A stretch of 64,000 nucleotides of DNA from Bacteroidota bacterium (GTDB lineage: Bacteria; Bacteroidota; Bacteroidia; UKL13-3). Location of the stretch: the NCBI GenBank assembly GCA_947457395.1, contig CANGVA010000013.1, positions 1 through 64,000 of the forward strand, in the 5' to 3' direction. Below the pieces are notes generated by a model. That model searched no databases. It had not been told where the DNA came from and saw only the letters and a list, made by a program, of their open reading frames with translations. The position numbers and the translations under genes are program-made. The stretch's first letter is position 1. The number at the start of each line of letters is the position of its first letter. Shown here in pieces: positions 1 through 64,000 of the stretch.

Positions 1-91
1 GCTGATTGATTTATTTTTTATTGGTGTCATCGAATTCGGCCTCCTGCGCAATACCAGCCTCAGGCCTCATTTGAATGACAGGCTGATTGAT
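1..91 (-). repeat. 81-bp tandem duplication of the lysS 3' end
   Basis: Bases 1-75 repeat bases 82-156 with one difference (c at 44, t at 125), so the period is 81 bases or 27 codons. The second copy is the real end of lysS. The first lies beyond the stop codon, in the same frame, and would re-encode the tail from QMRPEAGIAQ to DDTNKK and a second stop at 11-13. The repeat reaches the window edge, so more copies may lie outside. The extra tail is not translated unless the first stop is read through. The single mismatch argues against a simple assembly stutter. Confidence 0.85.
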
Positions 92-1648
92 TTATTTTTT
101 ATTGGTGTCATCGAATTCGGCCTCTTGCGCAATACCAGCCTCAGGCCTCATTTGAGGGAAGAGTAATACATCCTGAATAGACGGCTGGTTAGTCATTATC
201 ATTACCAGTCGGTCAATTCCAATGCCAATGCCTGCCGTTGGTGGCATGCCATATTCAAGTGCACGAAGAAAATCATGATCAATAAACATGGCCTCATCAT
301 CTCCTCTTTCCATAAGTTTCATCTGTTCCTCAAATCGCATACGTTGATCAATCGGATCATTTAGTTCAGAGTAGGCATTGGCCAGTTCTTTGCCGTTTAT
401 CATGAGTTCAAAGCGCTCTACTAAGCCCGGTTTGCTGCGGTGTTTCTTAGTAAGCGGACTCATTTCAACAGGATAATCTGTTATAAATGTTGGTTGAATA
501 AATTGGGCCTCGCAGGTTTCGCTGAATATTTCATCAATCAACTTGCCTTTGCCAATATTGGGGTCTACCTCAATCTTCAGTTGCTTGCAAACGCCTCTCA
601 GTTCATCTTCTTCCATACCACTGATATTGATTCCTGTATGCTCATGTATGGCATCATACATGGTAATACGTTTAAACGGCCTTTTAAAATCAATGATTTT
701 ATCGCCAACCTGAACTTCGGTTTTGCCATGCAATTCAATCGCAATTTTTTCCAGGAGTTCTTCAGTTAGGTCCATCATCCAATCATAATCCTTGTAGGCA
801 ACGTAAAGTTCCATTACAGTAAACTCAGGATTATGTGTGCGGTCCATTCCTTCATTCCTGAAATTTCTTGAAAACTCATACACGCCATCAAATCCGCCAA
901 CAATCAGCCTTTTTAGATAAAGCTCATTGGCAATACGTAAATACATCGGAATATCAAGCGTATTGTGGTGCGTAACAAACGGCCTGGCAGCTGCGCCACC
1001 CGGTATGGCCTGAAGTACGGGTGTATCCACCTCCAGGTAACCTTTGTTGTTGTAAAAATTACGTATGGTATTCATCAGGAGGGTACGCTTTTCAAACGTA
1101 TCCTTTACAACAGGATTAATAATCAAATCTACATAGCGTTGGCGGTACCTAAATTCAGGATCAGTAACGGCATCAAAGGTTTCTCCGTCTTTTTCCTTTA
1201 CAATGGGCAGGGGTTTAAGTGCCTTTGAAAGTAGTTTCATTTCTTCCACATGAATGGTGGTTTCTCCCATCTTGGTTGTGAACACAAAGCCTGATACACC
1301 AATAATATCTCCTATATCAAGGAGTTTCTTAAATACCACATCATACAGTGTTTTGTCATCTGTTTTGCATATATCATCACGTCTGATGTATACCTGTATT
1401 TTACCTGTTGCATCCTGCAGCACAGCAAATGCGGCCTTTCCCATATCCCTTACGCTCATAATCCGTCCGGCCAATTGCACGTTTTTAAATTCAATTTTTT
1501 CGGCATGGTAATGCTTAAGGATATCATGTGCCGAGGTATTCACATCAAAACGTTCGGCAGGATAGGCATCAATGCCAAGCTTATTCAGTTCAGCTAATTT
1601 CTCTCTTCTTAAAATTTCTTGTTCACTTAATTGTGTATGTGGATGCAT
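92..1648 (-). CDS. lysS: lysine--tRNA ligase, class II
   Basis: Charges tRNA-Lys with lysine in the cytosol, using ATP. The 518-residue protein has an N-terminal OB-fold anticodon-binding domain (about residues 55-150, with NVQLAGRIMSVRDMGKAAF) and a class II catalytic core. Motif 2 is visible as FSRNFRNEGMDRTHNPEF, and motif 3 as GIGIGIDRLVMIMTN near residue 480. The length is normal for the bacterial family. The start ATG at 1646-1648 is preceded by a -7 promoter element at 1675-1682 and is divergent from rlmN. Its 3' end is duplicated downstream (bases 1-81). Confidence 0.97.
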   Translation of the reverse strand: MHPHTQLSEQEILRREKLAELNKLGIDAYPAERFDVNTSAHDILKHYHAEKIEFKNVQLAGRIMSVRDMGKAAFAVLQDATGKIQVYIRRDDICKTDDKTLYDVVFKKLLDIGDIIGVSGFVFTTKMGETTIHVEEMKLLSKALKPLPIVKEKDGETFDAVTDPEFRYRQRYVDLIINPVVKDTFEKRTLLMNTIRNFYNNKGYLEVDTPVLQAIPGGAAARPFVTHHNTLDIPMYLRIANELYLKRLIVGGFDGVYEFSRNFRNEGMDRTHNPEFTVMELYVAYKDYDWMMDLTEELLEKIAIELHGKTEVQVGDKIIDFKRPFKRITMYDAIHEHTGINISGMEEDELRGVCKQLKIEVDPNIGKGKLIDEIFSETCEAQFIQPTFITDYPVEMSPLTKKHRSKPGLVERFELMINGKELANAYSELNDPIDQRMRFEEQMKLMERGDDEAMFIDHDFLRALEYGMPPTAGIGIGIDRLVMIMTNQPSIQDVLLFPQMRPEAGIAQEAEFDDTNKK

Positions 1649-1674
1649 AACTGTTTCGCTACTTTAATGAGGCG

Positions 1675-1682
1675 CAAAAATA
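1675..1682 (-). promoter_or_regulatory. -7 promoter element of lysS
   Basis: The minus strand reads TATTTTTG, matching the Bacteroidota -7 consensus TAnnTTTG. It lies 26 bases upstream of the lysS ATG. No convincing -33 TTG was found at 19-21 bases, so only half of the promoter is supported. Confidence 0.55.
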
Positions 1683-1710
1683 GAAATCTAATTTCCATTT
1701 ACTAACTTTT

Positions 1711-1740
1711 TTGAGCCAACAACCTATTATACTATCTTTG
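1711..1740 (+). promoter_or_regulatory. promoter of rlmN (-33 TTG, -7 TATCTTTG)
   Basis: TTG at 1711-1713 and TATCTTTG at 1733-1740 are separated by exactly 19 bases, the Bacteroidota sigma-A arrangement. The expected transcription start falls near 1744, only about 3 bases before the in-frame ATG at 1747. The TTG that could open a longer reading frame is therefore the -33 box, not a start codon. Confidence 0.75.
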
Positions 1741-1746
1741 CCATGC

Positions 1747-2814
1747 ATGCAAGCAGCCACTACAAAGAAAGATATACGTTCTCTAACACTTGAAGAACTT
1801 ACCAATGCTCTGGCTCTGCTAGGGGAGAAACCTTTCAGGGCAAAGCAAATTTATGAGTGGTTATGGAAGAAATCGGCCCTTACAATTGATGAAATGTCCA
1901 ACTTGTCTGTAGAACTCAGACAAAAGCTGAAGGATGCTTACAGCATTAACCACGTTGTGGTGGATGAAAAACAAATCAGTAAAGACGGTACGATTAAAAA
2001 CAGCCTACGTTTGTTTGACGGGAATATGGTAGAGGGAGTGTTGATACCAACAGAAACCCGCATGACCGCCTGCGTATCATCACAGGTAGGTTGCAGCTTA
2101 ACCTGTAAATTTTGTGCAACAGGAAAGTTGGATCGTAAGCGCAACCTGCATGCAGACGAAATATATGACGAAGTGGTAATACTAAAAAATCAGGCAGAGC
2201 AATACTATCAAAAACCACTTACCAATATTGTTTTTATGGGTATGGGAGAACCGTTGCTTAATTATAAAAATGTATTACAGGCCATAGATAAAATTACGGG
2301 TTCACATGGTTTACATATGGCATCTGATCGCATAACAGTAAGTACAGCCGGTATAGCAAAAATGATTAAACAACTGGGAGACGACCAGGTTAAATTTAAT
2401 CTGGCTTTATCACTACATGCGGCAAATGATGAAAAGCGTAACCGAATTATGCCAATTAACGAATCAAATAATTTACCTGTTTTGGGTGAGGCGCTTGCCT
2501 ATTATTATGCCAAAACCAAGAGCATGGTTACGTTTGAGTATATTGTTTTCAAAGATTTAAATGATACCCTGACTGATGCCGAGGAATTATATCAGTTTTC
2601 AAGATATGTGCCTTCTAAAGTTAACCTGATTGAGTATAACTCCATTGATGGGGGCGAGTTTCAAAATACCTCAGGGAATAAACTGCATCGTTTCAAAGCT
2701 TATCTAGAAGAGAAGGGGCTGACGGCCACCATCAGAAGGAGCCGCGGCAAGGATATTGATGCTGCCTGCGGTCAGCTTGCCAACAAAAAACATAAGGATG
2801 CTATCATGAACTAA
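1747..2814 (+). CDS. rlmN: dual-specificity 23S rRNA (A2503-C2)/tRNA methyltransferase RlmN
   Basis: Radical SAM enzyme that methylates C2 of A2503 in 23S rRNA; in characterised members also A37 of some tRNAs. The 355-residue protein starts with a typical RlmN N-terminal segment (LGEKPFRAKQIYEWLWKK) and carries the CxxxCxxC iron-sulfur ligands as C116, C120 and C123 in CSLTCKFC. The two catalytic cysteines are seen in TACVSSQ and in AACGQL near the C-terminus. The ATG at 1747 was chosen because the upstream TTG at 1711 is part of the promoter. The predicted leader is only a few bases. Confidence 0.95.
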   Translation: MQAATTKKDIRSLTLEELTNALALLGEKPFRAKQIYEWLWKKSALTIDEMSNLSVELRQKLKDAYSINHVVVDEKQISKDGTIKNSLRLFDGNMVEGVLIPTETRMTACVSSQVGCSLTCKFCATGKLDRKRNLHADEIYDEVVILKNQAEQYYQKPLTNIVFMGMGEPLLNYKNVLQAIDKITGSHGLHMASDRITVSTAGIAKMIKQLGDDQVKFNLALSLHAANDEKRNRIMPINESNNLPVLGEALAYYYAKTKSMVTFEYIVFKDLNDTLTDAEELYQFSRYVPSKVNLIEYNSIDGGEFQNTSGNKLHRFKAYLEEKGLTATIRRSRGKDIDAACGQLANKKHKDAIMN

Positions 2815-2905
2815 TGTATATCAGTTTATAAACTGATGAACGTCATAATTTACTCTGTTCTTTTCATTCAATTTTGCTCCTGTAAAATTAAAGGAGGACA
2901 CGATT

Positions 2906-3340
2906 ATGACACCTACAAAAAAAGACGTATGGAATTTTCCATCAATCAACGATTTGTTTGATAACAGTCGTTTTATTTCTGATTTTTTCGGTAAAGCAAA
3001 TGCCATGAATTTACCGGCAGTCAACATCAAGGAAACAGAAAAGCAATATCAGGTAGAACTGGCCATACCCGGCATGAAAAAGGAAGATATCAGCATTGAA
3101 ATGAAGGATGATTTGGTTACCGTTTCCGGAGAGAAAAAAGAAGAACATGAAGAAAAAGGAGAGAAATTCCACAGAAGGGAATTCTCGTATGGTTCTTTCT
3201 CCCGTTCTTTTAGCATGCCCGAAGGTGTTGAGGCGGAGCGAATTGAAGCACGTTTTGATAATGGTGTATTAAGGTTATTTATTCCTAAAAACCACCAGAA
3301 GGAAACTTCGGGCAGCGCCAAGAAAATAACAATTGCTTAA
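2906..3340 (+). CDS. Hsp20/alpha-crystallin family small heat-shock protein
   Basis: ATP-independent holdase chaperone that binds unfolding proteins in the cytosol. The 144 residues hold an alpha-crystallin domain from about residue 35 to 135: YQVELAIPGMKKEDISIEM opens the beta-sandwich and FDNGVLRLFIPK is the conserved GVL strand. An acidic/basic loop (EEHEEKGEKFHRRE) lies in the middle. Unusually for this phylum, a strong Shine-Dalgarno-like AAGGAGG sits at 2891-2897, 8 bases before the ATG. It is followed by a universal stress protein gene with its own promoter, so the two form a stress pair. Confidence 0.95.
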   Translation: MTPTKKDVWNFPSINDLFDNSRFISDFFGKANAMNLPAVNIKETEKQYQVELAIPGMKKEDISIEMKDDLVTVSGEKKEEHEEKGEKFHRREFSYGSFSRSFSMPEGVEAERIEARFDNGVLRLFIPKNHQKETSGSAKKITIA

Positions 3341-3362
3341 CAATTGATAGCGGTTAGATTTG
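3333..3362 (+). promoter_or_regulatory. promoter of the universal stress protein gene
   Basis: TTG at 3333-3335 and TAGATTTG at 3355-3362 are 19 bases apart. The -33 box overlaps the last codons of the hsp20 gene, and the start site would fall near 3366, giving a leader of about 28 bases to the ATG at 3394. The stress protein can therefore be expressed independently of hsp20. Confidence 0.65.
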
Positions 3363-3393
3363 TTAATTCCTTTTGTAAACAAACCATACAAAC

Positions 3394-4218
3394 ATGATTA
3401 GTCATATTTTAATTCCAACAGATTTTTCGCCTGTAGCAACAAATGCACTGAACTTTGCAATTGATTTGGCAAAGAAGACAGGTGCCGGGCTCCATGTATT
3501 ACATGTAAAACACATACCGGTTATGGATGCCAGTTTTCCTGCCGAAACTTATCAGCTTTATATCGATGAGATTGATAAAGCTGCAATGCAAGGAATGGAT
3601 GAACTGGAAAATACGGTTTTAAAACCAGCGGGAATAAAGTATAACATGCATACGGTGATGGGTTTTGTAAATGATGAGGTGCAGCAGTTTGTGAAGAAAA
3701 ACAATATTGATCTAATTGTAATGGGTACCACGGGAGCCAGCGGTTTGCAGGAAATTCTGATTGGTAGCAATGCCGCATCAGTGGTTGCAAAATCCGAAGT
3801 ACCTGTATTTATTATACCGCCCTCTGCCAAGCATGCTGATTTTAAGCATATCCTGTATTCATCTGACTACAATGAGCCGGAATTTCCTGCTGTTTCGCGC
3901 CTTATCTATTTTGCTGACTTGTATCATTCAAAAATCACCGTATTACATGTAAAAACGGAATATGATTTTTATATGAATGCGGAGCGCAATTTCTTTAAAA
4001 GGAATAAAGAGAATATAAGTCACCACGATATAACGGTTGTGAATATGGAGAAAATTGATACTACTGAAGCAATCGATAAACTCATCGATGAAAAACAGGT
4101 TGATATGCTGGTATTGGCCAAGCATAACCGCAGTTGGTTTGACAGGTTATTTCACCGTAGTTTCAGTAAACGAATGACTTTTCATACCAGAGTTCCACTC
4201 TTGGTACTGAATAAGTAG
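3394..4218 (+). CDS. universal stress protein with two tandem UspA domains
   Basis: The 274-residue protein consists of two UspA folds, about residues 1-145 and 150-274. The first has the complete nucleotide-binding pattern G-x2-G-x9-G-S (GTTGASGLQEILIGSN) followed by SEVPVFIIP, so it probably binds ATP. The second lacks this pattern (LAKHNRSWFDRLFHRSFS) and is probably a non-binding or structural domain. Two-domain Usp proteins are common in Bacteroidota. It lies 53 bases after hsp20, has its own promoter, and is followed by a strong terminator. The exact stress it responds to cannot be read from the sequence. Confidence 0.93.
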   Translation: MISHILIPTDFSPVATNALNFAIDLAKKTGAGLHVLHVKHIPVMDASFPAETYQLYIDEIDKAAMQGMDELENTVLKPAGIKYNMHTVMGFVNDEVQQFVKKNNIDLIVMGTTGASGLQEILIGSNAASVVAKSEVPVFIIPPSAKHADFKHILYSSDYNEPEFPAVSRLIYFADLYHSKITVLHVKTEYDFYMNAERNFFKRNKENISHHDITVVNMEKIDTTEAIDKLIDEKQVDMLVLAKHNRSWFDRLFHRSFSKRMTFHTRVPLLVLNK

Positions 4219-4245
4219 GTTATAAGAGTAAGGGTTAAAAGAGAA

Positions 4246-4282
4246 GGGCTGCAATACATCCGGTGTTGCAGCCCTCATTTTT
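4246..4282 (+). terminator. intrinsic terminator after the universal stress gene
   Basis: GGGCTGCAA (4246-4254) pairs perfectly with TTGCAGCCC (4266-4274) around an 11-base loop, followed by TCATTTTT. It lies between convergent genes, with the better T-run on the plus strand. Confidence 0.85.
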
Positions 4283-4311
4283 AATCAATTATTATGTAAA
4301 TGCAGCGCTTA

Positions 4312-4887
4312 TCAGGCACCATGCGCTACTACTTCTCTCACTTCCGGTACCATTCGGGTAAGCATACCTTCAATGCCGCGCTTGAGTGTGATAGTTGAAG
4401 ATGGGCAGCCACTGCATGAGCCTCTCAGCTCAACGGTTACAATTCCGTTTTCAAAGTCTTTAAAAACAATTTGTCCGCCATCTGTTTCAACAGCAGGCTT
4501 TACGTAGGTGTCCAGTATTTCCTGTATTTTACTAACCACATCATTGTCTGCACCAAAATCAGTTTTAGCAGTACTTACCGCTTTATACAAAATGGGCTCT
4601 CGTGCGGCTACATATGATTTAAGAAACTCCTTTACAATTGGCACAATCTCTTCCCATTCTATTTCAGGTTTGCGAGTAATGGTTACAAAATTATTCATGA
4701 TAAAAACCCCGTTCACAAAACTGAATTCGAAAAGATTTTTTGCAAGGGGCGACATGTCTGTGCTTTCTTTTGTAGGAAAATCTGCACTGTCATCCGGTAA
4801 AATCATTTTGTTAAATACAAATTTCATGGTTTCCGGGTTAGGAGTCGATTCGCTGTATACATCAAGAAACTCGTTCACTTCGTTCAT
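4312..4887 (-). CDS. Nfu-type iron-sulfur cluster scaffold protein
   Basis: Probable carrier that delivers Fe-S clusters to apo-proteins in the cytosol. The 191 residues contain an N-terminal Nfu domain (STPNPETMKFVFNKMIL) and a C-terminal NifU-like domain with VETDGGQIVFKDF and the cluster-binding CxxC in RGSCSGCPSSTITLKRGIE. This matches Nfu/NfuA-like proteins rather than IscU. A -7 box TATCTTTG on the minus strand (4908-4915) lies 20 bases upstream of the ATG, supporting the start. It is convergent with the usp gene and upstream of no other minus-strand gene, so it is probably monocistronic. Confidence 0.93.
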   Translation of the reverse strand: MNEVNEFLDVYSESTPNPETMKFVFNKMILPDDSADFPTKESTDMSPLAKNLFEFSFVNGVFIMNNFVTITRKPEIEWEEIVPIVKEFLKSYVAAREPILYKAVSTAKTDFGADNDVVSKIQEILDTYVKPAVETDGGQIVFKDFENGIVTVELRGSCSGCPSSTITLKRGIEGMLTRMVPEVREVVAHGA

Positions 4888-4951
4888 ATTAGTTGTAATT
4901 GGAATGCAAAGATAACAACATTATGTGTGTGTTGGTTTGATGGAATGGGTT

Positions 4952-5428
4952 TTACATCAATTTATTCAGTGTGTCCCATGTCAGGTCGGGCTCAAATCCT
5001 TTGGCAATGAGGTAGCGTGAGACTTTTAGCTTCTTTATTCTGGGATCTTTGTCTTTGGTGCTTTTTAATTTTTTTAATGCTTCTGCTTCCAGCACTTTCA
5101 AATAATCCTCTTCATCAATTTCAAGCATGGCTTTGGTCAAACAATAGTCAGAAATTTCACGTTGGCGCAATTCGTTTTTAATTTTATTTCTTCCCCATTG
5201 TTTTGTTCTGAATTTGCCACCTGCAAAGGCCCTTGCAAATCGTTCCTCATTCAGGTAATTTTGCTCAATAAGTTGCAATACAACATTTTCTGCATCTACG
5301 CCCCATAATCCCCATTCTGAAAGTTTAGCCCTTACCTCTTTCTGGCATCTTTCCTGGTAGGCACAATAATGTGCGGCCTTAAGTAAGGCCTGAGCAGGGG
5401 TAAGTGATTGTTTTTTATCGTGCTTCAT
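4952..5428 (-). CDS. recX: RecX family regulator of RecA
   Basis: RecX binds RecA filaments and modulates recombination. The 158-residue form begins MKHDKKQSLTPAQALLKAAH and contains the helical repeats typical of RecX: RCQKEVRAKLSEWG, AQFARAF-like NEERFARAFAGGKFR, and GRNKIKNELRQREIS, ending AKGFEPDLTWDTL. A longer frame reaching 5518 is open, but the promoter at 5471-5503 lies inside it, so the ATG at 5426-5428 is the credible start. It is divergent from, and its promoter overlaps, the MFS gene start. Confidence 0.9.
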   Translation of the reverse strand: MKHDKKQSLTPAQALLKAAHYCAYQERCQKEVRAKLSEWGLWGVDAENVVLQLIEQNYLNEERFARAFAGGKFRTKQWGRNKIKNELRQREISDYCLTKAMLEIDEEDYLKVLEAEALKKLKSTKDKDPRIKKLKVSRYLIAKGFEPDLTWDTLNKLM

Positions 5429-5470
5429 GCGTGTGGACAAAGAATTATGCGTTGTTTGCTTGCACGCCCG

Positions 5471-5503
5471 CAAATGTAAAACTACTTTAGCAGCAATAAC
5501 AAA
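5471..5503 (-). promoter_or_regulatory. promoter of recX
   Basis: On the minus strand TTTG (5503-5500) and TACATTTG (5478-5471) are separated by 21 bases. The start site would be near 5467, about 39 bases before the recX ATG. Confidence 0.6.
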
Positions 5504-6771
5504 TGAGGCAGGCAGCACATCAGCAATCTTTATGGCTTTTATTTACCGCTAATGGTATCAGTGGTTTTGCACAGGGAGTAAGTATGCTGGCCATTCCTTG
5601 GTATTTTGCACGCAGCGGTGAAATGAGTTTCTACAATACCTGCTATGGCATCATTACGTTTGTGGTTTTATTTTTTGGCTTGTATGCAGGTACATTGGTA
5701 GATAAATATAGCCGTAAGGCAAATTTTCTGGTTACTAACCTTGCAGCAGGCGGTATTTTACTGACAATTGCACTAATTGGTTTTTATCAGGGTCATTTGC
5801 CGGATATATTGGTCATAATAGTTTTTGGTGTTACCATGCTCAGTTATAATATTCATTACCCAACCTTGTACGCTTTTGGACAGGAGATAACGGAGCCCGC
5901 CTATTACCATAAGCTCAATTCCAATATTGAAATTGTGGGTCAAAGCACTTCTGTTTTAAGTGGCGCGTTTGCAGCTATTTTACTTGAGGGTGTTGATGCC
6001 GGACAAACACGACTTTTTGGTATGGATGTTTTTATGCCTTTTAAGGTAGCTAAGTGGGAGATTTGGGAAGTGTTTTTAATGGATGGTGTTACCTACTTTA
6101 TTGCTGTTTTGCTTATTTATTTTATCAGATATTCGCCCAATCGGGCTCTGCACAGGCATGTGGATTCCATCACCCAGCGAGTAAAGGCCGGTTTTGTTTA
6201 CCTGAAGCAGCATGCCGCTTTTCTTATTTTTGGGCTATTCAGCTATGCAGTGTTTGCCATGCTCATTGTAGAGATTTTTTCTTTGCTGCCTGCTTATGTA
6301 GAGAGTCATTTGAATGAAAAGGGCAGCGTATTTGCAATGGCAGACGGCATTTATGCGCTGGGGGCATTATGTGCAGGTTTGTTTGTAAACAAGGTTTTTG
6401 CCAATACCAATAAAGTAAAGGCAGTTATTGTACTTACCCTAATTACTGCCGCCATTTTCTTTTGGATGTTTGCCAGCAAGGCGGTTTGGGTTGTTTATGT
6501 GGTTTCTTTAATTTTAGGGTTTACCAATGCCGGTATTAGGGTGCTCCGGCTTACCTACCTGTTCAATCATATTCCAAATGAGCTAATGGGTCGTGTAAAC
6601 AGTATTTTTAATATGGCTAATGTGTTAACCCGTTCTCTGTTTATTTTTCTCTTTTCCACTTCGTTTTTTACCTTTGGTAATCATGTGATATGGGCCTATT
6701 TTGCCATGTCGTTATTTTTGCTCATGTCAGCGTTGATATTAATATTTCATTATAGAAAAATAAACGCCTGA
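5503..6771 (+). CDS. major facilitator superfamily transporter
   Basis: A 422-residue inner-membrane protein with about 12 hydrophobic segments. It looks like the exporter-type MFS group (MFS_1/MFS_3): GFAQGVSMLAIPWYFARSG in helix 1 and the loop LVDKYSRKANF after helix 2, which resembles the conserved MFS motif A (GxLaDrxGrr). The substrate cannot be deduced. The stop is 14 bases from the murF-alr start, so the two are probably one transcript, but a flippase role in wall synthesis would be speculation. The start ATG at 5503 overlaps the recX promoter region. Confidence 0.85.
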   Translation: MRQAAHQQSLWLLFTANGISGFAQGVSMLAIPWYFARSGEMSFYNTCYGIITFVVLFFGLYAGTLVDKYSRKANFLVTNLAAGGILLTIALIGFYQGHLPDILVIIVFGVTMLSYNIHYPTLYAFGQEITEPAYYHKLNSNIEIVGQSTSVLSGAFAAILLEGVDAGQTRLFGMDVFMPFKVAKWEIWEVFLMDGVTYFIAVLLIYFIRYSPNRALHRHVDSITQRVKAGFVYLKQHAAFLIFGLFSYAVFAMLIVEIFSLLPAYVESHLNEKGSVFAMADGIYALGALCAGLFVNKVFANTNKVKAVIVLTLITAAIFFWMFASKAVWVVYVVSLILGFTNAGIRVLRLTYLFNHIPNELMGRVNSIFNMANVLTRSLFIFLFSTSFFTFGNHVIWAYFAMSLFLLMSALILIFHYRKINA

Positions 6772-6785
6772 AGGCGCCACCACCT

Positions 6786-9260
6786 ATGTCGTATGCCATA
6801 CAGGAAATAGTAGAAATTGTTCAGGGAAAGCTGATTCACCAATCTGTAGGCTTGGGTATTGCAGATAGGGTGGAGCATCTACTAATTGATTCAAGGAAAA
6901 TTGTTTACCCGGAAACCTCATTGTTTATTGCCATTAAAGGCGAACGCAATGACGGACATGCCTACCTAAAAGAGGTGTATGAACATGGGGTGCGTAATTT
7001 TTTAGTGCAGCATTTTACTGCTGAAACATTGTCGGCTGATGTAAATATTATTCAGGTGCCGGATGCACTGCTTGCCATGCAAACACTGGCAGCCCATCAT
7101 CGTAAGCGTTTTACTTATCCTGTTGTGGGCATTACAGGCAGCAACGGAAAAACCATTGTGAAGGAGTGGTTGTGTCAGCTACTGAAGGATGATGTAAACA
7201 TCGTACGTAACCCAAAAAGTTATAATTCACAGGTAGGTGTGCCGCTATCTGTTTGGCAAATGCAGGCTGCACACCAGCTGGGTGTTTTTGAAGCCGGAAT
7301 TTCTCAAAAAGGTGAGATGAGCAGACTTGAGAACATAATTAAACCTGATATTGGTATCTTTACATACCTGGGTGCGGCACACGATGAAGGTTTTCATTCC
7401 AGAAAAGAAAAACTGCACGAGAAACTACAACTGTTTAAAGATGCAGGTATGCTCATATACAGCCGAGATTATGAGGAAGTGGAGGAAGGAATTATTCAGT
7501 TTTTACCCAGACACCCTCAGCTGAAAACATTTACCTGGAGCCTGGCAGGCATTGCAGCCGATTGTAATTTTGATGCCGATATCAAATCTAACCATACCAT
7601 CATTAAATGGAAAAGAGGAGCTAACTTTTTAAGCGTTACCTTACCATTTACAGATGAGGCTTCCATTAGTAATGCCTGTTCATGTTTTGCATTTCTGGCT
7701 TCCGTTAACCGTTTGTCAACTGATGTGCTAAAAAGATTTGAGTCTTTGCAGGCCATAGAAATGCGGTTGCAATTAAAAGAAGGTAATAACAACTGTGTAT
7801 TGATTAACGACAGTTATAATGCAGATATCAATGCATTGCAAATAGCACTGGATTTTATGCATCAGCAAAGTGCGGGTTATGAAAAAACCGTTATTCTGTC
7901 AGATATCCTGCAGTCTGGTATTGCAGAGAAGGATTTGTATGAAAAGGTTGCGGCTTTATTGAGGCAGAAGGGAGTGAAGAACTTATGCTGTATTGGTCCT
8001 GTTATTTGCCGAAATAAGCATGTATTTGATGTGCATACCCGATTTTTTGAGTCAACAAAGGAGTTTATAGAGCAGTTTAAAAGTCTCGATTATGTCCATC
8101 AAATCATTTTAATAAAGGGTGCACGTGAATTTGGTTTTGAGAAAATAAGTGCATTGCTTGAAAAGCGTGTTCATGAAACCATCTTTGAAATTAATCTGAA
8201 TGCACTGGTGCATAACCTCAATGTGTATCGAAGACATATTGCTCCCGAGGTTAAACTTATGGGGATGGTTAAGGCATATAGTTATGGTGCCGGCAGTTAT
8301 GAAATAGCAAAAGTGCTTGAGTTTAATCGTGTTGATTACCTTACGGTGGCCTATGCAGATGAAGGAGTAGTATTGCGTAATGCCGGGATTAAATTACCAA
8401 TTATGGTAATGAATGCTGAAGCATCTGCATTTGATCAAATTCTAAAATACAATCTTGAACCAGAAATCTATAACTTTTATATTCTAGATCAACTCATCAA
8501 TGCCTGTGATGGTGAAGAAACAGGAATACATATTGAACTGGATTGCGGTATGAAAAGACTGGGATTTGATGAGGGCCGATTAGAGTTGCTCATCGAAACA
8601 CTGAAACAAAATCCAAACATCAGGGTAAAAAGTGTATTTGCTCATTTAGCTGCCAGTGAGGAGAAGAAGCATGATGAGTTTACTCATGAACAAATTTACC
8701 GCTTCAGGCAAATGAGTGATAAATTGATGACTGCGTTTGATTATCCGATACTGCGGCATATTCTGAATAGCAGTGGAATCATCCGTTTCCCGGATGCACA
8801 ATTTGAAATGGTAAGGTTGGGAATTGGGTTATATGGTATTGATCCTTCCGGAAAATTGCAGAAAGAGCTGCAACATATTGGCGTATTAAAAACCGTCATC
8901 TCTCAATTGAGGCAAATACAATCACACGAAACAGTTGGATATAGCAGGAAAGGCAGAGTTACCCGTGATACCATGATTGCTACAGTTGCTATTGGCTATG
9001 CCGATGGGCTTAACAGGAGATTAGGTAACGGCAAGGGCTATATGATGGTTAATGGTAAGCGTGCGCCCATTATTGGAAGTATTTGCATGGATATGACAAT
9101 GCTGGATGTAACTGATATTGTATGCAAGGAAGGGGATGAAGTAATTGTGTTTGGCAAGGAACCAAATATTTTGGACGTTGCAGATAAAATCGGTACTATA
9201 CCTTATGAGGTACTTACAGCAATTTCTCAGCGTGTTAAACGCGTATATTTTTGGGAATAA
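6786..9260 (+). CDS. bifunctional UDP-MurNAc-tripeptide:D-Ala-D-Ala ligase / alanine racemase
   Basis: An 824-residue fusion of two wall-precursor enzymes. Residues about 1-455 are MurF, which adds D-Ala-D-Ala to UDP-MurNAc-tripeptide; the ATP-binding loop GITGSNGKT and NPKSYNSQVGVPLSVW are clear. Residues about 462-824 are a PLP alanine racemase making D-Ala. K496 in MVKAYSYGAG is the PLP lysine, Y719 in VGYSRKG is the catalytic tyrosine, and Y738 in GYADG and ICMDM follow; the 19-residue spacing of the tyrosines matches characterised racemases. Both halves look intact. This fusion is a known Bacteroidota arrangement that couples D-Ala supply to its use. Confidence 0.95.
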   Translation: MSYAIQEIVEIVQGKLIHQSVGLGIADRVEHLLIDSRKIVYPETSLFIAIKGERNDGHAYLKEVYEHGVRNFLVQHFTAETLSADVNIIQVPDALLAMQTLAAHHRKRFTYPVVGITGSNGKTIVKEWLCQLLKDDVNIVRNPKSYNSQVGVPLSVWQMQAAHQLGVFEAGISQKGEMSRLENIIKPDIGIFTYLGAAHDEGFHSRKEKLHEKLQLFKDAGMLIYSRDYEEVEEGIIQFLPRHPQLKTFTWSLAGIAADCNFDADIKSNHTIIKWKRGANFLSVTLPFTDEASISNACSCFAFLASVNRLSTDVLKRFESLQAIEMRLQLKEGNNNCVLINDSYNADINALQIALDFMHQQSAGYEKTVILSDILQSGIAEKDLYEKVAALLRQKGVKNLCCIGPVICRNKHVFDVHTRFFESTKEFIEQFKSLDYVHQIILIKGAREFGFEKISALLEKRVHETIFEINLNALVHNLNVYRRHIAPEVKLMGMVKAYSYGAGSYEIAKVLEFNRVDYLTVAYADEGVVLRNAGIKLPIMVMNAEASAFDQILKYNLEPEIYNFYILDQLINACDGEETGIHIELDCGMKRLGFDEGRLELLIETLKQNPNIRVKSVFAHLAASEEKKHDEFTHEQIYRFRQMSDKLMTAFDYPILRHILNSSGIIRFPDAQFEMVRLGIGLYGIDPSGKLQKELQHIGVLKTVISQLRQIQSHETVGYSRKGRVTRDTMIATVAIGYADGLNRRLGNGKGYMMVNGKRAPIIGSICMDMTMLDVTDIVCKEGDEVIVFGKEPNILDVADKIGTIPYEVLTAISQRVKRVYFWE

Positions 9261-9342
9261 TTTGCGCTTGCTTCACTTAAGCTAAAAGACAAAAGAGGCG
9301 TGACAAAATTTGAATGTTGAATTGAAATAACTAATTCGCAAT

Positions 9343-9374
9343 AACAAGTTTTTCAATTTTTCAATCTTTCAATT
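9343..9374. repeat. short 8-bp tandem repeats at the 3' end of the alkB-like gene
   Basis: Degenerate 8-base units (TTTTTCAA twice, then TCTTTCAA and TTCTTCTA) run across the last codons and stop of the alkB-like gene. The protein tail RRIERLKN is encoded by them. Slippage here would change only the extreme C-terminus. Confidence 0.6.
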
Positions 9375-10372
9375 CTTCTATCCATCAGGCTAAACCATAA
9401 AGGCGGGATGGCTGCAACAAAAAATAAACCTGCATAACCACTGGGTAATTCAGGGCTGTTTTCATAACTACGTAAGGTATGATAAGGCTTTGATGCATAA
9501 GAATGGTGATCGGCATGCCGACTTAAATCTACTAGCAAGAAACGACTCACGGGAATATCACTTTGCCAACTGTGAATTTCGGTTACCCTTTCTTTCTCAT
9601 CTCGGCTTAAACCGTAATGTTCTATATAATTTACATACTCTAATAAAAAGTTAGCTACCAGACAATGTAATACGAATCCAAGGAGGGCAACGGGTCCAAG
9701 CCAATACCAGATGAACATATCAAACATCAAGTGTAGAACAACTTGTCTGATTACATAATGATTTAATGTCCAGATGGATTTACCCGCTTTGGTTAAGCGC
9801 TCATTTTCCAATTGCCATGCACCTTTTATCTGCCCCAAGCCACTACTTAAAAAGAATGCATATAAGCTTTGTCCTTTTTTTGCTGTAGCTGCATCCCTTG
9901 TAGTACCAACCCATTTGTGATGCACACGAAGATGTTCAACAAAGAAGTAGAAATTACCTGCAGTAAACAGGAGCCATCTGCCAAAAAACTGAATCATTTT
10001 TTCTTTGCGGTGAATAAACTCATGAGCAACTACAATAGCTGCCGATCCTGTGTTTACTCCCATACTAATTGCTGCACACCAAAGCCATATGCCTTGCAGA
10101 ATATCTGCGTAAATGCCGTAAAAATAACTAATGATACATAAGGCCTGCATAGGTAGATGCAGATACAGAATCAATTCCGGAAGTGAAGCATCTTTATCGC
10201 TGTGTGCATTGTCTTTAGCAGGCTTTAATAGCCATTCTGCTGCACCAAGAAAAACAAGTGAATACGCAAAATTCAGCAAACTCCACCAGCCTCCGGTAAG
10301 GTTACCATAAATTACCGCAAGGGCGGGAGTAATACTAAGTAGATAGGTTATATTTCTGTTAAATGGTTTCAC
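9353..10372 (-). CDS. AlkB-like integral-membrane alkane 1-monooxygenase
   Basis: Probable di-iron hydroxylase of the inner membrane that inserts oxygen into the terminal carbon of alkanes or similar hydrophobic chains, using electrons from rubredoxin. The 339 residues have about six membrane helices and all AlkB histidine boxes in order: HEFIHRK, EHLRVHHKWVGT, the AlkB-specific NYIEHYGL, and LSRHADHHSYASKPYHTL followed by ELPSGYAG. The HYG and SRHADHH boxes separate it from ordinary fatty-acid desaturases. No rubredoxin or rubredoxin reductase gene is adjacent, so its electron donor must be encoded elsewhere. True substrate unknown. Confidence 0.85.
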   Translation of the reverse strand: MKPFNRNITYLLSITPALAVIYGNLTGGWWSLLNFAYSLVFLGAAEWLLKPAKDNAHSDKDASLPELILYLHLPMQALCIISYFYGIYADILQGIWLWCAAISMGVNTGSAAIVVAHEFIHRKEKMIQFFGRWLLFTAGNFYFFVEHLRVHHKWVGTTRDAATAKKGQSLYAFFLSSGLGQIKGAWQLENERLTKAGKSIWTLNHYVIRQVVLHLMFDMFIWYWLGPVALLGFVLHCLVANFLLEYVNYIEHYGLSRDEKERVTEIHSWQSDIPVSRFLLVDLSRHADHHSYASKPYHTLRSYENSPELPSGYAGLFFVAAIPPLWFSLMDRRIERLKN

Positions 10373-10448
10373 CGTTATTTCATCAAATTAAGGGAAGTTT
10401 TCTGGTAAAACAATCTTTTCTGAAAAGCCACTTACAAAACCAGGCTTA

Positions 10449-11951
10449 TTACCAGATAACACTGCATCTGTTAAGAAACTCAACAGATTGTTCTATATCC
10501 ATATAAAGAGCTCTATCGTCAGTAATAAAAGGAACTTTCTCTCTATAATTGGCTATCAGTTTTTCTAAATGTGGTGATGTTTTTTTGGGTCTCCTGAATT
10601 CAAGTGCCTGCGATGCATTCAGTAATTCTATGGCAAGAATGCGCTGCAAATTATTGATTACCTTGTAGCACTTGGTTGCTGCGTTGGCACCCATACTCAC
10701 ATGATCTTCTTGCCCGTTGCTGCTAACAATACTATCTACCGAAGCCGGGGTGCAAAACTGTTTGTTTTGGCTAACGATAGATGCAGCTGTATATTGTGGT
10801 ATCATGAGTCCGGAATTTAAGCCCGGATTTGATACCAGAAATGGTGGCAATCCGCGCTGACCGGAAATCAATTGATATGTTCTTCTTTCCGAAATACTGC
10901 CTAATTCAGCGCAGGCAATGGCTAAATAATCCAATATTAAAGCCAACGGTTGCCCATGAAAATTTCCTCCTGAAAGTATTAAATCATGTTCCGGAAATAC
11001 ATTTGGGTTATCGGTAACAGAATTTATTTCAGTGTGAACCACCTGCTGAGCAAATGCGATGGTATCCTTGCTTGCACCATGCACTTGCGGTATGCATCTA
11101 AAGGCATACGGATCCTGTACTTGTGTTTTTTCAGTTGCTGCAATTTCACTATCCTGCAAGCATGCCAGTATTTCCTGTGCTGTATGTACCTGACCTTTAT
11201 GATGACGGATTAAGTGTAATGCCGGATGAAACGGATCAAGACGGCAATCAAACGCATCCACCGATAGTGCAGCAATTTTATCTGCAAAGGTTGCCAGTTT
11301 ATTTGCACGCATCACGCACCAAACAGCAAATGCACTCATAAATTGTGTGCCGTTTATTAATGCAAGACCTTCTTTGGATTTTAAAGCCACCGGTGAGAGC
11401 TGATGTCTTTTTAGTAGTATTTCAGCAGCCACTTTTTTCCATTCACCCTGCTGTTCATCCCACACTTCGCCTGCGCCAAGCAGGGGTAAACAGAGGTGCG
11501 CCAAAGGAGCAAGATCACCACTGGCACCCAATGAGCCCTGCTCATAAACTACAGGTAAAATATCCAGATTAAAGAAATCTATTAATCTTTCAACTGTTTG
11601 CAATTGCACGGCACTATGGCCATAGGCAAGTGATTGTATTTTTAGGAGCAGCATGAGTTTAACCACTTCACGCGGAACTGTATCACCAGTGCCACAAGCA
11701 TGAGATAACAGCAGGTTCTTTTGTAATAACTCCAGGTCATTGTTTCCGATTTTTGTGTGATGTAATGCACCAAAACCGGTATTGATTCCATAAATCGGCT
11801 CCTGATTTTTTGCCAGTTTATCATCCAAATAGTTGCGGCAGGCATTTATCCTATGAATGGAATCCTGTGATAAACGAATGCTTTTTTTCTCCTTTATGAT
11901 GTGTTCAATATCATGAAAGGAAAGTTGATGATGTATCTCGTATATGCTCAT
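10449..11951 (-). CDS. hutH: histidine ammonia-lyase
   Basis: Converts L-histidine to urocanate and ammonia, the first step of histidine degradation. The 500-residue protein contains the ASG tripeptide that cyclises to the MIO cofactor (GSLGASGDLAPLAHL), plus INGTQFM, SGGNFHGQPLA and the conserved stretch around SSNGQEDHVSMG. The length is typical. It lies 21 bases after hisS on the same strand, so the two are probably co-transcribed. No other hut genes (hutU, hutI) are visible here. Confidence 0.95.
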   Translation of the reverse strand: MSIYEIHHQLSFHDIEHIIKEKKSIRLSQDSIHRINACRNYLDDKLAKNQEPIYGINTGFGALHHTKIGNNDLELLQKNLLLSHACGTGDTVPREVVKLMLLLKIQSLAYGHSAVQLQTVERLIDFFNLDILPVVYEQGSLGASGDLAPLAHLCLPLLGAGEVWDEQQGEWKKVAAEILLKRHQLSPVALKSKEGLALINGTQFMSAFAVWCVMRANKLATFADKIAALSVDAFDCRLDPFHPALHLIRHHKGQVHTAQEILACLQDSEIAATEKTQVQDPYAFRCIPQVHGASKDTIAFAQQVVHTEINSVTDNPNVFPEHDLILSGGNFHGQPLALILDYLAIACAELGSISERRTYQLISGQRGLPPFLVSNPGLNSGLMIPQYTAASIVSQNKQFCTPASVDSIVSSNGQEDHVSMGANAATKCYKVINNLQRILAIELLNASQALEFRRPKKTSPHLEKLIANYREKVPFITDDRALYMDIEQSVEFLNRCSVIW

Positions 11952-11972
11952 AAATATAGGTGCACTTCTATT

Positions 11973-13730
11973 CTAATTCAATTGCAGATAGTGAACAATT
12001 TCTTCAAGCGAAAGTTCATGCTGGGTACCTTTCGTAAGGTTTTTTAGTACAGCCTTCCCGGATTTCATTTCATTCTCACCAATAATTACTGCATAGGGAA
12101 TATGCAACGCGTTGGCATAATCCAGTTGTTTGCCTATTTTTTTTGTTATATCCGGGTAAACTTCAGTTGCAATATTGTTTGCTCTTAATAATGCGGCACC
12201 TCTCAATGCATATTCCTGCGTTGCCTTATCAAAATAACAGCAGAGCACCTTGGTTTCACAGGCCTTTAGCGTATCAGGAAACAGGTTGAGTTCCTCCATC
12301 ACGTCATACATGCGATCCAGGCCGAAAGAGATACCAACACCTGATACATCTGGTAAGCCAAATATACCCGTAAGGTTATCATAACGTCCGCCACCACCTA
12401 TGCTGGATTTGAGCGTGCCTGCAGTTGCAACCACTTCAAAAATAGCACCGGTGTAGTAGGAGAGACCACGCGCCAAAGAGAAATCGGTTGATAAGTTGAT
12501 TGTTCCATTGGGTATTGAATGAATGTTGGAAATGATGAATTCAAGTTCCTCTATTCCTCTTAAGCCTTCTGCAGAATTATTAAGTTTCGATTTTAATTCT
12601 TGCAGTTGTGCGTTGCCTTCTGTTTTTAGGATGTCAAACAAAAGTTGTATTTCGTTAGCTGTAAATCCATGATTATTGAGTTCTTTTTTCACACCTTCTT
12701 CACCCACTTTATCCAATTTGTCAATGGCAACGGCAATCGTGTTCATGTATTCAATTCCTTTAACCACTTCGGCAATACCGGCCAGCACTTTTCTATTGTT
12801 GATTTTGATTTGGTACGGAATTCCCAATTCATGAAAAGCTTCGGCATAGATTTGAATCAAATCAATTTCATTTAACAAGCTTTTGCTTCCAATAATATCT
12901 GCATCACATTGCCAGAACTCCCTGTAGCGACCTTTCTGTGGCCTGTCGGCTCTCCATACAGGCTGCATCTGGTATCTTTTAAATGGAAACATAATCTCAT
13001 TTCGGTTCATTACAATAAACCTTGCAAAGGGCACGGTTAAGTCATAACGGAGTCCTTTTTCTGTAATATAGTTATTAAGTTCTTTTGATGTGAGTGTACT
13101 CAATCTTTTGCGAGTATCTTTTAATTCAGATATAATCTCTAGTGATATTTTATTTAAGTATGCTTCTTGAAATTCTTTAAAATATAATTTAAACGTAGAC
13201 TCATCATCTGATAGTTTTAAATTAGACTTTAAAATAAGTTTATAAATATTTTTTGCTAAGGTTTTTTTCTCTTTCTTTAGATAACTTAATACGGAATTTG
13301 ACAATCTAGACTTAGAACTGGTGGAATTTATTTCATCTCCTTTATATTTAGAGATGAAACTATCAATGAAGGATCTTATATTTTCTTCAGATATTTCATT
13401 AATAACATTAGGATTAATTACATTTCTAATTATTCCTTGCACGTTTTCAGTTAAATTGTTTTGTATCTCTATACTATTCTCAGGAATGAGATTTCTTTTT
13501 GCCTTTTCAAAATACTCTCCCGAATCAATTACCCTAAATAGTAACTGATCACCTTCGTCACCGTATTTACCTTCCAAAGTAGCAAGGTTTTCCATTGCAG
13601 GCGTTTCAATAGGCATAAAACCATATTTTTTGAAAACCCGTTCAATGGTTTGCAGCATATATTTTCTGCGCTGCACCTGCAGCGGTCCAAAATCACGTGT
13701 GCCTTTAGGCAATGTTGGTTTATTGCTCAT
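11973..13730 (-). CDS. hisS: histidine--tRNA ligase with a large AT-rich insertion
   Basis: Class II synthetase charging tRNA-His. The core is intact: motif 1 region (GTRDFGPLQVQRRKYM), motif 2 and histidine site (GLRYDLTVPFAR, QPVWRADRPQKGRYREFWQCD), the second histidine motif (ARGLSYYTGAIFEV), motif 3 (GVGISFGLDRM) and a C-terminal anticodon domain. At 585 residues it is roughly 120-130 longer than usual. The extra part is residues about 78-212, between FRVIDSGEYFEKA and TSKELNNYITEKG. It is rich in K, N, I, S and E and encoded by DNA of only about 18-28% G+C. No intein motifs are visible. Confidence 0.93.
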   Translation of the reverse strand: MSNKPTLPKGTRDFGPLQVQRRKYMLQTIERVFKKYGFMPIETPAMENLATLEGKYGDEGDQLLFRVIDSGEYFEKAKRNLIPENSIEIQNNLTENVQGIIRNVINPNVINEISEENIRSFIDSFISKYKGDEINSTSSKSRLSNSVLSYLKKEKKTLAKNIYKLILKSNLKLSDDESTFKLYFKEFQEAYLNKISLEIISELKDTRKRLSTLTSKELNNYITEKGLRYDLTVPFARFIVMNRNEIMFPFKRYQMQPVWRADRPQKGRYREFWQCDADIIGSKSLLNEIDLIQIYAEAFHELGIPYQIKINNRKVLAGIAEVVKGIEYMNTIAVAIDKLDKVGEEGVKKELNNHGFTANEIQLLFDILKTEGNAQLQELKSKLNNSAEGLRGIEELEFIISNIHSIPNGTINLSTDFSLARGLSYYTGAIFEVVATAGTLKSSIGGGGRYDNLTGIFGLPDVSGVGISFGLDRMYDVMEELNLFPDTLKACETKVLCCYFDKATQEYALRGAALLRANNIATEVYPDITKKIGKQLDYANALHIPYAVIIGENEMKSGKAVLKNLTKGTQHELSLEEIVHYLQLN

Positions 13731-13913
13731 TTCTACAGGAAGCGAAAATAAACGTTTAGGTGAATCAATTAATCATTTTCTGAAAAAATAGGCGGAAAGC
13801 ATCTGTTTGCAATTGTTAAAAGGATTTGGCCTTCCTTAATACCAGACAACTGTTACCTCTTTTGTTAGTACAATTAACATGTTTTTTAATGGCAGCGCCA
13901 GGCCATTTGGCTT

Positions 13914-15077
13914 TTATGAGTGGCTGTTTATTTCCAATGCTGCATCCAGATATACAAAAATATCTTCCGGTAACTCATCTCCTGCTTTGGGTGCGCGCTT
14001 ATGGCCATAACGTACTACAATCATCTTGAGTGAGGGAATTGCAAATACATACTGACCTCTGATACCACGCATGTAGAAGATGGGGTGCCCCTTGTGTTCC
14101 ATCAGCCACCATTGGAAACCGTATTTTTGATTGGGCTTGCCTTCTCTGTCAACCAGATTAGCCGGCTTTATCGTTTCAGCAACATATGCAGAGTCGATTA
14201 TTTGATGGCCATCCCATTTTCCATGTTGCATCATGAGTTTGGCAAGTCTGGCAAAATCACGGGCATTGGTATACCAGCAGCAGCTTACTTTTTCCATACC
14301 TTGCTCATCTGTGCTCCAGAAAGCAGTCTTTTCTGCGCCAATGGGTTTCCAAAGTTTTTCTGTGGCGTAGGCTGCAACGGTTTTACCTGTTACTTTTTTC
14401 AGTATCATGCCCAGTAGTTGGGTGTCGCCACCCTTGTAATGCCAAACTTTTCCGGGTGTAGTTACCACATCTGCTTTAAGTGTAAGTGTGTTTACATCCG
14501 GTCCGTAATAAGATTCTGCAGGCCATGCAAGCGGACTCACATAATCTTCTTTAAAATCAAGGCCACTGCTCATGGTAAGCAAATGCCTGATGGTAATCTT
14601 GCTTTTTTCACCGGTTGTAAAATCCGGTAAATAATTGCCAACGGGTTCGTCTATGCTTTTTATTAATCCATCTGTAAGTGCACATCCGATGAGCATACCT
14701 GTTATACTCTTGGCCATAGAAAAAGAGTTGGCCACACTTGATGAATCATAATTGTTCCAATATTGCTCATATAGCAAGCTATCATTTTTTATAACAAGCA
14801 AAGCAACGGTTTCATAGTAGTTTATTTTAGCTGAAATAGCACTGTCTATGGATGACTGATTATAGGATGCCGAATAGGGCCAGGGCTTGGCAGAATCAGC
14901 CTTAACTTCATGAAAGGGAAATGCGTTAACCTCATCAATATCGGGTCCCATTTTGCCGCTGAAAATAGTCATGGCTAAAACCTTGTTTACATAAGTATTA
15001 CCGGTGGCAAGCAACGCCATTTCTAGTAACAGGATAAGAAGGATGAGGCCGATGCCAATTCGTTTGAGTATCTTCAT
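13914..15077 (-). CDS. serine hydrolase of the beta-lactamase (class C)/D-peptidase fold
   Basis: A 387-residue protein with an N-terminal membrane anchor or signal segment (LIGIGLILLILLLEMALLAT). The catalytic SxxK is in FSMAKSITGM (about residue 143) and the YxN-type second motif is YTNARDFARL. The region KYGFQWWLMEHKG would hold the third motif in a changed form. Such proteins include esterases, D-aminopeptidases and penicillin-binding-like enzymes, and a resistance role is not implied. It acts outside the inner membrane. It lies between hisS and the groESL terminator on the same strand. Confidence 0.85.
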   Translation of the reverse strand: MKILKRIGIGLILLILLLEMALLATGNTYVNKVLAMTIFSGKMGPDIDEVNAFPFHEVKADSAKPWPYSASYNQSSIDSAISAKINYYETVALLVIKNDSLLYEQYWNNYDSSSVANSFSMAKSITGMLIGCALTDGLIKSIDEPVGNYLPDFTTGEKSKITIRHLLTMSSGLDFKEDYVSPLAWPAESYYGPDVNTLTLKADVVTTPGKVWHYKGGDTQLLGMILKKVTGKTVAAYATEKLWKPIGAEKTAFWSTDEQGMEKVSCCWYTNARDFARLAKLMMQHGKWDGHQIIDSAYVAETIKPANLVDREGKPNQKYGFQWWLMEHKGHPIFYMRGIRGQYVFAIPSLKMIVVRYGHKRAPKAGDELPEDIFVYLDAALEINSHS

Positions 15078-15115
15078 ATCTACAACATTAGTAAAATTTC
15101 AAAACAGATGGATGT

Positions 15116-15151
15116 AAAAAAAAAGCCTGAATCATTAAGACCCAGGCTTTT
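15116..15151 (-). terminator. intrinsic terminator of groESL
   Basis: On the minus strand AAAAGCCTG and CAGGCTTTT (plus-strand arms 15121-15129 and 15143-15151) form a 9-bp stem followed by a long T-run, just after the groL stop. Confidence 0.85.
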
Positions 15152-15173
15152 CTGAAAGTGTGTTTTTTTAGGT

Positions 15174-16829
<1,656 letters not shown>

Positions 16830-16842
16830 TTAGTGAAAGGGA

Positions 16843-17118
16843 TTAAATAATTGCGAAAATGTCTGACTCACGCATAATCAGATATTCTTTGCCTTCAATG
16901 GTAATTTCGGTTCCGGCATATTTGCCATACAGAACGGTATCACCGGCTTTAACGGTCATGGGCTCATCTTTTTTGCCATTTCCGGCTGCCACTACTTTAC
17001 CTCTTTGAGGCTTTTCTTTAGCTGTGTCAGGAATAATGATTCCTCCAACTGTTTTCTCTTCTGCAGGAGCAGGTTCAACCAGAACCCTGTCTGCTAATGG
17101 TTTAAGACTTACTGCCAT
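16843..17118 (-). CDS. groS: co-chaperonin GroES (10 kDa)
   Basis: Lid of the GroEL chamber. The 91-residue protein starts [16 protein letters not shown], with the mobile loop [19 protein letters not shown] and a C-terminal [14 protein letters not shown] longer open frame extends to 17286, but its N-terminal part has no GroES similarity, so the ATG at 17116-17118 is taken. A -7 box TATGTTTG on the minus strand (17223-17230) would give a leader of about 100 bases; no good -33 box accompanies it. Confidence 0.96.
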
Positions 17119-17298
17119 AGTTATTATGTGTTGTTTAAAGTTTAATAATGAATAATCATGCGTTTTTTGGTTATCAGAACTTATGCCAATGCATAAATGC
17201 TGACACTTTTTCGCAAGGGCGGCAAACATAAGCCGAAAATTTGGCAATAGCGGCTGACAAAAAAGAATTTTTATGTGGCACTGCAACCCAAAGTGGGC

Positions 17299-17306
17299 TA
17301 TATTTG
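17299..17306 (+). promoter_or_regulatory. -7 promoter element of the ECF sigma gene
   Basis: TATATTTG at 17299-17306 lies 15 bases before the ATG at 17322. No TTG is present at the usual -33 position, so this may be a weak or alternative-sigma promoter. Confidence 0.5.
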
Positions 17307-17321
17307 ACTTAACCAGTAATC

Positions 17322-17885
17322 ATGGCATGGAGAGAACAGGATGTAATTAAGGGCTGTATTGAAGGTAATAGATTGTACCAAAGACAGTTGTATGAACATT
17401 TTGCCTCAAAAATGTTAGGTGTTTGCATGCGTTATGCAAAGGATAGGGCAGAGGCAGAGGATATGTTGCAGGAAGGATTTATAAAGGTTTTTAACAATAT
17501 CTCTCGGTTTAAATTTGAAGGCAGTTTTGAGGGGTGGGTTCGCAGAATCATGGTTTTTACAGCCATTAACTTTTTTAAACACCGAAGCCGCAAGTTTCAG
17601 GAGGATTTGGATGTAACAGGTTATGATGCGGTTTATTCGGATGATGTTATTTCCAAAATATCTTTAAAGGAAATTGTTCTGCTCATACAGCAAATGCCGG
17701 AGGGTTACCGCATGATCTTTAACCTGTATGCCGTAGAAGGTTATACCCATAAGGAAATTGCCCAAATGCTGGGTATTGCCGAAGGAACATCCAAATCACA
17801 GTATGCAAGAGCCAGGCAGTTTATGCAGGCTGCACTTGCCAAACATTATCAAATATTAAATGAGCCTTTTCAGGAACCGAAATAA
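17322..17885 (+). CDS. ECF-type RNA polymerase sigma factor
   Basis: A 187-residue sigma-70 family factor with region 2 (YAKDRAEAEDMLQEGFIKVF, then FEGSFEGWVRRIMVFTAINF) and region 4 (EIVLLIQQMPEGYRMIFNLYAVEGYTHKEIA spans the helix-turn-helix). Regions 1.1 and 3 are absent, as in ECF factors. The downstream gene overlaps it by 26 bases and encodes a matching anti-sigma-like membrane protein, so the pair probably forms a signal-transduction module that senses the envelope. Confidence 0.93.
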   Translation: MAWREQDVIKGCIEGNRLYQRQLYEHFASKMLGVCMRYAKDRAEAEDMLQEGFIKVFNNISRFKFEGSFEGWVRRIMVFTAINFFKHRSRKFQEDLDVTGYDAVYSDDVISKISLKEIVLLIQQMPEGYRMIFNLYAVEGYTHKEIAQMLGIAEGTSKSQYARARQFMQAALAKHYQILNEPFQEPK

Positions 17886-19464
17886 AAAGTTTGAAAACGA
17901 TTTGCAAAAGCAACTGGGCAATCACAAGGTTAAACCTTCCGGTGGGCTTTGGGATAAGCTTAATCAAGAGCTTGACGAAGGTAGCTTTGAGCAAAAAATT
18001 CAGGCCAACGTTGATGGTTTTGAGTTGGTACCTAATAGTGATACCTGGCAAAAAATAGAGGCAGAATTACCACCGGAGCGTATATTAAAAAAACGTTTAG
18101 GCTATTTTCTACTTGCATTGTTACTCTTATTATTTTCTGCAGGGCTATGGGTGGGTTATGAATTAAAGCCACCTTCTTTAGTTAATTCAAATACAAATAC
18201 CGAAAGCCCCGATTACTTAACTAACTTACCCGCAAGGTCAAATAAATCTGCACCTAATCAACCAAAAAAGGTTGTGGCAGAAACAGCCAGCCCATTGCCA
18301 CTTACAGCGGTCGCAAAAAGCAAACAGCCAACACCTGAGTTGGCAACCGGCAGCAATATAAAGCAGAAACCTTTAGCGCTCTTGCCGCAGGGCTCAAAAG
18401 TGCACAACCGCATGGTGCAAATAGCCAATACCAACCAAACTAAGCGCATGTCTGAGCAGCCTGAAAATTTAAGTGAAACGGCTACTGCGGTGCCAAAACC
18501 ATTTATAGCTACGAAGGATAACCAACAGCCTGATGCCACACTGGCAAATATGTCCGGTAAGCAGGAAAAAAATGCAGTTGAAATAGCTGAGCAAACCAAT
18601 AAAGAAGTTGCTAAGGTAACTGCCGATACTTTATTAGAGGAAGATAAACCTGATCATACACCTGCAGCACAATTGTTGTCCTTATCTGGTGATTCTGCGC
18701 GCATCATGGCCTCCGGTAACAATAGCAAGAAACAAGAGCAGCTAAATATAGACGAAGAAAAGCCTGGTAAGTTTAGCATGCTCATTATGGTTGGTAGTCA
18801 TCTTTCACTCAATCATCTGCAGACACCGCTAACCAACCGTTACAATATGGATGAGAATATGGCATTGCGCAACTCATTGGAAAAGCCAAGGGTTGATTGG
18901 TCGGGCGGATTTTATATGGATTATATGCTGAGCAATAAATGGCGTGTGGCAGTGGGTATTGCCATGCTTAACTTTACACAGCAATTTAATTATAACCTGA
19001 TACCGGCAGTAGGCATTACCAATGGTGCAGGTGAGCAAGGCGTGGCTGTTTTTAATCCAACAGATTCTGTTGTGAGCGGTTCACTTTACAATACCCGCAT
19101 TCGTTACAGCTGGACAGAAATACCTGTATTGCTCACTTATAAAGTAACCAACAATAAAAAATGGAATATGGAGCTACAGGCCGGTGCCAGCTATGCAATT
19201 TTAAATGCGGTGGATGCTTCTATTGTTTCTTATGACAATACAGGCTTACTTCAGTTAAAAGATAAGGATGCTTTCCCGGGTTTGCAAAACAGCGTATTTG
19301 TTATTTGTAACCCAACCATTAGTTATACGTTGAATGAGAAAGTACAAATTGGCATGATGCCAACTTTTAAATACAGCCTGAACTCCATGGTTAAAAATGA
19401 AAACTGGGTACAACAGCATCCTTATTTTATAGGCATGGCCTTATCGCTCAGAAAAAGATTTTGA
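17860..19464 (+). CDS. putative dual-membrane anti-sigma protein: cytoplasmic domain, one helix, linker, outer-membrane barrel
   Basis: The 534-residue product overlaps the sigma gene by 26 bases. Residues 1-70 are cytoplasmic, with two similar units (KPSGGLWDKLNQEL and VPNSDTWQKIEAEL) that could bind the sigma factor. One transmembrane helix follows (about 82-102, LGYFLLALLLLLFSAGLWVG). Residues about 105-305 are a P/Q/N/K/A-rich, low-complexity periplasmic stretch. The last 225 residues look like an outer-membrane beta-barrel with alternating hydrophobic strands, ending MALSLRKRF with a terminal phenylalanine. This resembles the dual membrane-spanning anti-sigma (Dma) class reported in Bacteroides; the function is inferred from layout. 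Confidence 0.75.
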   Translation: MSLFRNRNKKFENDLQKQLGNHKVKPSGGLWDKLNQELDEGSFEQKIQANVDGFELVPNSDTWQKIEAELPPERILKKRLGYFLLALLLLLFSAGLWVGYELKPPSLVNSNTNTESPDYLTNLPARSNKSAPNQPKKVVAETASPLPLTAVAKSKQPTPELATGSNIKQKPLALLPQGSKVHNRMVQIANTNQTKRMSEQPENLSETATAVPKPFIATKDNQQPDATLANMSGKQEKNAVEIAEQTNKEVAKVTADTLLEEDKPDHTPAAQLLSLSGDSARIMASGNNSKKQEQLNIDEEKPGKFSMLIMVGSHLSLNHLQTPLTNRYNMDENMALRNSLEKPRVDWSGGFYMDYMLSNKWRVAVGIAMLNFTQQFNYNLIPAVGITNGAGEQGVAVFNPTDSVVSGSLYNTRIRYSWTEIPVLLTYKVTNNKKWNMELQAGASYAILNAVDASIVSYDNTGLLQLKDKDAFPGLQNSVFVICNPTISYTLNEKVQIGMMPTFKYSLNSMVKNENWVQQHPYFIGMALSLRKRF

Positions 19465-19507
19465 TTGTTTATTGAAGTAGTATATTGCATCAACATTTTA
19501 CTGGTGC

Positions 19508-20194
19508 ATGACTAAACGAATTCTGATTACCGGACACAGCAAAGGCATTGGTGCTGCTATTACCCATCAATTATTGGAACAAGGATTTGAGGTGCTGGGT
19601 ATTGCCCGAACACAAATGCCGGCACATCCGCAACTCACGCAATGGGCTTATGATTTAAGCAAGCAGGATGAGGTGATGAAAGTATGTGAACGATTGAGTA
19701 AAGAGAAATTAGATGTAGTGGTGCTCAATGCGGGGTGGAATGATATTAGACCTGCAGAGGCATATACCACAGAAGAAATATTTAAAATTACCACACTCAA
19801 TTTTGCAGCGCATGCAGCCATTATCCGTGCCACCATTCCTGCATTGTTGCAAACAAGCGGCTGGTTAATGGGTGTAAGTAGTTTTTCTGCAATGGAGGTA
19901 GCAAGGTGGAATAATTATTATGGTGCTGCCAAAGCTGCTTTGCAACATTTGCTGCAAAATATTTTTGAGCAATACCGCAAGCAAGGATTAAGGGTAACTA
20001 CGATTGTTCCTGATATAACGCAAACAGATTTTTATAAGCACCAACAATTTGAGCCAACAGATGATGCAGAAACATTTCTAAAACCAGAAGAGGTGGCCCA
20101 TGTTATTGCAGGTTTCATCATCAATGAACCGGCTTATGTACCTTCTCAGGTAGTGCTGCGACCGCAACGGTTTGAGTTAAGAAGGAAGAAATAA
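19508..20194 (+). CDS. short-chain dehydrogenase/reductase family protein
   Basis: NAD(P)-dependent oxidoreductase of the classical SDR fold, 228 residues. The cofactor loop is TGHSKGIGAAI at the N-terminus (TGxxxGIG), NAG is present as LNAGWN, and the catalytic tetrad includes S in GVSSFSA and YxxxK in YYGAAKAAL. The substrate is unknown. A decayed copy of its 3' end lies at 21048-21101, beyond the next gene, suggesting that the segment between was gained by insertion or duplication. Confidence 0.9.
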   Translation: MTKRILITGHSKGIGAAITHQLLEQGFEVLGIARTQMPAHPQLTQWAYDLSKQDEVMKVCERLSKEKLDVVVLNAGWNDIRPAEAYTTEEIFKITTLNFAAHAAIIRATIPALLQTSGWLMGVSSFSAMEVARWNNYYGAAKAALQHLLQNIFEQYRKQGLRVTTIVPDITQTDFYKHQQFEPTDDAETFLKPEEVAHVIAGFIINEPAYVPSQVVLRPQRFELRRKK

Positions 20195-20257
20195 AAGTAA
20201 CACATAAGTGAAAATGAAATGGTGATTGTGCTGTTAACTAAAGAAATGGAAACTGGT

Positions 20258-20899
20258 TTATTTCACCATCCAAAATTCATTTGTTAAGTAAAAAACGGTA
20301 TCAATAAAATACAAGATATCATTTTTGGTAAGCACATTCTCGTCATGCAAGTCTTCCAATATAATTCCCAAATCATAATTGATATAGTCATTATTCCTTG
20401 TATTAATGAATCCGTTTGACTCTAGAAATGATTTTACTTGGTTTAAATCTGTTGCTTGCGTAATAGTAACAAAAGGCTGTTTTACAACTGCGTAAAGATT
20501 ATTACTCTCCTTTGCGAAGCCAAGAAGTTCATAGGCAGTATCAGGGAAAAAGAAGTTGTGGAGAAGCAGGTTGTGAAAGTAATCAATCCAATAACTGTAA
20601 TATATTGCATCGTTAAGTTTTAGCACATAGTTTGCATCCCTCAAGTAAACACGTTGTTCTGCACCTTCACTAATATATTGAGAGAAATCAATATCGTTAA
20701 TCCAAAGATCTTTTTCTGATACGAGTAGTTCTAATCTCGTTGTTTCTTTTTTACGGATTTGCTTTGATTTTTCAGGATTAAGGCCTGATTGCGTGCCATC
20801 GTTAAGGTAACCGGCAATTGTTTGGATAATTGTTCCTTTGCTAATTTGGCTCTTTCCTGAAATGATATTGTATAATTCATCCTTTAAATGCTTTTGCAT
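20258..20899 (-). CDS. protein-kinase-like domain protein of the polyvalent-protein type
   Basis: A 213-residue protein that resembles the kinase-like domain found in polyvalent proteins of conjugative elements and phages. Visible blocks are ISEGAEQRVYLRDANYVLKL (glycine loop and the lysine strand), HNFFFPDTAYELLGFA, YAVVKQPFV (hinge), LEDLHDENVL (catalytic-loop-like HxxN) and FIDTVFYL (DFG-position D). The substrate is unknown. Its -7 box TACATTTG (minus strand, 20905-20912) ends only 5 bases before the ATG, so the mRNA may be leaderless. The gene sits between the SDR gene and a broken copy of the SDR 3' end. Confidence 0.65.
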   Translation of the reverse strand: MQKHLKDELYNIISGKSQISKGTIIQTIAGYLNDGTQSGLNPEKSKQIRKKETTRLELLVSEKDLWINDIDFSQYISEGAEQRVYLRDANYVLKLNDAIYYSYWIDYFHNLLLHNFFFPDTAYELLGFAKESNNLYAVVKQPFVTITQATDLNQVKSFLESNGFINTRNNDYINYDLGIILEDLHDENVLTKNDILYFIDTVFYLTNEFWMVK

Positions 20900-21047
20900 C
20901 CATGCAAATGTAAGATAAATTTAGGTTTTTGTGTATACTCAGCTGTTGGAGTATCGTTTATTGTGAGTGCAGGTTTTGTTCACTTCAATAAATTGCGGTT
21001 TTAAAATACGGATCAAAAATAAAATTTAACATTACACGAGAGATTAA

Positions 21048-21101
21048 GCAAACAGATTTTTATAAGCACCAAGAGTTTGAGCTGAGAAGGAAGATATAGA
21101 A
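21048..21101 (+). pseudogene. remnant of the SDR gene 3' end
   Basis: Bases 21048-21081 match 20020-20053 of the SDR gene in 32 of 34 positions. The next bases resemble the SDR end at 20171-20194. Translated, the remnant reads KQTDFYKHQEFELRRKI and a stop, joining the SDR segments TQTDFYKHQQFE and FELRRKK. TTTGAG occurs at both SDR breakpoints (20048-20053 and 20171-20176), consistent with a deletion between short direct repeats in a duplicated copy. Confidence 0.75.
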
Positions 21102-21129
21102 AAATCAAGTAGAGGTATTGAAAATTACC

Positions 21130-21166
21130 TTGCGTTAATTCAAAATCAAATTTTGAATTAACGCAA
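21130..21166. promoter_or_regulatory. perfect 17-bp inverted repeat overlapping a promoter (candidate operator)
   Basis: TTGCGTTAATTCAAAAT (21130-21146) and its exact reverse complement (21150-21166) flank the 3-base loop CAA. The right arm contains the TTTG -33 box of the promoter at 21152-21184. No T-run follows on either strand, so it is not a standard terminator. An operator, or a strong mRNA or DNA hairpin, is possible. Confidence 0.6.
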
Positions 21167-21184
21167 AAAAGTGTTTTAATTTTG
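21152..21184 (+). promoter_or_regulatory. promoter of the (AC)-tract secreted-protein gene
   Basis: TTTG at 21152-21155 and TAATTTTG at 21177-21184 are separated by 21 bases. The start site would fall near 21188, about 20 bases before the ATG at 21208. This supports that ATG as the intended start even though the frame is broken just after it. Confidence 0.65.
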
Positions 21185-21207
21185 TATACACTTTAATTTT
21201 TAAAGAT

Positions 21208-21778
21208 ATGAAAACTCTACACACACACACACACACACACAGCGAAATCTGGGATTAGCTGGTGTTTACACTCAATTAAGCTGCCTATTCTAGTGCTTAC
21301 AATGGCATTGGCAAACATGCTTTATGCGCAACCACCGGAAACCCCAAACATACCATCCGAGCATGGTACGCTTGGAGCCTTGGTTCTTCATATACCAAAT
21401 GCTGAAGGTACTTTGGTTGTGCTAGAGAACACAACCGATTGTGATATCACGTATTCTTACTATGTAACAGTAGTTACAGAAAATACCAACGAGACAGGCA
21501 CTCTTTCATTTCCTGTTACTGTTGCTGCCGGAGCAACTGTTAATGTAAATTGGTCTGACTTAGTTAGAGGAGTGCATACAATATATGAAAAACAAAATTT
21601 CGCAATTACTCATTGGTCATTTAATGTTCAAATTGGTACGTGGGTGATGCCCATTTATCCGGGAGAAGATAAAACCATCAGCACCTCTTTGCCTCCTCCA
21701 TGTGATTGTATACGATTACAGTTCTTGAGAAACAGCAGTCCGCCAAAAGTGATTGTTTCACCCGGCACCGGTTGTTAA
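21208..21778 (+). CDS. small secreted protein, out of frame in this sequence through an (AC)11 tract (candidate phase-variable gene)
   Basis: ATG at 21208 is followed by KTL and an (AC)11 tract (21219-21240). As read, the frame closes at TAG 21256. One more AC unit, or two fewer, would join it to the long frame that runs to 21778. The protein would then be about 190 residues: HT repeats, KSGISWCLHSIK, a classic signal-peptide core (LPILVLTMALANMLYAQ), and a mature domain of unknown type with a cysteine pair (PPPCDC). Without the upstream ATG the only starts are a GTG at 21293 or ATG at 21302, which leave too short a signal. A sequencing error in the tract is the main alternative. Confidence 0.7.
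21219..21240 (+). repeat. (AC)11 dinucleotide microsatellite
   Basis: Eleven AC units lie four codons after an ATG that has a good upstream promoter. Such tracts change length by slipped-strand mispairing. Here 11 units gives the off frame, and 12 or 9 units gives the on frame. Confidence 0.9.
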
Positions 21779-21786
21779 ATTCAATA

Positions 21787-21821
21787 CAACACCTTTCGGT
21801 AATTAAAATCGAAAGGTGTTG
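21787..21821 (+). terminator. hairpin between the two secreted-protein genes, probable terminator
   Basis: CAACACCTTTCG (21787-21798) pairs perfectly with CGAAAGGTGTTG (21810-21821) around an 11-base loop. The following ATTAATTCTTT is only moderately T-rich. It ends 15 bases before the next ATG at 21837, so it could also affect translation of that gene. Confidence 0.6.
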
Positions 21822-21836
21822 ATTAATTCTTTAAAT

Positions 21837-23153
21837 ATGATAAAATTTAAATTACTTATTTTAATAGTTTTTACATCAGCCTATGCTGTAGTGGCTCAAC
21901 AAAATTGGGTACGAACAAAGTTTGTTATTCCTGAATTTATTGAACAATATAGTTTTTTTAATTCATCTGTTTTTAGTGTAAGAACCTTTTTAAGAAACTA
22001 CGCTACGCAAGATGGGGGTACAACTTTTAAACAACTAAAGTATACAGGAGATTCATTAATGTTATCCGGAATGGCTTATCTAACCAAAGATACCCTACTT
22101 ACAATTAGCTATCAAAATATGAATTATTTGAACAAAACTTTTTTTCTTAAATCAGATAATGGTGGAAATTCGTTTTATCCTTACTACTTAATTGTTAATG
22201 GAACTGATACGGTTTTCAAAAGAACTGAACCTAAATATATCTATTTTTTTGATTCGCAACATGGCATGGTTACCGGAGATACTTTAAACGGTGAAGTACA
22301 ATGCTATCTAACCAGCGATGGTGCCAAAACATGGACCAAAGCCAATTTAAGTAATTTAAATGGCTTGCCCAGTGCACGCTTTCACTCTAATTTCTGGTTG
22401 GACAACCAAAGCAGGGTGGGTAATGATTTATTTATTGGCGCTTTAGGAGGGGCTGACAAGTATTTACTCAAAATAACCAATTATGGTGCAACATGGTCTG
22501 CTATACCCATAAACCTTGCAAATTTTACTTTTTCTAGAACGATGATGTTTGATAGTGTAAACGGAATAGCTCAACTTGGGTATCAGCAAGGTTCAGTCAT
22601 TAAGGGATATTTGGCCAAAACTGTGAATGGTGGCATTACTTGGGATACCAGCATTACAAGACCTCCCGGATTCTTGGGTAGGGTGGAGTATGCAAAAGCA
22701 ACTCCAAGAAACAAAGCTTTTCATTATTGCCCTGATCGACTTTCCGGAATTACCTACATTTCCTATGATACATGCAAAACCTGGCTCAGAGATGATTCGC
22801 TCAGACTATTTGGTGTGTATCGTTTTTATGATGCTGATTTTGGCATAGGTCAAGTGCGCATAGGCACAGATTCTGTCGAAATCGTTATGCGTGATAAAAT
22901 ACCAACTTCCTTATTGGAAGTAAAACAAGATGAGTCAAACTTATTCATCTATCCCAATCCGGTACCCAATCAATTATATTTCACACATCCTATTGAAGAG
23001 GTTGAAGTGATTGATAATTTGGGTAAATCATTTGCTATACCACTTTCAGCAGATGGCTTGCATGCAGATGTTGCTGCATTACCCCAAGGACATTATTTTA
23101 TTCGGGTAAAAACAACGGCAGGTATTGCGTTTCGAAAATTCATAAAGGAATAA
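21837..23153 (+). CDS. secreted Asp-box beta-propeller protein with a type IX secretion C-terminal domain
   Basis: The 438-residue protein begins with a signal peptide (MIKFKLLILIVFTSAYAVVA). Several degenerate S/T-x-D/N-G-x-T/S-W or Asp-box repeats follow (SDGAKTW, NYGATWS, VNGGITWD, YDTCKTW), as in sialidase- or YCF48-like propellers. The last 75 residues form a type A sorting domain (FIYPNPVPNQLYF, then LPQGHYFIRVKT and RKFIKE), so it is exported by the Sec and Por/type IX systems to the cell surface or medium. A GTG at 21816 could extend the frame, but it lies in the hairpin; the ATG at 21837 starts the signal peptide. The ligand is unknown. Confidence 0.88.
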   Translation: MIKFKLLILIVFTSAYAVVAQQNWVRTKFVIPEFIEQYSFFNSSVFSVRTFLRNYATQDGGTTFKQLKYTGDSLMLSGMAYLTKDTLLTISYQNMNYLNKTFFLKSDNGGNSFYPYYLIVNGTDTVFKRTEPKYIYFFDSQHGMVTGDTLNGEVQCYLTSDGAKTWTKANLSNLNGLPSARFHSNFWLDNQSRVGNDLFIGALGGADKYLLKITNYGATWSAIPINLANFTFSRTMMFDSVNGIAQLGYQQGSVIKGYLAKTVNGGITWDTSITRPPGFLGRVEYAKATPRNKAFHYCPDRLSGITYISYDTCKTWLRDDSLRLFGVYRFYDADFGIGQVRIGTDSVEIVMRDKIPTSLLEVKQDESNLFIYPNPVPNQLYFTHPIEEVEVIDNLGKSFAIPLSADGLHADVAALPQGHYFIRVKTTAGIAFRKFIKE

Positions 23154-23201
23154 TGATATGAAATCTTAGAACTTTAATCATTTCAAATCTTCGATCCATA
23201 A

Positions 23202-23227
23202 AAAAAGGTGCCATAAAGCACCTTTTT
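23202..23227. terminator. bidirectional intrinsic terminator
   Basis: AAAAAGGTGC (23202-23211) pairs with GCACCTTTTT (23218-23227) around CATAAA. A-runs and T-runs flank both sides, so it can end the propeller gene on the plus strand and serS on the minus strand. Confidence 0.88.
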
Positions 23228-23246
23228 CTATGGATGAATGATGGTA

Positions 23247-24518
23247 TTAATTAATCACCTCAAAACCGGTATAAGGCACCAGTGCTTTAGGAATGATGAT
23301 GCCATTGGGTGTTTGGTTGTTTTCAAGCAAGGTGGCCACAATACGTGGCAAGGCCAAAGCACTGCCATTTAAGGTATGCACCAGTTGGTTTTTGCCTTCT
23401 TTGTTTTTAAAGCGGCATTTTAAACGGTTGGCCTGAAAACTTTCAAAGTTAGAAGTGGAGCTTACTTCCAGCCAGCGTTGTTGCGCGGCACTATAGGTTT
23501 CAAAATCATAGGTAAGGGCAGAGGTAAAGCCCATATCGCCACCACATAAACGCAAGATGCGAAAAGGCAATTCCAGTTTGGTAAGCAAGCCTTTTACATG
23601 CTCCACCATTTCATCTAATATGCGGTAAGAATGCTCGGGGTGTGCAATTTGCACAATCTCTACTTTTTCAAACTGGTGCAGGCGGTTTAGGCCACGCACG
23701 TGTGCACCCCAACTTCCGGCCTCTCTTCTAAAACAAGGCGAGTAAGCTACATTTTTAATAGGCAACTCTTCTTCCTTTAAAATTACATCACGGTAAATAT
23801 TGGTAACCGGTACTTCGGCTGTAGGTATCAAATATAAATCATCTACTTGTGCATGGTACATTTGGCCTTCTTTATCGGGCAACTGGCCTGTTCCAAATCC
23901 GCTATCAGCATTCACCAGGTAAGGCGGAACAATTTCAGTATATCCGGCTTTCAGTGCTTCATCTAAGAAAAAGTTAACCAAAGCACGCTGCAAACGGGCG
24001 CCTTTGCCTTTGTATACAGGAAATCCGGCACCGGTAATTTTAGTGCCCAGTTCAAAATCTATTAAATCATATTTGTTAATTAAATCCCAATGCGGCAAGG
24101 CTCCTTCCGGCATGGCTATGGCGTTTCCTTGCTCAAATACGTTCACATTCTCCTCAGCGGTGCTTCCTTCCGGCACGGTGGCATGTGGTGTGTTGGGAAG
24201 CGTAACCAGTGTATTGAATAATTGATCTTCCGAGATTTTTAATCTTTCTTCCAGTTGCTTGCTCTGTTCTTTAAGTGCGGCTGTTTTACTTTTCAGTTCT
24301 TCCGCTTCGGCTTTTTGTCCGCCCTTCATCAGCTCCCCAATTTTTTTAGCCAATTGGTTTGCTTCAGAAAGGTTGGCTTCCAGGGTTTGCTTTATCTTGC
24401 GGGTTTCTTCATCCACCTTCAATACCTCATCCACCACCGCAGCAAACTTTGGATTACGTTTGTTCAGTCGTTGTTTTATTTCTGTTGTGTTTTCTCTTAT
24501 TTGTTGAATCTGTAGCAT
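23247..24518 (-). CDS. serS: serine--tRNA ligase
   Basis: Class II synthetase charging tRNA-Ser (and selenocysteine tRNA if present). The 423-residue protein has the long N-terminal coiled-coil arm (about residues 30-105, rich in K, E and L) that reads the tRNA variable arm. The catalytic core follows, with motif 2 CFRREAGSWGAHVRGLNRLHQF and motif 3 HTLNGSALALPRIVATLLENNQ (each read at the sequence in parts). It lies 16 bases after the cyclophilin gene and is probably co-transcribed with it. Confidence 0.97.
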   Translation of the reverse strand: MLQIQQIRENTTEIKQRLNKRNPKFAAVVDEVLKVDEETRKIKQTLEANLSEANQLAKKIGELMKGGQKAEAEELKSKTAALKEQSKQLEERLKISEDQLFNTLVTLPNTPHATVPEGSTAEENVNVFEQGNAIAMPEGALPHWDLINKYDLIDFELGTKITGAGFPVYKGKGARLQRALVNFFLDEALKAGYTEIVPPYLVNADSGFGTGQLPDKEGQMYHAQVDDLYLIPTAEVPVTNIYRDVILKEEELPIKNVAYSPCFRREAGSWGAHVRGLNRLHQFEKVEIVQIAHPEHSYRILDEMVEHVKGLLTKLELPFRILRLCGGDMGFTSALTYDFETYSAAQQRWLEVSSTSNFESFQANRLKCRFKNKEGKNQLVHTLNGSALALPRIVATLLENNQTPNGIIIPKALVPYTGFEVIN

Positions 24519-24534
24519 CTGGACTTACTTAATT

Positions 24535-24969
24535 TTATTCGTTCACTGTAATTTTCAAAATCTTATCACCTTGTCTTATCTGGTCAATTACCTCCACACC
24601 GCCTACCACTTTGCCAAAGCAGGTATGGTTTCTATCCAGGTGTTGGGTGTTTTGTCTGTTATGGCATATAAAAAATTGTGAACCACCGGTATCGCGGCCT
24701 CTGTGGGCCATAGAAAGTACCCCCTTATCATGGTATTGGTTACCACCGGTAAGTTCGCATTTAATGCTGTATCCCGGTCCGCCTGCACCTGTTCCGGTTG
24801 GGTCGCCACCTTGCACCACAAAGTCAGGAATGACGCGGTGAAAAGTGGTATTATCATAATAACCACTGTTGGCCAGTTTGCAAAAATTTTCAACGGTGTT
24901 TGGTGCATCCGTTTCATAAAACTCTACATGCATTACACCTTTATCGGTGTGTATTTCAGCTGTTCTCAT
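24535..24969 (-). CDS. cyclophilin-type peptidyl-prolyl cis-trans isomerase
   Basis: Cytosolic proline isomerase of 144 residues, with no signal peptide. The cyclophilin core is visible in FHRVIPDFVVQGGDPTGTG, LSMAHRGRDTGGSQFFI and HLDRNHTCFGKVVGG. The frame is open to 25023, but MRTAEIHTDKGVMHVEFYE is the natural start. A near-consensus -7 box TATTTTCG (minus strand, 24988-24995) with TTG 22 bases further upstream agrees with the ATG at 24967-24969. It heads the pair ppi-serS. Confidence 0.93.
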   Translation of the reverse strand: MRTAEIHTDKGVMHVEFYETDAPNTVENFCKLANSGYYDNTTFHRVIPDFVVQGGDPTGTGAGGPGYSIKCELTGGNQYHDKGVLSMAHRGRDTGGSQFFICHNRQNTQHLDRNHTCFGKVVGGVEVIDQIRQGDKILKITVNE

Positions 24970-25071
24970 ATGTAAGTAAATAGACTTCGAAAATAAGTAA
25001 ATACTACTGGTTTTGCCCAACATTTTAAGAATTCAATTATTCAGTTAAATTGCACCCAAATTAAATAACCA

Positions 25072-26460
25072 ATGAATTACGATGTAATAGTTATTGGCAG
25101 CGGCCCCGGAGGATATGTTGCCGCTATCAGAGCCAGTCAGTTAGGTTTAAAAACAGCCATTGTTGAGCGTGAAAGCCTGGGAGGTATTTGCCTCAATTGG
25201 GGTTGCATACCCACCAAAGCATTATTAAAATCTGCTCAGGTTTTTGAGTATGTAAAGCATGCTGCCGATTATGGCATTTCTATTAAAGATGCCTCGCATG
25301 ATTTTGGTGCTGTAATTAAACGCAGCCGCGGTGTGGCAGATGGCATGAGCAAGGGCATTGCCTTTTTAATGAAGAAAAATAAAATCGATGTTATTATGGG
25401 CTCAGGCAAGGTAGCAGCCTCATCCAAAGTAGAAGTTACAGATGCTGCAGGTGCCAAAAAAACCTACGATGCCAAACATATTATTCTGGCAACAGGAGCC
25501 CGCAGCCGCGAGTTGCCAAATATTAAAATTGATGGTAAAAAAGTAATCGGCTATCGTGAGGCAATGACACTCCCAAGCCAGCCAAAATCTATGATAGTAA
25601 TGGGTAGCGGAGCCATTGGCTGTGAGTTTGCCTATTTCTACAATACCATGGGAACTAAAGTTACCATTGTGGAGTTTATGCCCAATATCTTGCCAATTGA
25701 AGATGAGGATGTATCCAAAGAGGTAGCTAAATCATTTAAAAAGTCCGGTATAGAAATCATGACCGATGCTGCTGTTGAGTCGGTAGACACCAAAGGCAAT
25801 ACCTGCAAGGTTAAAGTTAAAACCAAAACCGGCATGGTAGATCTGGAGGCCGATGTGGTGCTATCTGCCGTAGGTGTGCAAACCAACCTCGAAAACCTGG
25901 GATTAGAAACCTTGGGTATTAAAACAGATAAAGGCAAAGTTGTGGTTGATGATTTTTATGCAACCAATATTAAAGGCATTTATGCCATTGGCGATATTGT
26001 GAAAGGCCCGGCCTTGGCGCACGTTGCCAGTGCCGAGGGTATTATTTGTGTAGAAAAAATTGCCGGACATCACCCCGAGCCTTTAAACTATAACAATATT
26101 CCTGGCTGCACCTATTGCCTGCCAGAGGTAGCATCGGTAGGGTATACAGAGAAAGCTGCAAAAGATGCAGGCTATCAAATTAAAGTGGGTAAGTTTCCGT
26201 TTAGTGCAAGCGGTAAAGCCAGCGCAGCCGGAGCCAAAGAAGGTTTTGTAAAAGTAATTTTCGATGCCAAGTATGGCGAGTTTTTGGGTGCACACATGGT
26301 AGGAGCAAATGTAACCGAAATGATTGCCGAAGTAGTTGCCGCACGCAAACTGGAAACCACCGGAATGGAAATCATCAAAACCGTACATCCACATCCAACC
26401 ATGAGCGAGGCTGTAATGGAAGCCGCAGCATTGGCCTATGGCGAGTGCATTCACTTATAA
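25072..26460 (+). CDS. lpdA: dihydrolipoyl dehydrogenase
   Basis: FAD enzyme (E3) that re-oxidises dihydrolipoamide in the pyruvate and 2-oxoacid dehydrogenase or glycine cleavage complexes. The 462 residues show the FAD Rossmann motif VIGSGPGGYVAA, the redox-active disulfide CxxxxC in GGICLNWGCIPTK, the NAD motif MGSGAIGCEFA and the C-terminal catalytic HPHPTMSEA. The length is normal. It stands alone, followed by a terminator; its partner E1 and E2 genes are not in the window. Confidence 0.97.
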   Translation: MNYDVIVIGSGPGGYVAAIRASQLGLKTAIVERESLGGICLNWGCIPTKALLKSAQVFEYVKHAADYGISIKDASHDFGAVIKRSRGVADGMSKGIAFLMKKNKIDVIMGSGKVAASSKVEVTDAAGAKKTYDAKHIILATGARSRELPNIKIDGKKVIGYREAMTLPSQPKSMIVMGSGAIGCEFAYFYNTMGTKVTIVEFMPNILPIEDEDVSKEVAKSFKKSGIEIMTDAAVESVDTKGNTCKVKVKTKTGMVDLEADVVLSAVGVQTNLENLGLETLGIKTDKGKVVVDDFYATNIKGIYAIGDIVKGPALAHVASAEGIICVEKIAGHHPEPLNYNNIPGCTYCLPEVASVGYTEKAAKDAGYQIKVGKFPFSASGKASAAGAKEGFVKVIFDAKYGEFLGAHMVGANVTEMIAEVVAARKLETTGMEIIKTVHPHPTMSEAVMEAAALAYGECIHL

Positions 26461-26480
26461 CATTCATATGCAATACAAAC

Positions 26481-26511
26481 AAAAGGCCGTCTGTAAAAGG
26501 TGGCCTTTTTT
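26481..26511 (+). terminator. intrinsic terminator of lpdA
   Basis: AAAAGGCC (26481-26488) and GGCCTTTT (26502-26509), with extra T, form an 8-bp stem around a 13-base loop, 20 bases after the lpdA stop. Confidence 0.75.
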
Positions 26512-26651
26512 GTGGGGCGTTCCCCTGATGTTTGCGCCATCGCATGTGCTTGCGTAAGCAATATCAGGGTCGGGCTATTCGTTCCAAGTCCTCGTTCCCT
26601 CCACTCACTGCGGGCTTTCCACTGCTATCCCTAACGCTGTGGGTGGGCTAA
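26512..26651 (-). other. structured intergenic unit, candidate repeated element or ncRNA
   Basis: A GC-rich, non-coding stretch between convergent genes. CCCTGAT (26523-26529) pairs with ATCAGGG (26563-26569). Inside lies TGCTT-GCGT-AAGCA. Downstream, CGGGC/GGGC recurs three times, as in CGGGCTATTCG, GCGGGCTTTCC and GTGGGTGGGC. On the minus strand it reads with AGCGTTAGGGATAGCAGTGG and AAAGCCC. From memory, very similar text occurs between genes in many Bacteroidota genomes. Whether it is a mobile repeat or a transcribed RNA cannot be decided here. Confidence 0.5.
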
Positions 26652-26678
26652 TTACTTGCAAATAACTATCTGCTGCTT

Positions 26679-27587
26679 TTATTGTATGAGTGAGTTGGTA
26701 TATAACTCCTGAGTCAATATGATTTCATCCTCCAATTTGTTTTCAACCAGCCATTTTAAAAATTCCTTTACCCTTTCTGTTCTCATTTTACCGCAGGTAT
26801 GTATATCTCCAAAATATGGAGCGGTTCTCTCCAATGATTTATGTATATCAATATTGTTTAAGTCGTGTACGGTTACATAGTTTTGAAGAATAGAAACTGC
26901 TTTTATCTGATTTTCCTTTGCAAACAGGTAGCCTTGTTTGGTAGCGTTTATAAAGTTTATATATGCGGCCTCATGCTTAGCTATGTTTTCTTTTGTGGTG
27001 AGAATAACAGGTGAGTAGCCATATGGGATGCCAAAGTCCGACATCCTGAATCTGTTTAACTCCACATTTCTTGTTTCAGCTTCAACTCCCTCCCAATTAT
27101 CAAAAATCCAGGTTGCGTCTGCTTTACCTTCCAGCAACGTATTCCAAATACCTAGCTTATCAGGATACACTATGTTTAATACTCCCTTGCCTCCATTGTT
27201 CATCATCATCTGCTTTACAATATGATCTTCATATCGTGCCTTATAGGATGCGTAGGTTTTATGATCCAGTTGCTTTGGTAAGGTAATGCCCGATGATTTT
27301 AAAGTCACAATAGAACTTAGGTCTTCCTGAAGAATGGCAAATACGGCAACTGCATTAACCTTATTTTTTTTATTATTTAAACTTATTACTGTTTCAAATG
27401 GTGCAATAGCAAAATCAGCTATGTTTAGTTCCAGTTTTTTACCCGGTGTAGTTGCATAATCATCGTCCAGCGGATTTATTAGTTGAATATTAATACCACT
27501 TTGCTCATAAAATCCCAGATGCCGAGCTACATAAAAACCAATATGATTGATATTGGGTGTCCAGTCTAACGCTACATTTATTTTCAT
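26679..27587 (-). CDS. NMT1/THI5-like (SsuA-fold) protein without a signal peptide
   Basis: A 302-residue protein of the periplasmic-binding fold used by Thi5/NMT1 and by ABC binding proteins for pyrimidine precursors. The start MKINVALDWTPNINHIGFYVARHLGFYEQ (read in two parts) is the family hallmark. Further blocks are DFAIAPFETVISLN and ADATWIFDNWEGVEAE. There is no signal peptide or lipobox, so the protein should be cytosolic, which fits an enzyme or sensor better than a transport receptor. The CCCFC motif of yeast Thi5 is not present. It follows the metal-efflux genes by 73 bases on the same strand, but a link to metals is unproven. Confidence 0.75.
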   Translation of the reverse strand: MKINVALDWTPNINHIGFYVARHLGFYEQSGINIQLINPLDDDYATTPGKKLELNIADFAIAPFETVISLNNKKNKVNAVAVFAILQEDLSSIVTLKSSGITLPKQLDHKTYASYKARYEDHIVKQMMMNNGGKGVLNIVYPDKLGIWNTLLEGKADATWIFDNWEGVEAETRNVELNRFRMSDFGIPYGYSPVILTTKENIAKHEAAYINFINATKQGYLFAKENQIKAVSILQNYVTVHDLNNIDIHKSLERTAPYFGDIHTCGKMRTERVKEFLKWLVENKLEDEIILTQELYTNSLIQ

Positions 27588-27660
27588 GTGATGGGGGGTT
27601 AGTTATTACTTACTTTATCATGTTATTTTAGTTGAAACTGTTTTGATAAATTTACCTTTA

Positions 27661-28818
27661 CTACTCATTCTTCTTGCGCTCTGCCTCAATGGCCAGTACA
27701 TTATAGTCAGCTATCCAGCAATTGTTTGGTAGTTTTTGTATGGATTTTATCACCACATATCCTTCATCTTCTTTTATAATCTCAACGCGAAATTTTTTCA
27801 TTGCTACCTTATCGGTATTTGGATTAGTACTAACAAAAATGTACTTATGTTCACCATCATCATACAACGTAGTACCGGGTATAGCCATTTCCGGCACACT
27901 ACCGGATTGTCCGGTAATCACGGCTTTTACATTCATATCTGCATGTATCTCCTCCTGCTTTGGTTTGGTAAATTGCACATGCAGTGTAATGGTTTTGTTT
28001 GTGGGATCAAGCGCCCGTGATACGAACAATACATTGCCTTGTACCGGTGCTATACCACTTTGAACAAAATTTAAAGTTACCGGTAAGCCTTCTTTAATCA
28101 ACTCTGCATCTTTTTCATAAACATAAACTTCGGCCTGCAACTGATTGGGGTCAATTATTTCAGCCAAAATAGTTTCCGGTTGAACCAATGAGCCGGCATG
28201 CACATTGAGCTTATTCATGTAGCCGTTGAATGGTGCTTTGATAACAATGGTTTTTTGAATAAGTGGATTAGTTAAATCACTGAATACTTTGGTATCTATT
28301 CCCAGTATTTCTAACTTTTGCTGCAGTGTTTTTTCTTTAATAATGGCTGATTGATATTTGGCTTTAGCTGCCTGGTAATCTGCGAGTACACCCATATTTC
28401 TTTTCTTCAGTTCTGCTTGTCGTTCAAATTCTACCCGTTGAAATTCAGCTTCGTTTTTTGCCGATACAAATTCGTTTTGAAGCTCAAGTAAATCAAAACT
28501 ACTGATGCTTAGCAGATGCTGATTTTTGGTAACATACATCCCTTCTCTTACAAAAATCCGATCTACTTTACCGTTAATATGCGAACTTACTTCAGCCTTA
28601 CTTTCAGGTAGTAACCGAATAGCACCATTTGTATGAATAATTGGTTTTATTAAGCGAGGCGTAAACTGAACAAACCTCACATTTACGCCTTTGAGTTGTT
28701 GCTGGGTTAGTGCAATAGAATCATAATCTTTTTTAGCAGGTGCACTGCTTTTGTTTTCCTTACTGCCACATGCGCTTAGCAGGGAAGCAGTAGTAATAAT
28801 GGTTAAAATATATTTCAT
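27661..28818 (-). CDS. RND efflux periplasmic adaptor (membrane fusion protein), lipoprotein
   Basis: Adaptor linking the inner-membrane pump to the outer-membrane channel. The 385-residue precursor has a lipoprotein signal (ILTIITTASLLSACGSKE, with the lipobox cysteine at residue 17). A barrel-sandwich segment is split by a long helical hairpin (about 110-175), and a beta-barrel domain is present (VIKAPFNGYMNKLNVHAGSL). It is the third gene of the efflux operon, 1 base after the channel gene. The adaptor resembles the CusB/CzcB group. Confidence 0.9.
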   Translation of the reverse strand: MKYILTIITTASLLSACGSKENKSSAPAKKDYDSIALTQQQLKGVNVRFVQFTPRLIKPIIHTNGAIRLLPESKAEVSSHINGKVDRIFVREGMYVTKNQHLLSISSFDLLELQNEFVSAKNEAEFQRVEFERQAELKKRNMGVLADYQAAKAKYQSAIIKEKTLQQKLEILGIDTKVFSDLTNPLIQKTIVIKAPFNGYMNKLNVHAGSLVQPETILAEIIDPNQLQAEVYVYEKDAELIKEGLPVTLNFVQSGIAPVQGNVLFVSRALDPTNKTITLHVQFTKPKQEEIHADMNVKAVITGQSGSVPEMAIPGTTLYDDGEHKYIFVSTNPNTDKVAMKKFRVEIIKEDEGYVVIKSIQKLPNNCWIADYNVLAIEAERKKNE

Positions 28819-28819
28819 G

Positions 28820-30019
28820 TTATTCTCCTCTTAAATATTGAATGGTGTATATAGCCTGATTATAATTTTTTAATGCATCCAGATAGCCCAACCTTATTTT
28901 AATTACCTGTTGCAGATTCAGCAAGTAGTTATAATAACCAATGCTCCCCAATCGGTATCCTTCTTTAGCAGTTTTGGCAATTTCTTCGGCTTGTGGCAAA
29001 GCAGTTTGTTCAAAGTAATTTAATGCTTCGGTATATTGTCTTAATTCCGATAGGGCCTGCGCATAAGTTCCGTTAAGTTCGTATTGGTTTAAAACAGCTT
29101 GCTGTTCTGCCACTTTTACTTCCTTTTTGGCTGCTTTTACCTGTGAGGCGTTTCCCCAAAACCACAATGGAAATGTAAAACCATAACGCATGCGGTAGTT
29201 GGTTGGGGTGTTCTCAGGACCTTGATTCAGGTAACCAACAACCAGTCCGGGCATCCAGTAACTCTTATTCTGGTTAAGCAACGCCTTTTGTAGTTGCTTG
29301 TTTTGTTCATAAAATGCAGTTAGCGGATTGTTGCCAAATGCGTTTTCAGCTTGCACGGTTGCTTCCGGGGTTGATATTCTTATAAAATCATCGGCAGCTA
29401 CCAAGGCGGTATCATAAGGTGTTCCGGTAAGTAAGCTCATTTGCACACCTGCAGTGCGCAATTTTGATTTAACCTGATCAAGTTGGTATTTAACTTCCCT
29501 GTATTGTGATTGTGCGTTTAGTTTTTCAAGGTTTGATATTTGTCCAACCTCTAAACGTACGTTGGTTACTTCCACTACATCTTCCAGCAAACTATCTTGT
29601 TGCATGTATGACGTAAATACTTCACGCAGGTATTGCATTTCGTTGTATGTGGTATTTACCCTGTATCGCAACTGGTTTAGCGTTATTTGTTTTTCTGTTT
29701 CCGCCATACGTATTTGTTGTTTTTGTGCCTGGTATCTGCGCACATAGGTTGTTGGAAAATCAAATGTTTGCAACACACCGGGACGTAACTCAGTTGATGT
29801 AGGTGCCTCAAAAATTACTTCAGGAGCATTGATACTTAATGATGCGCCACGCAAGGCTTGTTGTTTCTCTTTTTTATTATTTGCCAGTTGTACTTGCGGA
29901 TTTTTTTCCTGTGCAAGTTGCAAGGCAGTTTTTCGGGTTAGTTTATTGTTGCCCTGTTGTGCCGGCAACACTCCCGGTAAAATGCAGCATAAGATTAGTA
30001 CTATGTAAAATTTCATCAT
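28820..30019 (-). CDS. TolC/CusC-type outer-membrane efflux channel
   Basis: The 399-residue precursor begins with a signal peptide (FYIVLILCCILPGVLPAQ) and continues with two TolC-type helical repeats rich in Q, N and A (LNAQSQYREVKYQLDQVKS and EEIAKTAKEGYRLGSIGYY). It would form the trimeric outer-membrane duct of the tripartite pump. It lies between the pump (2-base gap) and the adaptor (1-base gap), so translation is probably coupled. Confidence 0.9.
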   Translation of the reverse strand: MMKFYIVLILCCILPGVLPAQQGNNKLTRKTALQLAQEKNPQVQLANNKKEKQQALRGASLSINAPEVIFEAPTSTELRPGVLQTFDFPTTYVRRYQAQKQQIRMAETEKQITLNQLRYRVNTTYNEMQYLREVFTSYMQQDSLLEDVVEVTNVRLEVGQISNLEKLNAQSQYREVKYQLDQVKSKLRTAGVQMSLLTGTPYDTALVAADDFIRISTPEATVQAENAFGNNPLTAFYEQNKQLQKALLNQNKSYWMPGLVVGYLNQGPENTPTNYRMRYGFTFPLWFWGNASQVKAAKKEVKVAEQQAVLNQYELNGTYAQALSELRQYTEALNYFEQTALPQAEEIAKTAKEGYRLGSIGYYNYLLNLQQVIKIRLGYLDALKNYNQAIYTIQYLRGE

Positions 30020-30021
30020 GC

Positions 30022-33000
30022 TTATTTTGTTAAGGTTTCTTTTTTTGTGAATAGGGTATACAATACAGGTAAAACAAAAAGGGTAAGTGCTGTTGAAATA
30101 ATGAGCCCGCCAATTACTACGGTTGCCAATGGTTTTTGTACCTCTGCACCCACACTTGTAGAAAGTGCCATAGGCATAAATCCAAGTGCAGCAACCAACG
30201 AGGTCATTAGTACCGGACGAATACGATCCTGCAAGCCTTGTTTTACACGTGCATGTAAATCAGTTACTCCTTCAGCACCCAACTCATTAAATCGGCTAAC
30301 CAGTAAAATACCATTGAGCACGGCTACACCAAATAATGCAATAAAACCTACTCCGGCCGATATGCTAAAATTCATATCTCGGAGCAACAACGATAAAACA
30401 CCGCCAACTGCCGATAGGGGCACTACGGAATAAATGAGTAAGCTATCTTTAAAATTCCCAAATGTTAAATAAAGCAGACCTAAGATAATAAGCAACGAAA
30501 TGGGAACCACAATGGCAAGCGTGCCCTTAGCCCTGCTGAAATTTTCAAACTCACCGCCATATGTAATTTTATAGTTTTCAGATAATGCCACATTTGCCTC
30601 TACCAGACTGATCACATCATTTACCACACTTTCTAAATCACGTTCACGCACATTAAATCCCAGATTTACCCTGCGCTGCAACCCTTCATGCCCTATTTCA
30701 GATGGGCCTACATCTTCTTGTATGCTTGCTAATTCTTTTAAAGGAACAGGTTGTCCGTTGTCTGCTTCAATCATCAGGTTTTCTATATTCTCTCGCTTTA
30801 CACGCTCTTCACCTTCCAGGCGCATGGTTAAATCAAAACGTTTATCAGTTTCGTAAATAACACCTGCAGTGGCACCGCCAAATGCAGTTTGTATGGCACG
30901 GTTTACTTGCTCTACTTTTACACCATACAATGCCATAGCCTTGCGGTCATATTCTATATTAATTTGAGGCAAGCCAAACACCTTGTTCTCCTGCACATCA
31001 ACTGCACCAGGAACAGTTTTTACGAGTTGAATAATTTCATTCCCCTTTTTTACCAGCGTATCTAAATCAGGGCCATATAATTGCACCACAACATCTGTTC
31101 TTGCACCGCTCATCATATCATTTACACGACTCTCAATGGGTTGCTGAATGGATAAAATAATACCCGGAAATTGTTTCATCGATTCATTAAACATAGCAGC
31201 CAAATCTTCTTGCTGTTTGGTTTTGGTCCAGTATTTTTTGTCTTTTAATACCACAATAATCTCTTGCGATTCCAGCGGAAGGGGGTCAACTTTTACTTCC
31301 GATGTGCCGATTTTAGAAACAATGCGTTCAATTTCATCGGGATATTCTTTCATTAAAAATTGTTGAATATTGGTACTTTGAGAAATAGATTCGGTAAGCG
31401 GGGTTCCAATTGGCAAATTCATATCAATTAAAATATCACCTTCTTGCAGTTTGGGAATAAACTCACCACCAATATTGCTAAAGCCAATATAGCCTGCTAG
31501 AATTACCGCACCTGCAAAACCCAATACCGCTCTTTTATAGCGCAAGCACAAATCAAACAACGGATTAATACCTTTTAAAAAGAAGTTTACAATTTTTGCA
31601 CCTATATCATCATGGTGTAATGATTTTGGCGGACGCAACACCAATGCGCTCATCATAGGCACGTAGGTAAGTGACAACAATAACGCACCTATAATGGCAT
31701 AACCCACGGTTTTGGCCATAGGGCTAAACATTTTGCCTTCCACACCTTGTAGGGTTAAGATTGGGAAGTACACAATCAAAATAATTAACCCGCCAAATAC
31801 TACGGATTTTTTAATGCTAATGGTTGATTCAACAATAATAGCCTGACGCTCTTTGTATGTGATGATTCCGTTTGGATTTTCTTTCATGCGTTTATTTAAA
31901 GCCACAGCTAAAAACAGCACCACGCTCTCTACCACAATAATTGCGGGATCAACCAATAAACCAAAATCAATGGCACCAAGGCTCATAATATTGCCCACCA
32001 CACCGGTATAGCTCATTACAATAAAGGCAAACAGCATGGAAAGTGGAATAACTGAGGCAGCCAATAAGCCTGCACGTAAATTACCGAGCAATAACAATAT
32101 CACCACAAATACAATAATAGCACCTTCAATAAGATTGGTGGCTACAGTTTTAATGGCTGCATTTACCAGTTTTGATCGGTCAACAAAGGGTTCAATAATC
32201 AAACCTTCCGGAAGTATTTCCTGGATTTCGGCCATACGTTTTTTTACTACATCAATTACCCTGTTTCCATTGGCACCTTTCATCATTAGAATGCTGCCTC
32301 CAACCACATCGCCTTCACCATTCATGGTAAGTGCGCCATAGCGCAAGGCATGCCCATATTCCACATCGGCAACTTCTTTTACCAAAACCGGCACACCATT
32401 GCGGGTTTCAATTACTGTGTTGGCAATATCATCCAGGTTTTTGGCCAAACCAATTCCTCTGATGGTGTAAGCTTTATTGTCTTTTTCAATGTAAGCGCCA
32501 CCCGTATTACTATTTCCTTTGGCTAGCGCTTCATACAATTCATCAACTGTAATTCCCAAAGCTTTTAAACGCTCCGGTTTTATTTTGGCTTGGTACTCTT
32601 TGGTAAAGCCGCCATACCCACTTACATCAGCAACCCCCGGTAGGCCCAGTAATTTTCTGCGCACTACCCAATCTTGTATCGTTCTTATTTCGGTTTGGGT
32701 GTATTTGCTATTTTTTAAATCAACCGGACGAATAACATATTGGTATATTTCTCCCAATCCGGTAGATGGTGGTCCCAGAATGGGGGTTCCGGCACCTTCC
32801 GGTATTTCACTTTTTACTGACTCTAGTCTTTCAAATACTTGTTGGCGTGCCCAGTAAATATCAATTTTATCTTCAAAAATAAGTTTCACCACACTGCTGC
32901 CAAACTTAGAGTTGGAGCGAACCTCAATAAGGCCCGGTATATTAGCCATAGCCATTTCAATGGGTGTGGTAATAAACCGCTCAATTTCCAAGGAGGACAG

Positions 33001-33165
33001 ATTGGGAGAGTTGGTTATTACATCTACCTGATTAGTGGTTACATCAGGCACGGCATCAATGGGTAGGTTTTTTAATGAATACCCTCCCCAGCAAACCAAC
33101 ACCAGCATGAGAAGACCTATAGTCCATGGACTGCGTGTACTAAACGCAATTAATTTATCAATCAT
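30022..33165 (-). CDS. heavy-metal efflux RND pump, CzcA/CusA family
   Basis: Proton-driven inner-membrane exporter of 1047 residues with 12 membrane helices and two large periplasmic loops. The helix-4 signature DFGLLVDPAIIVVE keeps all three acidic residues of the CzcA pattern (D, D, E), which favours divalent ions such as Zn, Co, Ni or Cd over Cu/Ag. The N-terminus IAFSTRSPWTIGLLMLVLV and the block ALFGVAVLNGILLVSRFNE are typical. It heads the pump-channel-adaptor gene order and is preceded by a small conserved-looking gene. Confidence 0.95.
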   Translation of the reverse strand: MIDKLIAFSTRSPWTIGLLMLVLVCWGGYSLKNLPIDAVPDVTTNQVDVITNSPNLSSLEIERFITTPIEMAMANIPGLIEVRSNSKFGSSVVKLIFEDKIDIYWARQQVFERLESVKSEIPEGAGTPILGPPSTGLGEIYQYVIRPVDLKNSKYTQTEIRTIQDWVVRRKLLGLPGVADVSGYGGFTKEYQAKIKPERLKALGITVDELYEALAKGNSNTGGAYIEKDNKAYTIRGIGLAKNLDDIANTVIETRNGVPVLVKEVADVEYGHALRYGALTMNGEGDVVGGSILMMKGANGNRVIDVVKKRMAEIQEILPEGLIIEPFVDRSKLVNAAIKTVATNLIEGAIIVFVVILLLLGNLRAGLLAASVIPLSMLFAFIVMSYTGVVGNIMSLGAIDFGLLVDPAIIVVESVVLFLAVALNKRMKENPNGIITYKERQAIIVESTISIKKSVVFGGLIILIVYFPILTLQGVEGKMFSPMAKTVGYAIIGALLLSLTYVPMMSALVLRPPKSLHHDDIGAKIVNFFLKGINPLFDLCLRYKRAVLGFAGAVILAGYIGFSNIGGEFIPKLQEGDILIDMNLPIGTPLTESISQSTNIQQFLMKEYPDEIERIVSKIGTSEVKVDPLPLESQEIIVVLKDKKYWTKTKQQEDLAAMFNESMKQFPGIILSIQQPIESRVNDMMSGARTDVVVQLYGPDLDTLVKKGNEIIQLVKTVPGAVDVQENKVFGLPQINIEYDRKAMALYGVKVEQVNRAIQTAFGGATAGVIYETDKRFDLTMRLEGEERVKRENIENLMIEADNGQPVPLKELASIQEDVGPSEIGHEGLQRRVNLGFNVRERDLESVVNDVISLVEANVALSENYKITYGGEFENFSRAKGTLAIVVPISLLIILGLLYLTFGNFKDSLLIYSVVPLSAVGGVLSLLLRDMNFSISAGVGFIALFGVAVLNGILLVSRFNELGAEGVTDLHARVKQGLQDRIRPVLMTSLVAALGFMPMALSTSVGAEVQKPLATVVIGGLIISTALTLFVLPVLYTLFTKKETLTK

Positions 33166-33245
33166 GAATTTGAATTAGCTTTAAGAAAAAATGTAAAAGA
33201 TTGTCCTCCAGATATTAATCTGTGAGGAGTACATGTTGCAACTAA

Positions 33246-33542
33246 TTAAGCTTTAGGAGGAGGCGTGAGTTGCCTAACAGAAGGACTTGTAACCTTATCG
33301 GTTCTGGTTTTTTCCCTGATAAGCGGGATATATTGAAGATTAGCTTCTGCACTAGACCATGTAACAGATGTTTCCTTTTCTGCGGCATCTTCATTTTCAA
33401 ATACTTCGCCTGGTTCAGAAGTTTCTCCTTGTGTAATTTCAATAACTATTTTTTGAGAGGGAGTTACCATGTTTGGCATCACATATTGCATAACCAATGC
33501 AATAAAAACAAGATATTTTATATGTAGGAGGAGTGTTTTCAA
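33246..33542 (-). CDS. small membrane-anchored or secreted protein of unknown function at the head of the efflux operon
   Basis: No recognised family. The 98-residue version starts at a TTG (33540-33542) and begins with a signal or anchor segment (YLVFIALVMQYVMPNM), followed by a polar, acidic region (ETSEPGEVFENEDAAEKE) and a basic, proline-rich end (LTPPPKA). A TTG at 33557 is also in frame, but it lies inside the -7 box, so it cannot be the start. Its place before the pump gene, 80 bases away on the same strand, suggests a role in metal sensing or pump assembly. Confidence 0.55.
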   Translation of the reverse strand: MKTLLLHIKYLVFIALVMQYVMPNMVTPSQKIVIEITQGETSEPGEVFENEDAAEKETSVTWSSAEANLQYIPLIREKTRTDKVTSPSVRQLTPPPKA

Positions 33543-33554
33543 GATAAACGGGTG

Positions 33555-33586
33555 CAAAGATAACTATCTATCATGTCAAACTACAA
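33555..33586 (-). promoter_or_regulatory. promoter of the heavy-metal efflux operon
   Basis: On the minus strand TTG (33586-33584) and TATCTTTG (33562-33555) are 21 bases apart. The start site would be near 33551, about 9 bases before the TTG start at 33542. Confidence 0.65.
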
Positions 33587-33667
33587 GCGTGATTATTTGT
33601 TTTAATTTTTTCAATAACCATAGAAAAATCAATTTTTCATTTACAACTTTTTGTTAAACCGTTTTTT

Positions 33668-33763
33668 CTATTGCTTCGGTCTGTGCTTAAAATTGGTGCT
33701 ATACCCAATAAAAAATGAATCGAAATTATCTGAATATAAAATATAAACGAAGTGCATCTGCAT
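33668..33763 (-). pseudogene. truncated GIY-YIG nuclease remnant
   Basis: The first 31 codons of a second GIY-YIG gene (MQMHFVYILYSDNFDSFFIG, then YSTN) end in a stop at 33668-33670. It is homologous to the intact copy at 33863-34114: 33700-33763 aligns with 34051-34114 with four mismatches, all outside the identical segment. The catalytic Glu helix is lost. It sits after a copy of the tRNA-Asp terminator, as the intact gene does. Confidence 0.8.
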
Positions 33764-33833
33764 AAAAAAAGCGAGCCTTATTAAAACTCGCTTCATTTGT
33801 TTAACCAATATTGGTCATTTAGCGGTGCGGACG
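33700..33833. repeat. direct repeat copy B (tRNA-Asp 3' end + terminator + GIY-YIG start)
   Basis: Aligns with 34051-34184 at an offset of 351 bases. Bases 33730-33833 are identical to 34081-34184 over 104 positions; the other 30 differ at four. It carries the acceptor end of tRNA-Asp, its terminator (arms 33769-33775 and 33787-33793) and the first codons of the GIY-YIG gene. Confidence 0.95.
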
Positions 33834-33861
33834 CCCCGAGTACTCGGGGGAACCCGCGACC
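33823..33861 (-). pseudogene. 3' half of tRNA-Asp with an inserted palindrome
   Basis: Matches the 3' part of the intact tRNA-Asp from the variable-loop GGTC to the discriminator base. In the T-loop GAGTCC is replaced by the 16-base perfect palindrome CCCCGAGTACTCGGGG (33834-33849). The fragment begins right after the stop codon of the intact GIY-YIG gene. It cannot form a tRNA. Confidence 0.85.
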
Positions 33862-33862
33862 T

Positions 33863-34114
33863 CTAAATTAAGCCCGTCAGCCTATAGTAAAAAGACTTAT
33901 TCTTTTGAGCCTTGAGAAACTTTTCTCTGCGCAGAGCATCTGCCTGTAATTCAAATTTTTCATGATATACCATACGCCATGGTCTTTTTGCCTTTGTTGA
34001 TTTAGTTAGGCCAGAATTATGCTCCAGCAATCGCCTGTCCATATCCGTTGTATACCCAATATAAAATGAATCAAAACGATCTGAATATAAAATATAAACG
34101 AAGTGCATCTGCAT
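33863..34114 (-). CDS. small GIY-YIG nuclease family protein docked behind tRNA-Asp
   Basis: An 83-residue single-domain GIY-YIG (URI) protein. The GIY/YIG pair is seen as FVYILYS and FYIGYTT, the catalytic Arg in DMDRRLLEHNSG, and the metal-binding Glu in ALRREKFLKAQKN, so the active site looks complete. The ATG at 34112-34114 directly follows the T-run of the tRNA-Asp terminator, and the TAG stop directly precedes the tRNA 3' fragment. Expression would need terminator read-through. Free-standing GIY-YIG proteins of this size are known (YhbQ-like); a homing role is inferred from the locus. Confidence 0.85.
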   Translation of the reverse strand: MQMHFVYILYSDRFDSFYIGYTTDMDRRLLEHNSGLTKSTKAKRPWRMVYHEKFELQADALRREKFLKAQKNKSFYYRLTGLI

Positions 34115-34184
34115 AAAAAAAGCGAGCCTTATTAAAACTCGCTTCATTTGTTTAACCAATATTGGTCATTTAGCGGTGCGGACG
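34051..34184. repeat. direct repeat copy A (tRNA-Asp 3' end + terminator + GIY-YIG start)
   Basis: Partner of 33700-33833. This copy belongs to the intact tRNA-Asp and the intact GIY-YIG gene. Confidence 0.95.
34114..34144 (-). terminator. intrinsic terminator of tRNA-Asp (copy A)
   Basis: Plus-strand arms AAGCGAG (34120-34126) and CTCGCTT (34138-34144) form the hairpin. On the minus strand it is followed by seven T, the last of which precede the ATG of the GIY-YIG gene. An identical copy lies at 33763-33793. Confidence 0.85.
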
Positions 34185-34247
34185 GGACTCGAACCCGCGA
34201 CCCCATGCGTGACAGGCATGTATTCTAACCAGCTGAACTACCGCACC
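34174..34247 (-). tRNA. tRNA-Asp (anticodon GTC)
   Basis: A full cloverleaf of 74 bases. The acceptor is GGTGCGG/CCGCACC, the D arm is in GTTCAGCTGGTTAGAA, the anticodon loop is CTGTCAC with GTC, and the T arm is CGGG-TTCGAGT-CCCG with discriminator G. CCA is not encoded (CTA follows). It is transcribed from a promoter at 34267-34296 and ends in the terminator at 34114-34144. Confidence 0.97.
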
Positions 34248-34266
34248 GTTCCTATTAAAAGGGATG

Positions 34267-34296
34267 CAAATATAGGTTTTTCAACTATTTTGTCAA
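34267..34296 (-). promoter_or_regulatory. promoter of tRNA-Asp
   Basis: On the minus strand TTG (34296-34294) and TATATTTG (34274-34267) are 19 bases apart. The predicted start is near 34263, about 16 bases before the tRNA 5' end. Confidence 0.75.
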
Positions 34297-34362
34297 CTGT
34301 TATTTTAAACTTTTTTATGGTCTTTTCTTATTTAATTTGCAGCCCGTTAGCAATTATAACCT

Positions 34363-35319
34363 ATGCCAAATTATTTCGATTTTGAAAAACCTATTCAGGA
34401 ACTGGAAGAGCAAATAGAAAAAACCAAGCAATTATCACAGAAAAACAAGCTTGATCTGAACGCTACCATCAAAGATCTGGAAGAAAAAATGCTGGCTGAA
34501 AAAAAACGCATTTACAGCAATCTAACCGGCTGGCAGCGTGTGCAGATTTCACGCCACCCGGAAAGGCCATATACACTTGATTACATTGAGCATTGCTTTG
34601 ATGACTTTATCGAACAACATGGCGACCGCAATGTAAAGGATGACAAGGCAATTGTTGGTGGCTTTGCCAAATTGGGCAACCAAACCGTAATGGTTATTGG
34701 TCACCAAAAGGGCCGTAATACCAAACAAAGACAGTTGCGTAATTTTGGTATGGCAAATCCTGAGGGCTACAGAAAGGCCCTACGACTGATGAAACTGGCA
34801 GAGAAATTCAATAAACCTATTATTACCCTTATCGATACACCCGGTGCTTCTCCAGGTTTGGAAGCAGAAGAACGTGGCCAGGGTGAAGCCATTGCTAAAA
34901 ATCTGCTAGAGATGTCGGTATTAAAAGTTCCTGTAATCTGTATCGTAATTGGTGAAGGTGCCTCAGGAGGTGCTTTAGGTATTGGTGTGGGTGATAAAGT
35001 GTTGATGTTGGAGAATACGTGGTATTCTGTAATTTCTCCTGAGTCTTGCTCATCGATACTTTGGCGAAGCTGGGAGCACAAGGAAAAAGCTGCAGAAGCA
35101 CTCAAGTTAACCGCACCGGATATGCTCAAAAACGGATTAATTGATGGTGTAATACCTGAACCTTTGGGCGGTGCTCACAATGAGACGAACGAGATGTATT
35201 CGCGCATAAAAGACGAGCTTACCAAGGTTTTGAACGATTTATCTAAACTGGATTCGGAAAAACTGATAGAAAAACGCATTGCCAAGTTTTCGGCAATGGG
35301 TGCATTCACAGAGGCTTAA
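34363..35319 (+). CDS. accA: acetyl-CoA carboxylase carboxyltransferase subunit alpha
   Basis: Transfers the carboxyl group from biotin to acetyl-CoA, giving malonyl-CoA for fatty-acid synthesis, together with AccD. The 318 residues show the N-terminal helical part ([19 protein letters not shown]), [10 protein letters not shown], and the crotonase-like core with [20 protein letters not shown] and [15 protein letters not shown]. The start ATG at 34363 is divergent from tRNA-Asp. The stop at 35317-35319 touches the second tRNA-Ala terminator copy. The zinc-ribbon subunit AccD is not in the window. Confidence 0.97.
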
Positions 35320-35364
35320 TGAAAAAGGCCCAATGGGCCTTTAGTGGAGGATAACGGAGTCGAA
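35318..35364. repeat. direct repeat copy B (tRNA-Ala 3' end + terminator)
   Basis: Identical over 47 bases to 35723-35769 (offset 405). It holds the acceptor side and part of the T arm of tRNA-Ala plus the terminator hairpin AAAGGCCC-AAT-GGGCCTTT (35324-35342). Confidence 0.95.
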
Positions 35365-35460
35365 TCCCGAAACAGTGCCTTTAGCAAAGGCATACTGTTT
35401 CGAGGACCCTCGAAAAATTAAGAAATGCAAGCATTTCTATTTTTCGGGGCCGATGACCTC
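35345..35460 (-). pseudogene. 3' half of tRNA-Ala split by two hairpin insertions
   Basis: Relative to the intact gene, 85 bases (35365-35449) are inserted exactly between the T-stem and T-loop, with no loss of tRNA bases. The insert is two adjacent hairpins, 35365-35406 and 35407-35449. Each has an outer stem, a 2-base bulge, an inner stem and a tiny loop; the outer ends are CCCGAAACAGT and CCCTCGAAAAAT on the plus strand. The outer tRNA end (GAGGTCATCGG on the minus strand) also encodes the last residues of the neighbouring GIY-YIG protein. Confidence 0.85.
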
Positions 35461-35721
35461 ATGAATCTCAAATCCATTCTTAAAGCAGAAATCATTTTGT
35501 CTGGCTCTTGATTTTAAGTTTTTGAGTTTACGCTCCATACTCAAAGCTTCAATTCTCGATTGCACTGCAAGAGAAGCAAATAAAACCCATGGCACTGCAG
35601 TTTTAGTTGATTGGTTTTTACCTGAATTGTGTTTTCTTATTCTTTCAGTTAAATCAGCTGTCTGGCCGATGTACCTTTTATCTGTAGAATGGGAATAGAT
35701 TATGTAAACCCAGTATTTCAT
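35437..35721 (-). CDS. small GIY-YIG nuclease family protein docked behind tRNA-Ala
   Basis: A 94-residue GIY-YIG domain: WVYIIYS and RYIGQTA, the arginine in LTERIRKHNSG, and the glutamate in ALSMERKLKNLKSR. The ATG at 35719-35721 lies just after the tRNA-Ala terminator; a TTG one codon upstream is less likely. The last residues EVIGPEK are encoded by tRNA-derived sequence (GAGGTCATCGG) and by the inserted hairpin, so the stop was created by the rearrangement. It is clearly diverged from the Asp-locus nuclease, so the two are not recent copies of one another. Confidence 0.85.
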   Translation of the reverse strand: MKYWVYIIYSHSTDKRYIGQTADLTERIRKHNSGKNQSTKTAVPWVLFASLAVQSRIEALSMERKLKNLKSRARQNDFCFKNGFEIHEVIGPEK

Positions 35722-35722
35722 C

Positions 35723-35749
35723 AATGAAAAAGGCCCAATGGGCCTTTAG

Positions 35750-35769
<20 letters not shown>
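35723..35769. repeat. direct repeat copy A (tRNA-Ala 3' end + terminator)
   Basis: Partner of 35318-35364; this copy belongs to the intact tRNA-Ala. Confidence 0.95.
35727..35747 (-). terminator. intrinsic terminator of tRNA-Ala (copy A)
   Basis: AAAGGCCC (35729-35736), loop AAT and GGGCCTTT (35740-35747) are followed on the minus strand by a T-run. It is duplicated at 35322-35342. Confidence 0.85.
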
Positions 35770-35825
<56 letters not shown>

Positions 35826-35840
35826 TATTTTTTCTTCACT

Positions 35841-35911
35841 GATGACCTTCCCGATTTCATCGGGACGCTCTAGCCATCCCGATTATTTATTATCGGGAGA
35901 GCTAATCTCCC
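35841..35911 (-). pseudogene. 5' half of tRNA-Ala with two hairpin replacements
   Basis: On the minus strand it reads GGGAGATTAGCTC, a hairpin, TGGCTAGAGCG, a hairpin, AGGTCATC: the tRNA-Ala sequence from its 5' end to the T-stem. The 17-base anticodon arm is replaced exactly by the 17-base hairpin TCCCGAT-GAA-ATCGGGA (35849-35865). Three D-loop bases are replaced by a 22-base hairpin with the same 7-base arms (35877-35898). It occupies the normal tRNA position directly after the promoter. Confidence 0.85.
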
Positions 35912-35923
35912 TTGAGGAGGCGG

Positions 35924-35954
35924 CAAATATATGAAGTAAGTTTTATTGTGCAAA
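35924..35954 (-). promoter_or_regulatory. promoter of the tRNA-Ala locus
   Basis: On the minus strand TTTG (35954-35951) and TATATTTG (35931-35924) are 19 bases apart. The start near 35920 lies about 8 bases before the 5' half remnant and about 97 before the intact tRNA. This suggests that the remnant marks the original tRNA gene. The -33 box lies inside the 3' end of the upstream membrane-protein gene. Confidence 0.8.
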
Positions 35955-36236
35955 TTTAAACAGTACAATAATAAGCCCGTAAATAAGCGTAGATAGAATG
36001 ATACCTCTGGCTATATAAAGCTTATCCTTGTTTAAAAACAGATAGAATAATCCCAGGTTTATTACTGCACATAAGCTCAACAAGGGTGATAATAGTTTTT
36101 TTGAAATGGCAAGGTCTAAAAATTCCATAAGTCCGCTGTGCCTGAATTCTGATAGGTAGAATCCAAGCGCACCCAGTAGTGGTCCGATTAAACCTACAAT
36201 AATTCCAATAGCTATATGGTCTTTAATGTTGCGCAT
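35943..36236 (-). CDS. small integral membrane protein of unknown function
   Basis: Ninety-seven residues with three hydrophobic segments (IAIGIIVGLIGPLLGALGFYL, about 9-29 in part; LLSPLLSLCAVINLGLFYLF; and GIILSTLIYGLIIVLFKFA). No family was recognised. It overlaps the 3' end of surE by 14 bases on the same strand, so it is probably translated from the surE message. Its own 3' end contains the tRNA-Ala -33 box. Confidence 0.65.
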   Translation of the reverse strand: MRNIKDHIAIGIIVGLIGPLLGALGFYLSEFRHSGLMEFLDLAISKKLLSPLLSLCAVINLGLFYLFLNKDKLYIARGIILSTLIYGLIIVLFKFAQ

Positions 36237-37017
36237 GTCTTGTTATATTTAAGTTCCAGTTATTCAATTGCTGCATGGCATGATAAGCTGTTAGATCAAA
36301 ATGCACCGGTACTACAGAAGCAAACCCATTTGCCAGAGCCCATTCATCGGTGTCTTCCCCTTTATCCATATTGATGAATTTACCTGTTAGCCAGAAATAC
36401 CTTCTTCCGTTTGGATCTTTTCTCTCATCAAATTCCTCTTGCCATTTAGCATTTGCCTGTCTGCAAATTTTAAGTCCGGCAAACGCTTCAGCGCTCACAT
36501 TTGGAATATTTACATTGAGCAGTGTCCCCACCGGTAATCCGTTTTGAATAATATTTTTTGCAATGGTTTGTGCCACCGATACAGCTAATGAAAAATCGGC
36601 ATCATATGCATAATTACATAATGAAAATCCTACACTTGGTATGCCTTCTATCGCACCTTCCATAGCTGCACTCATGGTGCCTGAATACAGAACATTAATA
36701 GAAGAATTTGATCCATGATTAATTCCAGAAACCAGTAGGTCCGGTTTGCGATGCAATACCTTATCTACAGCCAGCTTCACACAGTCTGCAGGAGTACCTG
36801 AACACTGGTAGGCTGTTAATTCGCCATAAATATCCGTTTTCTCTAGCCTGAGTGGTTTGCTAATGGTAACGGCATGCCCCATTCCGCTTTGCGGACTATC
36901 AGGTGCTACGATAATGAGTTCTCCTAGCGGTTTCATTGCCTCTATTAGTGCACGAATTCCCGGTGCTGTGATGCCATCATCATTTGATATTAATATAAGT
37001 GGTTTATCTTGCTTCAT
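36223..37017 (-). CDS. surE: 5'/3'-nucleotidase SurE
   Basis: Metal-dependent phosphatase acting on nucleoside monophosphates and other phosphates. The 264 residues begin with the metal site ILISNDDGITAPGIRAL. VAPDSPQSGMGHAVTI and SGINHGSNSSINVLYSGTMS follow, all SurE hallmarks, and the C-terminal dimer arm is present. The product length is typical. It is followed by an overlapping small membrane-protein gene. Confidence 0.95.
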   Translation of the reverse strand: MKQDKPLILISNDDGITAPGIRALIEAMKPLGELIIVAPDSPQSGMGHAVTISKPLRLEKTDIYGELTAYQCSGTPADCVKLAVDKVLHRKPDLLVSGINHGSNSSINVLYSGTMSAAMEGAIEGIPSVGFSLCNYAYDADFSLAVSVAQTIAKNIIQNGLPVGTLLNVNIPNVSAEAFAGLKICRQANAKWQEEFDERKDPNGRRYFWLTGKFINMDKGEDTDEWALANGFASVVPVHFDLTAYHAMQQLNNWNLNITRHAQH

Positions 37018-37077
37018 TCAAGGGCGAAAATAGAATAATCTGTATGTGTTTGTATCTGCATGCGGTTAAATTTTGTA

Positions 37078-37572
37078 TCACTTGTGCTGTTGCCTCAATA
37101 TTTTTAGTAAATCTTTCTCTATGGTCTTAGCAGGTGATTCAATTATCCGTTCAATTTCTATTCCATTCCGATAAAGAATAATCAGCGGTACAAATGTTAC
37201 CTTATAGGGTTCAATATTTACTGTTGAGCTTACTTTCTTTTTATTTACACCTATAAATTTGAGTTCTTTAAGACCGCTTTCATCACAAATTTTAAGTAAT
37301 GCCGGAACATGCTCCTTGCTATCGCTGCACCAGGTTCCTAAAATAACTAGCACAGACACGTCTTGATGTTTCCTTAACTTCTTTATAATTGTTTTTGCCG
37401 GTTTATAAGCGTTGTAATTTTTTAAGAACCAACTATATGATTCAATTTGTTGCCTGGCAATATAACCATCTGCTATAACCGTGTCGGCAGGGGCAGGTTG
37501 TTGTGCCTTCATAGTTAATGCAAACGCGCATAGCAATAGTATCATAAGAAATAACCTGATTTCCCGGGTCAT
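37078..37572 (-). CDS. periplasmic thioredoxin-fold protein with a single cysteine
   Basis: The 164-residue version starts MTREIRLFLMILLLCAFALT, a signal peptide ending near MKAQ. A longer frame to 37641 is open, but it would put 23 residues before the signal core. The thioredoxin-like domain carries TWCSDSKEHVPAL, where the usual CxxC is CSDS, so a classical disulfide exchange is impossible; FVPLIILYRNG supplies the cis-Pro region. It may be a thiol-binding or redox-inactive relative. Function unknown. Confidence 0.75.
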   Translation of the reverse strand: MTREIRLFLMILLLCAFALTMKAQQPAPADTVIADGYIARQQIESYSWFLKNYNAYKPAKTIIKKLRKHQDVSVLVILGTWCSDSKEHVPALLKICDESGLKELKFIGVNKKKVSSTVNIEPYKVTFVPLIILYRNGIEIERIIESPAKTIEKDLLKILRQQHK

Positions 37573-37667
37573 TGTGGTCATGAAGTCATGAGTGAACATA
37601 TATAATGTGTTGCTCTTAAATATGATATTAGCAACACGCACCTGTATTTGAAATGATTATCTTGTGA

Positions 37668-38681
37668 TTAGGAAGTAGCATTCATAAAGCCCAGTGCCTT
37701 GTTTACCATATTTTCAGAGCCAATAAAAATAGGTACACGCTGATGCAACTCTTTTGGCTGCACATCTAATACACGCTCGGTTCCTGTGTGTGCTTTACCT
37801 CCGGCTTGCTCTACAATAAATGCCATGGGTATACATTCAAACATTAAACGTAATTTACCATTAGGTGCTTTTGAAGTAGGCGGATAAATAAAGATACCTC
37901 CCTTCAATAGATTCCGATGCAAATCTGCAACCATTGAGCCTATATAACGTGCGCTGTAGGGGCGTGAGGTGTTCTTATCTTTATCCTTGCACCAGGCAAT
38001 GTATTGTTGCACCCCCGCAGGGAAATCAGCTGCATTACCTTCGTTTAGGGAATATATTTTACCGTCTTTGGGTACTTGGATATCCGGATGGGAAAGGCAG
38101 AACTCACCAATAGATGGATCTAGTGTAAAGCCGTTTACACCTTTACCTGTTGAGTAAACAAGCATGGTGGATGATCCATAAATAACATAACCTGCAGCAA
38201 CCAGTTTGTTCCCTGGTTGTAAAACATCCGCTAGCGTGGGTTCGGTTCCTGCTGCTGTAACCCTGCGATACACAGAAAAGATGGTGCCAATGGAAACATT
38301 TACATCAATATTAGATGAGCCATCCAGTGGATCTATACAAACAATATAATTGCCGTGTTTAGAGTAGGTTCCTTTGAGTGGAATCATATCGTCTTCTTCC
38401 TCAGATGCAAAAGCACACACCTCACCACCGCGAGAGAGTGTGGTGGTAAACATTTCATTACCTATCATGTCTAGTTTCTTCACATCTTCACCTTGCACGT
38501 TTACTTCTCCGGTATCACCAATAATTTCTGCAATACCTGCCTTATTAACCTCACGGCTAATAACCTTAGCTGCAATGCCAATATCTCTAAGTATTCTGGA
38601 TAACTCACCTTTTGCGTAGGGAAACTCATGTTGGCGTTCAATGATGAACTGGCCCAGTGTGGTAAAATTGAATTGAGACAT
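37668..38681 (-). CDS. fbp: class I fructose-1,6-bisphosphatase
   Basis: Gluconeogenic enzyme removing the 1-phosphate of fructose-1,6-bisphosphate. The 337 residues contain the metal site IDPLDGSSNIDVNVSIGTIF, the substrate loop YIGSMVADLHRNLLKGGIF and KLRLMFECIPMAFIVEQAGG. A -7 box TATATTTG on the minus strand (38701-38708) lies 19 bases upstream of the ATG. It is divergent from lysC. Confidence 0.96.
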   Translation of the reverse strand: MSQFNFTTLGQFIIERQHEFPYAKGELSRILRDIGIAAKVISREVNKAGIAEIIGDTGEVNVQGEDVKKLDMIGNEMFTTTLSRGGEVCAFASEEEDDMIPLKGTYSKHGNYIVCIDPLDGSSNIDVNVSIGTIFSVYRRVTAAGTEPTLADVLQPGNKLVAAGYVIYGSSTMLVYSTGKGVNGFTLDPSIGEFCLSHPDIQVPKDGKIYSLNEGNAADFPAGVQQYIAWCKDKDKNTSRPYSARYIGSMVADLHRNLLKGGIFIYPPTSKAPNGKLRLMFECIPMAFIVEQAGGKAHTGTERVLDVQPKELHQRVPIFIGSENMVNKALGFMNATS

Positions 38682-38783
38682 AGCGGTATGTTTGTATCCG
38701 CAAATATAAGTGCTTCATTCATTTACAAAAGACTTTATAAGTCTTAATTAAATTTATAATTTCGGAGCATCATTGAGAAGACC

Positions 38784-40049
38784 ATGAACGTGAAAGTTTT
38801 TAAGTTTGGAGGTGCATCGGTAAAGGATGCTGCTGCTGTGGCCAATGTAGCCCACATTATTCAAATGCATAAATCAAGCCAGTTGTTAGTAGTGGTATCT
38901 GCTATGGGTAAAACCACCAATGCATTGGAGCGCTTGGCCAGAGCATATTACGATCAGCAGCCTGATCAGAAAAATGCCATCTATGCTGAGATAAAACTCT
39001 TTCATGATGAAATTATTAGCGGTTTGCTTAAAACCAAAGACAGTCATGCATATGACGATATTGAAAACTTATTTATAGAACTGGAGTGCTTATTAGAGTC
39101 TGAACCGGATGAGGCTTTCGATTATTATTATGACCAGATTGTAAGCTATGGTGAAATTTTCTCTACCAGAATCGTTAGCACATACATGAATGAGAATGGC
39201 ATCAATAACAGGTGGATGGATGCACGTACGTTTATTTCAACAGATGATACATTCAGAGAGGGCCGTGTAAACTGGGAGCACACGTCTCTGTTGATTGAAA
39301 AAAAATTAAAACCAATTGTTCAAAAACAGGTAGTGGTAACGCAGGGTTTTATCGGGCAAAACAATGATAAACAAACTACCACCCTTGGTAGAGAAGGCTC
39401 TGATTACTCGGCAGCAATTTTTGCATATGGATTAAAGGCAGAGTCTGTAACCATCTGGAAAGATGTAGCCGGTGTAATGAATGCCGACCCAAAGAAATTT
39501 AAAGATGCTTTGAAACTGGATGAGCTAACCTATACCCATGCAATAGAAATGGCCTATTATGGAGCAACGGTTATTCATCCTAAAACCATTCAGCCTTTGC
39601 AAAGCAGACATATTCCATTATTTGTAAAATCCTTTGTTGATCCGGGCGCGCAAGGCACCATTGTCTCTGATGGAGTAAGGGAAAAACGAATTCCGGTGAT
39701 CATTGTTAAAAGTAATCAGGTTTTACTTTCTGTTTCAAGTAAAGACTTTTCGTTTATAGTGGAGGATAATTTAAGCCGCATCTTTTCCATTTTTGCTGAG
39801 CATAAGGTGCGTGTAAACCTGATGCAAAATTCTGCTATCAGCTTTAGCATTTGTATTGATGATGCAGGAGATAAAATTGAGATGCTTAAATCAGAGTTGG
39901 CTATACACTATCAGCTTAAATCCAATGAGCCTGTTGAGTTAATAACCATCAACAATTATGATGAACAAACGCTTGCTCAAATAAAATTAAACAGAGAGGT
40001 TTTACTGGAACAAAAAACCAGGGCAACTGCTCAGATGATATTAAAATAA
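38784..40049 (+). CDS. lysC: aspartate kinase (monofunctional)
   Basis: First step of the Lys/Thr/Met (aspartate) pathway. The 421-residue protein opens with the kinase motif KVFKFGGASVKDAAAVANVA and has TTLGREGSDYSAAIFAYGL and KDVAGVMNADPK, then one or two C-terminal ACT-type regulatory modules (about 300-421). It is not fused to a homoserine dehydrogenase. It starts a run of closely spaced plus-strand genes reaching 43045. Confidence 0.93.
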   Translation: MNVKVFKFGGASVKDAAAVANVAHIIQMHKSSQLLVVVSAMGKTTNALERLARAYYDQQPDQKNAIYAEIKLFHDEIISGLLKTKDSHAYDDIENLFIELECLLESEPDEAFDYYYDQIVSYGEIFSTRIVSTYMNENGINNRWMDARTFISTDDTFREGRVNWEHTSLLIEKKLKPIVQKQVVVTQGFIGQNNDKQTTTLGREGSDYSAAIFAYGLKAESVTIWKDVAGVMNADPKKFKDALKLDELTYTHAIEMAYYGATVIHPKTIQPLQSRHIPLFVKSFVDPGAQGTIVSDGVREKRIPVIIVKSNQVLLSVSSKDFSFIVEDNLSRIFSIFAEHKVRVNLMQNSAISFSICIDDAGDKIEMLKSELAIHYQLKSNEPVELITINNYDEQTLAQIKLNREVLLEQKTRATAQMILK

Positions 40050-40064
40050 CTCGTCAACAATAAT

Positions 40065-41270
40065 ATGAAAAAAATATTCTCAATACTTTTAAGTTCAATC
40101 TTAATATCCTATTACTCCGATGCGCAGGTTGCCTTTCAAACCGAAGAGCAGTTGCAGAATCAGGCTTCCTTACCTGAATCCGGTTCATTATCCGCCTCTG
40201 ATGGAGATGAGGTATTTACACTGTATCTTTTTATACATACAGATGAGTTACAGAGCCAATCTCAGCTCGAATATGTATTCAGAGGGGATCCTGAATTTGC
40301 AAGATTTGTTAATAGTAATTTCAAATCTGTCTTAGTTACCCAAAATGATGCCAATTGGAGCAATTGGTTGTGTAAGTTAAGATTAAGCACACTGCCTGCT
40401 ATTGCAGTTTTTAATAAAGATGGCTTTTTAGTTGGTCAAACCTGCGGTTTCAAATCTGTTGCACAATTGCAGCCTTGGCTTAAATTTTTAACGGTTAATA
40501 GATTTCCCGCTAACGCGTTTCAGGTAAAGATTAAAGAACTTTATCCAGACTTTTATAAAGCCCGTTTAAAAAAAGCGCCAGAGCCTGCAGCTGATACAAA
40601 TGTTATATTTAGTTACCTGAGTAGGTTTGGTGTGAGTGGTGATGAGGTTTCATGGAATCTAGCAAGGGAGTATCCTACGATGCTCGAATATCATGCATTA
40701 AGACTTTTCGATAATCAAACATTTCTCATGCAAAATTTCGGCTTTGACTTTATAAGAATGCAAGAAGATTATGCTACCTATATTGCAGATACTTTCAGAG
40801 AAGGTAATGGGAGGGATTTCTATAATACCATTATGCCTTTGCTTACCTCACTTGGGTTTCCTAATTTGGGCCAGTGGGAGCGTTTTATTTCAGCACATCA
40901 GGCAGTTTACAGAAAAGACTGGAAAACTGCCAGTCAGGCTATACAGGCTTATTCAGCAGATTCAGCACAATTTTTATTCAGGTACGATTCGCTTGCTGCC
41001 TGGTGTGGTTTTATACTGGATTGCAGCACAGATAAACAAGTACTTATTACGGCAGAAAAAGTATTGAAACAAAATCAGATAACTACAACAAGACCTGATT
41101 GCCTGGCAGTACTTGGGCTTCTTCAATTCAAAAATCAACGTTGGTATGAAGCTGAAAATTCTTTAAGAACTGCACAAAAATATTCAATGCTTATCGTTTC
41201 TCGTGAGCAACAGATTTTATCTGCACTTGCTGAGATAGAATCAAGGAAAAATAAAACTAAAAAGAAATAA
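40065..41270 (+). CDS. secreted thioredoxin-fold protein of unknown function
   Basis: A 401-residue protein with a signal peptide (FSILLSSILISYYSDAQ). Residues about 45-150 look like a thioredoxin fold without the CxxC (NWSNWLCKLRLSTLPAIAVF with a cis-Pro, then FNKDGFLVGQTCGF). The remainder is helical, and the last 100 residues resemble TPR-like repeats. No named family was recognised. Its stop overlaps the folK start (TAATG), so the two are translationally coupled, though their roles look unrelated. Confidence 0.7.
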   Translation: MKKIFSILLSSILISYYSDAQVAFQTEEQLQNQASLPESGSLSASDGDEVFTLYLFIHTDELQSQSQLEYVFRGDPEFARFVNSNFKSVLVTQNDANWSNWLCKLRLSTLPAIAVFNKDGFLVGQTCGFKSVAQLQPWLKFLTVNRFPANAFQVKIKELYPDFYKARLKKAPEPAADTNVIFSYLSRFGVSGDEVSWNLAREYPTMLEYHALRLFDNQTFLMQNFGFDFIRMQEDYATYIADTFREGNGRDFYNTIMPLLTSLGFPNLGQWERFISAHQAVYRKDWKTASQAIQAYSADSAQFLFRYDSLAAWCGFILDCSTDKQVLITAEKVLKQNQITTTRPDCLAVLGLLQFKNQRWYEAENSLRTAQKYSMLIVSREQQILSALAEIESRKNKTKKK

Positions 41271-41749
41271 TGCCCGTAGTTTACCTGCTCACTGGCGGCA
41301 ACATAGGCAACACTGAGCAACAACTTTCTAATGCTGCACGAATTATTAATCTGCGGGTGGGAAATGTAATAGAAAAATCAGCATTATATAAAACTGAGCC
41401 TTGGGGCAATAAACAGCAGCAGTTTTTTCTTAACCAGGTATTGATGGTGCAGACAGATATGCAACCTGAGTTATTGATGCGTGAATTATTGGAGATAGAA
41501 AAAAGTATGGGCCGGATGAGAGAAGAAAAGTGGGAGCCTCGCATCATTGATATCGATATGTTGCTCTATGATAATTTGATTCTTGAAACTGCATTACTTA
41601 CTATACCACATCCACATATGCATGAAAGGAACTTTGTGCTTGTTCCGCTCTCAGAAATTGCCCCGCAACTAATGCATCCTTTGTTACATCAAACCATCAT
41701 TCAACTTCTCTGGAATAGCCCTGATAAGTGTTTGGTGGAAAAAATGTAG
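41270..41749 (+). CDS. folK: 2-amino-4-hydroxy-6-hydroxymethyldihydropteridine pyrophosphokinase
   Basis: Folate biosynthesis: transfers pyrophosphate from ATP to the hydroxymethylpterin. The 159 residues carry the HPPK features YLLTGGNIGNTEQQL, SALYKTEPWG and the metal/ATP signature EPRIIDIDMLLYDN, with PHPHMHERNFVLVPL at the end. The start codon shares bases with the preceding stop. No other folate gene is nearby. Confidence 0.94.
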   Translation: MPVVYLLTGGNIGNTEQQLSNAARIINLRVGNVIEKSALYKTEPWGNKQQQFFLNQVLMVQTDMQPELLMRELLEIEKSMGRMREEKWEPRIIDIDMLLYDNLILETALLTIPHPHMHERNFVLVPLSEIAPQLMHPLLHQTIIQLLWNSPDKCLVEKM

Positions 41750-41783
41750 GTATCCCCATTAATTGAATCCACACATTTGCGTA

Positions 41784-42440
41784 ATGGCACAACAGCCCTA
41801 TCATTCTTATATTGCAATTGAAGGTAATATTGGTGCAGGTAAGTCATCACTTGCAACCAGATTAGCTGCATCATTTGGTGCCAGAATGATTTTGGAAGAG
41901 TTTGAAGACAATTCATTTCTGCCTAAATTTTATGCCGATGCTCGCAGATATGCATTTCCGCTGGAGATGAGTTTTCTAGCTGCCCGTTTCAATCAGCTTA
42001 AGAAGCAACTGGTAGAAGGCGATATGTTTAAGAATACGATCGTAAGTGATTATATCTTTGCTAAGTGCATGTTATTCTCAAAGGTTAATCTGGATGATGA
42101 TGAGTATGATTTGTATTTAAAATTATTTGAAATTATTAATCTTCAGTTACGTCAGCCTGATCTCTTGGTTTATCTCCATAATCCCATAGAAAAACTACAA
42201 TGGAATATAGCTAACAGAGGCAGGCCTTATGAGCAGAATATAACAGATGCTTATCTGCAACAGCTTACCGATGGATATATGCAATTTATTCAAGCCAATC
42301 AGCATATGCGCATTATAATTATTGATTGCGCTGCTATTGATTTTGTAAATAATCTCGAACATTATTCGAATCTTGAAACCCTTATTTGTAAGCAGTATCA
42401 GCCAGGTATTCACTATATAAATTGGTTATTAGAATCATGA
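41784..42440 (+). CDS. deoxynucleoside kinase (dCK/dGK-like)
   Basis: Salvage enzyme phosphorylating deoxynucleosides. The 218 residues have the P-loop YIAIEGNIGAGKSSLATRLA, the substrate motif EEFEDNSFLPKFY, an arginine-rich lid (NRGRPYEQ) and the DLLVYL strand. A TTG at 41763 would lengthen it, but the ATG at 41784 gives the natural family start. The bases CACATTTG at about 41774 are one change away from a -7 box. It overlaps the next gene by the ATGA arrangement. Confidence 0.9.
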   Translation: MAQQPYHSYIAIEGNIGAGKSSLATRLAASFGARMILEEFEDNSFLPKFYADARRYAFPLEMSFLAARFNQLKKQLVEGDMFKNTIVSDYIFAKCMLFSKVNLDDDEYDLYLKLFEIINLQLRQPDLLVYLHNPIEKLQWNIANRGRPYEQNITDAYLQQLTDGYMQFIQANQHMRIIIIDCAAIDFVNNLEHYSNLETLICKQYQPGIHYINWLLES

Positions 42441-43045
42441 CCGAACATGCTGTATTACTATCAGCACATTATTTTCCGTGTATCGAATGGTTTCGTAGTT
42501 ATTTGCTGCATCGGGAGGTTTACATAGAGCAGCATGAGTTTTTTTTGAAGCAAACATTCCGCAACAGAACCATTATTCTTTCCGCAAACGGACCGCTCGC
42601 ATTAACGGTACCTGTTTCTAAGTTGCAAACCAAAACTGCAGTTAAGGATATGCGAATAGATTATACGGACAACTGGCCTCACCGACATATGGAAGCCTTA
42701 CGTGCTGCTTATAATTCATCTCCTTACTTTATGTATTATGCACACTATTTTGAAGCATTTTATAAGCATTCGTATGGAAATTTGCTTGAATTAAATTTGG
42801 CTTCTGTAAGCCTCATGTTAAAGTTAATGAAACAACAACATGGCTTTCAGTTGACAGAGAATTATGTGAAGTTACCACATTTAGAAGATATGCGAGACCG
42901 TATTCATCCTAAAAAGCCTTCACAGGCTCAATTCCAAGAATATCTGCAGGTATTTGCATCAAAGTATCCATTTGTGGCAAATATGAGTGTGTTGGATGTG
43001 TTCTTTAATTGTGGCCCCGATACCTTTCAATACATATGCTCCTGA
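42437..43045 (+). CDS. WbqC family protein
   Basis: A 202-residue member of the WbqC-like family, small proteins often found in polysaccharide clusters and of uncertain function. The visible features are LLSAHYFPCIEWFRSYLL, EQHEFFLKQTFRNRT and LTVPVSKLQTKT. The start is the ATGA overlap with the kinase stop; an upstream TTG is unnecessary. Its 3' end overlaps the convergent lipid kinase gene by 19 bases. Confidence 0.85.
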   Translation: MTEHAVLLSAHYFPCIEWFRSYLLHREVYIEQHEFFLKQTFRNRTIILSANGPLALTVPVSKLQTKTAVKDMRIDYTDNWPHRHMEALRAAYNSSPYFMYYAHYFEAFYKHSYGNLLELNLASVSLMLKLMKQQHGFQLTENYVKLPHLEDMRDRIHPKKPSQAQFQEYLQVFASKYPFVANMSVLDVFFNCGPDTFQYICS

Positions 43046-43944
43046 GCTTTTGTGGGCACGATGATGTGAAGTGAGGAGGGAATGATGCGGATATGGATGT
43101 CTTTCTCCATTTCTACCGGTTCTCCATCAATATTAAAAACTTCTGCCTCGGGCCTTATTATAGTAATGTTGCTGCCTTTATTGTAGTATATGTGAGGAGA
43201 TTGGCTAAACTTTTTTAGAAACAATGAGGCACCTATAAACGGCATTTGATGAATACCAAAAGGTTTCATGATACTAATATCTAATAACCCATCACTCAAT
43301 TTAGCATCAGGTGCTATATAGGCATTGTTGCCGTATTGTGAACCATTGGCTACACATACGATAAATGCCGGTAATACCAGATTTTGCCCGTCAATATTGA
43401 TTTTATACAAACGTGGCTTGTAGCGTGCAAACTCATTCAGTGTAATTTTGGCGTAGGACCAAAAGCCTCTTTTGGGTGCTTCTGCAAACATATGGCTCAC
43501 ATGGGCATCGAATCCGGCACCGGCCACATTAACAAAAAAATGCTCATTGGCCATTCCTGTGTCAATGGTTCTAAAGTTAAGTTGGTTGATAAGCGAAAGA
43601 GCCTTCACATTATCAATAGGTATATGCAAATGCCTTGCAAGTCCATTTCCTGAACCTTGCGGAACAATGCCAAAAATAATGGGTGTGTTTACAAGAAATT
43701 TAGCAATATTATTTATCGTACCGTCACCGCCAACAGCTACTACAACATCCTTTTTTTGCGTCACCGCCTGCTCTGCAAGCTCAAGATTATGAGCTGCCGA
43801 ACGCGTAAAATTAATCTCCACATCAAACCGGTTTCTGTCAATTAACCTGCCAATAAGAGACGGAAATTGATCCTTGCGGATACCACCTGAAATTGGATTA
43901 ATGATGAAGGTTATTTGTTTCTTCAAGTTATGAAAAATTTCCAT
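43027..43944 (-). CDS. diacylglycerol/lipid kinase family protein (YegS/DgkB-like)
   Basis: A membrane-associated kinase of the DAGK catalytic family, 305 residues. IINPISGG at the N-terminus and VAVGGDGTINNIAKFL are the nucleotide-binding hallmarks, and VPQGSGNGLARHL follows. The lipid substrate is unknown. A -7 box TATTTTTG (minus strand, 43946-43953) ends 1 base before the ATG at 43944. The actual start could instead be the in-frame TTG at 43924-43926, which would give MKKQITFIINPISGG. Confidence 0.88.
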   Translation of the reverse strand: MEIFHNLKKQITFIINPISGGIRKDQFPSLIGRLIDRNRFDVEINFTRSAAHNLELAEQAVTQKKDVVVAVGGDGTINNIAKFLVNTPIIFGIVPQGSGNGLARHLHIPIDNVKALSLINQLNFRTIDTGMANEHFFVNVAGAGFDAHVSHMFAEAPKRGFWSYAKITLNEFARYKPRLYKINIDGQNLVLPAFIVCVANGSQYGNNAYIAPDAKLSDGLLDISIMKPFGIHQMPFIGASLFLKKFSQSPHIYYNKGSNITIIRPEAEVFNIDGEPVEMEKDIHIRIIPSSLHIIVPTKAQEHMY

Positions 43945-44010
43945 GCAAAAATAAGCATATCCTATTGCCTAATGCTAATTTAATGTTAAAAGTGAAACTA
44001 TATTTGCATC

Positions 44011-45237
44011 ATGACTTTAGATGCCAAAAACATTTCTATTGATGCTTTCGATTATTCGCTTCCAGATGAGCGAATAGCTAAATTTCCATTGCAGAAGAGA
44101 GACGAATCTAAGCTTTTGGTATACAAAGAAGGTAATATAGGCCATCAGATATTTAAGGAACTGCCTGCTATGCTGCCAGAAGGCAGTATGCTTGTATTTA
44201 ATGATACAAAGGTTATTCACGCACGCCTATTATTTCACAAGGAAACAGGTGCAGCAGTTGAAATTTTTTGTCTTGAGCCGGAAGAGGCGCATGATTATGA
44301 GTCTGCATTTTATGCTAAAGGAAGTTCAACGTGGGTTTGTATGGTTGGAAATGCCAAGCGCTGGAAAGCAGAAGAGTTGATTAGAGAAATAAATGTGAAA
44401 GGGATGGATGTGCTACTTAAGGCAGAAAAAATATCGCAGAACGATGCCGTTTTTCGCGTACGTTTTTCCTGGAGTGCGCCAGATTTAACCTTTGCCGAAA
44501 TTATTGACGTTGCCGGTGTTCTGCCACTACCGCCATATTTAAACAGGGAATCTACTGTGGCCGATAAAACAGCATATCAAACGGTGTATGCAAGGCATGA
44601 TGGATCGGTAGCTGCCCCAACAGCAGGTTTGCATTTTACGGATACTGTGCTGGATGCACTAAGAAACAAAGGGATAAAAACCTCATTTGTTACCTTACAT
44701 GTTGGAGCTGGAACATTTATGCCTGTAAAGGCTGATACCATCAGCGATCATAAAATGCATGTGGAGCATATGTTTATGAGCTTGTCCGGTTTGCTTGAAA
44801 TAGAAGCCCAGCTTCAAAGCGGAAAGCCTTTGGTAGCTGTTGGTACCACCAGTCTACGTGTATTGGAGTCGTTGTTTTGGTTTGGTGTAAAAGTAATGAA
44901 GGAACCTTGGCTAAGTGAACTTCATGTAAAGCAATGGGATCCTTATGAAATTAAAACAGATGCCACTCCTTTGCAAGCTATTCGCGCAATAACCTATATG
45001 ATGAAAATTGCAGGAATGAGCGAATTGAAAGGAGATACAGGCCTTCTTATTGCTCCCGGTTACAAGATAAGAATGGCCAATGCGATTATCACGAACTTTC
45101 ATCAGCCAAAGAGCACATTGCTATTGCTAATAGCTGCAATGATTGGTGCTGATTGGCTTAAAGTTTATGAATACGCTTTGTCAAATGAGTTTCGCTTTTT
45201 AAGCTACGGTGATAGTTCACTTCTGTGGCGAATTTAG
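44011..45237 (+). CDS. queA: S-adenosylmethionine:tRNA ribosyltransferase-isomerase
   Basis: Makes epoxyqueuosine from preQ1 in the anticodon of GUN tRNAs (including tRNA-Asp), using the ribosyl part of SAM. The 408 residues show FDYSLPDERIAKFPL, VFNDTKVIHARLLF, the block APTAGLHFT and VTLHVGAGTFMPVKAD, and FHQPKSTLLLLIAAMIG. It is somewhat longer than E. coli QueA, as in a QueA-like subgroup. A -7 box TATATTTG (43999-44006) ends 4 bases before the ATG, so the mRNA may be leaderless. Confidence 0.92.
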   Translation: MTLDAKNISIDAFDYSLPDERIAKFPLQKRDESKLLVYKEGNIGHQIFKELPAMLPEGSMLVFNDTKVIHARLLFHKETGAAVEIFCLEPEEAHDYESAFYAKGSSTWVCMVGNAKRWKAEELIREINVKGMDVLLKAEKISQNDAVFRVRFSWSAPDLTFAEIIDVAGVLPLPPYLNRESTVADKTAYQTVYARHDGSVAAPTAGLHFTDTVLDALRNKGIKTSFVTLHVGAGTFMPVKADTISDHKMHVEHMFMSLSGLLEIEAQLQSGKPLVAVGTTSLRVLESLFWFGVKVMKEPWLSELHVKQWDPYEIKTDATPLQAIRAITYMMKIAGMSELKGDTGLLIAPGYKIRMANAIITNFHQPKSTLLLLIAAMIGADWLKVYEYALSNEFRFLSYGDSSLLWRI

Positions 45238-45267
45238 TCTGCCTAATGGCAGTATCCTCCCAAATAT

Positions 45268-46281
45268 TTACAGCATACTTCTTAGTTTCTCCATTTGGGC
45301 AATGGTGCCCAAAACAATTAGTTTATCAGTTGGGCTTAGCGTATAATGCAAATCAGGGTTAACATCATAGGAGCCATCAGGTCGTTTAAGTCCAATAACA
45401 TTTGCACCGGTTTTATGCCTGATATTCATCTCATGTAAAGTCTTCCCTTCAAAACCTGCAGTAAATTCAGCTATATTTATTTCCTCTAACCTAACCTCGT
45501 TTGCCTGTCCGGAAATAATGTCTATAAATTCTTTAATATCCGGATTAACGATAAGTGAAGCCATATGCGCACCACCAATCTTGTCGGGCATAATCACATT
45601 GTCTGCGCCTGCTCTTTTAAGCTTGGTAACTGAGCTATCAGCTGATGCACGACTAACAATGGTAAGCGTTTGATTTAATTCGCGAGCGGTTAATGCCACG
45701 TAAACGTTGTCAGAATCGTTTGGTAGTGTAGTAATCAATCCTTTAGCATGTTTAATTCCTGCTTCAATCAGGACCTGTTCATTAGTGGCGTCATCTTCAA
45801 TAACATGCATGTAGTCGTCCGTAAGTAGGTCAGACAGAGATTCCCTTTTAATTTCCAGTAATACAAACTTAATGCGGTTTCGTCTGAGTATTTCACAGGC
45901 CTCCTTGCCATTTCTACCATAGCCGCACACAATAACGTGGTTGCTAAGTTTAGCTATACGGTTTTTCATTTTATTGGTTTTGTAGGTTTCTAAAAAATCG
46001 CCTTGAATTAGAATACTGGTAATAATAGAGATAGCGTAGGCAAAAATCCCCAGGTTACTTATTATTAATATGATGGTAAATATCCGACCGGAATCACTTA
46101 GTGGCTTTACTTCTCCGTATCCAATGGTAGCCACAGTTATTACTGTCATATACAGTGCCTCAAGAAAGGAATACGATTCAATAAGCATATAACCCATTAC
46201 ACCAAAGCTTATTGAAAGCATTATGAGTGCCATAGCAAGTGCTATTTTATACCGTAACTGTCTGATTGCATTATTGCGCAT
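45268..46281 (-). CDS. two-helix potassium channel with RCK/TrkA domains
   Basis: A 337-residue channel subunit. Two helices flank the pore loop, with the filter TVATIGYGEVKPL. A cytosolic RCK domain follows (VIVCGYGRNGKEACEILRR, an NAD-type GxGxxG fold), then a TrkA-C module (about 255-337). It resembles MthK/Kch-type ligand-gated K+ channels. The gating ligand is unknown. It is convergent with queA. Confidence 0.92.
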   Translation of the reverse strand: MRNNAIRQLRYKIALAMALIMLSISFGVMGYMLIESYSFLEALYMTVITVATIGYGEVKPLSDSGRIFTIILIISNLGIFAYAISIITSILIQGDFLETYKTNKMKNRIAKLSNHVIVCGYGRNGKEACEILRRNRIKFVLLEIKRESLSDLLTDDYMHVIEDDATNEQVLIEAGIKHAKGLITTLPNDSDNVYVALTARELNQTLTIVSRASADSSVTKLKRAGADNVIMPDKIGGAHMASLIVNPDIKEFIDIISGQANEVRLEEINIAEFTAGFEGKTLHEMNIRHKTGANVIGLKRPDGSYDVNPDLHYTLSPTDKLIVLGTIAQMEKLRSML

Positions 46282-46403
46282 GGTGCAATTTATTGATAGG
46301 CTTCCATATATACTAAAAGAAGATTAAATTATGTTTAGAATCACATGTAAAAATCGAGGATAAAATGTGGAAAAGTAAGCTATTAAACACGCGTTAAATT
46401 TAG

Positions 46404-48410
<2,007 letters not shown>

Positions 48411-48432
48411 GCAAATTATTGAATGAATGAGA

Positions 48433-48466
48433 AATCCTCCGGCTTTAACAGTTGGAGGATTTTTTG
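48433..48466 (+). terminator. intrinsic terminator of gyrB
   Basis: AATCCTCC (48433-48440) and GGAGGATT (48454-48461), followed by T, form an 8-bp stem 22 bases after the gyrB stop. Confidence 0.8.
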
Positions 48467-48478
48467 TAACACAAGAAA

Positions 48479-49051
48479 ATGGAAATTAAGAGAATTGCAG
48501 TTTATTGTGGGTCAGCTAAAGGAAACGACCCCGTTTATGTAGAACAGGCTAAAGCCATCATACATGAAATGCATAAGAACGGTATGGGTTTGGTTTATGG
48601 TGGAGGTAATGTAGGGATAATGGGTATCATAGCAGATGAAATGCTGCAGTTGGGGGGAGAGGTGATAGGAATCATCCCTCAAAAATTGCTCGAGAAAGAA
48701 GTAGCACATCATGATATAACAAAACTCATTGTGGTACAGGATATGCATCAGCGCAAAGCTAAAATGTTTGAGTTAAGCGATGCCATTATAGCATTACCGG
48801 GAGGTATTGGCACCATGGAAGAGTTATTTGAGGCGTTTACCTGGAGCCAGCTTGGATACCATGATAAACCTTGTGGGGTACTCAACGTAAAGGGATATTA
48901 TAACCATTTACAGGAATTTTTGCAGCATATGGTAGAAAACCAGTTCTTAAAGCAGGAATTTAAAGATATGTTGTTGTTTGATGAAGATCCGGCAAGCATT
49001 ATTAAGCGTTTGCAGTCATTTGAATTTCCTAAAACCCTTAAATGGTATTGA
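48479..49051 (+). CDS. LOG family protein (TIGR00730-type Rossmann fold)
   Basis: The 190 residues show the LOG signature PGGIGTMEELFEAFTW and an N-terminal Rossmann segment (IAVYCGSAKGNDPVY, YGGGNVGIMG). Family members release nucleobases from nucleoside monophosphates (cytokinin-type phosphoribohydrolases), but the cellular role in bacteria is mostly unknown. It starts only 13 bases after the gyrB terminator, with no clear promoter. Confidence 0.88.
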   Translation: MEIKRIAVYCGSAKGNDPVYVEQAKAIIHEMHKNGMGLVYGGGNVGIMGIIADEMLQLGGEVIGIIPQKLLEKEVAHHDITKLIVVQDMHQRKAKMFELSDAIIALPGGIGTMEELFEAFTWSQLGYHDKPCGVLNVKGYYNHLQEFLQHMVENQFLKQEFKDMLLFDEDPASIIKRLQSFEFPKTLKWY

Positions 49052-49150
49052 ATCTGCCTGTCTTCCATATAAAGCCTTTTTGGAGCCAGGATTGCTAACC
49101 AACCAGAAATGTTTGCGTTACCCCCAAGAATACCCTAAATTGCACGTCTT

Positions 49151-49852
49151 ATGGATTCAATGAGTTTACAATACAATACCGAGCGTAGCAAAATGGTGAT
49201 AGGGGAGTATGGGCGTACCGTACATAAAATGATTGCCTATGCGGTAGCAGAACCCGAGCGTGAGCGAAGGAACAAACTGGCACAGGCATTAATAACATTA
49301 ATGGGTAATATGAATCCACATTTAAGGGATACTGCTGACTACAAGCAAAAGCTTTGGGATCATCTTTTTGTAATGTCAGATTTTAAATTAGATGTGGATG
49401 CGCCCTATCCAATGCCTGATCCTGAAACTATCAACAGAAAACCTTCCCCAATGAACTATCCGCAGAGGCGCATACGCTTCAAATTTTACGGAAAGAATAT
49501 TGAGCAGATGATTGAAAAGGCTGCAGAAATGGATGAAGGACCTACAAAGGCTGGTTTCATTAATCTCATTGGCTCCTTTATGAAAAATGCCTGTAAAAAC
49601 TGGAATGAGGAGATGCTTGCCGATGAAGAAATTCTGGCACACCTGGAAATGCTTTCCGGAGGCCGCATCATTATGACTCCAAGTGAGGACGTGCAGTTTA
49701 ACGCATTGCAGCAGCAAGGACATTACCATAAACGACCCGGAGGAGGTCAACACCGCGGCAAACAAGGTGGAAATCGAAATTTTAGAAGTGGAGGAAATAA
49801 CAGAAACAACCGAAATTTTAGAAACAATAATAACAGAAACAGGGGCAACTAA
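49151..49852 (+). CDS. DUF4290 domain protein with an RGN-rich tail
   Basis: A 233-residue Bacteroidota-specific protein. The DUF4290 part (about 10-185) contains LQYNTERSKMVIGEYGRTVH, LMGNMNPHLRD and IRFKFYGKNIEQMIEKA. The last 45 residues form a low-complexity tail of G, N, R, H and F (GGNRNFRSGGNNRN), suggesting RNA binding. Function unknown. An ATG at 49160 is an alternative start. It is followed by leuS on the same strand. Confidence 0.85.
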   Translation: MDSMSLQYNTERSKMVIGEYGRTVHKMIAYAVAEPERERRNKLAQALITLMGNMNPHLRDTADYKQKLWDHLFVMSDFKLDVDAPYPMPDPETINRKPSPMNYPQRRIRFKFYGKNIEQMIEKAAEMDEGPTKAGFINLIGSFMKNACKNWNEEMLADEEILAHLEMLSGGRIIMTPSEDVQFNALQQQGHYHKRPGGGQHRGKQGGNRNFRSGGNNRNNRNFRNNNNRNRGN

Positions 49853-49904
49853 AGCCTCTGTTTTTATAACATAAAAGTGCTGATTAGTATTCTAGCTTAA
49901 ACGT

Positions 49905-52721
49905 ATGAGAGATTACGACTTTAAATCTATTGAAAAACGCTGGCAAGCAGAGTGGAGAAACCAACAAATTTATAAGGTAACGGAAAACCCGTCACTACCT
50001 AAATGTTATGTTTTGGATATGTTTCCGTATCCAAGTGGAGCCGGATTGCATGTTGGTCATCCATTAGGCTATATTGCTTCTGATATTTATGCACGCTATA
50101 AACGACTCAAGGGATTTAATGTGCTTCATCCCATGGGTTATGACTCATTTGGGTTACCAGCTGAGCAGTATGCCATTCAAACAGGCCAGCATCCTGCATT
50201 AACAACAGAAAAAAACATCAATAGATATCGGGAGCAATTAGATAAAATAGGTTTTGCATATGATTGGACCAGAGAAGTCCGTACCTCCAATCCAGACTAC
50301 TACAGGTGGACACAATGGATATTTACCCAACTTTACCATTCATGGTATAATCCCAATACAAACAAAGCAGAACCTATAGATACGCTCATCGAGCAATTTA
50401 ACCAACATGGATTTGAAGGCGCTGATGAAAAGATATTAACGGGTGGAATTGAGCTGGATTTTCCTGCATTTGGTCCGGAAGATTGGAAAACATATTCAGA
50501 GCAAAAGAAGCAGGAAGTTTTACTTGGTTTTAGGCTGGCTTATTTAAGTGAGGCCTACGTAAACTGGTGTCCTGCGCTTGGCACCGTGCTAAGTAACGAT
50601 GAGATTAAAGATGGCGTTAGTGAGCGCGGAGGTCATGTTGTGGAGCGCAAATTGATGAAACAATGGAGTATGCGCATTACTGCCTATGCCGAAAGATTAT
50701 TAAAAGATTTGGAACAGCTGGATTGGAGCGAGAGTTTGAAAGAGGCTCAACGCAATTGGATAGGTAAATCTATCGGAGCCAGTTTGTTTTTTAAAGTTCA
50801 GGATAGGCCGTTTGATATTGAAGTTTTTACCACCAGACCGGATACTATGTTTGGTGTTAGTTTTATTGCTGTAGCTCCGGAGTATGAGTTTATTCATGAG
50901 TTGGTGCAACCTGATCATATGGATGAGGCACAATCTTATGTGGAGCTTGCAAAAAACCGCAGCGAACGTGAACGCATGGCTGATGTAAAACGCGTGAGTG
51001 GCGTGTTTACCGGTTCATATGTAATACATCCGTTTACAGGACAGGAAATACCTGTATGGGTTGCCGACTATGTTTTGGCTGGTTATGGTACAGGTGCAGT
51101 AATGGGTGTTCCTGCACATGATTCAAGAGACTTTGCATTTGCACGCCATTTTAATCTGTCTGTGCTGCCTGTTGTGCAAATTCCTGAATCGCATGACCTG
51201 CATGCAGAAAGTTATGATGCTAAAGAAGGTACAGTCATTAACTCTGATTTTTTAAATGGCCTACAGGTAAATGAGGCTATGAAGAAAGCCATTGAGCAGA
51301 TTGAAAAGAAACAAGTAGGCAAAGGTAAAACCAATTATCGCTTGCGAGATGCCATATTTGGCAGGCAACGCTATTGGGGTGAACCCATACCGGTATATTA
51401 TAAGAATGGAGTTCCATACTGTTTACCCGAAGAAGCACTCCCACTTGAGTTACCTGCCATTGATAAATTTTTACCGACTGCAGATGGGGAACCACCTTTG
51501 GCCCGCGCAGACACATGGAAATGGAATGAAGAAAAACATAGCTTAGACACAGAGGGCTATCCGCTAGAAACAACCACCATGCCCGGTTGGGCTGGCAGTA
51601 GTTGGTATTTCTTGCGTTATATGGATCCAGCAAATGAAAACGCATTTGTAAGTAAACTGGCATCTGATTACTGGCAAAATGTAGACCTCTACATGGGCGG
51701 CAGCGAGCATGCTACAGGCCATTTGTTATATGTGCGTTTTTGGACCAAATTCCTTTTTGATAGGGGATTTATTCCGGTACATGAGCCAGCAAAAAAGTTG
51801 ATTAACCAGGGGATGATACAAGGCAGAAGCAACTTTGTTTACCGTGTAAAAGGAACTGATCAGTTTGTTTCATTTGGCTTGAAAGATAAGTATGATGTAA
51901 GTGCATTACATGTAGATGTGAACTTGATTAAGAATGATGAATTGGATGTCGAGGCTTTTAAGCAATGGAGAGAAGAATATAGCAGCGCACAGTTTGTGTT
52001 AGAGGATGGTAAGTATATCTGCGGTGCCGAAGTTGAAAAAATGAGCAAGTCAAAGCACAATGTGGTTACGCCTGATGCCATAATAGAGGATTATGGAGCT
52101 GATACTTTGCGTTTATATGAGATGTTTTTAGGTCCGCTGGAACAAAGTAAACCTTGGAGCACACAAGGTATTGAGGGGGTTCATCGTTTTCTTAAAAAAC
52201 TATGGAAATTGTTTTACAACGCCAATGGTGAGTTAATTGTAACACAAGATGCTGCTAATAATAAAGAACTAAAAGTGTTACATAAACTGATTAAAAAAGT
52301 AGGGGAGGATATTGAAGGTTTTTCATTTAATACTTCGGTAAGTAGTTTTATGATTTGTGTAAATGAACTCACCGATTTAAAATGTAGCAAAAAGGAGATC
52401 CTTCAGGATGTTCTGATTTGTCTTTCGCCTTATGCACCGCATGTTGCCGAAGAACTTTGGCATGCCATAGGTAATACATCCAGCATAATTCAGGCTTCTT
52501 TCCCTGTGTTTAATGCTGCTTATTTGGTTGAAGATAGATTCAGTTACCCGATTTCTATTAATGGTAAACACCGAACCAACATAGAATTTAGTTTACAAGC
52601 TACTGCGCAAGAAGTAGAACAAACTGTTTTAAATGATGAAACCGTACAAAAATGGTTAGAAGGTAAAGCGCCTAAAAAAGTAATTTTTGTAAAAGGAAAA
52701 ATTGTAAATGTGGTGCTGTAA
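49905..52721 (+). CDS. leuS: leucine--tRNA ligase
   Basis: Class I synthetase with a large editing domain, 938 residues. The HIGH-like motif is [16 protein letters not shown] near the N-terminus and [10 protein letters not shown] is the KMSKS site. The CP1 editing region is visible ([19 protein letters not shown], then [20 protein letters not shown]). The length is slightly above the E. coli enzyme. It is 52 bases after the DUF4290 gene and is probably co-transcribed. Confidence 0.97.
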
Positions 52722-52731
52722 GCTAATCTGA

Positions 52732-53298
52732 TTAGTTTCTGGCATCGGCAATTTCTTCTAATTCATCGTACCATTTTTTACCAAATTTACGAATAAGGGC
52801 ACCTTTCAAAAAACGGAACACAGGCATCTGATGTGCCTTTCCCAGTTTGCAAGCCGGTTTGCATATATCCCATTTGTGATAATTCAATGCATCGAATTGG
52901 CCAACCTTTGATATACGAATAGGATATAGGTGGCAAGAGATTGGTTTTTGAAATGAGGTTTTCCCTTCTTTCCATGCTTGTTCTACTCCGCAATTTAAAA
53001 TCCCGTTGTCATCCCTTAATGCAAAATTACATTCACCGGTAGGCAGGCAGGTTGTTACCAAATCGCCTTCGCTGTCTTTTTCAAATACACCATTTTTTAT
53101 AAGGGCTTCCTGAGACTGCTTGCTCAGGTAGGGAAGGATAGCGGGCAGCTCTTTTTCAAGTATCTTTATTTCCTGCTTGGTTAGCGGAGCTCCAAACTCA
53201 CCTTCTATGCAGCAGGCACCTTTACATTTGTTCAAATCACAAATAAATTGTTTGTCTAGAACATCCTCAGAAATCAAAGCAGGCTCGTGTATAATCAT
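52732..53298 (-). CDS. DUF3109 family cysteine-rich protein
   Basis: A 188-residue protein of unknown function with many cysteines, in the family pattern CDLNKCKGACC, CLPTGECNF, LNCGVEQ, ISCHLYPIRI and DICKPACKLG; metal or Fe-S binding is likely. The frame is open to 53355, but the promoter -7 box TATTTTTG (minus strand, 53306-53313) lies inside that extension. The ATG at 53296-53298 (MIIHEPALISEDVLDKQF) is therefore preferred, with a leader of only a few bases. The same bases close the rplQ terminator, so the two operons are tightly packed. Confidence 0.85.
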   Translation of the reverse strand: MIIHEPALISEDVLDKQFICDLNKCKGACCIEGEFGAPLTKQEIKILEKELPAILPYLSKQSQEALIKNGVFEKDSEGDLVTTCLPTGECNFALRDDNGILNCGVEQAWKEGKTSFQKPISCHLYPIRISKVGQFDALNYHKWDICKPACKLGKAHQMPVFRFLKGALIRKFGKKWYDELEEIADARN

Positions 53299-53305
53299 GG
53301 TTAGG

Positions 53306-53337
53306 CAAAAATAAAAAAGGCCGGTGTTATCCGGCCT
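53306..53337 (-). terminator. terminator of the ribosomal protein operon, overlapping the DUF3109 promoter
   Basis: AGGCCGG (53318-53324) and CCGGCCT (53331-53337) form a 7-bp stem. On the minus strand it is followed by a T-rich stretch that also contains the TATTTTTG -7 box (53306-53313) of the next gene. Confidence 0.8.
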
Positions 53338-53361
53338 AAAAAAAGTTATCTTCAACTAAAA

Positions 53362-53835
53362 TTATTCTGCAGTATTTTCTGTATTAGAACCTTCAGCAGT
53401 TTCTTTCTTTTTACGTCCCGCTCTTCTGGTGGTTTTCTTAGCAGCTCCTTTGCTTCCTTTTTCAGCAAGCATGGCTTCATTAAAATCTACTAATTCCATA
53501 ATAGCCATTTCAGCATTATCTCCTTTACGGTTCATCAACTTAAGGATACGGGTGTAACCACCCGGACGCTCACCAACTTTGGGAGCAACGGTAGAGAATA
53601 ATTCTTTCACCGCATCTTTGCTTTGCAGGTAGCCGAAAACAACCCTGCGTGAGTTGGTAGAATCATCTTTACCCTTGGTGATGATAGGCTCTACATATTT
53701 TCTTAATTCTTTGGCCTTGGCTAAAGTAGTGGTAATGCGCTTATGGATAATAAGCGAAGTAGCCATATTGGAAAGCAACGCTTTGCGGTGCGATGCCGTT
53801 CTGCCTAAATGATTAACTGTTCTTCCGTGTCTCAT
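53362..53835 (-). CDS. rplQ: 50S ribosomal protein L17
   Basis: Large-subunit protein near the exit tunnel, 157 residues. The core [20 protein letters not shown] is conserved. The C-terminus is longer than E. coli L17, with a lysine-rich and then E/N/T-rich tail (residues about 125-157), which is common in Bacteroidota. Last gene of the alpha-type cluster, followed by the terminator at 53306-53337. Confidence 0.97.
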
Positions 53836-53883
53836 GTCTCTTTATACTTTTAATCTTCCTTTCGGTTTAGATTACTATTTTAA

Positions 53884-54876
53884 TTATTCTTCGTTAGCCA
53901 TGTATTTGGCTACATCCATTCCAAAGGTCAAGCCTTTGTCGCGTACAAGCTCTTCCAGTTCTGATAATGACTTTTTACCAAAGTTTCTGAACTTTAATAA
54001 GTCACCGATATCATAGCTAACCAAATCAGATAAACTCTTGATATCTGCAGCTTTTAAGCAGTTGTATGCACGAACTGATAAATCAAGGTCTGAAAGTGGT
54101 GTTTTTAATATTTTACGGATGTGTAATACGTTTTCATCAACTTCCTGAGGAGCTTCTTTCACCTGCGTATCTAGGGTAATTAACTCGTCAGAGAATAGCA
54201 TGAAGTGCTGGATTAAAATCTTAGCAGCTTCTTTTAATGCCTCTTCAGGGTGAATAGAACCATCAGTTGTAATTTCAATGCTCAGTTTTTCGTAGTCAGT
54301 TTTTTGTTCAACACGGTAATCTTCTACGCTATACTTTACGTTCTTAATCGGGGTAAAGATTGCGTCCATTGGAATTAATCCGATGGTTGCGTCTTTTGGT
54401 TTATTTTCGTCAGACGGAATGTATCCGCGGCCTTTTTCAACAGTAATTTCAAGCTCAAGGTGAGTTTTTGGATCCATGTTGCAAATAACCAGATCAGGAT
54501 TAAGGATTTTGAAAGTATTGGTATGCTTTGCAATATCACCGGCTGTAAATTGCTCCTGTCCTTTTACATTAATAAATATTTTTTCGTTATCGATACCATC
54601 AACTACCCTCTTGAAACGAACCTGTTTTAAGTTTAAAACAATTTCAACCACATCTTCAATAACTCCTTTGATGGTAGAAAACTCATGCTCCACTCCGGAA
54701 ATCTTAAGTGAGGTAATTGCATACCCCTCTAAAGATGAAAGCAGAATTCTGCGTAGTGAATTACCTATGGTAACTCCGTATCCTTTTTCAAGCGGGCGGA
54801 ATTCAAACTGACCAAAAAAGTCAGTTTCTTTATGCATGATAACCTTGTCCGGTTTTTGAAAAGCAAGAATGGCCAT
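53884..54876 (-). CDS. rpoA: RNA polymerase subunit alpha
   Basis: The 330-residue assembly subunit. The N-terminal dimerisation domain is seen in [21 protein letters not shown], and the C-terminal domain (about 250-330) in [20 protein letters not shown] and [14 protein letters not shown]. It lies between rpsD and rplQ, as in most bacteria. Confidence 0.98.
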
Positions 54877-54893
54877 TTAGTATTTTGATTTAA

Positions 54894-55502
54894 TTATTTA
54901 GAATATAATTCAACGATTAATTGTTCCTTAATATTTTCAGGAATCTGATCTCTTTCAGGGTAGGCAAGGAATGTACCTGTCATTTCTTTCTCGTCCCAGT
55001 TAAGCCAGTTATATTTTCTGGCACCACCATGATTGAGTGAATCTGTAATAGCTTCCAAGCTTTTTGATTTTTCGCGAACGCCTACCACATCACCTGGACG
55101 CAAAGCGTAGGATGCAATATTCACTACTTTGCCATTCACAGTAATGTGACGATGACTTACAAACTGACGTGCCTGATTACGCGTTTGAGCTATTCCGAGA
55201 CGGTATACTGTATTATCCAAACGTGCTTCAAGAAACTTTAACAAGTTTTCACCTGTTGCTCCTTTTTTACGAGCAGCCTCATCAAATGTTTTGTAAAACT
55301 GACGCTCTAAAACACCGTAAGTGTATTTAGCTTTTTGTTTCTCGTATAACTGAACAGCATATTCTGTTAGTTTAGCTCTTTTGCGGTTTAAACCATGTTG
55401 ACCCGGAGGGTAGTTTCTTCTTTCCAGTGCTTTGTCCGGTCCGAAGATTGCCTCTTTAAATCTTCTGGCAACTTTGGTTTTTGGTCCTAAATATCTAGCC
55501 AT
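54894..55502 (-). CDS. rpsD: 30S ribosomal protein S4
   Basis: Assembly protein of the small subunit, 202 residues: [20 protein letters not shown] at the N-terminus, the central [20 protein letters not shown] and the S4 RNA-binding domain ([19 protein letters not shown]). It lacks the N-terminal zinc cysteines of some S4 proteins. Downstream of rpsK by 28 bases. Confidence 0.98.
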
Positions 55503-55530
55503 TGTATTATTTTATCGAAATAGGTGAAAA

Positions 55531-55926
55531 TTAAACTCTTCTTGATTTTGGTGGGCGGCAGCCGTTGTGAGGAAGTGGCGTAATATCGCGAATCGATGTA
55601 ACTTCCAAACCTGATGCAGCTAATGTACGAATAGCTGAATCACGACCTGACCCTGGTCCTTTAACAAAAACATCAACCTTTTTCAAGCCCAGTTCCACTG
55701 CAACTTTAGCACAATCTGCAGCAGCTGTTTGAGCAGCGTAAGGTGTGTTTTTCTTTGAACCCCTGAATCCCATTTTACCGGCAGATGCCCAGGAAATAAC
55801 CTGACCTTGACTGTTGGTAATAGAGATAATGATATTGTTAAAAGATGCTTTGATGTGCACCTGACCAATCGCGTCAATTGCAACATTTTTCTTTTTAGCA
55901 GCTTTTTTATTTGTATTAGTAGCCAT
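55531..55926 (-). CDS. rpsK: 30S ribosomal protein S11
   Basis: 131 residues. [20 protein letters not shown] and the C-terminal [19 protein letters not shown] are the S11 hallmarks; a lysine-rich N-terminal extension is present. The GTGSGRD-like loop is [13 protein letters not shown]. Confidence 0.98.
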
Positions 55927-55946
55927 TCTCTGTTTTTAATTAATGA

Positions 55947-56324
55947 TTACTTGGTAACTTTTTTCTTACCTGCAACTGTTTTGCGTTTGCCCTTACGTGT
56001 ACGTGAATTGGTGCGTGTGCGCTGACCGCGAACAGGCAAACCTTTACGATGGCGAAGACCACGATAGCAGCCAATATCCATTAAACGTTTGATGTTTAAT
56101 TGTCTTTCTGAACGAAGTTCACCTTCTACGGTTAAATCTTCGGTGATGAATTTTCTGATTTTATTCAGTTCATCATCATTCCAGTCTGAAACTTTCTTAT
56201 TCCAGTCAATACCGCATGAAGTCAAAATATGCTGTGCGGTTGATCTTCCGATTCCAAAAATGTAGGTGAGACCTATCTCACCACGCTTATTTTTTGGTAA
56301 ATCTATACCTGATATACGAGCCAT
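55947..56324 (-). CDS. rpsM: 30S ribosomal protein S13
   Basis: 125 residues. The start [20 protein letters not shown] and the end [19 protein letters not shown] are typical; the tail reaches the tRNA in the P site. Confidence 0.98.
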
Positions 56325-56333
56325 AGTTCTTTA

Positions 56334-56450
56334 TTATCCTTGACGTTGTTTAAACTTAGGGTTCTTTTTGTTAATAACGTACACTTTACCGTTACGCTTA
56401 ACGATTTTGCAGTCCTCACTGCGTTTTTTTACCGATGCTCTTACTTTCAT
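56334..56450 (-). CDS. rpmJ: 50S ribosomal protein L36
   Basis: A 38-residue protein read directly on the minus strand: it starts [20 protein letters not shown] and ends [10 protein letters not shown]. Three of the four zinc ligands of the C+ form (C11, C27-position and H32-position) are absent, so this is a zinc-free C- form. It lies between infA and rpsM. Confidence 0.93.
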
Positions 56451-56451
56451 C

Positions 56452-56670
56452 TTATTTGTATCTGTAAATTATTCTACCTTTTGATAAGTCATAAGGCGAC
56501 ATCTCTACTGAAATCTTATCTCCGGGCAGGATTTTTATATAGTTCATTCTCATTTTACCTGAGATATGAGCGATAATTTCGTGCCCGTTTTCAAGACGAA
56601 CCCTGAACATAGCATTGGATAATGCTTCTGTTATTACTCCGTCTTGTTTGATAAGCGCTTGTTTCGACAT
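56452..56670 (-). CDS. infA: translation initiation factor IF-1
   Basis: 72 residues, one OB fold: [20 protein letters not shown] and [20 protein letters not shown]. It begins the second transcription unit of the ribosomal cluster (promoter at 56691-56720). Its stop is one base from the rpmJ start. Confidence 0.97.
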
Positions 56671-56690
56671 ACCATTTTTTATAAGGGTTG

Positions 56691-56720
56691 CAAAGATAAC
56701 TGCTTTTTTTTATTTGCCAA
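56691..56720 (-). promoter_or_regulatory. internal promoter before infA
   Basis: On the minus strand TTG (56720-56718) and TATCTTTG (56698-56691) are 19 bases apart, in the gap between secY and infA. It would drive infA-rpmJ-rpsM-rpsK-rpsD-rpoA-rplQ independently of the upstream spc genes. Confidence 0.75.
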
Positions 56721-56725
56721 TTATT

Positions 56726-58084
56726 TTATGCTGCCCCTACCGCTGTTCTGCCCTTTATCCGGCCTGATTTCATTAGACCATCATAATGACGCATTAACAG
56801 ATGACTTTCTATTTGTTGTAATGTATCCAAAACCACACCTACGAGAATCAGCAAGGATGTACCACCATAAAATTGGGCAAACTGGCTGTTTATATTCAAT
56901 ATTCCTGCAAGTGAGGGGAGGATGGCAACCACTGCCAGAAAAATAGCTCCCGGTAAAGTGATGCGCGACATTACGTTATCTATGAAATTAGCCGTTGCTT
57001 TTCCAGGTTTTACACCGGGTATAAATCCACCGTTACGCTTCATATCATCGGCAATTTGGTTTGGGTTTACAGCTATAGCAGTATAAAAATAGGTAAAAAC
57101 AATTATTAATAATGCAAATGTAAGGTTGTAGCCCAAAGATGTGGGGTTGATAAATGTTGCCATAATACCCTGCATGGTTTCATAGTTAGGGAAAAATTGA
57201 GCAATTGTTGATGGAATAAACATCAGCGCCTGAGCAAAGATGATTGGCATAACACCAGCAGCATTTACTTTAAGCGGAATATACTGACGAACCCCTCCAT
57301 ATTGGCGATTACCAACAATTCTCTTAGCATATTGTACAGGTATCTTACGTGTACCTTGAACCAACATGATAACTCCCATGATTACTGCAAATAGCGCTGC
57401 TAATTCTACTAGGAAAATAACCAACCCCCCACCAGATTCTGACAGTTTAAAGTTAAACTCATCTTTTAGTGCGAACGGTAAACGCGCGATGATACCTATC
57501 ATGATAATCAGGGAAACACCGTTTCCAATACCTTTATCAGTAATCCTTTCACCCAACCATAATACGAACATGGTGCTGGCAGTAAGGATAACAATAGACG
57601 TTAGCATGAAGAAGAAGTCACTTACCAACTCAGGATGCGTATTTGATATAATGGCAGCTGCGTTTTCTGATTTTAGATTTATAAGGAAACCTACTGATTG
57701 TACCGCAGTGATAGCTATGGTTAGATAACGGGTAATTTGATTAATTTTTCTTCTGCCATCTTCACCTTCTTTCTGCATTTTTTGGAATGATGGAACAGCC
57801 ATAGTTAGCAATTGCACAACGATGGATGCCGAAATGTATGGCATGATACCTAACGCGAAAATAGAACCACGTGCAAACGCACCACCGGCAAACATATTAA
57901 TTAGACCGAAGATACCGTCTGAAGCTTGTTTTGCAGAGCCTTCCAGCATATTCGGATCAACACCGGGCAGGGTTACATAAGTACCTACTCGATAAATGAG
58001 CAACATCCAGAAGGTAATCGTTAATTTATAACGAAGGTCCTCGATTCTGTATATATTCTTTATGGTTTCAATGATTTTCTTCAT
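56726..58084 (-). CDS. secY: Sec translocase subunit SecY
   Basis: The 452-residue protein-conducting channel with ten membrane helices. The N-terminus DLRYKLTITFWMLLIYRVGT is visible, as are the plug/helix-2 region (GIFGLINMFAGGAFARGSIF) and the cytosolic loop GVRQYIPLKVNAAGVMPIIF. It is followed by infA without the map or adk gene that stands there in many bacteria. Confidence 0.97.
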   Translation of the reverse strand: MKKIIETIKNIYRIEDLRYKLTITFWMLLIYRVGTYVTLPGVDPNMLEGSAKQASDGIFGLINMFAGGAFARGSIFALGIMPYISASIVVQLLTMAVPSFQKMQKEGEDGRRKINQITRYLTIAITAVQSVGFLINLKSENAAAIISNTHPELVSDFFFMLTSIVILTASTMFVLWLGERITDKGIGNGVSLIIMIGIIARLPFALKDEFNFKLSESGGGLVIFLVELAALFAVIMGVIMLVQGTRKIPVQYAKRIVGNRQYGGVRQYIPLKVNAAGVMPIIFAQALMFIPSTIAQFFPNYETMQGIMATFINPTSLGYNLTFALLIIVFTYFYTAIAVNPNQIADDMKRNGGFIPGVKPGKATANFIDNVMSRITLPGAIFLAVVAILPSLAGILNINSQFAQFYGGTSLLILVGVVLDTLQQIESHLLMRHYDGLMKSGRIKGRTAVGAA

Positions 58085-58087
58085 GCG

Positions 58088-58537
58088 TTATATTTTAACG
58101 GCTGAACCACCTACGGCCTCAATATTTTTTATAGCTGTAGCTGAGAATGCATGAGCTTTTACCTCTACAGCAGCTTTTATCTCACCTCTACCTAAAATCT
58201 TAACCAAATCTTTTTTTGATACCAGACCATTGCTGATTAGAGTATCGATATCTATTGTTTTCAAACCTTTTGCCTCTGCAAGTTTTTGAAGTGTGTCAAG
58301 ATTTACGGGAGTGTACTCAACACGGCTAATGTTTTTAAAACCGAATTTTGGTATACGCCTGTATAATGGCATCTGACCACCTTCAAAACCTCTTTTGGTT
58401 GAAGTACCTGAACGTGATCCGGCACCTTTATGTCCGCGAGCAGCAGTTCCGCCTTTTCCGCTTCCTTCACCGCGTCCTACGCGTTTTCCTTCTCTTTGTG
58501 TGGCACCTGCCGCAGGTTTTAATGAATGTAATTTCAT
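58088..58537 (-). CDS. rplO: 50S ribosomal protein L15
   Basis: 149 residues: MKLHSLKPAAGATQREGKRV and the glycine/arginine-rich arm GRGEGSGKGGTAARGHKGAG, then GFEGGQMPLYRRIPKFGF. It stops 3 bases before secY. Confidence 0.98.
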   Translation of the reverse strand: MKLHSLKPAAGATQREGKRVGRGEGSGKGGTAARGHKGAGSRSGTSTKRGFEGGQMPLYRRIPKFGFKNISRVEYTPVNLDTLQKLAEAKGLKTIDIDTLISNGLVSKKDLVKILGRGEIKAAVEVKAHAFSATAIKNIEAVGGSAVKI

Positions 58538-58559
58538 GACTTGTTTACGCTATTAATAA

Positions 58560-58739
58560 TTAAACGTTTTCAACTTTTAACAAATGAGCAACCTGGTTGA
58601 TCATACCCATTACCTGAGGAGTTGCTTCCTTTTCAATGGTTTGATTTAGTTTGGTAAAACCTAATGCCCTGATTGTTCTTTTCTGTGTTTCAGGACGATC
58701 AATAATGCTTTTTACCTGTGTTATTTTAACTTTAGCCAT
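58560..58739 (-). CDS. rpmD: 50S ribosomal protein L30
   Basis: A 59-residue protein read on the minus strand: it begins MAKVKITQVKSIIDRPETQK, followed by RTIRALGFTKLNQT, and ends HLLKVENV. The single domain matches L30. It lies between rpsE and rplO. Confidence 0.95.
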   Translation of the reverse strand: MAKVKITQVKSIIDRPETQKRTIRALGFTKLNQTIEKEATPQVMGMINQVAHLLKVENV

Positions 58740-58740
58740 T

Positions 58741-59262
58741 TTATTGTCCGTTAAATACTTTCTTTAATCCAATACCTCTGTGTTGAGAAATAGTGTATGC
58801 ATCACGCATGTTTAGCAAGGCATTAATGGTAGCCTTTACCACATTATGCGGATTTGAGGAACCTTTGGACTTTGCCAATACATCTGTAATACCTGCACTT
58901 TCCAATACTGCACGCATCGCACCACCGGCAATTACACCTGTACCATGAGCTGCAGGTTTAAGGAATACTCGGCCACCACAGAATTTCCCACTTTGGTCAT
59001 GCGGTACAGTGCCTTTCAGCACAGGTACTTTCACCAAATTTTTCTTGGCATCATCTATACCTTTTGTGATGGCATCAGTAACCTCATTGGCTTTTCCTAA
59101 ACCGTATCCCACGATACCGTGCCCGTCACCAACTACAACCAATGCTGAAAAACTGAAGGTTCTTCCGCCTTTGGTAACTTTGGCAACGCGGTTTATTGCA
59201 ACCACTCTTTCCTTGAGTTCGATATCGCTTGATTTTACTCTTTTTACGTTTGCTGTAGACAT
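58741..59262 (-). CDS. rpsE: 30S ribosomal protein S5
   Basis: 173 residues. The double-stranded RNA-binding domain is [20 protein letters not shown], and the C-terminal fold has [20 protein letters not shown] typical decoding-fidelity protein. Confidence 0.98.
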
Positions 59263-59291
59263 ATCTTATTTTTTGTTCAGCTGTTGCTTAT

Positions 59292-59642
59292 TTAGAATTT
59301 TAAACCTCCTTCACGGGCCGCATCGGCAAGGCTTTTTACCCTTCCATGATACAAGTATCCGTTTCTGTCAAATGCACATGTTGTAATACCTGCTTTTAGT
59401 GCTTTCTCTGCCAGATCTTTACCTACCAGTGCCGACTTTTCCGTTTTGTTGGTTTTATCGGTTAATTTTTTTGATGAAGCAGCTGCAATCGTTTTGCCAT
59501 GCACGTCATCTATTAACTGAGCGTATATTTCCTTGTTACTGCGAAATACAGATAAACGAGGCTTCTCAGGGGTTCCGAAAACCCTGCTGCGTATTTTTGC
59601 TTTAAGTTTTGTTCTTCTTGCAATTTTTCTAAGTACTGCCAT
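59292..59642 (-). CDS. rplR: 50S ribosomal protein L18
   Basis: 116 residues, binding 5S r[23 protein letters not shown] and [20 protein letters not shown]. Confidence 0.98.
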
Positions 59643-59654
59643 AATTGATTACTT

Positions 59655-60209
59655 TTATTTAGCAGCTGTTTTACCAGCCTTACGTCTGAGTGCTTCTCCA
59701 ACAAATTTGATACCTTTACCTTTGTATGGCTCGGGTTTGCGCAGTCCGCGTATTTTAGCGGCAACTTGACCGATAAGTTGCTTATCGCAACCTTCTAAGG
59801 TGATGATTGGATTTTTACCTTTTTCCTGTTCAGTTTTTACTTTTAATTCTTTAGGAATTTCAAAGTAAATATGGTGAGAATAACCAAGTGTTAGGTCAAG
59901 GACATTACCATCATTTGCTGCTTTGTAACCTACACCAACTAATTCTTGTTTTACAGTATAACCGTTGGTAACACCAAATACCATGTTGTTTAACAAGGCA
60001 CGGTAAAGACCATGAAGGGCTTTGTGTCTTTTCTGATCAGTTGGGCGGGTTAGATTAATCTCTTCGTTTTCGATGCTTACTTTAATATCAGGGTTAATCT
60101 GTTGCTGTAATTCTCCTTTCGGACCTTTAACAGTTACCAGATTGCTTGGCGAAACTTTTATTTCAACGCCTTTTGGTAGTTTTATGGGTGCTTTTCCTAT
60201 ACGTGACAT
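59655..60209 (-). CDS. rplF: 50S ribosomal protein L6
   Basis: 184 residues with two related domains: MSRIGKAPIKLPKGVEIKV at the start and RGLRKPEPYKGKGIKFVGE at the end. Strong homology over the full length. Confidence 0.98.
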   Translation of the reverse strand: MSRIGKAPIKLPKGVEIKVSPSNLVTVKGPKGELQQQINPDIKVSIENEEINLTRPTDQKRHKALHGLYRALLNNMVFGVTNGYTVKQELVGVGYKAANDGNVLDLTLGYSHHIYFEIPKELKVKTEQEKGKNPIITLEGCDKQLIGQVAAKIRGLRKPEPYKGKGIKFVGEALRRKAGKTAAK

Positions 60210-60230
60210 GTTTTTACCTCCTTCTGAATA

Positions 60231-60629
60231 TTAATAAACGTAACATAAAACTTCGCCACCAACATTCAATTTGCGGGCTTCCTTGTCTGTCATTACACCT
60301 TTTGAAGTAGTAAGGATAGCAACCCCCAAACCATTAATTACTCGTGGCATAGTTGTTACACCGGAATATTTTCTTAAACCGGGTGTACTGATTCTTTCTA
60401 GGTATTTAATAGCGGGAGCTTTGGTTACCGGATGGTACTTTAAAGCAATTTTAATAGTACCCTGATGGTTTTGAACATCTTCGAATTTGTAATTGAGGAT
60501 GTAACCTTTTTCAAATAGTACTTTGGTAATCTCCTTCTTTAGTTTTGATGAAGGGATTTCAACAATGCGATGGTTTGCCTTGATCGCGTTGCGTAACCTT
60601 GTCAGATAATCTGCAATTGGATCTGTCAT
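60231..60629 (-). CDS. rpsH: 30S ribosomal protein S8
   Basis: 132 residues: MTDPIADYLTRLRNAIKANH and the C-terminal STSKG-type loop VAILTTSKGVMTDKEARKLN. It is separated from rpsN by 139 bases that hold a hairpin. Confidence 0.98.
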   Translation of the reverse strand: MTDPIADYLTRLRNAIKANHRIVEIPSSKLKKEITKVLFEKGYILNYKFEDVQNHQGTIKIALKYHPVTKAPAIKYLERISTPGLRKYSGVTTMPRVINGLGVAILTTSKGVMTDKEARKLNVGGEVLCYVY

Positions 60630-60647
60630 AATTCTTTCTTTGTACTT

Positions 60648-60683
60648 GCCGGCAGTAAGCCAAGGCTTTTACTCTTACCGGCT
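60648..60683 (-). other. composite hairpin between rpsN and rpsH
   Basis: GCCGG (60648-60652) pairs with CCGGC (60679-60683); inside, AGTAAGCC pairs with GGC and TTACT around AA. It lies in an unusually long gap (60630-60768) for this operon. There is no T-run, so a terminator is unlikely. It may be an mRNA processing or regulatory site. A near-consensus -7 (TATATTCG on the minus strand, 60712-60719) lies upstream of it. Confidence 0.4.
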
Positions 60684-60768
60684 AAGTGGTTTAAAATTTG
60701 AAACGAGGCGCGAATATACGGGAGATATTTTAAAATCTTGTATAACCGCGCAATATTTTTTGTTTGCT

Positions 60769-61038
60769 TTACCAGCTTGATTTCGTAATGCCCGGTATCT
60801 TACCCATGTTGGCCAGTTCGCGGAACTGGTTACGGCAGATACCAAAATCACGCATGTAACCTTTAGGACGTCCTGTAAGTTTACAGCGGTTTTTTAGGCG
60901 TACGGGGGAGGCGTTGCGAGGCAATTTCTGAATTGCATCCCAATCTCCGGCAGCTTTCAAGGCTTCGCGTTTTGCAGCGTAGCGGGCTACCAATTTCTCT
61001 CTTTTAAGCTGGCGTGCTTTTACCGATTCTTTTGCCAT
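60769..61038 (-). CDS. rpsN: 30S ribosomal protein S14 (zinc-free type)
   Basis: 89 residues, the long form without CxxC zinc ligands: [20 protein letters not shown] and [20 protein letters not shown]. Lies 3 bases after rplE. Confidence 0.98.
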
Positions 61039-61041
61039 GTT

Positions 61042-61596
61042 TTATTTGTTCTGGTTTTTAAATGGTAATCCGAATTCCTTTAGTAACGACAGACACTCCT
61101 CATCAGATTGTGCACTAGTTACAAAGGTAATATCCATACCGTTTATACGGTTTACTTTATCAATTACAATTTCAGGGAATATGATTTGCTCGGTAACACC
61201 CATGGTATAGTTTCCGCGACCGTCAAACCCTTTTTCATTAAGTCCTGCAAAGTCGCGTACACGTGGTAATGAGATGGCAACCAAACGGTCTAAGAATTCA
61301 TACATTCTGTCACCACGAAGGGTTACACGTGCACCAATAGGAAGATTTTCTCTTAACTTAAAGTTAGAAATAGCCTTCTTTGATTTGGTAGCTACTGCTT
61401 TCTGACCTGCAATAATGGACATTTCTTCAACGGCCTGATCTACCAATTTTTTATCAGCTACTGCAGCACCTACACCCTGATTGATACATATTTTCGTGAG
61501 CTTTGGCACCTGCATCATGTTTTTGTACCCAAACTTTTCTTTTAAAGCAGGTACTACATCTTTGCTGTATTTTTCTTTTAATCTTGGAGTATACAT
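61042..61596 (-). CDS. rplE: 50S ribosomal protein L5
   Basis: 184 residues, contacting 5S rRNA and the P-site t[43 protein letters not shown] and [19 protein letters not shown]. Confidence 0.98.
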
Positions 61597-61601
61597 ATCA
61601 A

Positions 61602-61940
61602 TTATTCAATTACTTCACCTGATTTTTTTGAATAGCGAACCAATTTACCGGCATCATTTAATTTTCTGCCGATGCGGGTAGCGTTCCCTGCTTTATCAAC
61701 CACTTTTAAGTTAGAGATATTTACAGGTGCTTCTTTCTTTATGATTCCGCCTTGCTGATTTTGTGCATTAGGTTTCGTATGACGGCTCACAATATTGATC
61801 CCTTCAACCAACGCACGGTTTTGAACATTCATTACCTCAATAACACGGCCTTTTTTGCCTTTGTCATCACCGGCAATAACCATTACCATATCTCCTTTTT
61901 TAATGTGGAGCTTTGCTTGTTTATTATATTTCCTTGCCAT
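61602..61940 (-). CDS. rplX: 50S ribosomal protein L24
   Basis: 112 residues with the KOW motif: [20 protein letters not shown] and [20 protein letters not shown]. An assembly initiator. Confidence 0.97.
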
Positions 61941-61941
61941 T

Positions 61942-62310
61942 TTACAGTACCTCCGGAGCTAATGATACGATTTTCATAAATTGTTTTTCCCTCAATTCGC
62001 GTGCTACTGGCCCGAAAATACGGGTTGCTCTTGGTTCATCCTGGGCATTTAGTAACACACAAGAGTTATCATCAAAGCGGATATAAGAACCATCTGCTCT
62101 GCGAACTTCTTTTTTAGTGCGTACCACAACGGCTTTTGAAACTGCACCTTTTTTAACGCCACCTGAAGGAATGGCTGATTTTACCGACACTACGATTTTA
62201 TCGCCTACAGAGGCGTAGCGTCTTCCTGTTCCTCCAAGCACTCTGATACAAAGTACTTCTTTTGCACCGCTGTTATCAGCTACTTTTAGTCTTGATTCTT
62301 GCTGTATCAT
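61942..62310 (-). CDS. rplN: 50S ribosomal protein L14
   Basis: 122 residues: [20 protein letters not shown] and [20 protein letters not shown]. Full-length match to the family. Confidence 0.98.
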
Positions 62311-62312
62311 GA

Positions 62313-62582
62313 TTACTTAGCTTTTTCAATTATTTCAACTAATCTCCATCTTTTATCCTTGCTCAGCGGACGTGTTTCCATGAGTTTAACAACATCGTTG
62401 ATGGCACACTCATTTTTCTCGTCATGAGCTTTAAACTTCGAGGTCATTTTGATGAATTTACCATATTTAGGGTGCATAACCTTACGTTCTACTGCAACCA
62501 CAATGGTTTTTTGCATTTTATTGCTCACCACTTTTCCAATGATGACCTTGCGCGAATTTCTTGTTTCTACTGTTGTTTCCAT
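62313..62582 (-). CDS. rpsQ: 30S ribosomal protein S17
   Basis: 89 residues, one OB fold: [20 protein letters not shown] and [20 protein letters not shown]. Two bases from rplN. Confidence 0.97.
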
Positions 62583-62591
62583 TGTTTAAAA

Positions 62592-62792
62592 TTATTGAGC
62601 ATTGGCTAATTGCCTTCTCTTTTGCTCAGTAAGCAAACGTGCAATTGTTCTTTTGTTTTCTTTGAGTCTGTTCGGATTATCAAGCGGGGATACAGCATGT
62701 GTGAAATTAAGCTTTGTTGATGCAGCTCTTTCTTCTTTAATGCGTCCTGCTAATTCCTTGTCCGACAATTCTCTGATTTCTGCGTTCTTCAT
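62592..62792 (-). CDS. rpmC: 50S ribosomal protein L29
   Basis: 66 residues, a helical hairpin at the tunnel exit: EIRELSDKELAGRIKEERAA and NPNRLKE-type DNPNRLKENKRTIARLLTE. One base after rplP. Confidence 0.96.
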   Translation of the reverse strand: MKNAEIRELSDKELAGRIKEERAASTKLNFTHAVSPLDNPNRLKENKRTIARLLTEQKRRQLANAQ

Positions 62793-62793
62793 A

Positions 62794-63213
62794 TTATTCA
62801 GTATAATCAGGTTTTACCACGAATTTGGTTGTTACCGGTAATTTTTGAGCAGCTAGGCGCATAGCTTCTTTAGCTACGGCCATTGGCACACCCTCTATTT
62901 CAAACATGATGGTGCCGGGTTTTATTGGGGCTACCCAAAACTCAGGCGCACCTTTACCTTTACCCATACGCACCTCGGCCGGTTTGCGTGTCATTGGTTT
63001 ATCAGGGAAAATCCTGATCCACACTTGACCTTCACGTTTCATGTAACGTGTAAGGGCCACACGCGCAGCTTCCAATTGTTTAGAGGTAATGTGGTTGGGC
63101 TCCATTGACTTAAGGCCGAATGAGCCAAAATCAAGGCTGTATCCGCGGGTAGCATTACCTCTGTTTCTGCCTTTTTGCTGCTTTCTGTATTTTGTTCTTT
63201 TAGGCTGTAACAT
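62794..63213 (-). CDS. rplP: 50S ribosomal protein L16
   Basis: 139 residues: [20 protein letters not shown], and [20 protein letters not shown] with the conserved arginine region. Positions the A-site tRNA. Confidence 0.98.
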
Positions 63214-63240
63214 TTCCTAAAACTATTATCTGGTTAATAA

Positions 63241-63999
63241 TTATTTTTTCTTTCTTCTTTTGTCGCCACCGCGTGGAGCTCTATCACCTCTGTCTCCTCT
63301 TTCAGGACGGTCGCCACCACGTGGTCCACCACGCTCGTTGCTTACCAATCCAATGTTAGGAGAGAGGTCTCTTTTACCATATACTTCACCGCGGCAAATC
63401 CAAACTTTAATACCGATCTTGCCGTAAACAGTTAGAGCTTCTGCTATAGTATAATCAATATCTGCTCTAAGCGTGTGTAATGGTGTACGACCCTCCTTAT
63501 AAGTTTCAGTACGCGCCATTTCTGAGCCTGCCAAACGACCCGATACCGTAATCTTGATTCCTTCTGCACCCATTCTCATGGTGGAAGCAATAGCGGTTTT
63601 GAGTGCACGTTTGTAAGATACACGCCCTTCAATTTGGCTTGCAATGGTTTCTCCAACCAAAGCTGCGTCTAATTCAGGGCGCTTAATTTCAAAAATGTTT
63701 ATTTGTACGTCTTTTTTGGTAAGTTTCTTAATCTCTTCTTTTATCTTATCAACTTCAGCACCACCTTTACCAATAACAATACCCGGACGGGAAGTGTGAA
63801 TGGTAATAATAATGCGCTTGATTGTACGCTCGATGATGATGCGTGCTATACCACCTTTGGTAATACGCGCATGTAAGTACTTTCTGATTTTCTCATCTTC
63901 GATAAGTTTCTCAGCAAAGTTGTTTCCTCCGTACCAGTTGCTTTCCCAGCCGCGGATGATACCAAGTCTTAAGCCTATAGGGTTTACTTTTTGTCCCAT
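63241..63999 (-). CDS. rpsC: 30S ribosomal protein S3
   Basis: 252 residues, complete; the ATG lies at 63997-63999, at the window edge. It shows [20 protein letters not shown], the KH domain [20 protein letters not shown] and the C-terminal KIWICRGEV-type strand ([20 protein letters not shown]). It adds a G/R/D-rich tail of about 35 residues. Part of the mRNA entry helicase. rplV and the rest of the S10 operon should lie beyond the window. Confidence 0.98.
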
Positions 64000-64000
64000 T

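Follow-up and report, generated by a model that had tools for sequence, protein, structure and literature searches.

Anatomy of the tRNA-Asp locus

The DNA analyzed here (the window) is a stretch of 64,000 nucleotides from a Bacteroidota bacterium (contig CANGVA010000013.1 of assembly GCA_947457395.1, genome G000), and its tRNA-Asp gene raises the question of how a nuclease gene comes to lie between an intact tRNA gene and a displaced part of the same tRNA. On the minus strand, the order is tRNA-Asp, terminator, GIY-YIG gene, displaced tRNA-Asp piece, second terminator, and decayed GIY-YIG copy, and all of these parts, as listed in the initial annotation, were located (Table 1). The displaced part begins two bases after the stop codon of the intact nuclease gene. 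The duplication reported earlier, in which positions 33730 to 33833 and 34081 to 34184 are identical over 104 bases while the next 30 bases differ at four positions, proved exact, and a decayed copy in tandem is a usual feature of the class described below.

The displaced part had been read as a 3' half of tRNA-Asp; it is present, but its T-loop is edited, which had been missed. Six T-loop bases are swapped, with GGGTTC-GAGTCC-CGTCC in the intact tRNA-Asp and GGGTTC-CCCCGAGTACTCGGGG-CGTCC in the displaced piece, and it is therefore not a plain 3' half, since a perfect 16-bp palindrome replaces GAGTCC. The same edit is carried by two other genomes, G049 and G059, and in G049 the proximal terminator of the Asp element is unlike the distal one. 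In most genomes of the family, tRNA-Asp is syntenic with accA. The Ala locus, for which the same plan had been claimed, was confirmed together with its flanks, and its displaced copy carries a double-hairpin insert at the T-loop.

Table 1. Features of the Asp and Ala loci in the window
Feature	Start	End	Strand	Evidence or remark
tRNA-Asp(GTC), intact, host gene of the element	34173	34247	-	ARAGORN; Rfam RF00005, 67.6 bits
Proximal terminator, AGCGAG..CTCGCT hairpin and T-run	34115	34143	-	Read from sequence
Intact GIY-YIG nuclease gene, 83 aa, ATG at 34114 abutting the T-run, stop at 33863	33863	34114	-	
Displaced psi-tRNA-Asp 3' part, from about position 45 to the 3' end	33822	33861	-	
Perfect palindrome CCCCGAGTACTCGGGG in place of T-loop GAGTCC of the displaced tRNA-Asp	33834	33849	-	
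Distal terminator copy, identical to the proximal one	33764	33792	-	
Decayed second GIY-YIG copy, 31 codons from its ATG	33668	33763	-	
tRNA-Ala(GGC), host gene of the sister element	35749	35823	-	ARAGORN, Rfam
GIY-YIG gene of the Ala element, last codons extending into the displaced tRNA	35437	35721	-	
85-bp double-hairpin insert in the T-loop of the displaced psi-tRNA-Ala	35365	35449	-	Related inserts: tRNA-Lys and tRNA-Arg(CCT) upstream copies
Upstream psi-tRNA-Ala 5' copy without GIY-YIG gene, palindromes in the D-loop and replacing the anticodon arm	35841	35911	-	

Partial tRNA copies in the window genome

Six GIY-YIG matches were found in the window genome, five of which belong to four tRNA genes (Asp, Ala, Leu-CAA, and Val), while the sixth appears, from its 609-residue frame, to be a long UvrC-type protein. 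At tRNA-Leu(CAA), a second, decayed GIY-YIG copy opens another contig. When partial self-copies were sought up to 400 bp upstream or 500 bp downstream of each tRNA gene, they were found at 15 of the 35 distinct tRNA genes, compared with none in reversed flanks. Upstream copies are interrupted mostly in the D-loop and downstream ones in the T-loop, either by TCCCGA..TCGGGA-type palindromes or by double hairpins of ∼90 bp. The double hairpins (∼85 to 95 bp, TCCCGAAAAAT..ATTTTTCGAGGNTCCTCGAAACA..TGTTTCGGGA, with differing arms) are common to partial copies of unrelated tRNA genes, at tRNA-Lys (L150), tRNA-Arg-CCT (L161), and tRNA-Ala (L171).

The exact palindrome TCCCGAT..ATCGGGA occurs 27 times in the window genome; 19 occurrences, read by eye, lie in partial tRNA copies, and 7 lie on contigs 6 and 18, within repeats similar to integron attC sites. 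On these contigs (C6, L138; C18, L133), TCCCGATNNNNATCGGGA palindromes were observed within several of the attC-like repeats, which possibly represent a chromosomal integron array sharing the same palindrome in its hairpins.

A minimal GIY-YIG protein under purifying selection

The Asp protein matched PF01541 (E = 9.6e-16, on the TTG-extended open reading frame), and the catalytic-type residues Y7, Y18, G20, R28, H32, and E64 are invariant across the class. The domain takes up ∼70 of the 83 residues, and a separate C-terminal DNA-binding region is absent. The closest solved structures were 1ywl (E = 3.6e-13), 1zg2 (E of about 4e-13), and SLX1 (E = 5e-8). The Asp protein had no match in PHROG or PADLOC, the Ala protein had a weak PADLOC match only, and a single-sequence AlphaFold model (pLDDT of 50) was unusable. 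Between the window Asp gene and its G049 counterpart, dN/dS was 0.12, and unsaturated pairs ranged from 0.03 to 0.23 (saturated pairs, printed as 0.00, were left out), indicating that the tRNA-linked GIY-YIG proteins are under purifying selection.

tRNA linkage and isotype specificity in the family

Among 64 genomes of the family, 53 of the 123 small GIY-YIG genes had a tRNA-like flank (350-bp flanks, E ≤ 1e-3), on both sides in 34 cases, whereas none of 246 shuffled control flanks did; these shuffled and the reversed control searches exclude a chance origin of the tRNA-like flanks. In the protein tree, which was built from few columns and has moderate support, one branch (SH-aLRT of 88) has 59 non-tRNA genes on one side and 61 rows, among them all 53 tRNA-linked genes, on the other, and the unlinked rows on the tRNA side mostly reflect contig-end cuts or a tRNA farther off. 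The tRNA-linked label changes 9 times on this tree versus 39 times after shuffling, and isotype changes 17 times versus 33 (shuffle minimum, 29). One branch places all seven Asp genes on the same side; the Met genes, save one outlier, group together with one Arg gene. Judging from the tree, each GIY-YIG subclade keeps to one tRNA. The repeatable, tRNA-targeted process that had been suspected from two loci is thus tied to GIY-YIG genes at many tRNA genes throughout the phylum, and it is isotype specific.

At the Arg-CCT loci of G050, G045, and G003 (L087, L108, and L145), the GIY-YIG gene lies ∼20 bp past the tRNA with no terminator between them and may therefore be cotranscribed with the tRNA. 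At L058 and L067, the GIY-YIG gene is apparently inserted 5' of tRNA-Arg(TCT), with a 5' tRNA piece pushed upstream. Separately, example loci of the second, non-tRNA clade of small GIY-YIG genes (L024, L033, L054, and related loci) have dispersed palindromic repeats alongside, such as CCTGAGCTTGTCGAAGGG and TCATTTCGAGCGAAGCCGAGA; by analogy, this suggests that the clade may be a GIY-YIG counterpart of the RAYT/REP system.

A conserved palindromic edit across the phylum

To extend the survey, GTDB representative genomes were scanned with an alignment of the Met clade, which replaced a 12-sequence alignment that was too diverse; the window Asp protein as sole query gave no matches in such a scan. 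The Met-clade scan returned 247 relatives, from which 80 loci were kept, nearly all labeled Bacteroidota, with one from a Cloacimonadota MAG. Among the 76 informative loci, i.e., those not at a contig edge, tRNA-Met(CAT) lies no more than 160 bp ahead of the GIY-YIG gene in 59, and in 67 if longer distances are included. A displaced tRNA-Met was found behind the GIY-YIG gene in 51 of 57 loci, compared with 0 of 57 reversed flanks.

The variable-loop GGTC had been put forward as the general break point within the tRNA. Comparison across loci does not bear this out: in the Met clade alone, the left edges of the displaced copies scatter from about position 1 to 36 of the tRNA, whereas the edit site is single; such scatter is the outcome that had been named in advance as contradicting this detail. 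What is constant within a lineage is the position of the palindromic replacement, namely, 37/38 for the Met clade, 56/57 for the window's Asp clade, and the anticodon arm for Val. In ∼42 Met loci, ACCCNAAGGT is swapped for TCCG(N6-8)CGGA just past CATA (position 37). The two variable arm pairs covary: of 34 sequences, 5 and 6 have TA in place of CG, with no unpaired cells, as read from the palindrome columns only. Considering the fixed site and this covariation, the Met edit is a conserved part of the element whose palindromic character is maintained. Palindromes with arms of at least 7 were likewise enriched, in 24 of 40 family loci versus 2.1 expected and in 33 of 56 Met loci versus 2.2 expected.

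Isotype specificity and edits at the anticodon or T-loop are also what one would look for if the nuclease acted on the tRNA itself and the displaced hairpin-bearing piece were a decoy RNA, in a toxin-antitoxin-like pair. We consider this highly improbable, given that the relatives (SLX1 and UPF0213) are DNA-structure nucleases, that the PADLOC match is absent (Asp) or weak (Ala), and that the displaced pieces, which often have no 5' half, come after the gene.

Occupied and empty sites

At the accA-adjacent tRNA-Asp, a GIY-YIG gene is present in seven genomes (G000, G049, G005, G022, G023, G025, and G059), which carry two GIY-YIG lineages, while most other genomes of the family have an empty site. 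Comparison of the occupied G059 with the empty G058 revealed a 320-bp insertion at tRNA-Asp between flanks that are both 93% identical, consisting of a GIY-YIG gene, a tRNA piece bearing the palindrome edit, and a copy of the terminator, accompanied by a direct repeat at least 43 bp long. In G059, the tRNA 3' end and the terminator each occur twice, and both copies equal those of G058. Presence and absence are observed here, and from them we infer insertion into an empty allele. This was the one clean empty-site pair found: searches for a syntenic relative of the Val (G046) and Asn (G025) loci gave none, and at the Arg-CCT site of G045, the close relative G036 lacks a tRNA gene. Triplicate loci in Niabella were considered as evidence of mobility and set aside, as they lie in duplicated regions of at least 2.6 kb and are uninformative in this respect.

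At Arg-CCT, the GIY-YIG gene and proximal spacer are 94% and 95% identical between the genera of G050 and G045, versus 31% for the distal flanks. Between the window genome and its congener G049, identity is 82% for the Asp gene, 94% for accA, and 98% for the Ala gene, while the displaced Asp piece plus terminator is identical at 93 of 95 positions; the Asp GIY-YIG gene was therefore probably swapped at an already marked site. More generally, 28 of 62 loci have a proximal terminator unlike the distal one, and between close pairs it is the proximal spacer, not the distal flank, that follows the gene. We thus favor a proximal part that travels with the element and a distal flank that stems from the host, though both terminators of G059 are host-like. 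The plasmid and phage collections yielded only distant relatives, and thus no vector was seen there.

The same data bear on a transposition-type process, in which the GIY-YIG protein would be a transposase-like nickase, the palindrome a terminal hairpin, and the tRNA 3' part plus terminator a long target-site duplication. The fixed place of the palindromes fits such a process, as does the target-duplication-like agreement of both G059 copies with the empty relative. We nevertheless regard it as unlikely, considering the unlike terminators and the divergent behavior of proximal spacer and distal flank described above; moreover, we know of no lone GIY-YIG domain that transposes.

Tandem arrays and copies without a nuclease gene

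The longest arrays were found in G062, a one-contig genome, in which eight GIY-YIG units follow tRNA-Asn and an array of eleven 5' copies precedes it. In addition, palindrome-bearing pieces without a GIY-YIG gene form arrays at tRNA-Leu(UAA), tRNA-Thr, and tRNA-Leu(UAG) of this genome. On its contig C1, positions 174154 to 174971, 1115141 to 1115914, 2179663 to 2180070, and 2327875 to 2328486 hold tandem arrays without GIY-YIG genes (tRNA-Asn, Leu-UAA, Thr, and Leu-UAG), composed of 7 to 13 partial tRNA copies that each carry TCCCGATARCTATCGGGA in the T- or D-loop. The same palindrome is also dispersed in intergenic regions of G062. Since several contigs of the window genome terminate inside tRNA/GIY-YIG repeats, ordinary decay or an assembly artifact at repeated tRNA genes has to be considered; it is hardly credible in view of the one-contig G062, the phylum-wide conservation, and the purifying selection.

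The best precedent for such behavior is SegB, a free-standing GIY-YIG homing endonuclease of the tRNA clusters of phages T4 and T6 (PMC13096335, PMC2988022), which cuts phage tRNA genes and drives tandem amplification of tRNAs together with its own gene (PMC13096335). By analogy, the tRNA-Asn arrays of G062 match what SegB-like tandem amplification would leave. This precedent and the arrays in G062 and elsewhere also agree with amplification alone, i.e., an immobile resident nuclease that breaks the tRNA gene, unequal repair that leaves partial copies, and vertical inheritance. Such an account is quite unlikely, as it fits poorly with the patchy occupancy of one orthologous site, the identity of about 94 to 95% of gene and spacer between genera at Arg-CCT, and the 82% versus 94% divergence within one genus.

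Alternatively, the palindromes could be a REP-like repeat in their own right that a Y1 (RAYT-type) transposase moves into redundant tRNA copies, with the GIY-YIG gene as a passenger. Y1 transposases are present in G000, G062, and G063, and the intergenic scatter of the palindrome in G062 would fit; however, no Y1 match was found in the palindrome-carrying G049 and G059 (assemblies 94% and 82% complete), such a palindrome lies near only one of four Y1 loci examined, no Y1 transposase was found at the palindrome-bearing tRNA loci, and the palindrome position of the Met clade is fixed across a phylum. We therefore judge this explanation very unlikely.

A single-gene homing-type element as the proposed explanation

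On balance, each unit is probably a minimal, single-gene homing-type selfish element placed directly downstream of a tRNA gene. In this model, the GIY-YIG nuclease would cut its own particular tRNA gene in element-free alleles, near the site at which the displaced copy carries its palindrome, i.e., in the T-loop for the Asp clade of the window and at anticodon position 37/38 for the Met clade. Recombination repair off the element-bearing copy would then insert the spacer or terminator, the GIY-YIG gene, and the edited tRNA piece, leaving an intact tRNA and shifting the edited piece and the downstream DNA of the host to the right. The right-hand homology arm would be the displaced piece, whose cleavage site, replaced by the palindrome, would remain uncut; the edited tRNA copy is probably a cleavage-proof homology arm. 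Repeated cutting would give rise to tandem arrays.

Several observations count against homing in this form. The protein scarcely exceeds its catalytic domain and lacks a DNA-binding module that could account for isotype specificity, and the intact tRNA of carriers, which retains the site presumed to be cut, should itself be cleaved. In some lineages (Val and Asp B) the displaced copy has an intact T-loop, and many palindrome-bearing tRNA copies have no GIY-YIG gene. Neither close pair displays a donor 3' half copied by simple gap repair: both terminators in the G059/G058 comparison look host derived, and both tRNA 3' ends at Arg-CCT look host-like. A more tentative possibility, which we hold with some doubt, is a new class of mobile element, in which an 80-residue SLX1/UPF0213-like nuclease would recognize one tRNA gene (possibly its hairpin structure) and spread by a novel route that regenerates the tRNA, with the palindrome-edited piece as a functional end and the same activity building GIY-less arrays on either side of tRNA genes.

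Comparison with known systems

The proposed homing-type element resembles SegB in having a GIY-YIG gene beside tRNA genes; SegB, however, is a phage protein of another GIY-YIG lineage, and the parts of the SegB reports available to us (PMC13096335, PMC2988022) describe neither a palindrome-edited displaced tRNA nor specificity for one isotype. The motif cleaved by SegB, RAWTSGAAC, matches the opposite strand of the T-loop (PMC13096335, PMC2988022), and the tRNA-Asp T-loop complement GACTCGAAC fits it by eye at 8 of 9 positions, although the motif is generic to tRNAs. Of the features that mark Seg-type genes, the catalytic domain with its conserved residues, the adjacency of gene and presumed target, and empty orthologous alleles are present, and the separate C-terminal DNA-binding region is absent. 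By comparison, the element may be called SegB-like in habit and unlike SegB in domain make-up.

In size, single-domain architecture, and sequence, the protein is closer to UPF0213/YhbQ and SLX1-type nucleases, which to our knowledge do not occur as tRNA-linked mobile genes; SLX1 differs in acting with SLX4 and in having a further zinc domain. Integrative elements that target tRNA genes through a tyrosine integrase and att duplication likewise regenerate an intact tRNA and leave a displaced 3' fragment at the far end, whereas here there is no integrase and the 320-bp insertion holds the GIY-YIG gene only. Mobile endonuclease open reading frames of organelles carry a duplicated 3' end of their host gene and, similarly, have the original gene end displaced behind an endonuclease gene. 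Their targets, in contrast, are protein-coding organellar genes, and we know of no palindrome-edited copy among them. REP/RAYT systems share the combination of short palindromes with a small nuclease gene, as does the second, non-tRNA GIY-YIG class; they differ in that the enzyme here is a GIY-YIG rather than a Y1 HUH protein and the palindromes occupy fixed places inside tRNA copies. No description of this tRNA-linked GIY-YIG class was found in the open-access literature (the search did not extend to subscription journals and preprints).

The class is spread over the whole phylum under the uninformative label "GIY-YIG nuclease family protein," and it may account for the tRNA-gene repeats at which Bacteroidota assemblies break. 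Isotype specificity without a recognizable DNA-binding domain poses a clear biochemical question, and the system makes it testable how a selfish nuclease gene lives beside its own target. If the proposed explanation is true, these units, with one gene in ∼320 bp, would rank with the smallest mobile elements that are autonomous and would be restricted to essential genes, which they leave unharmed.
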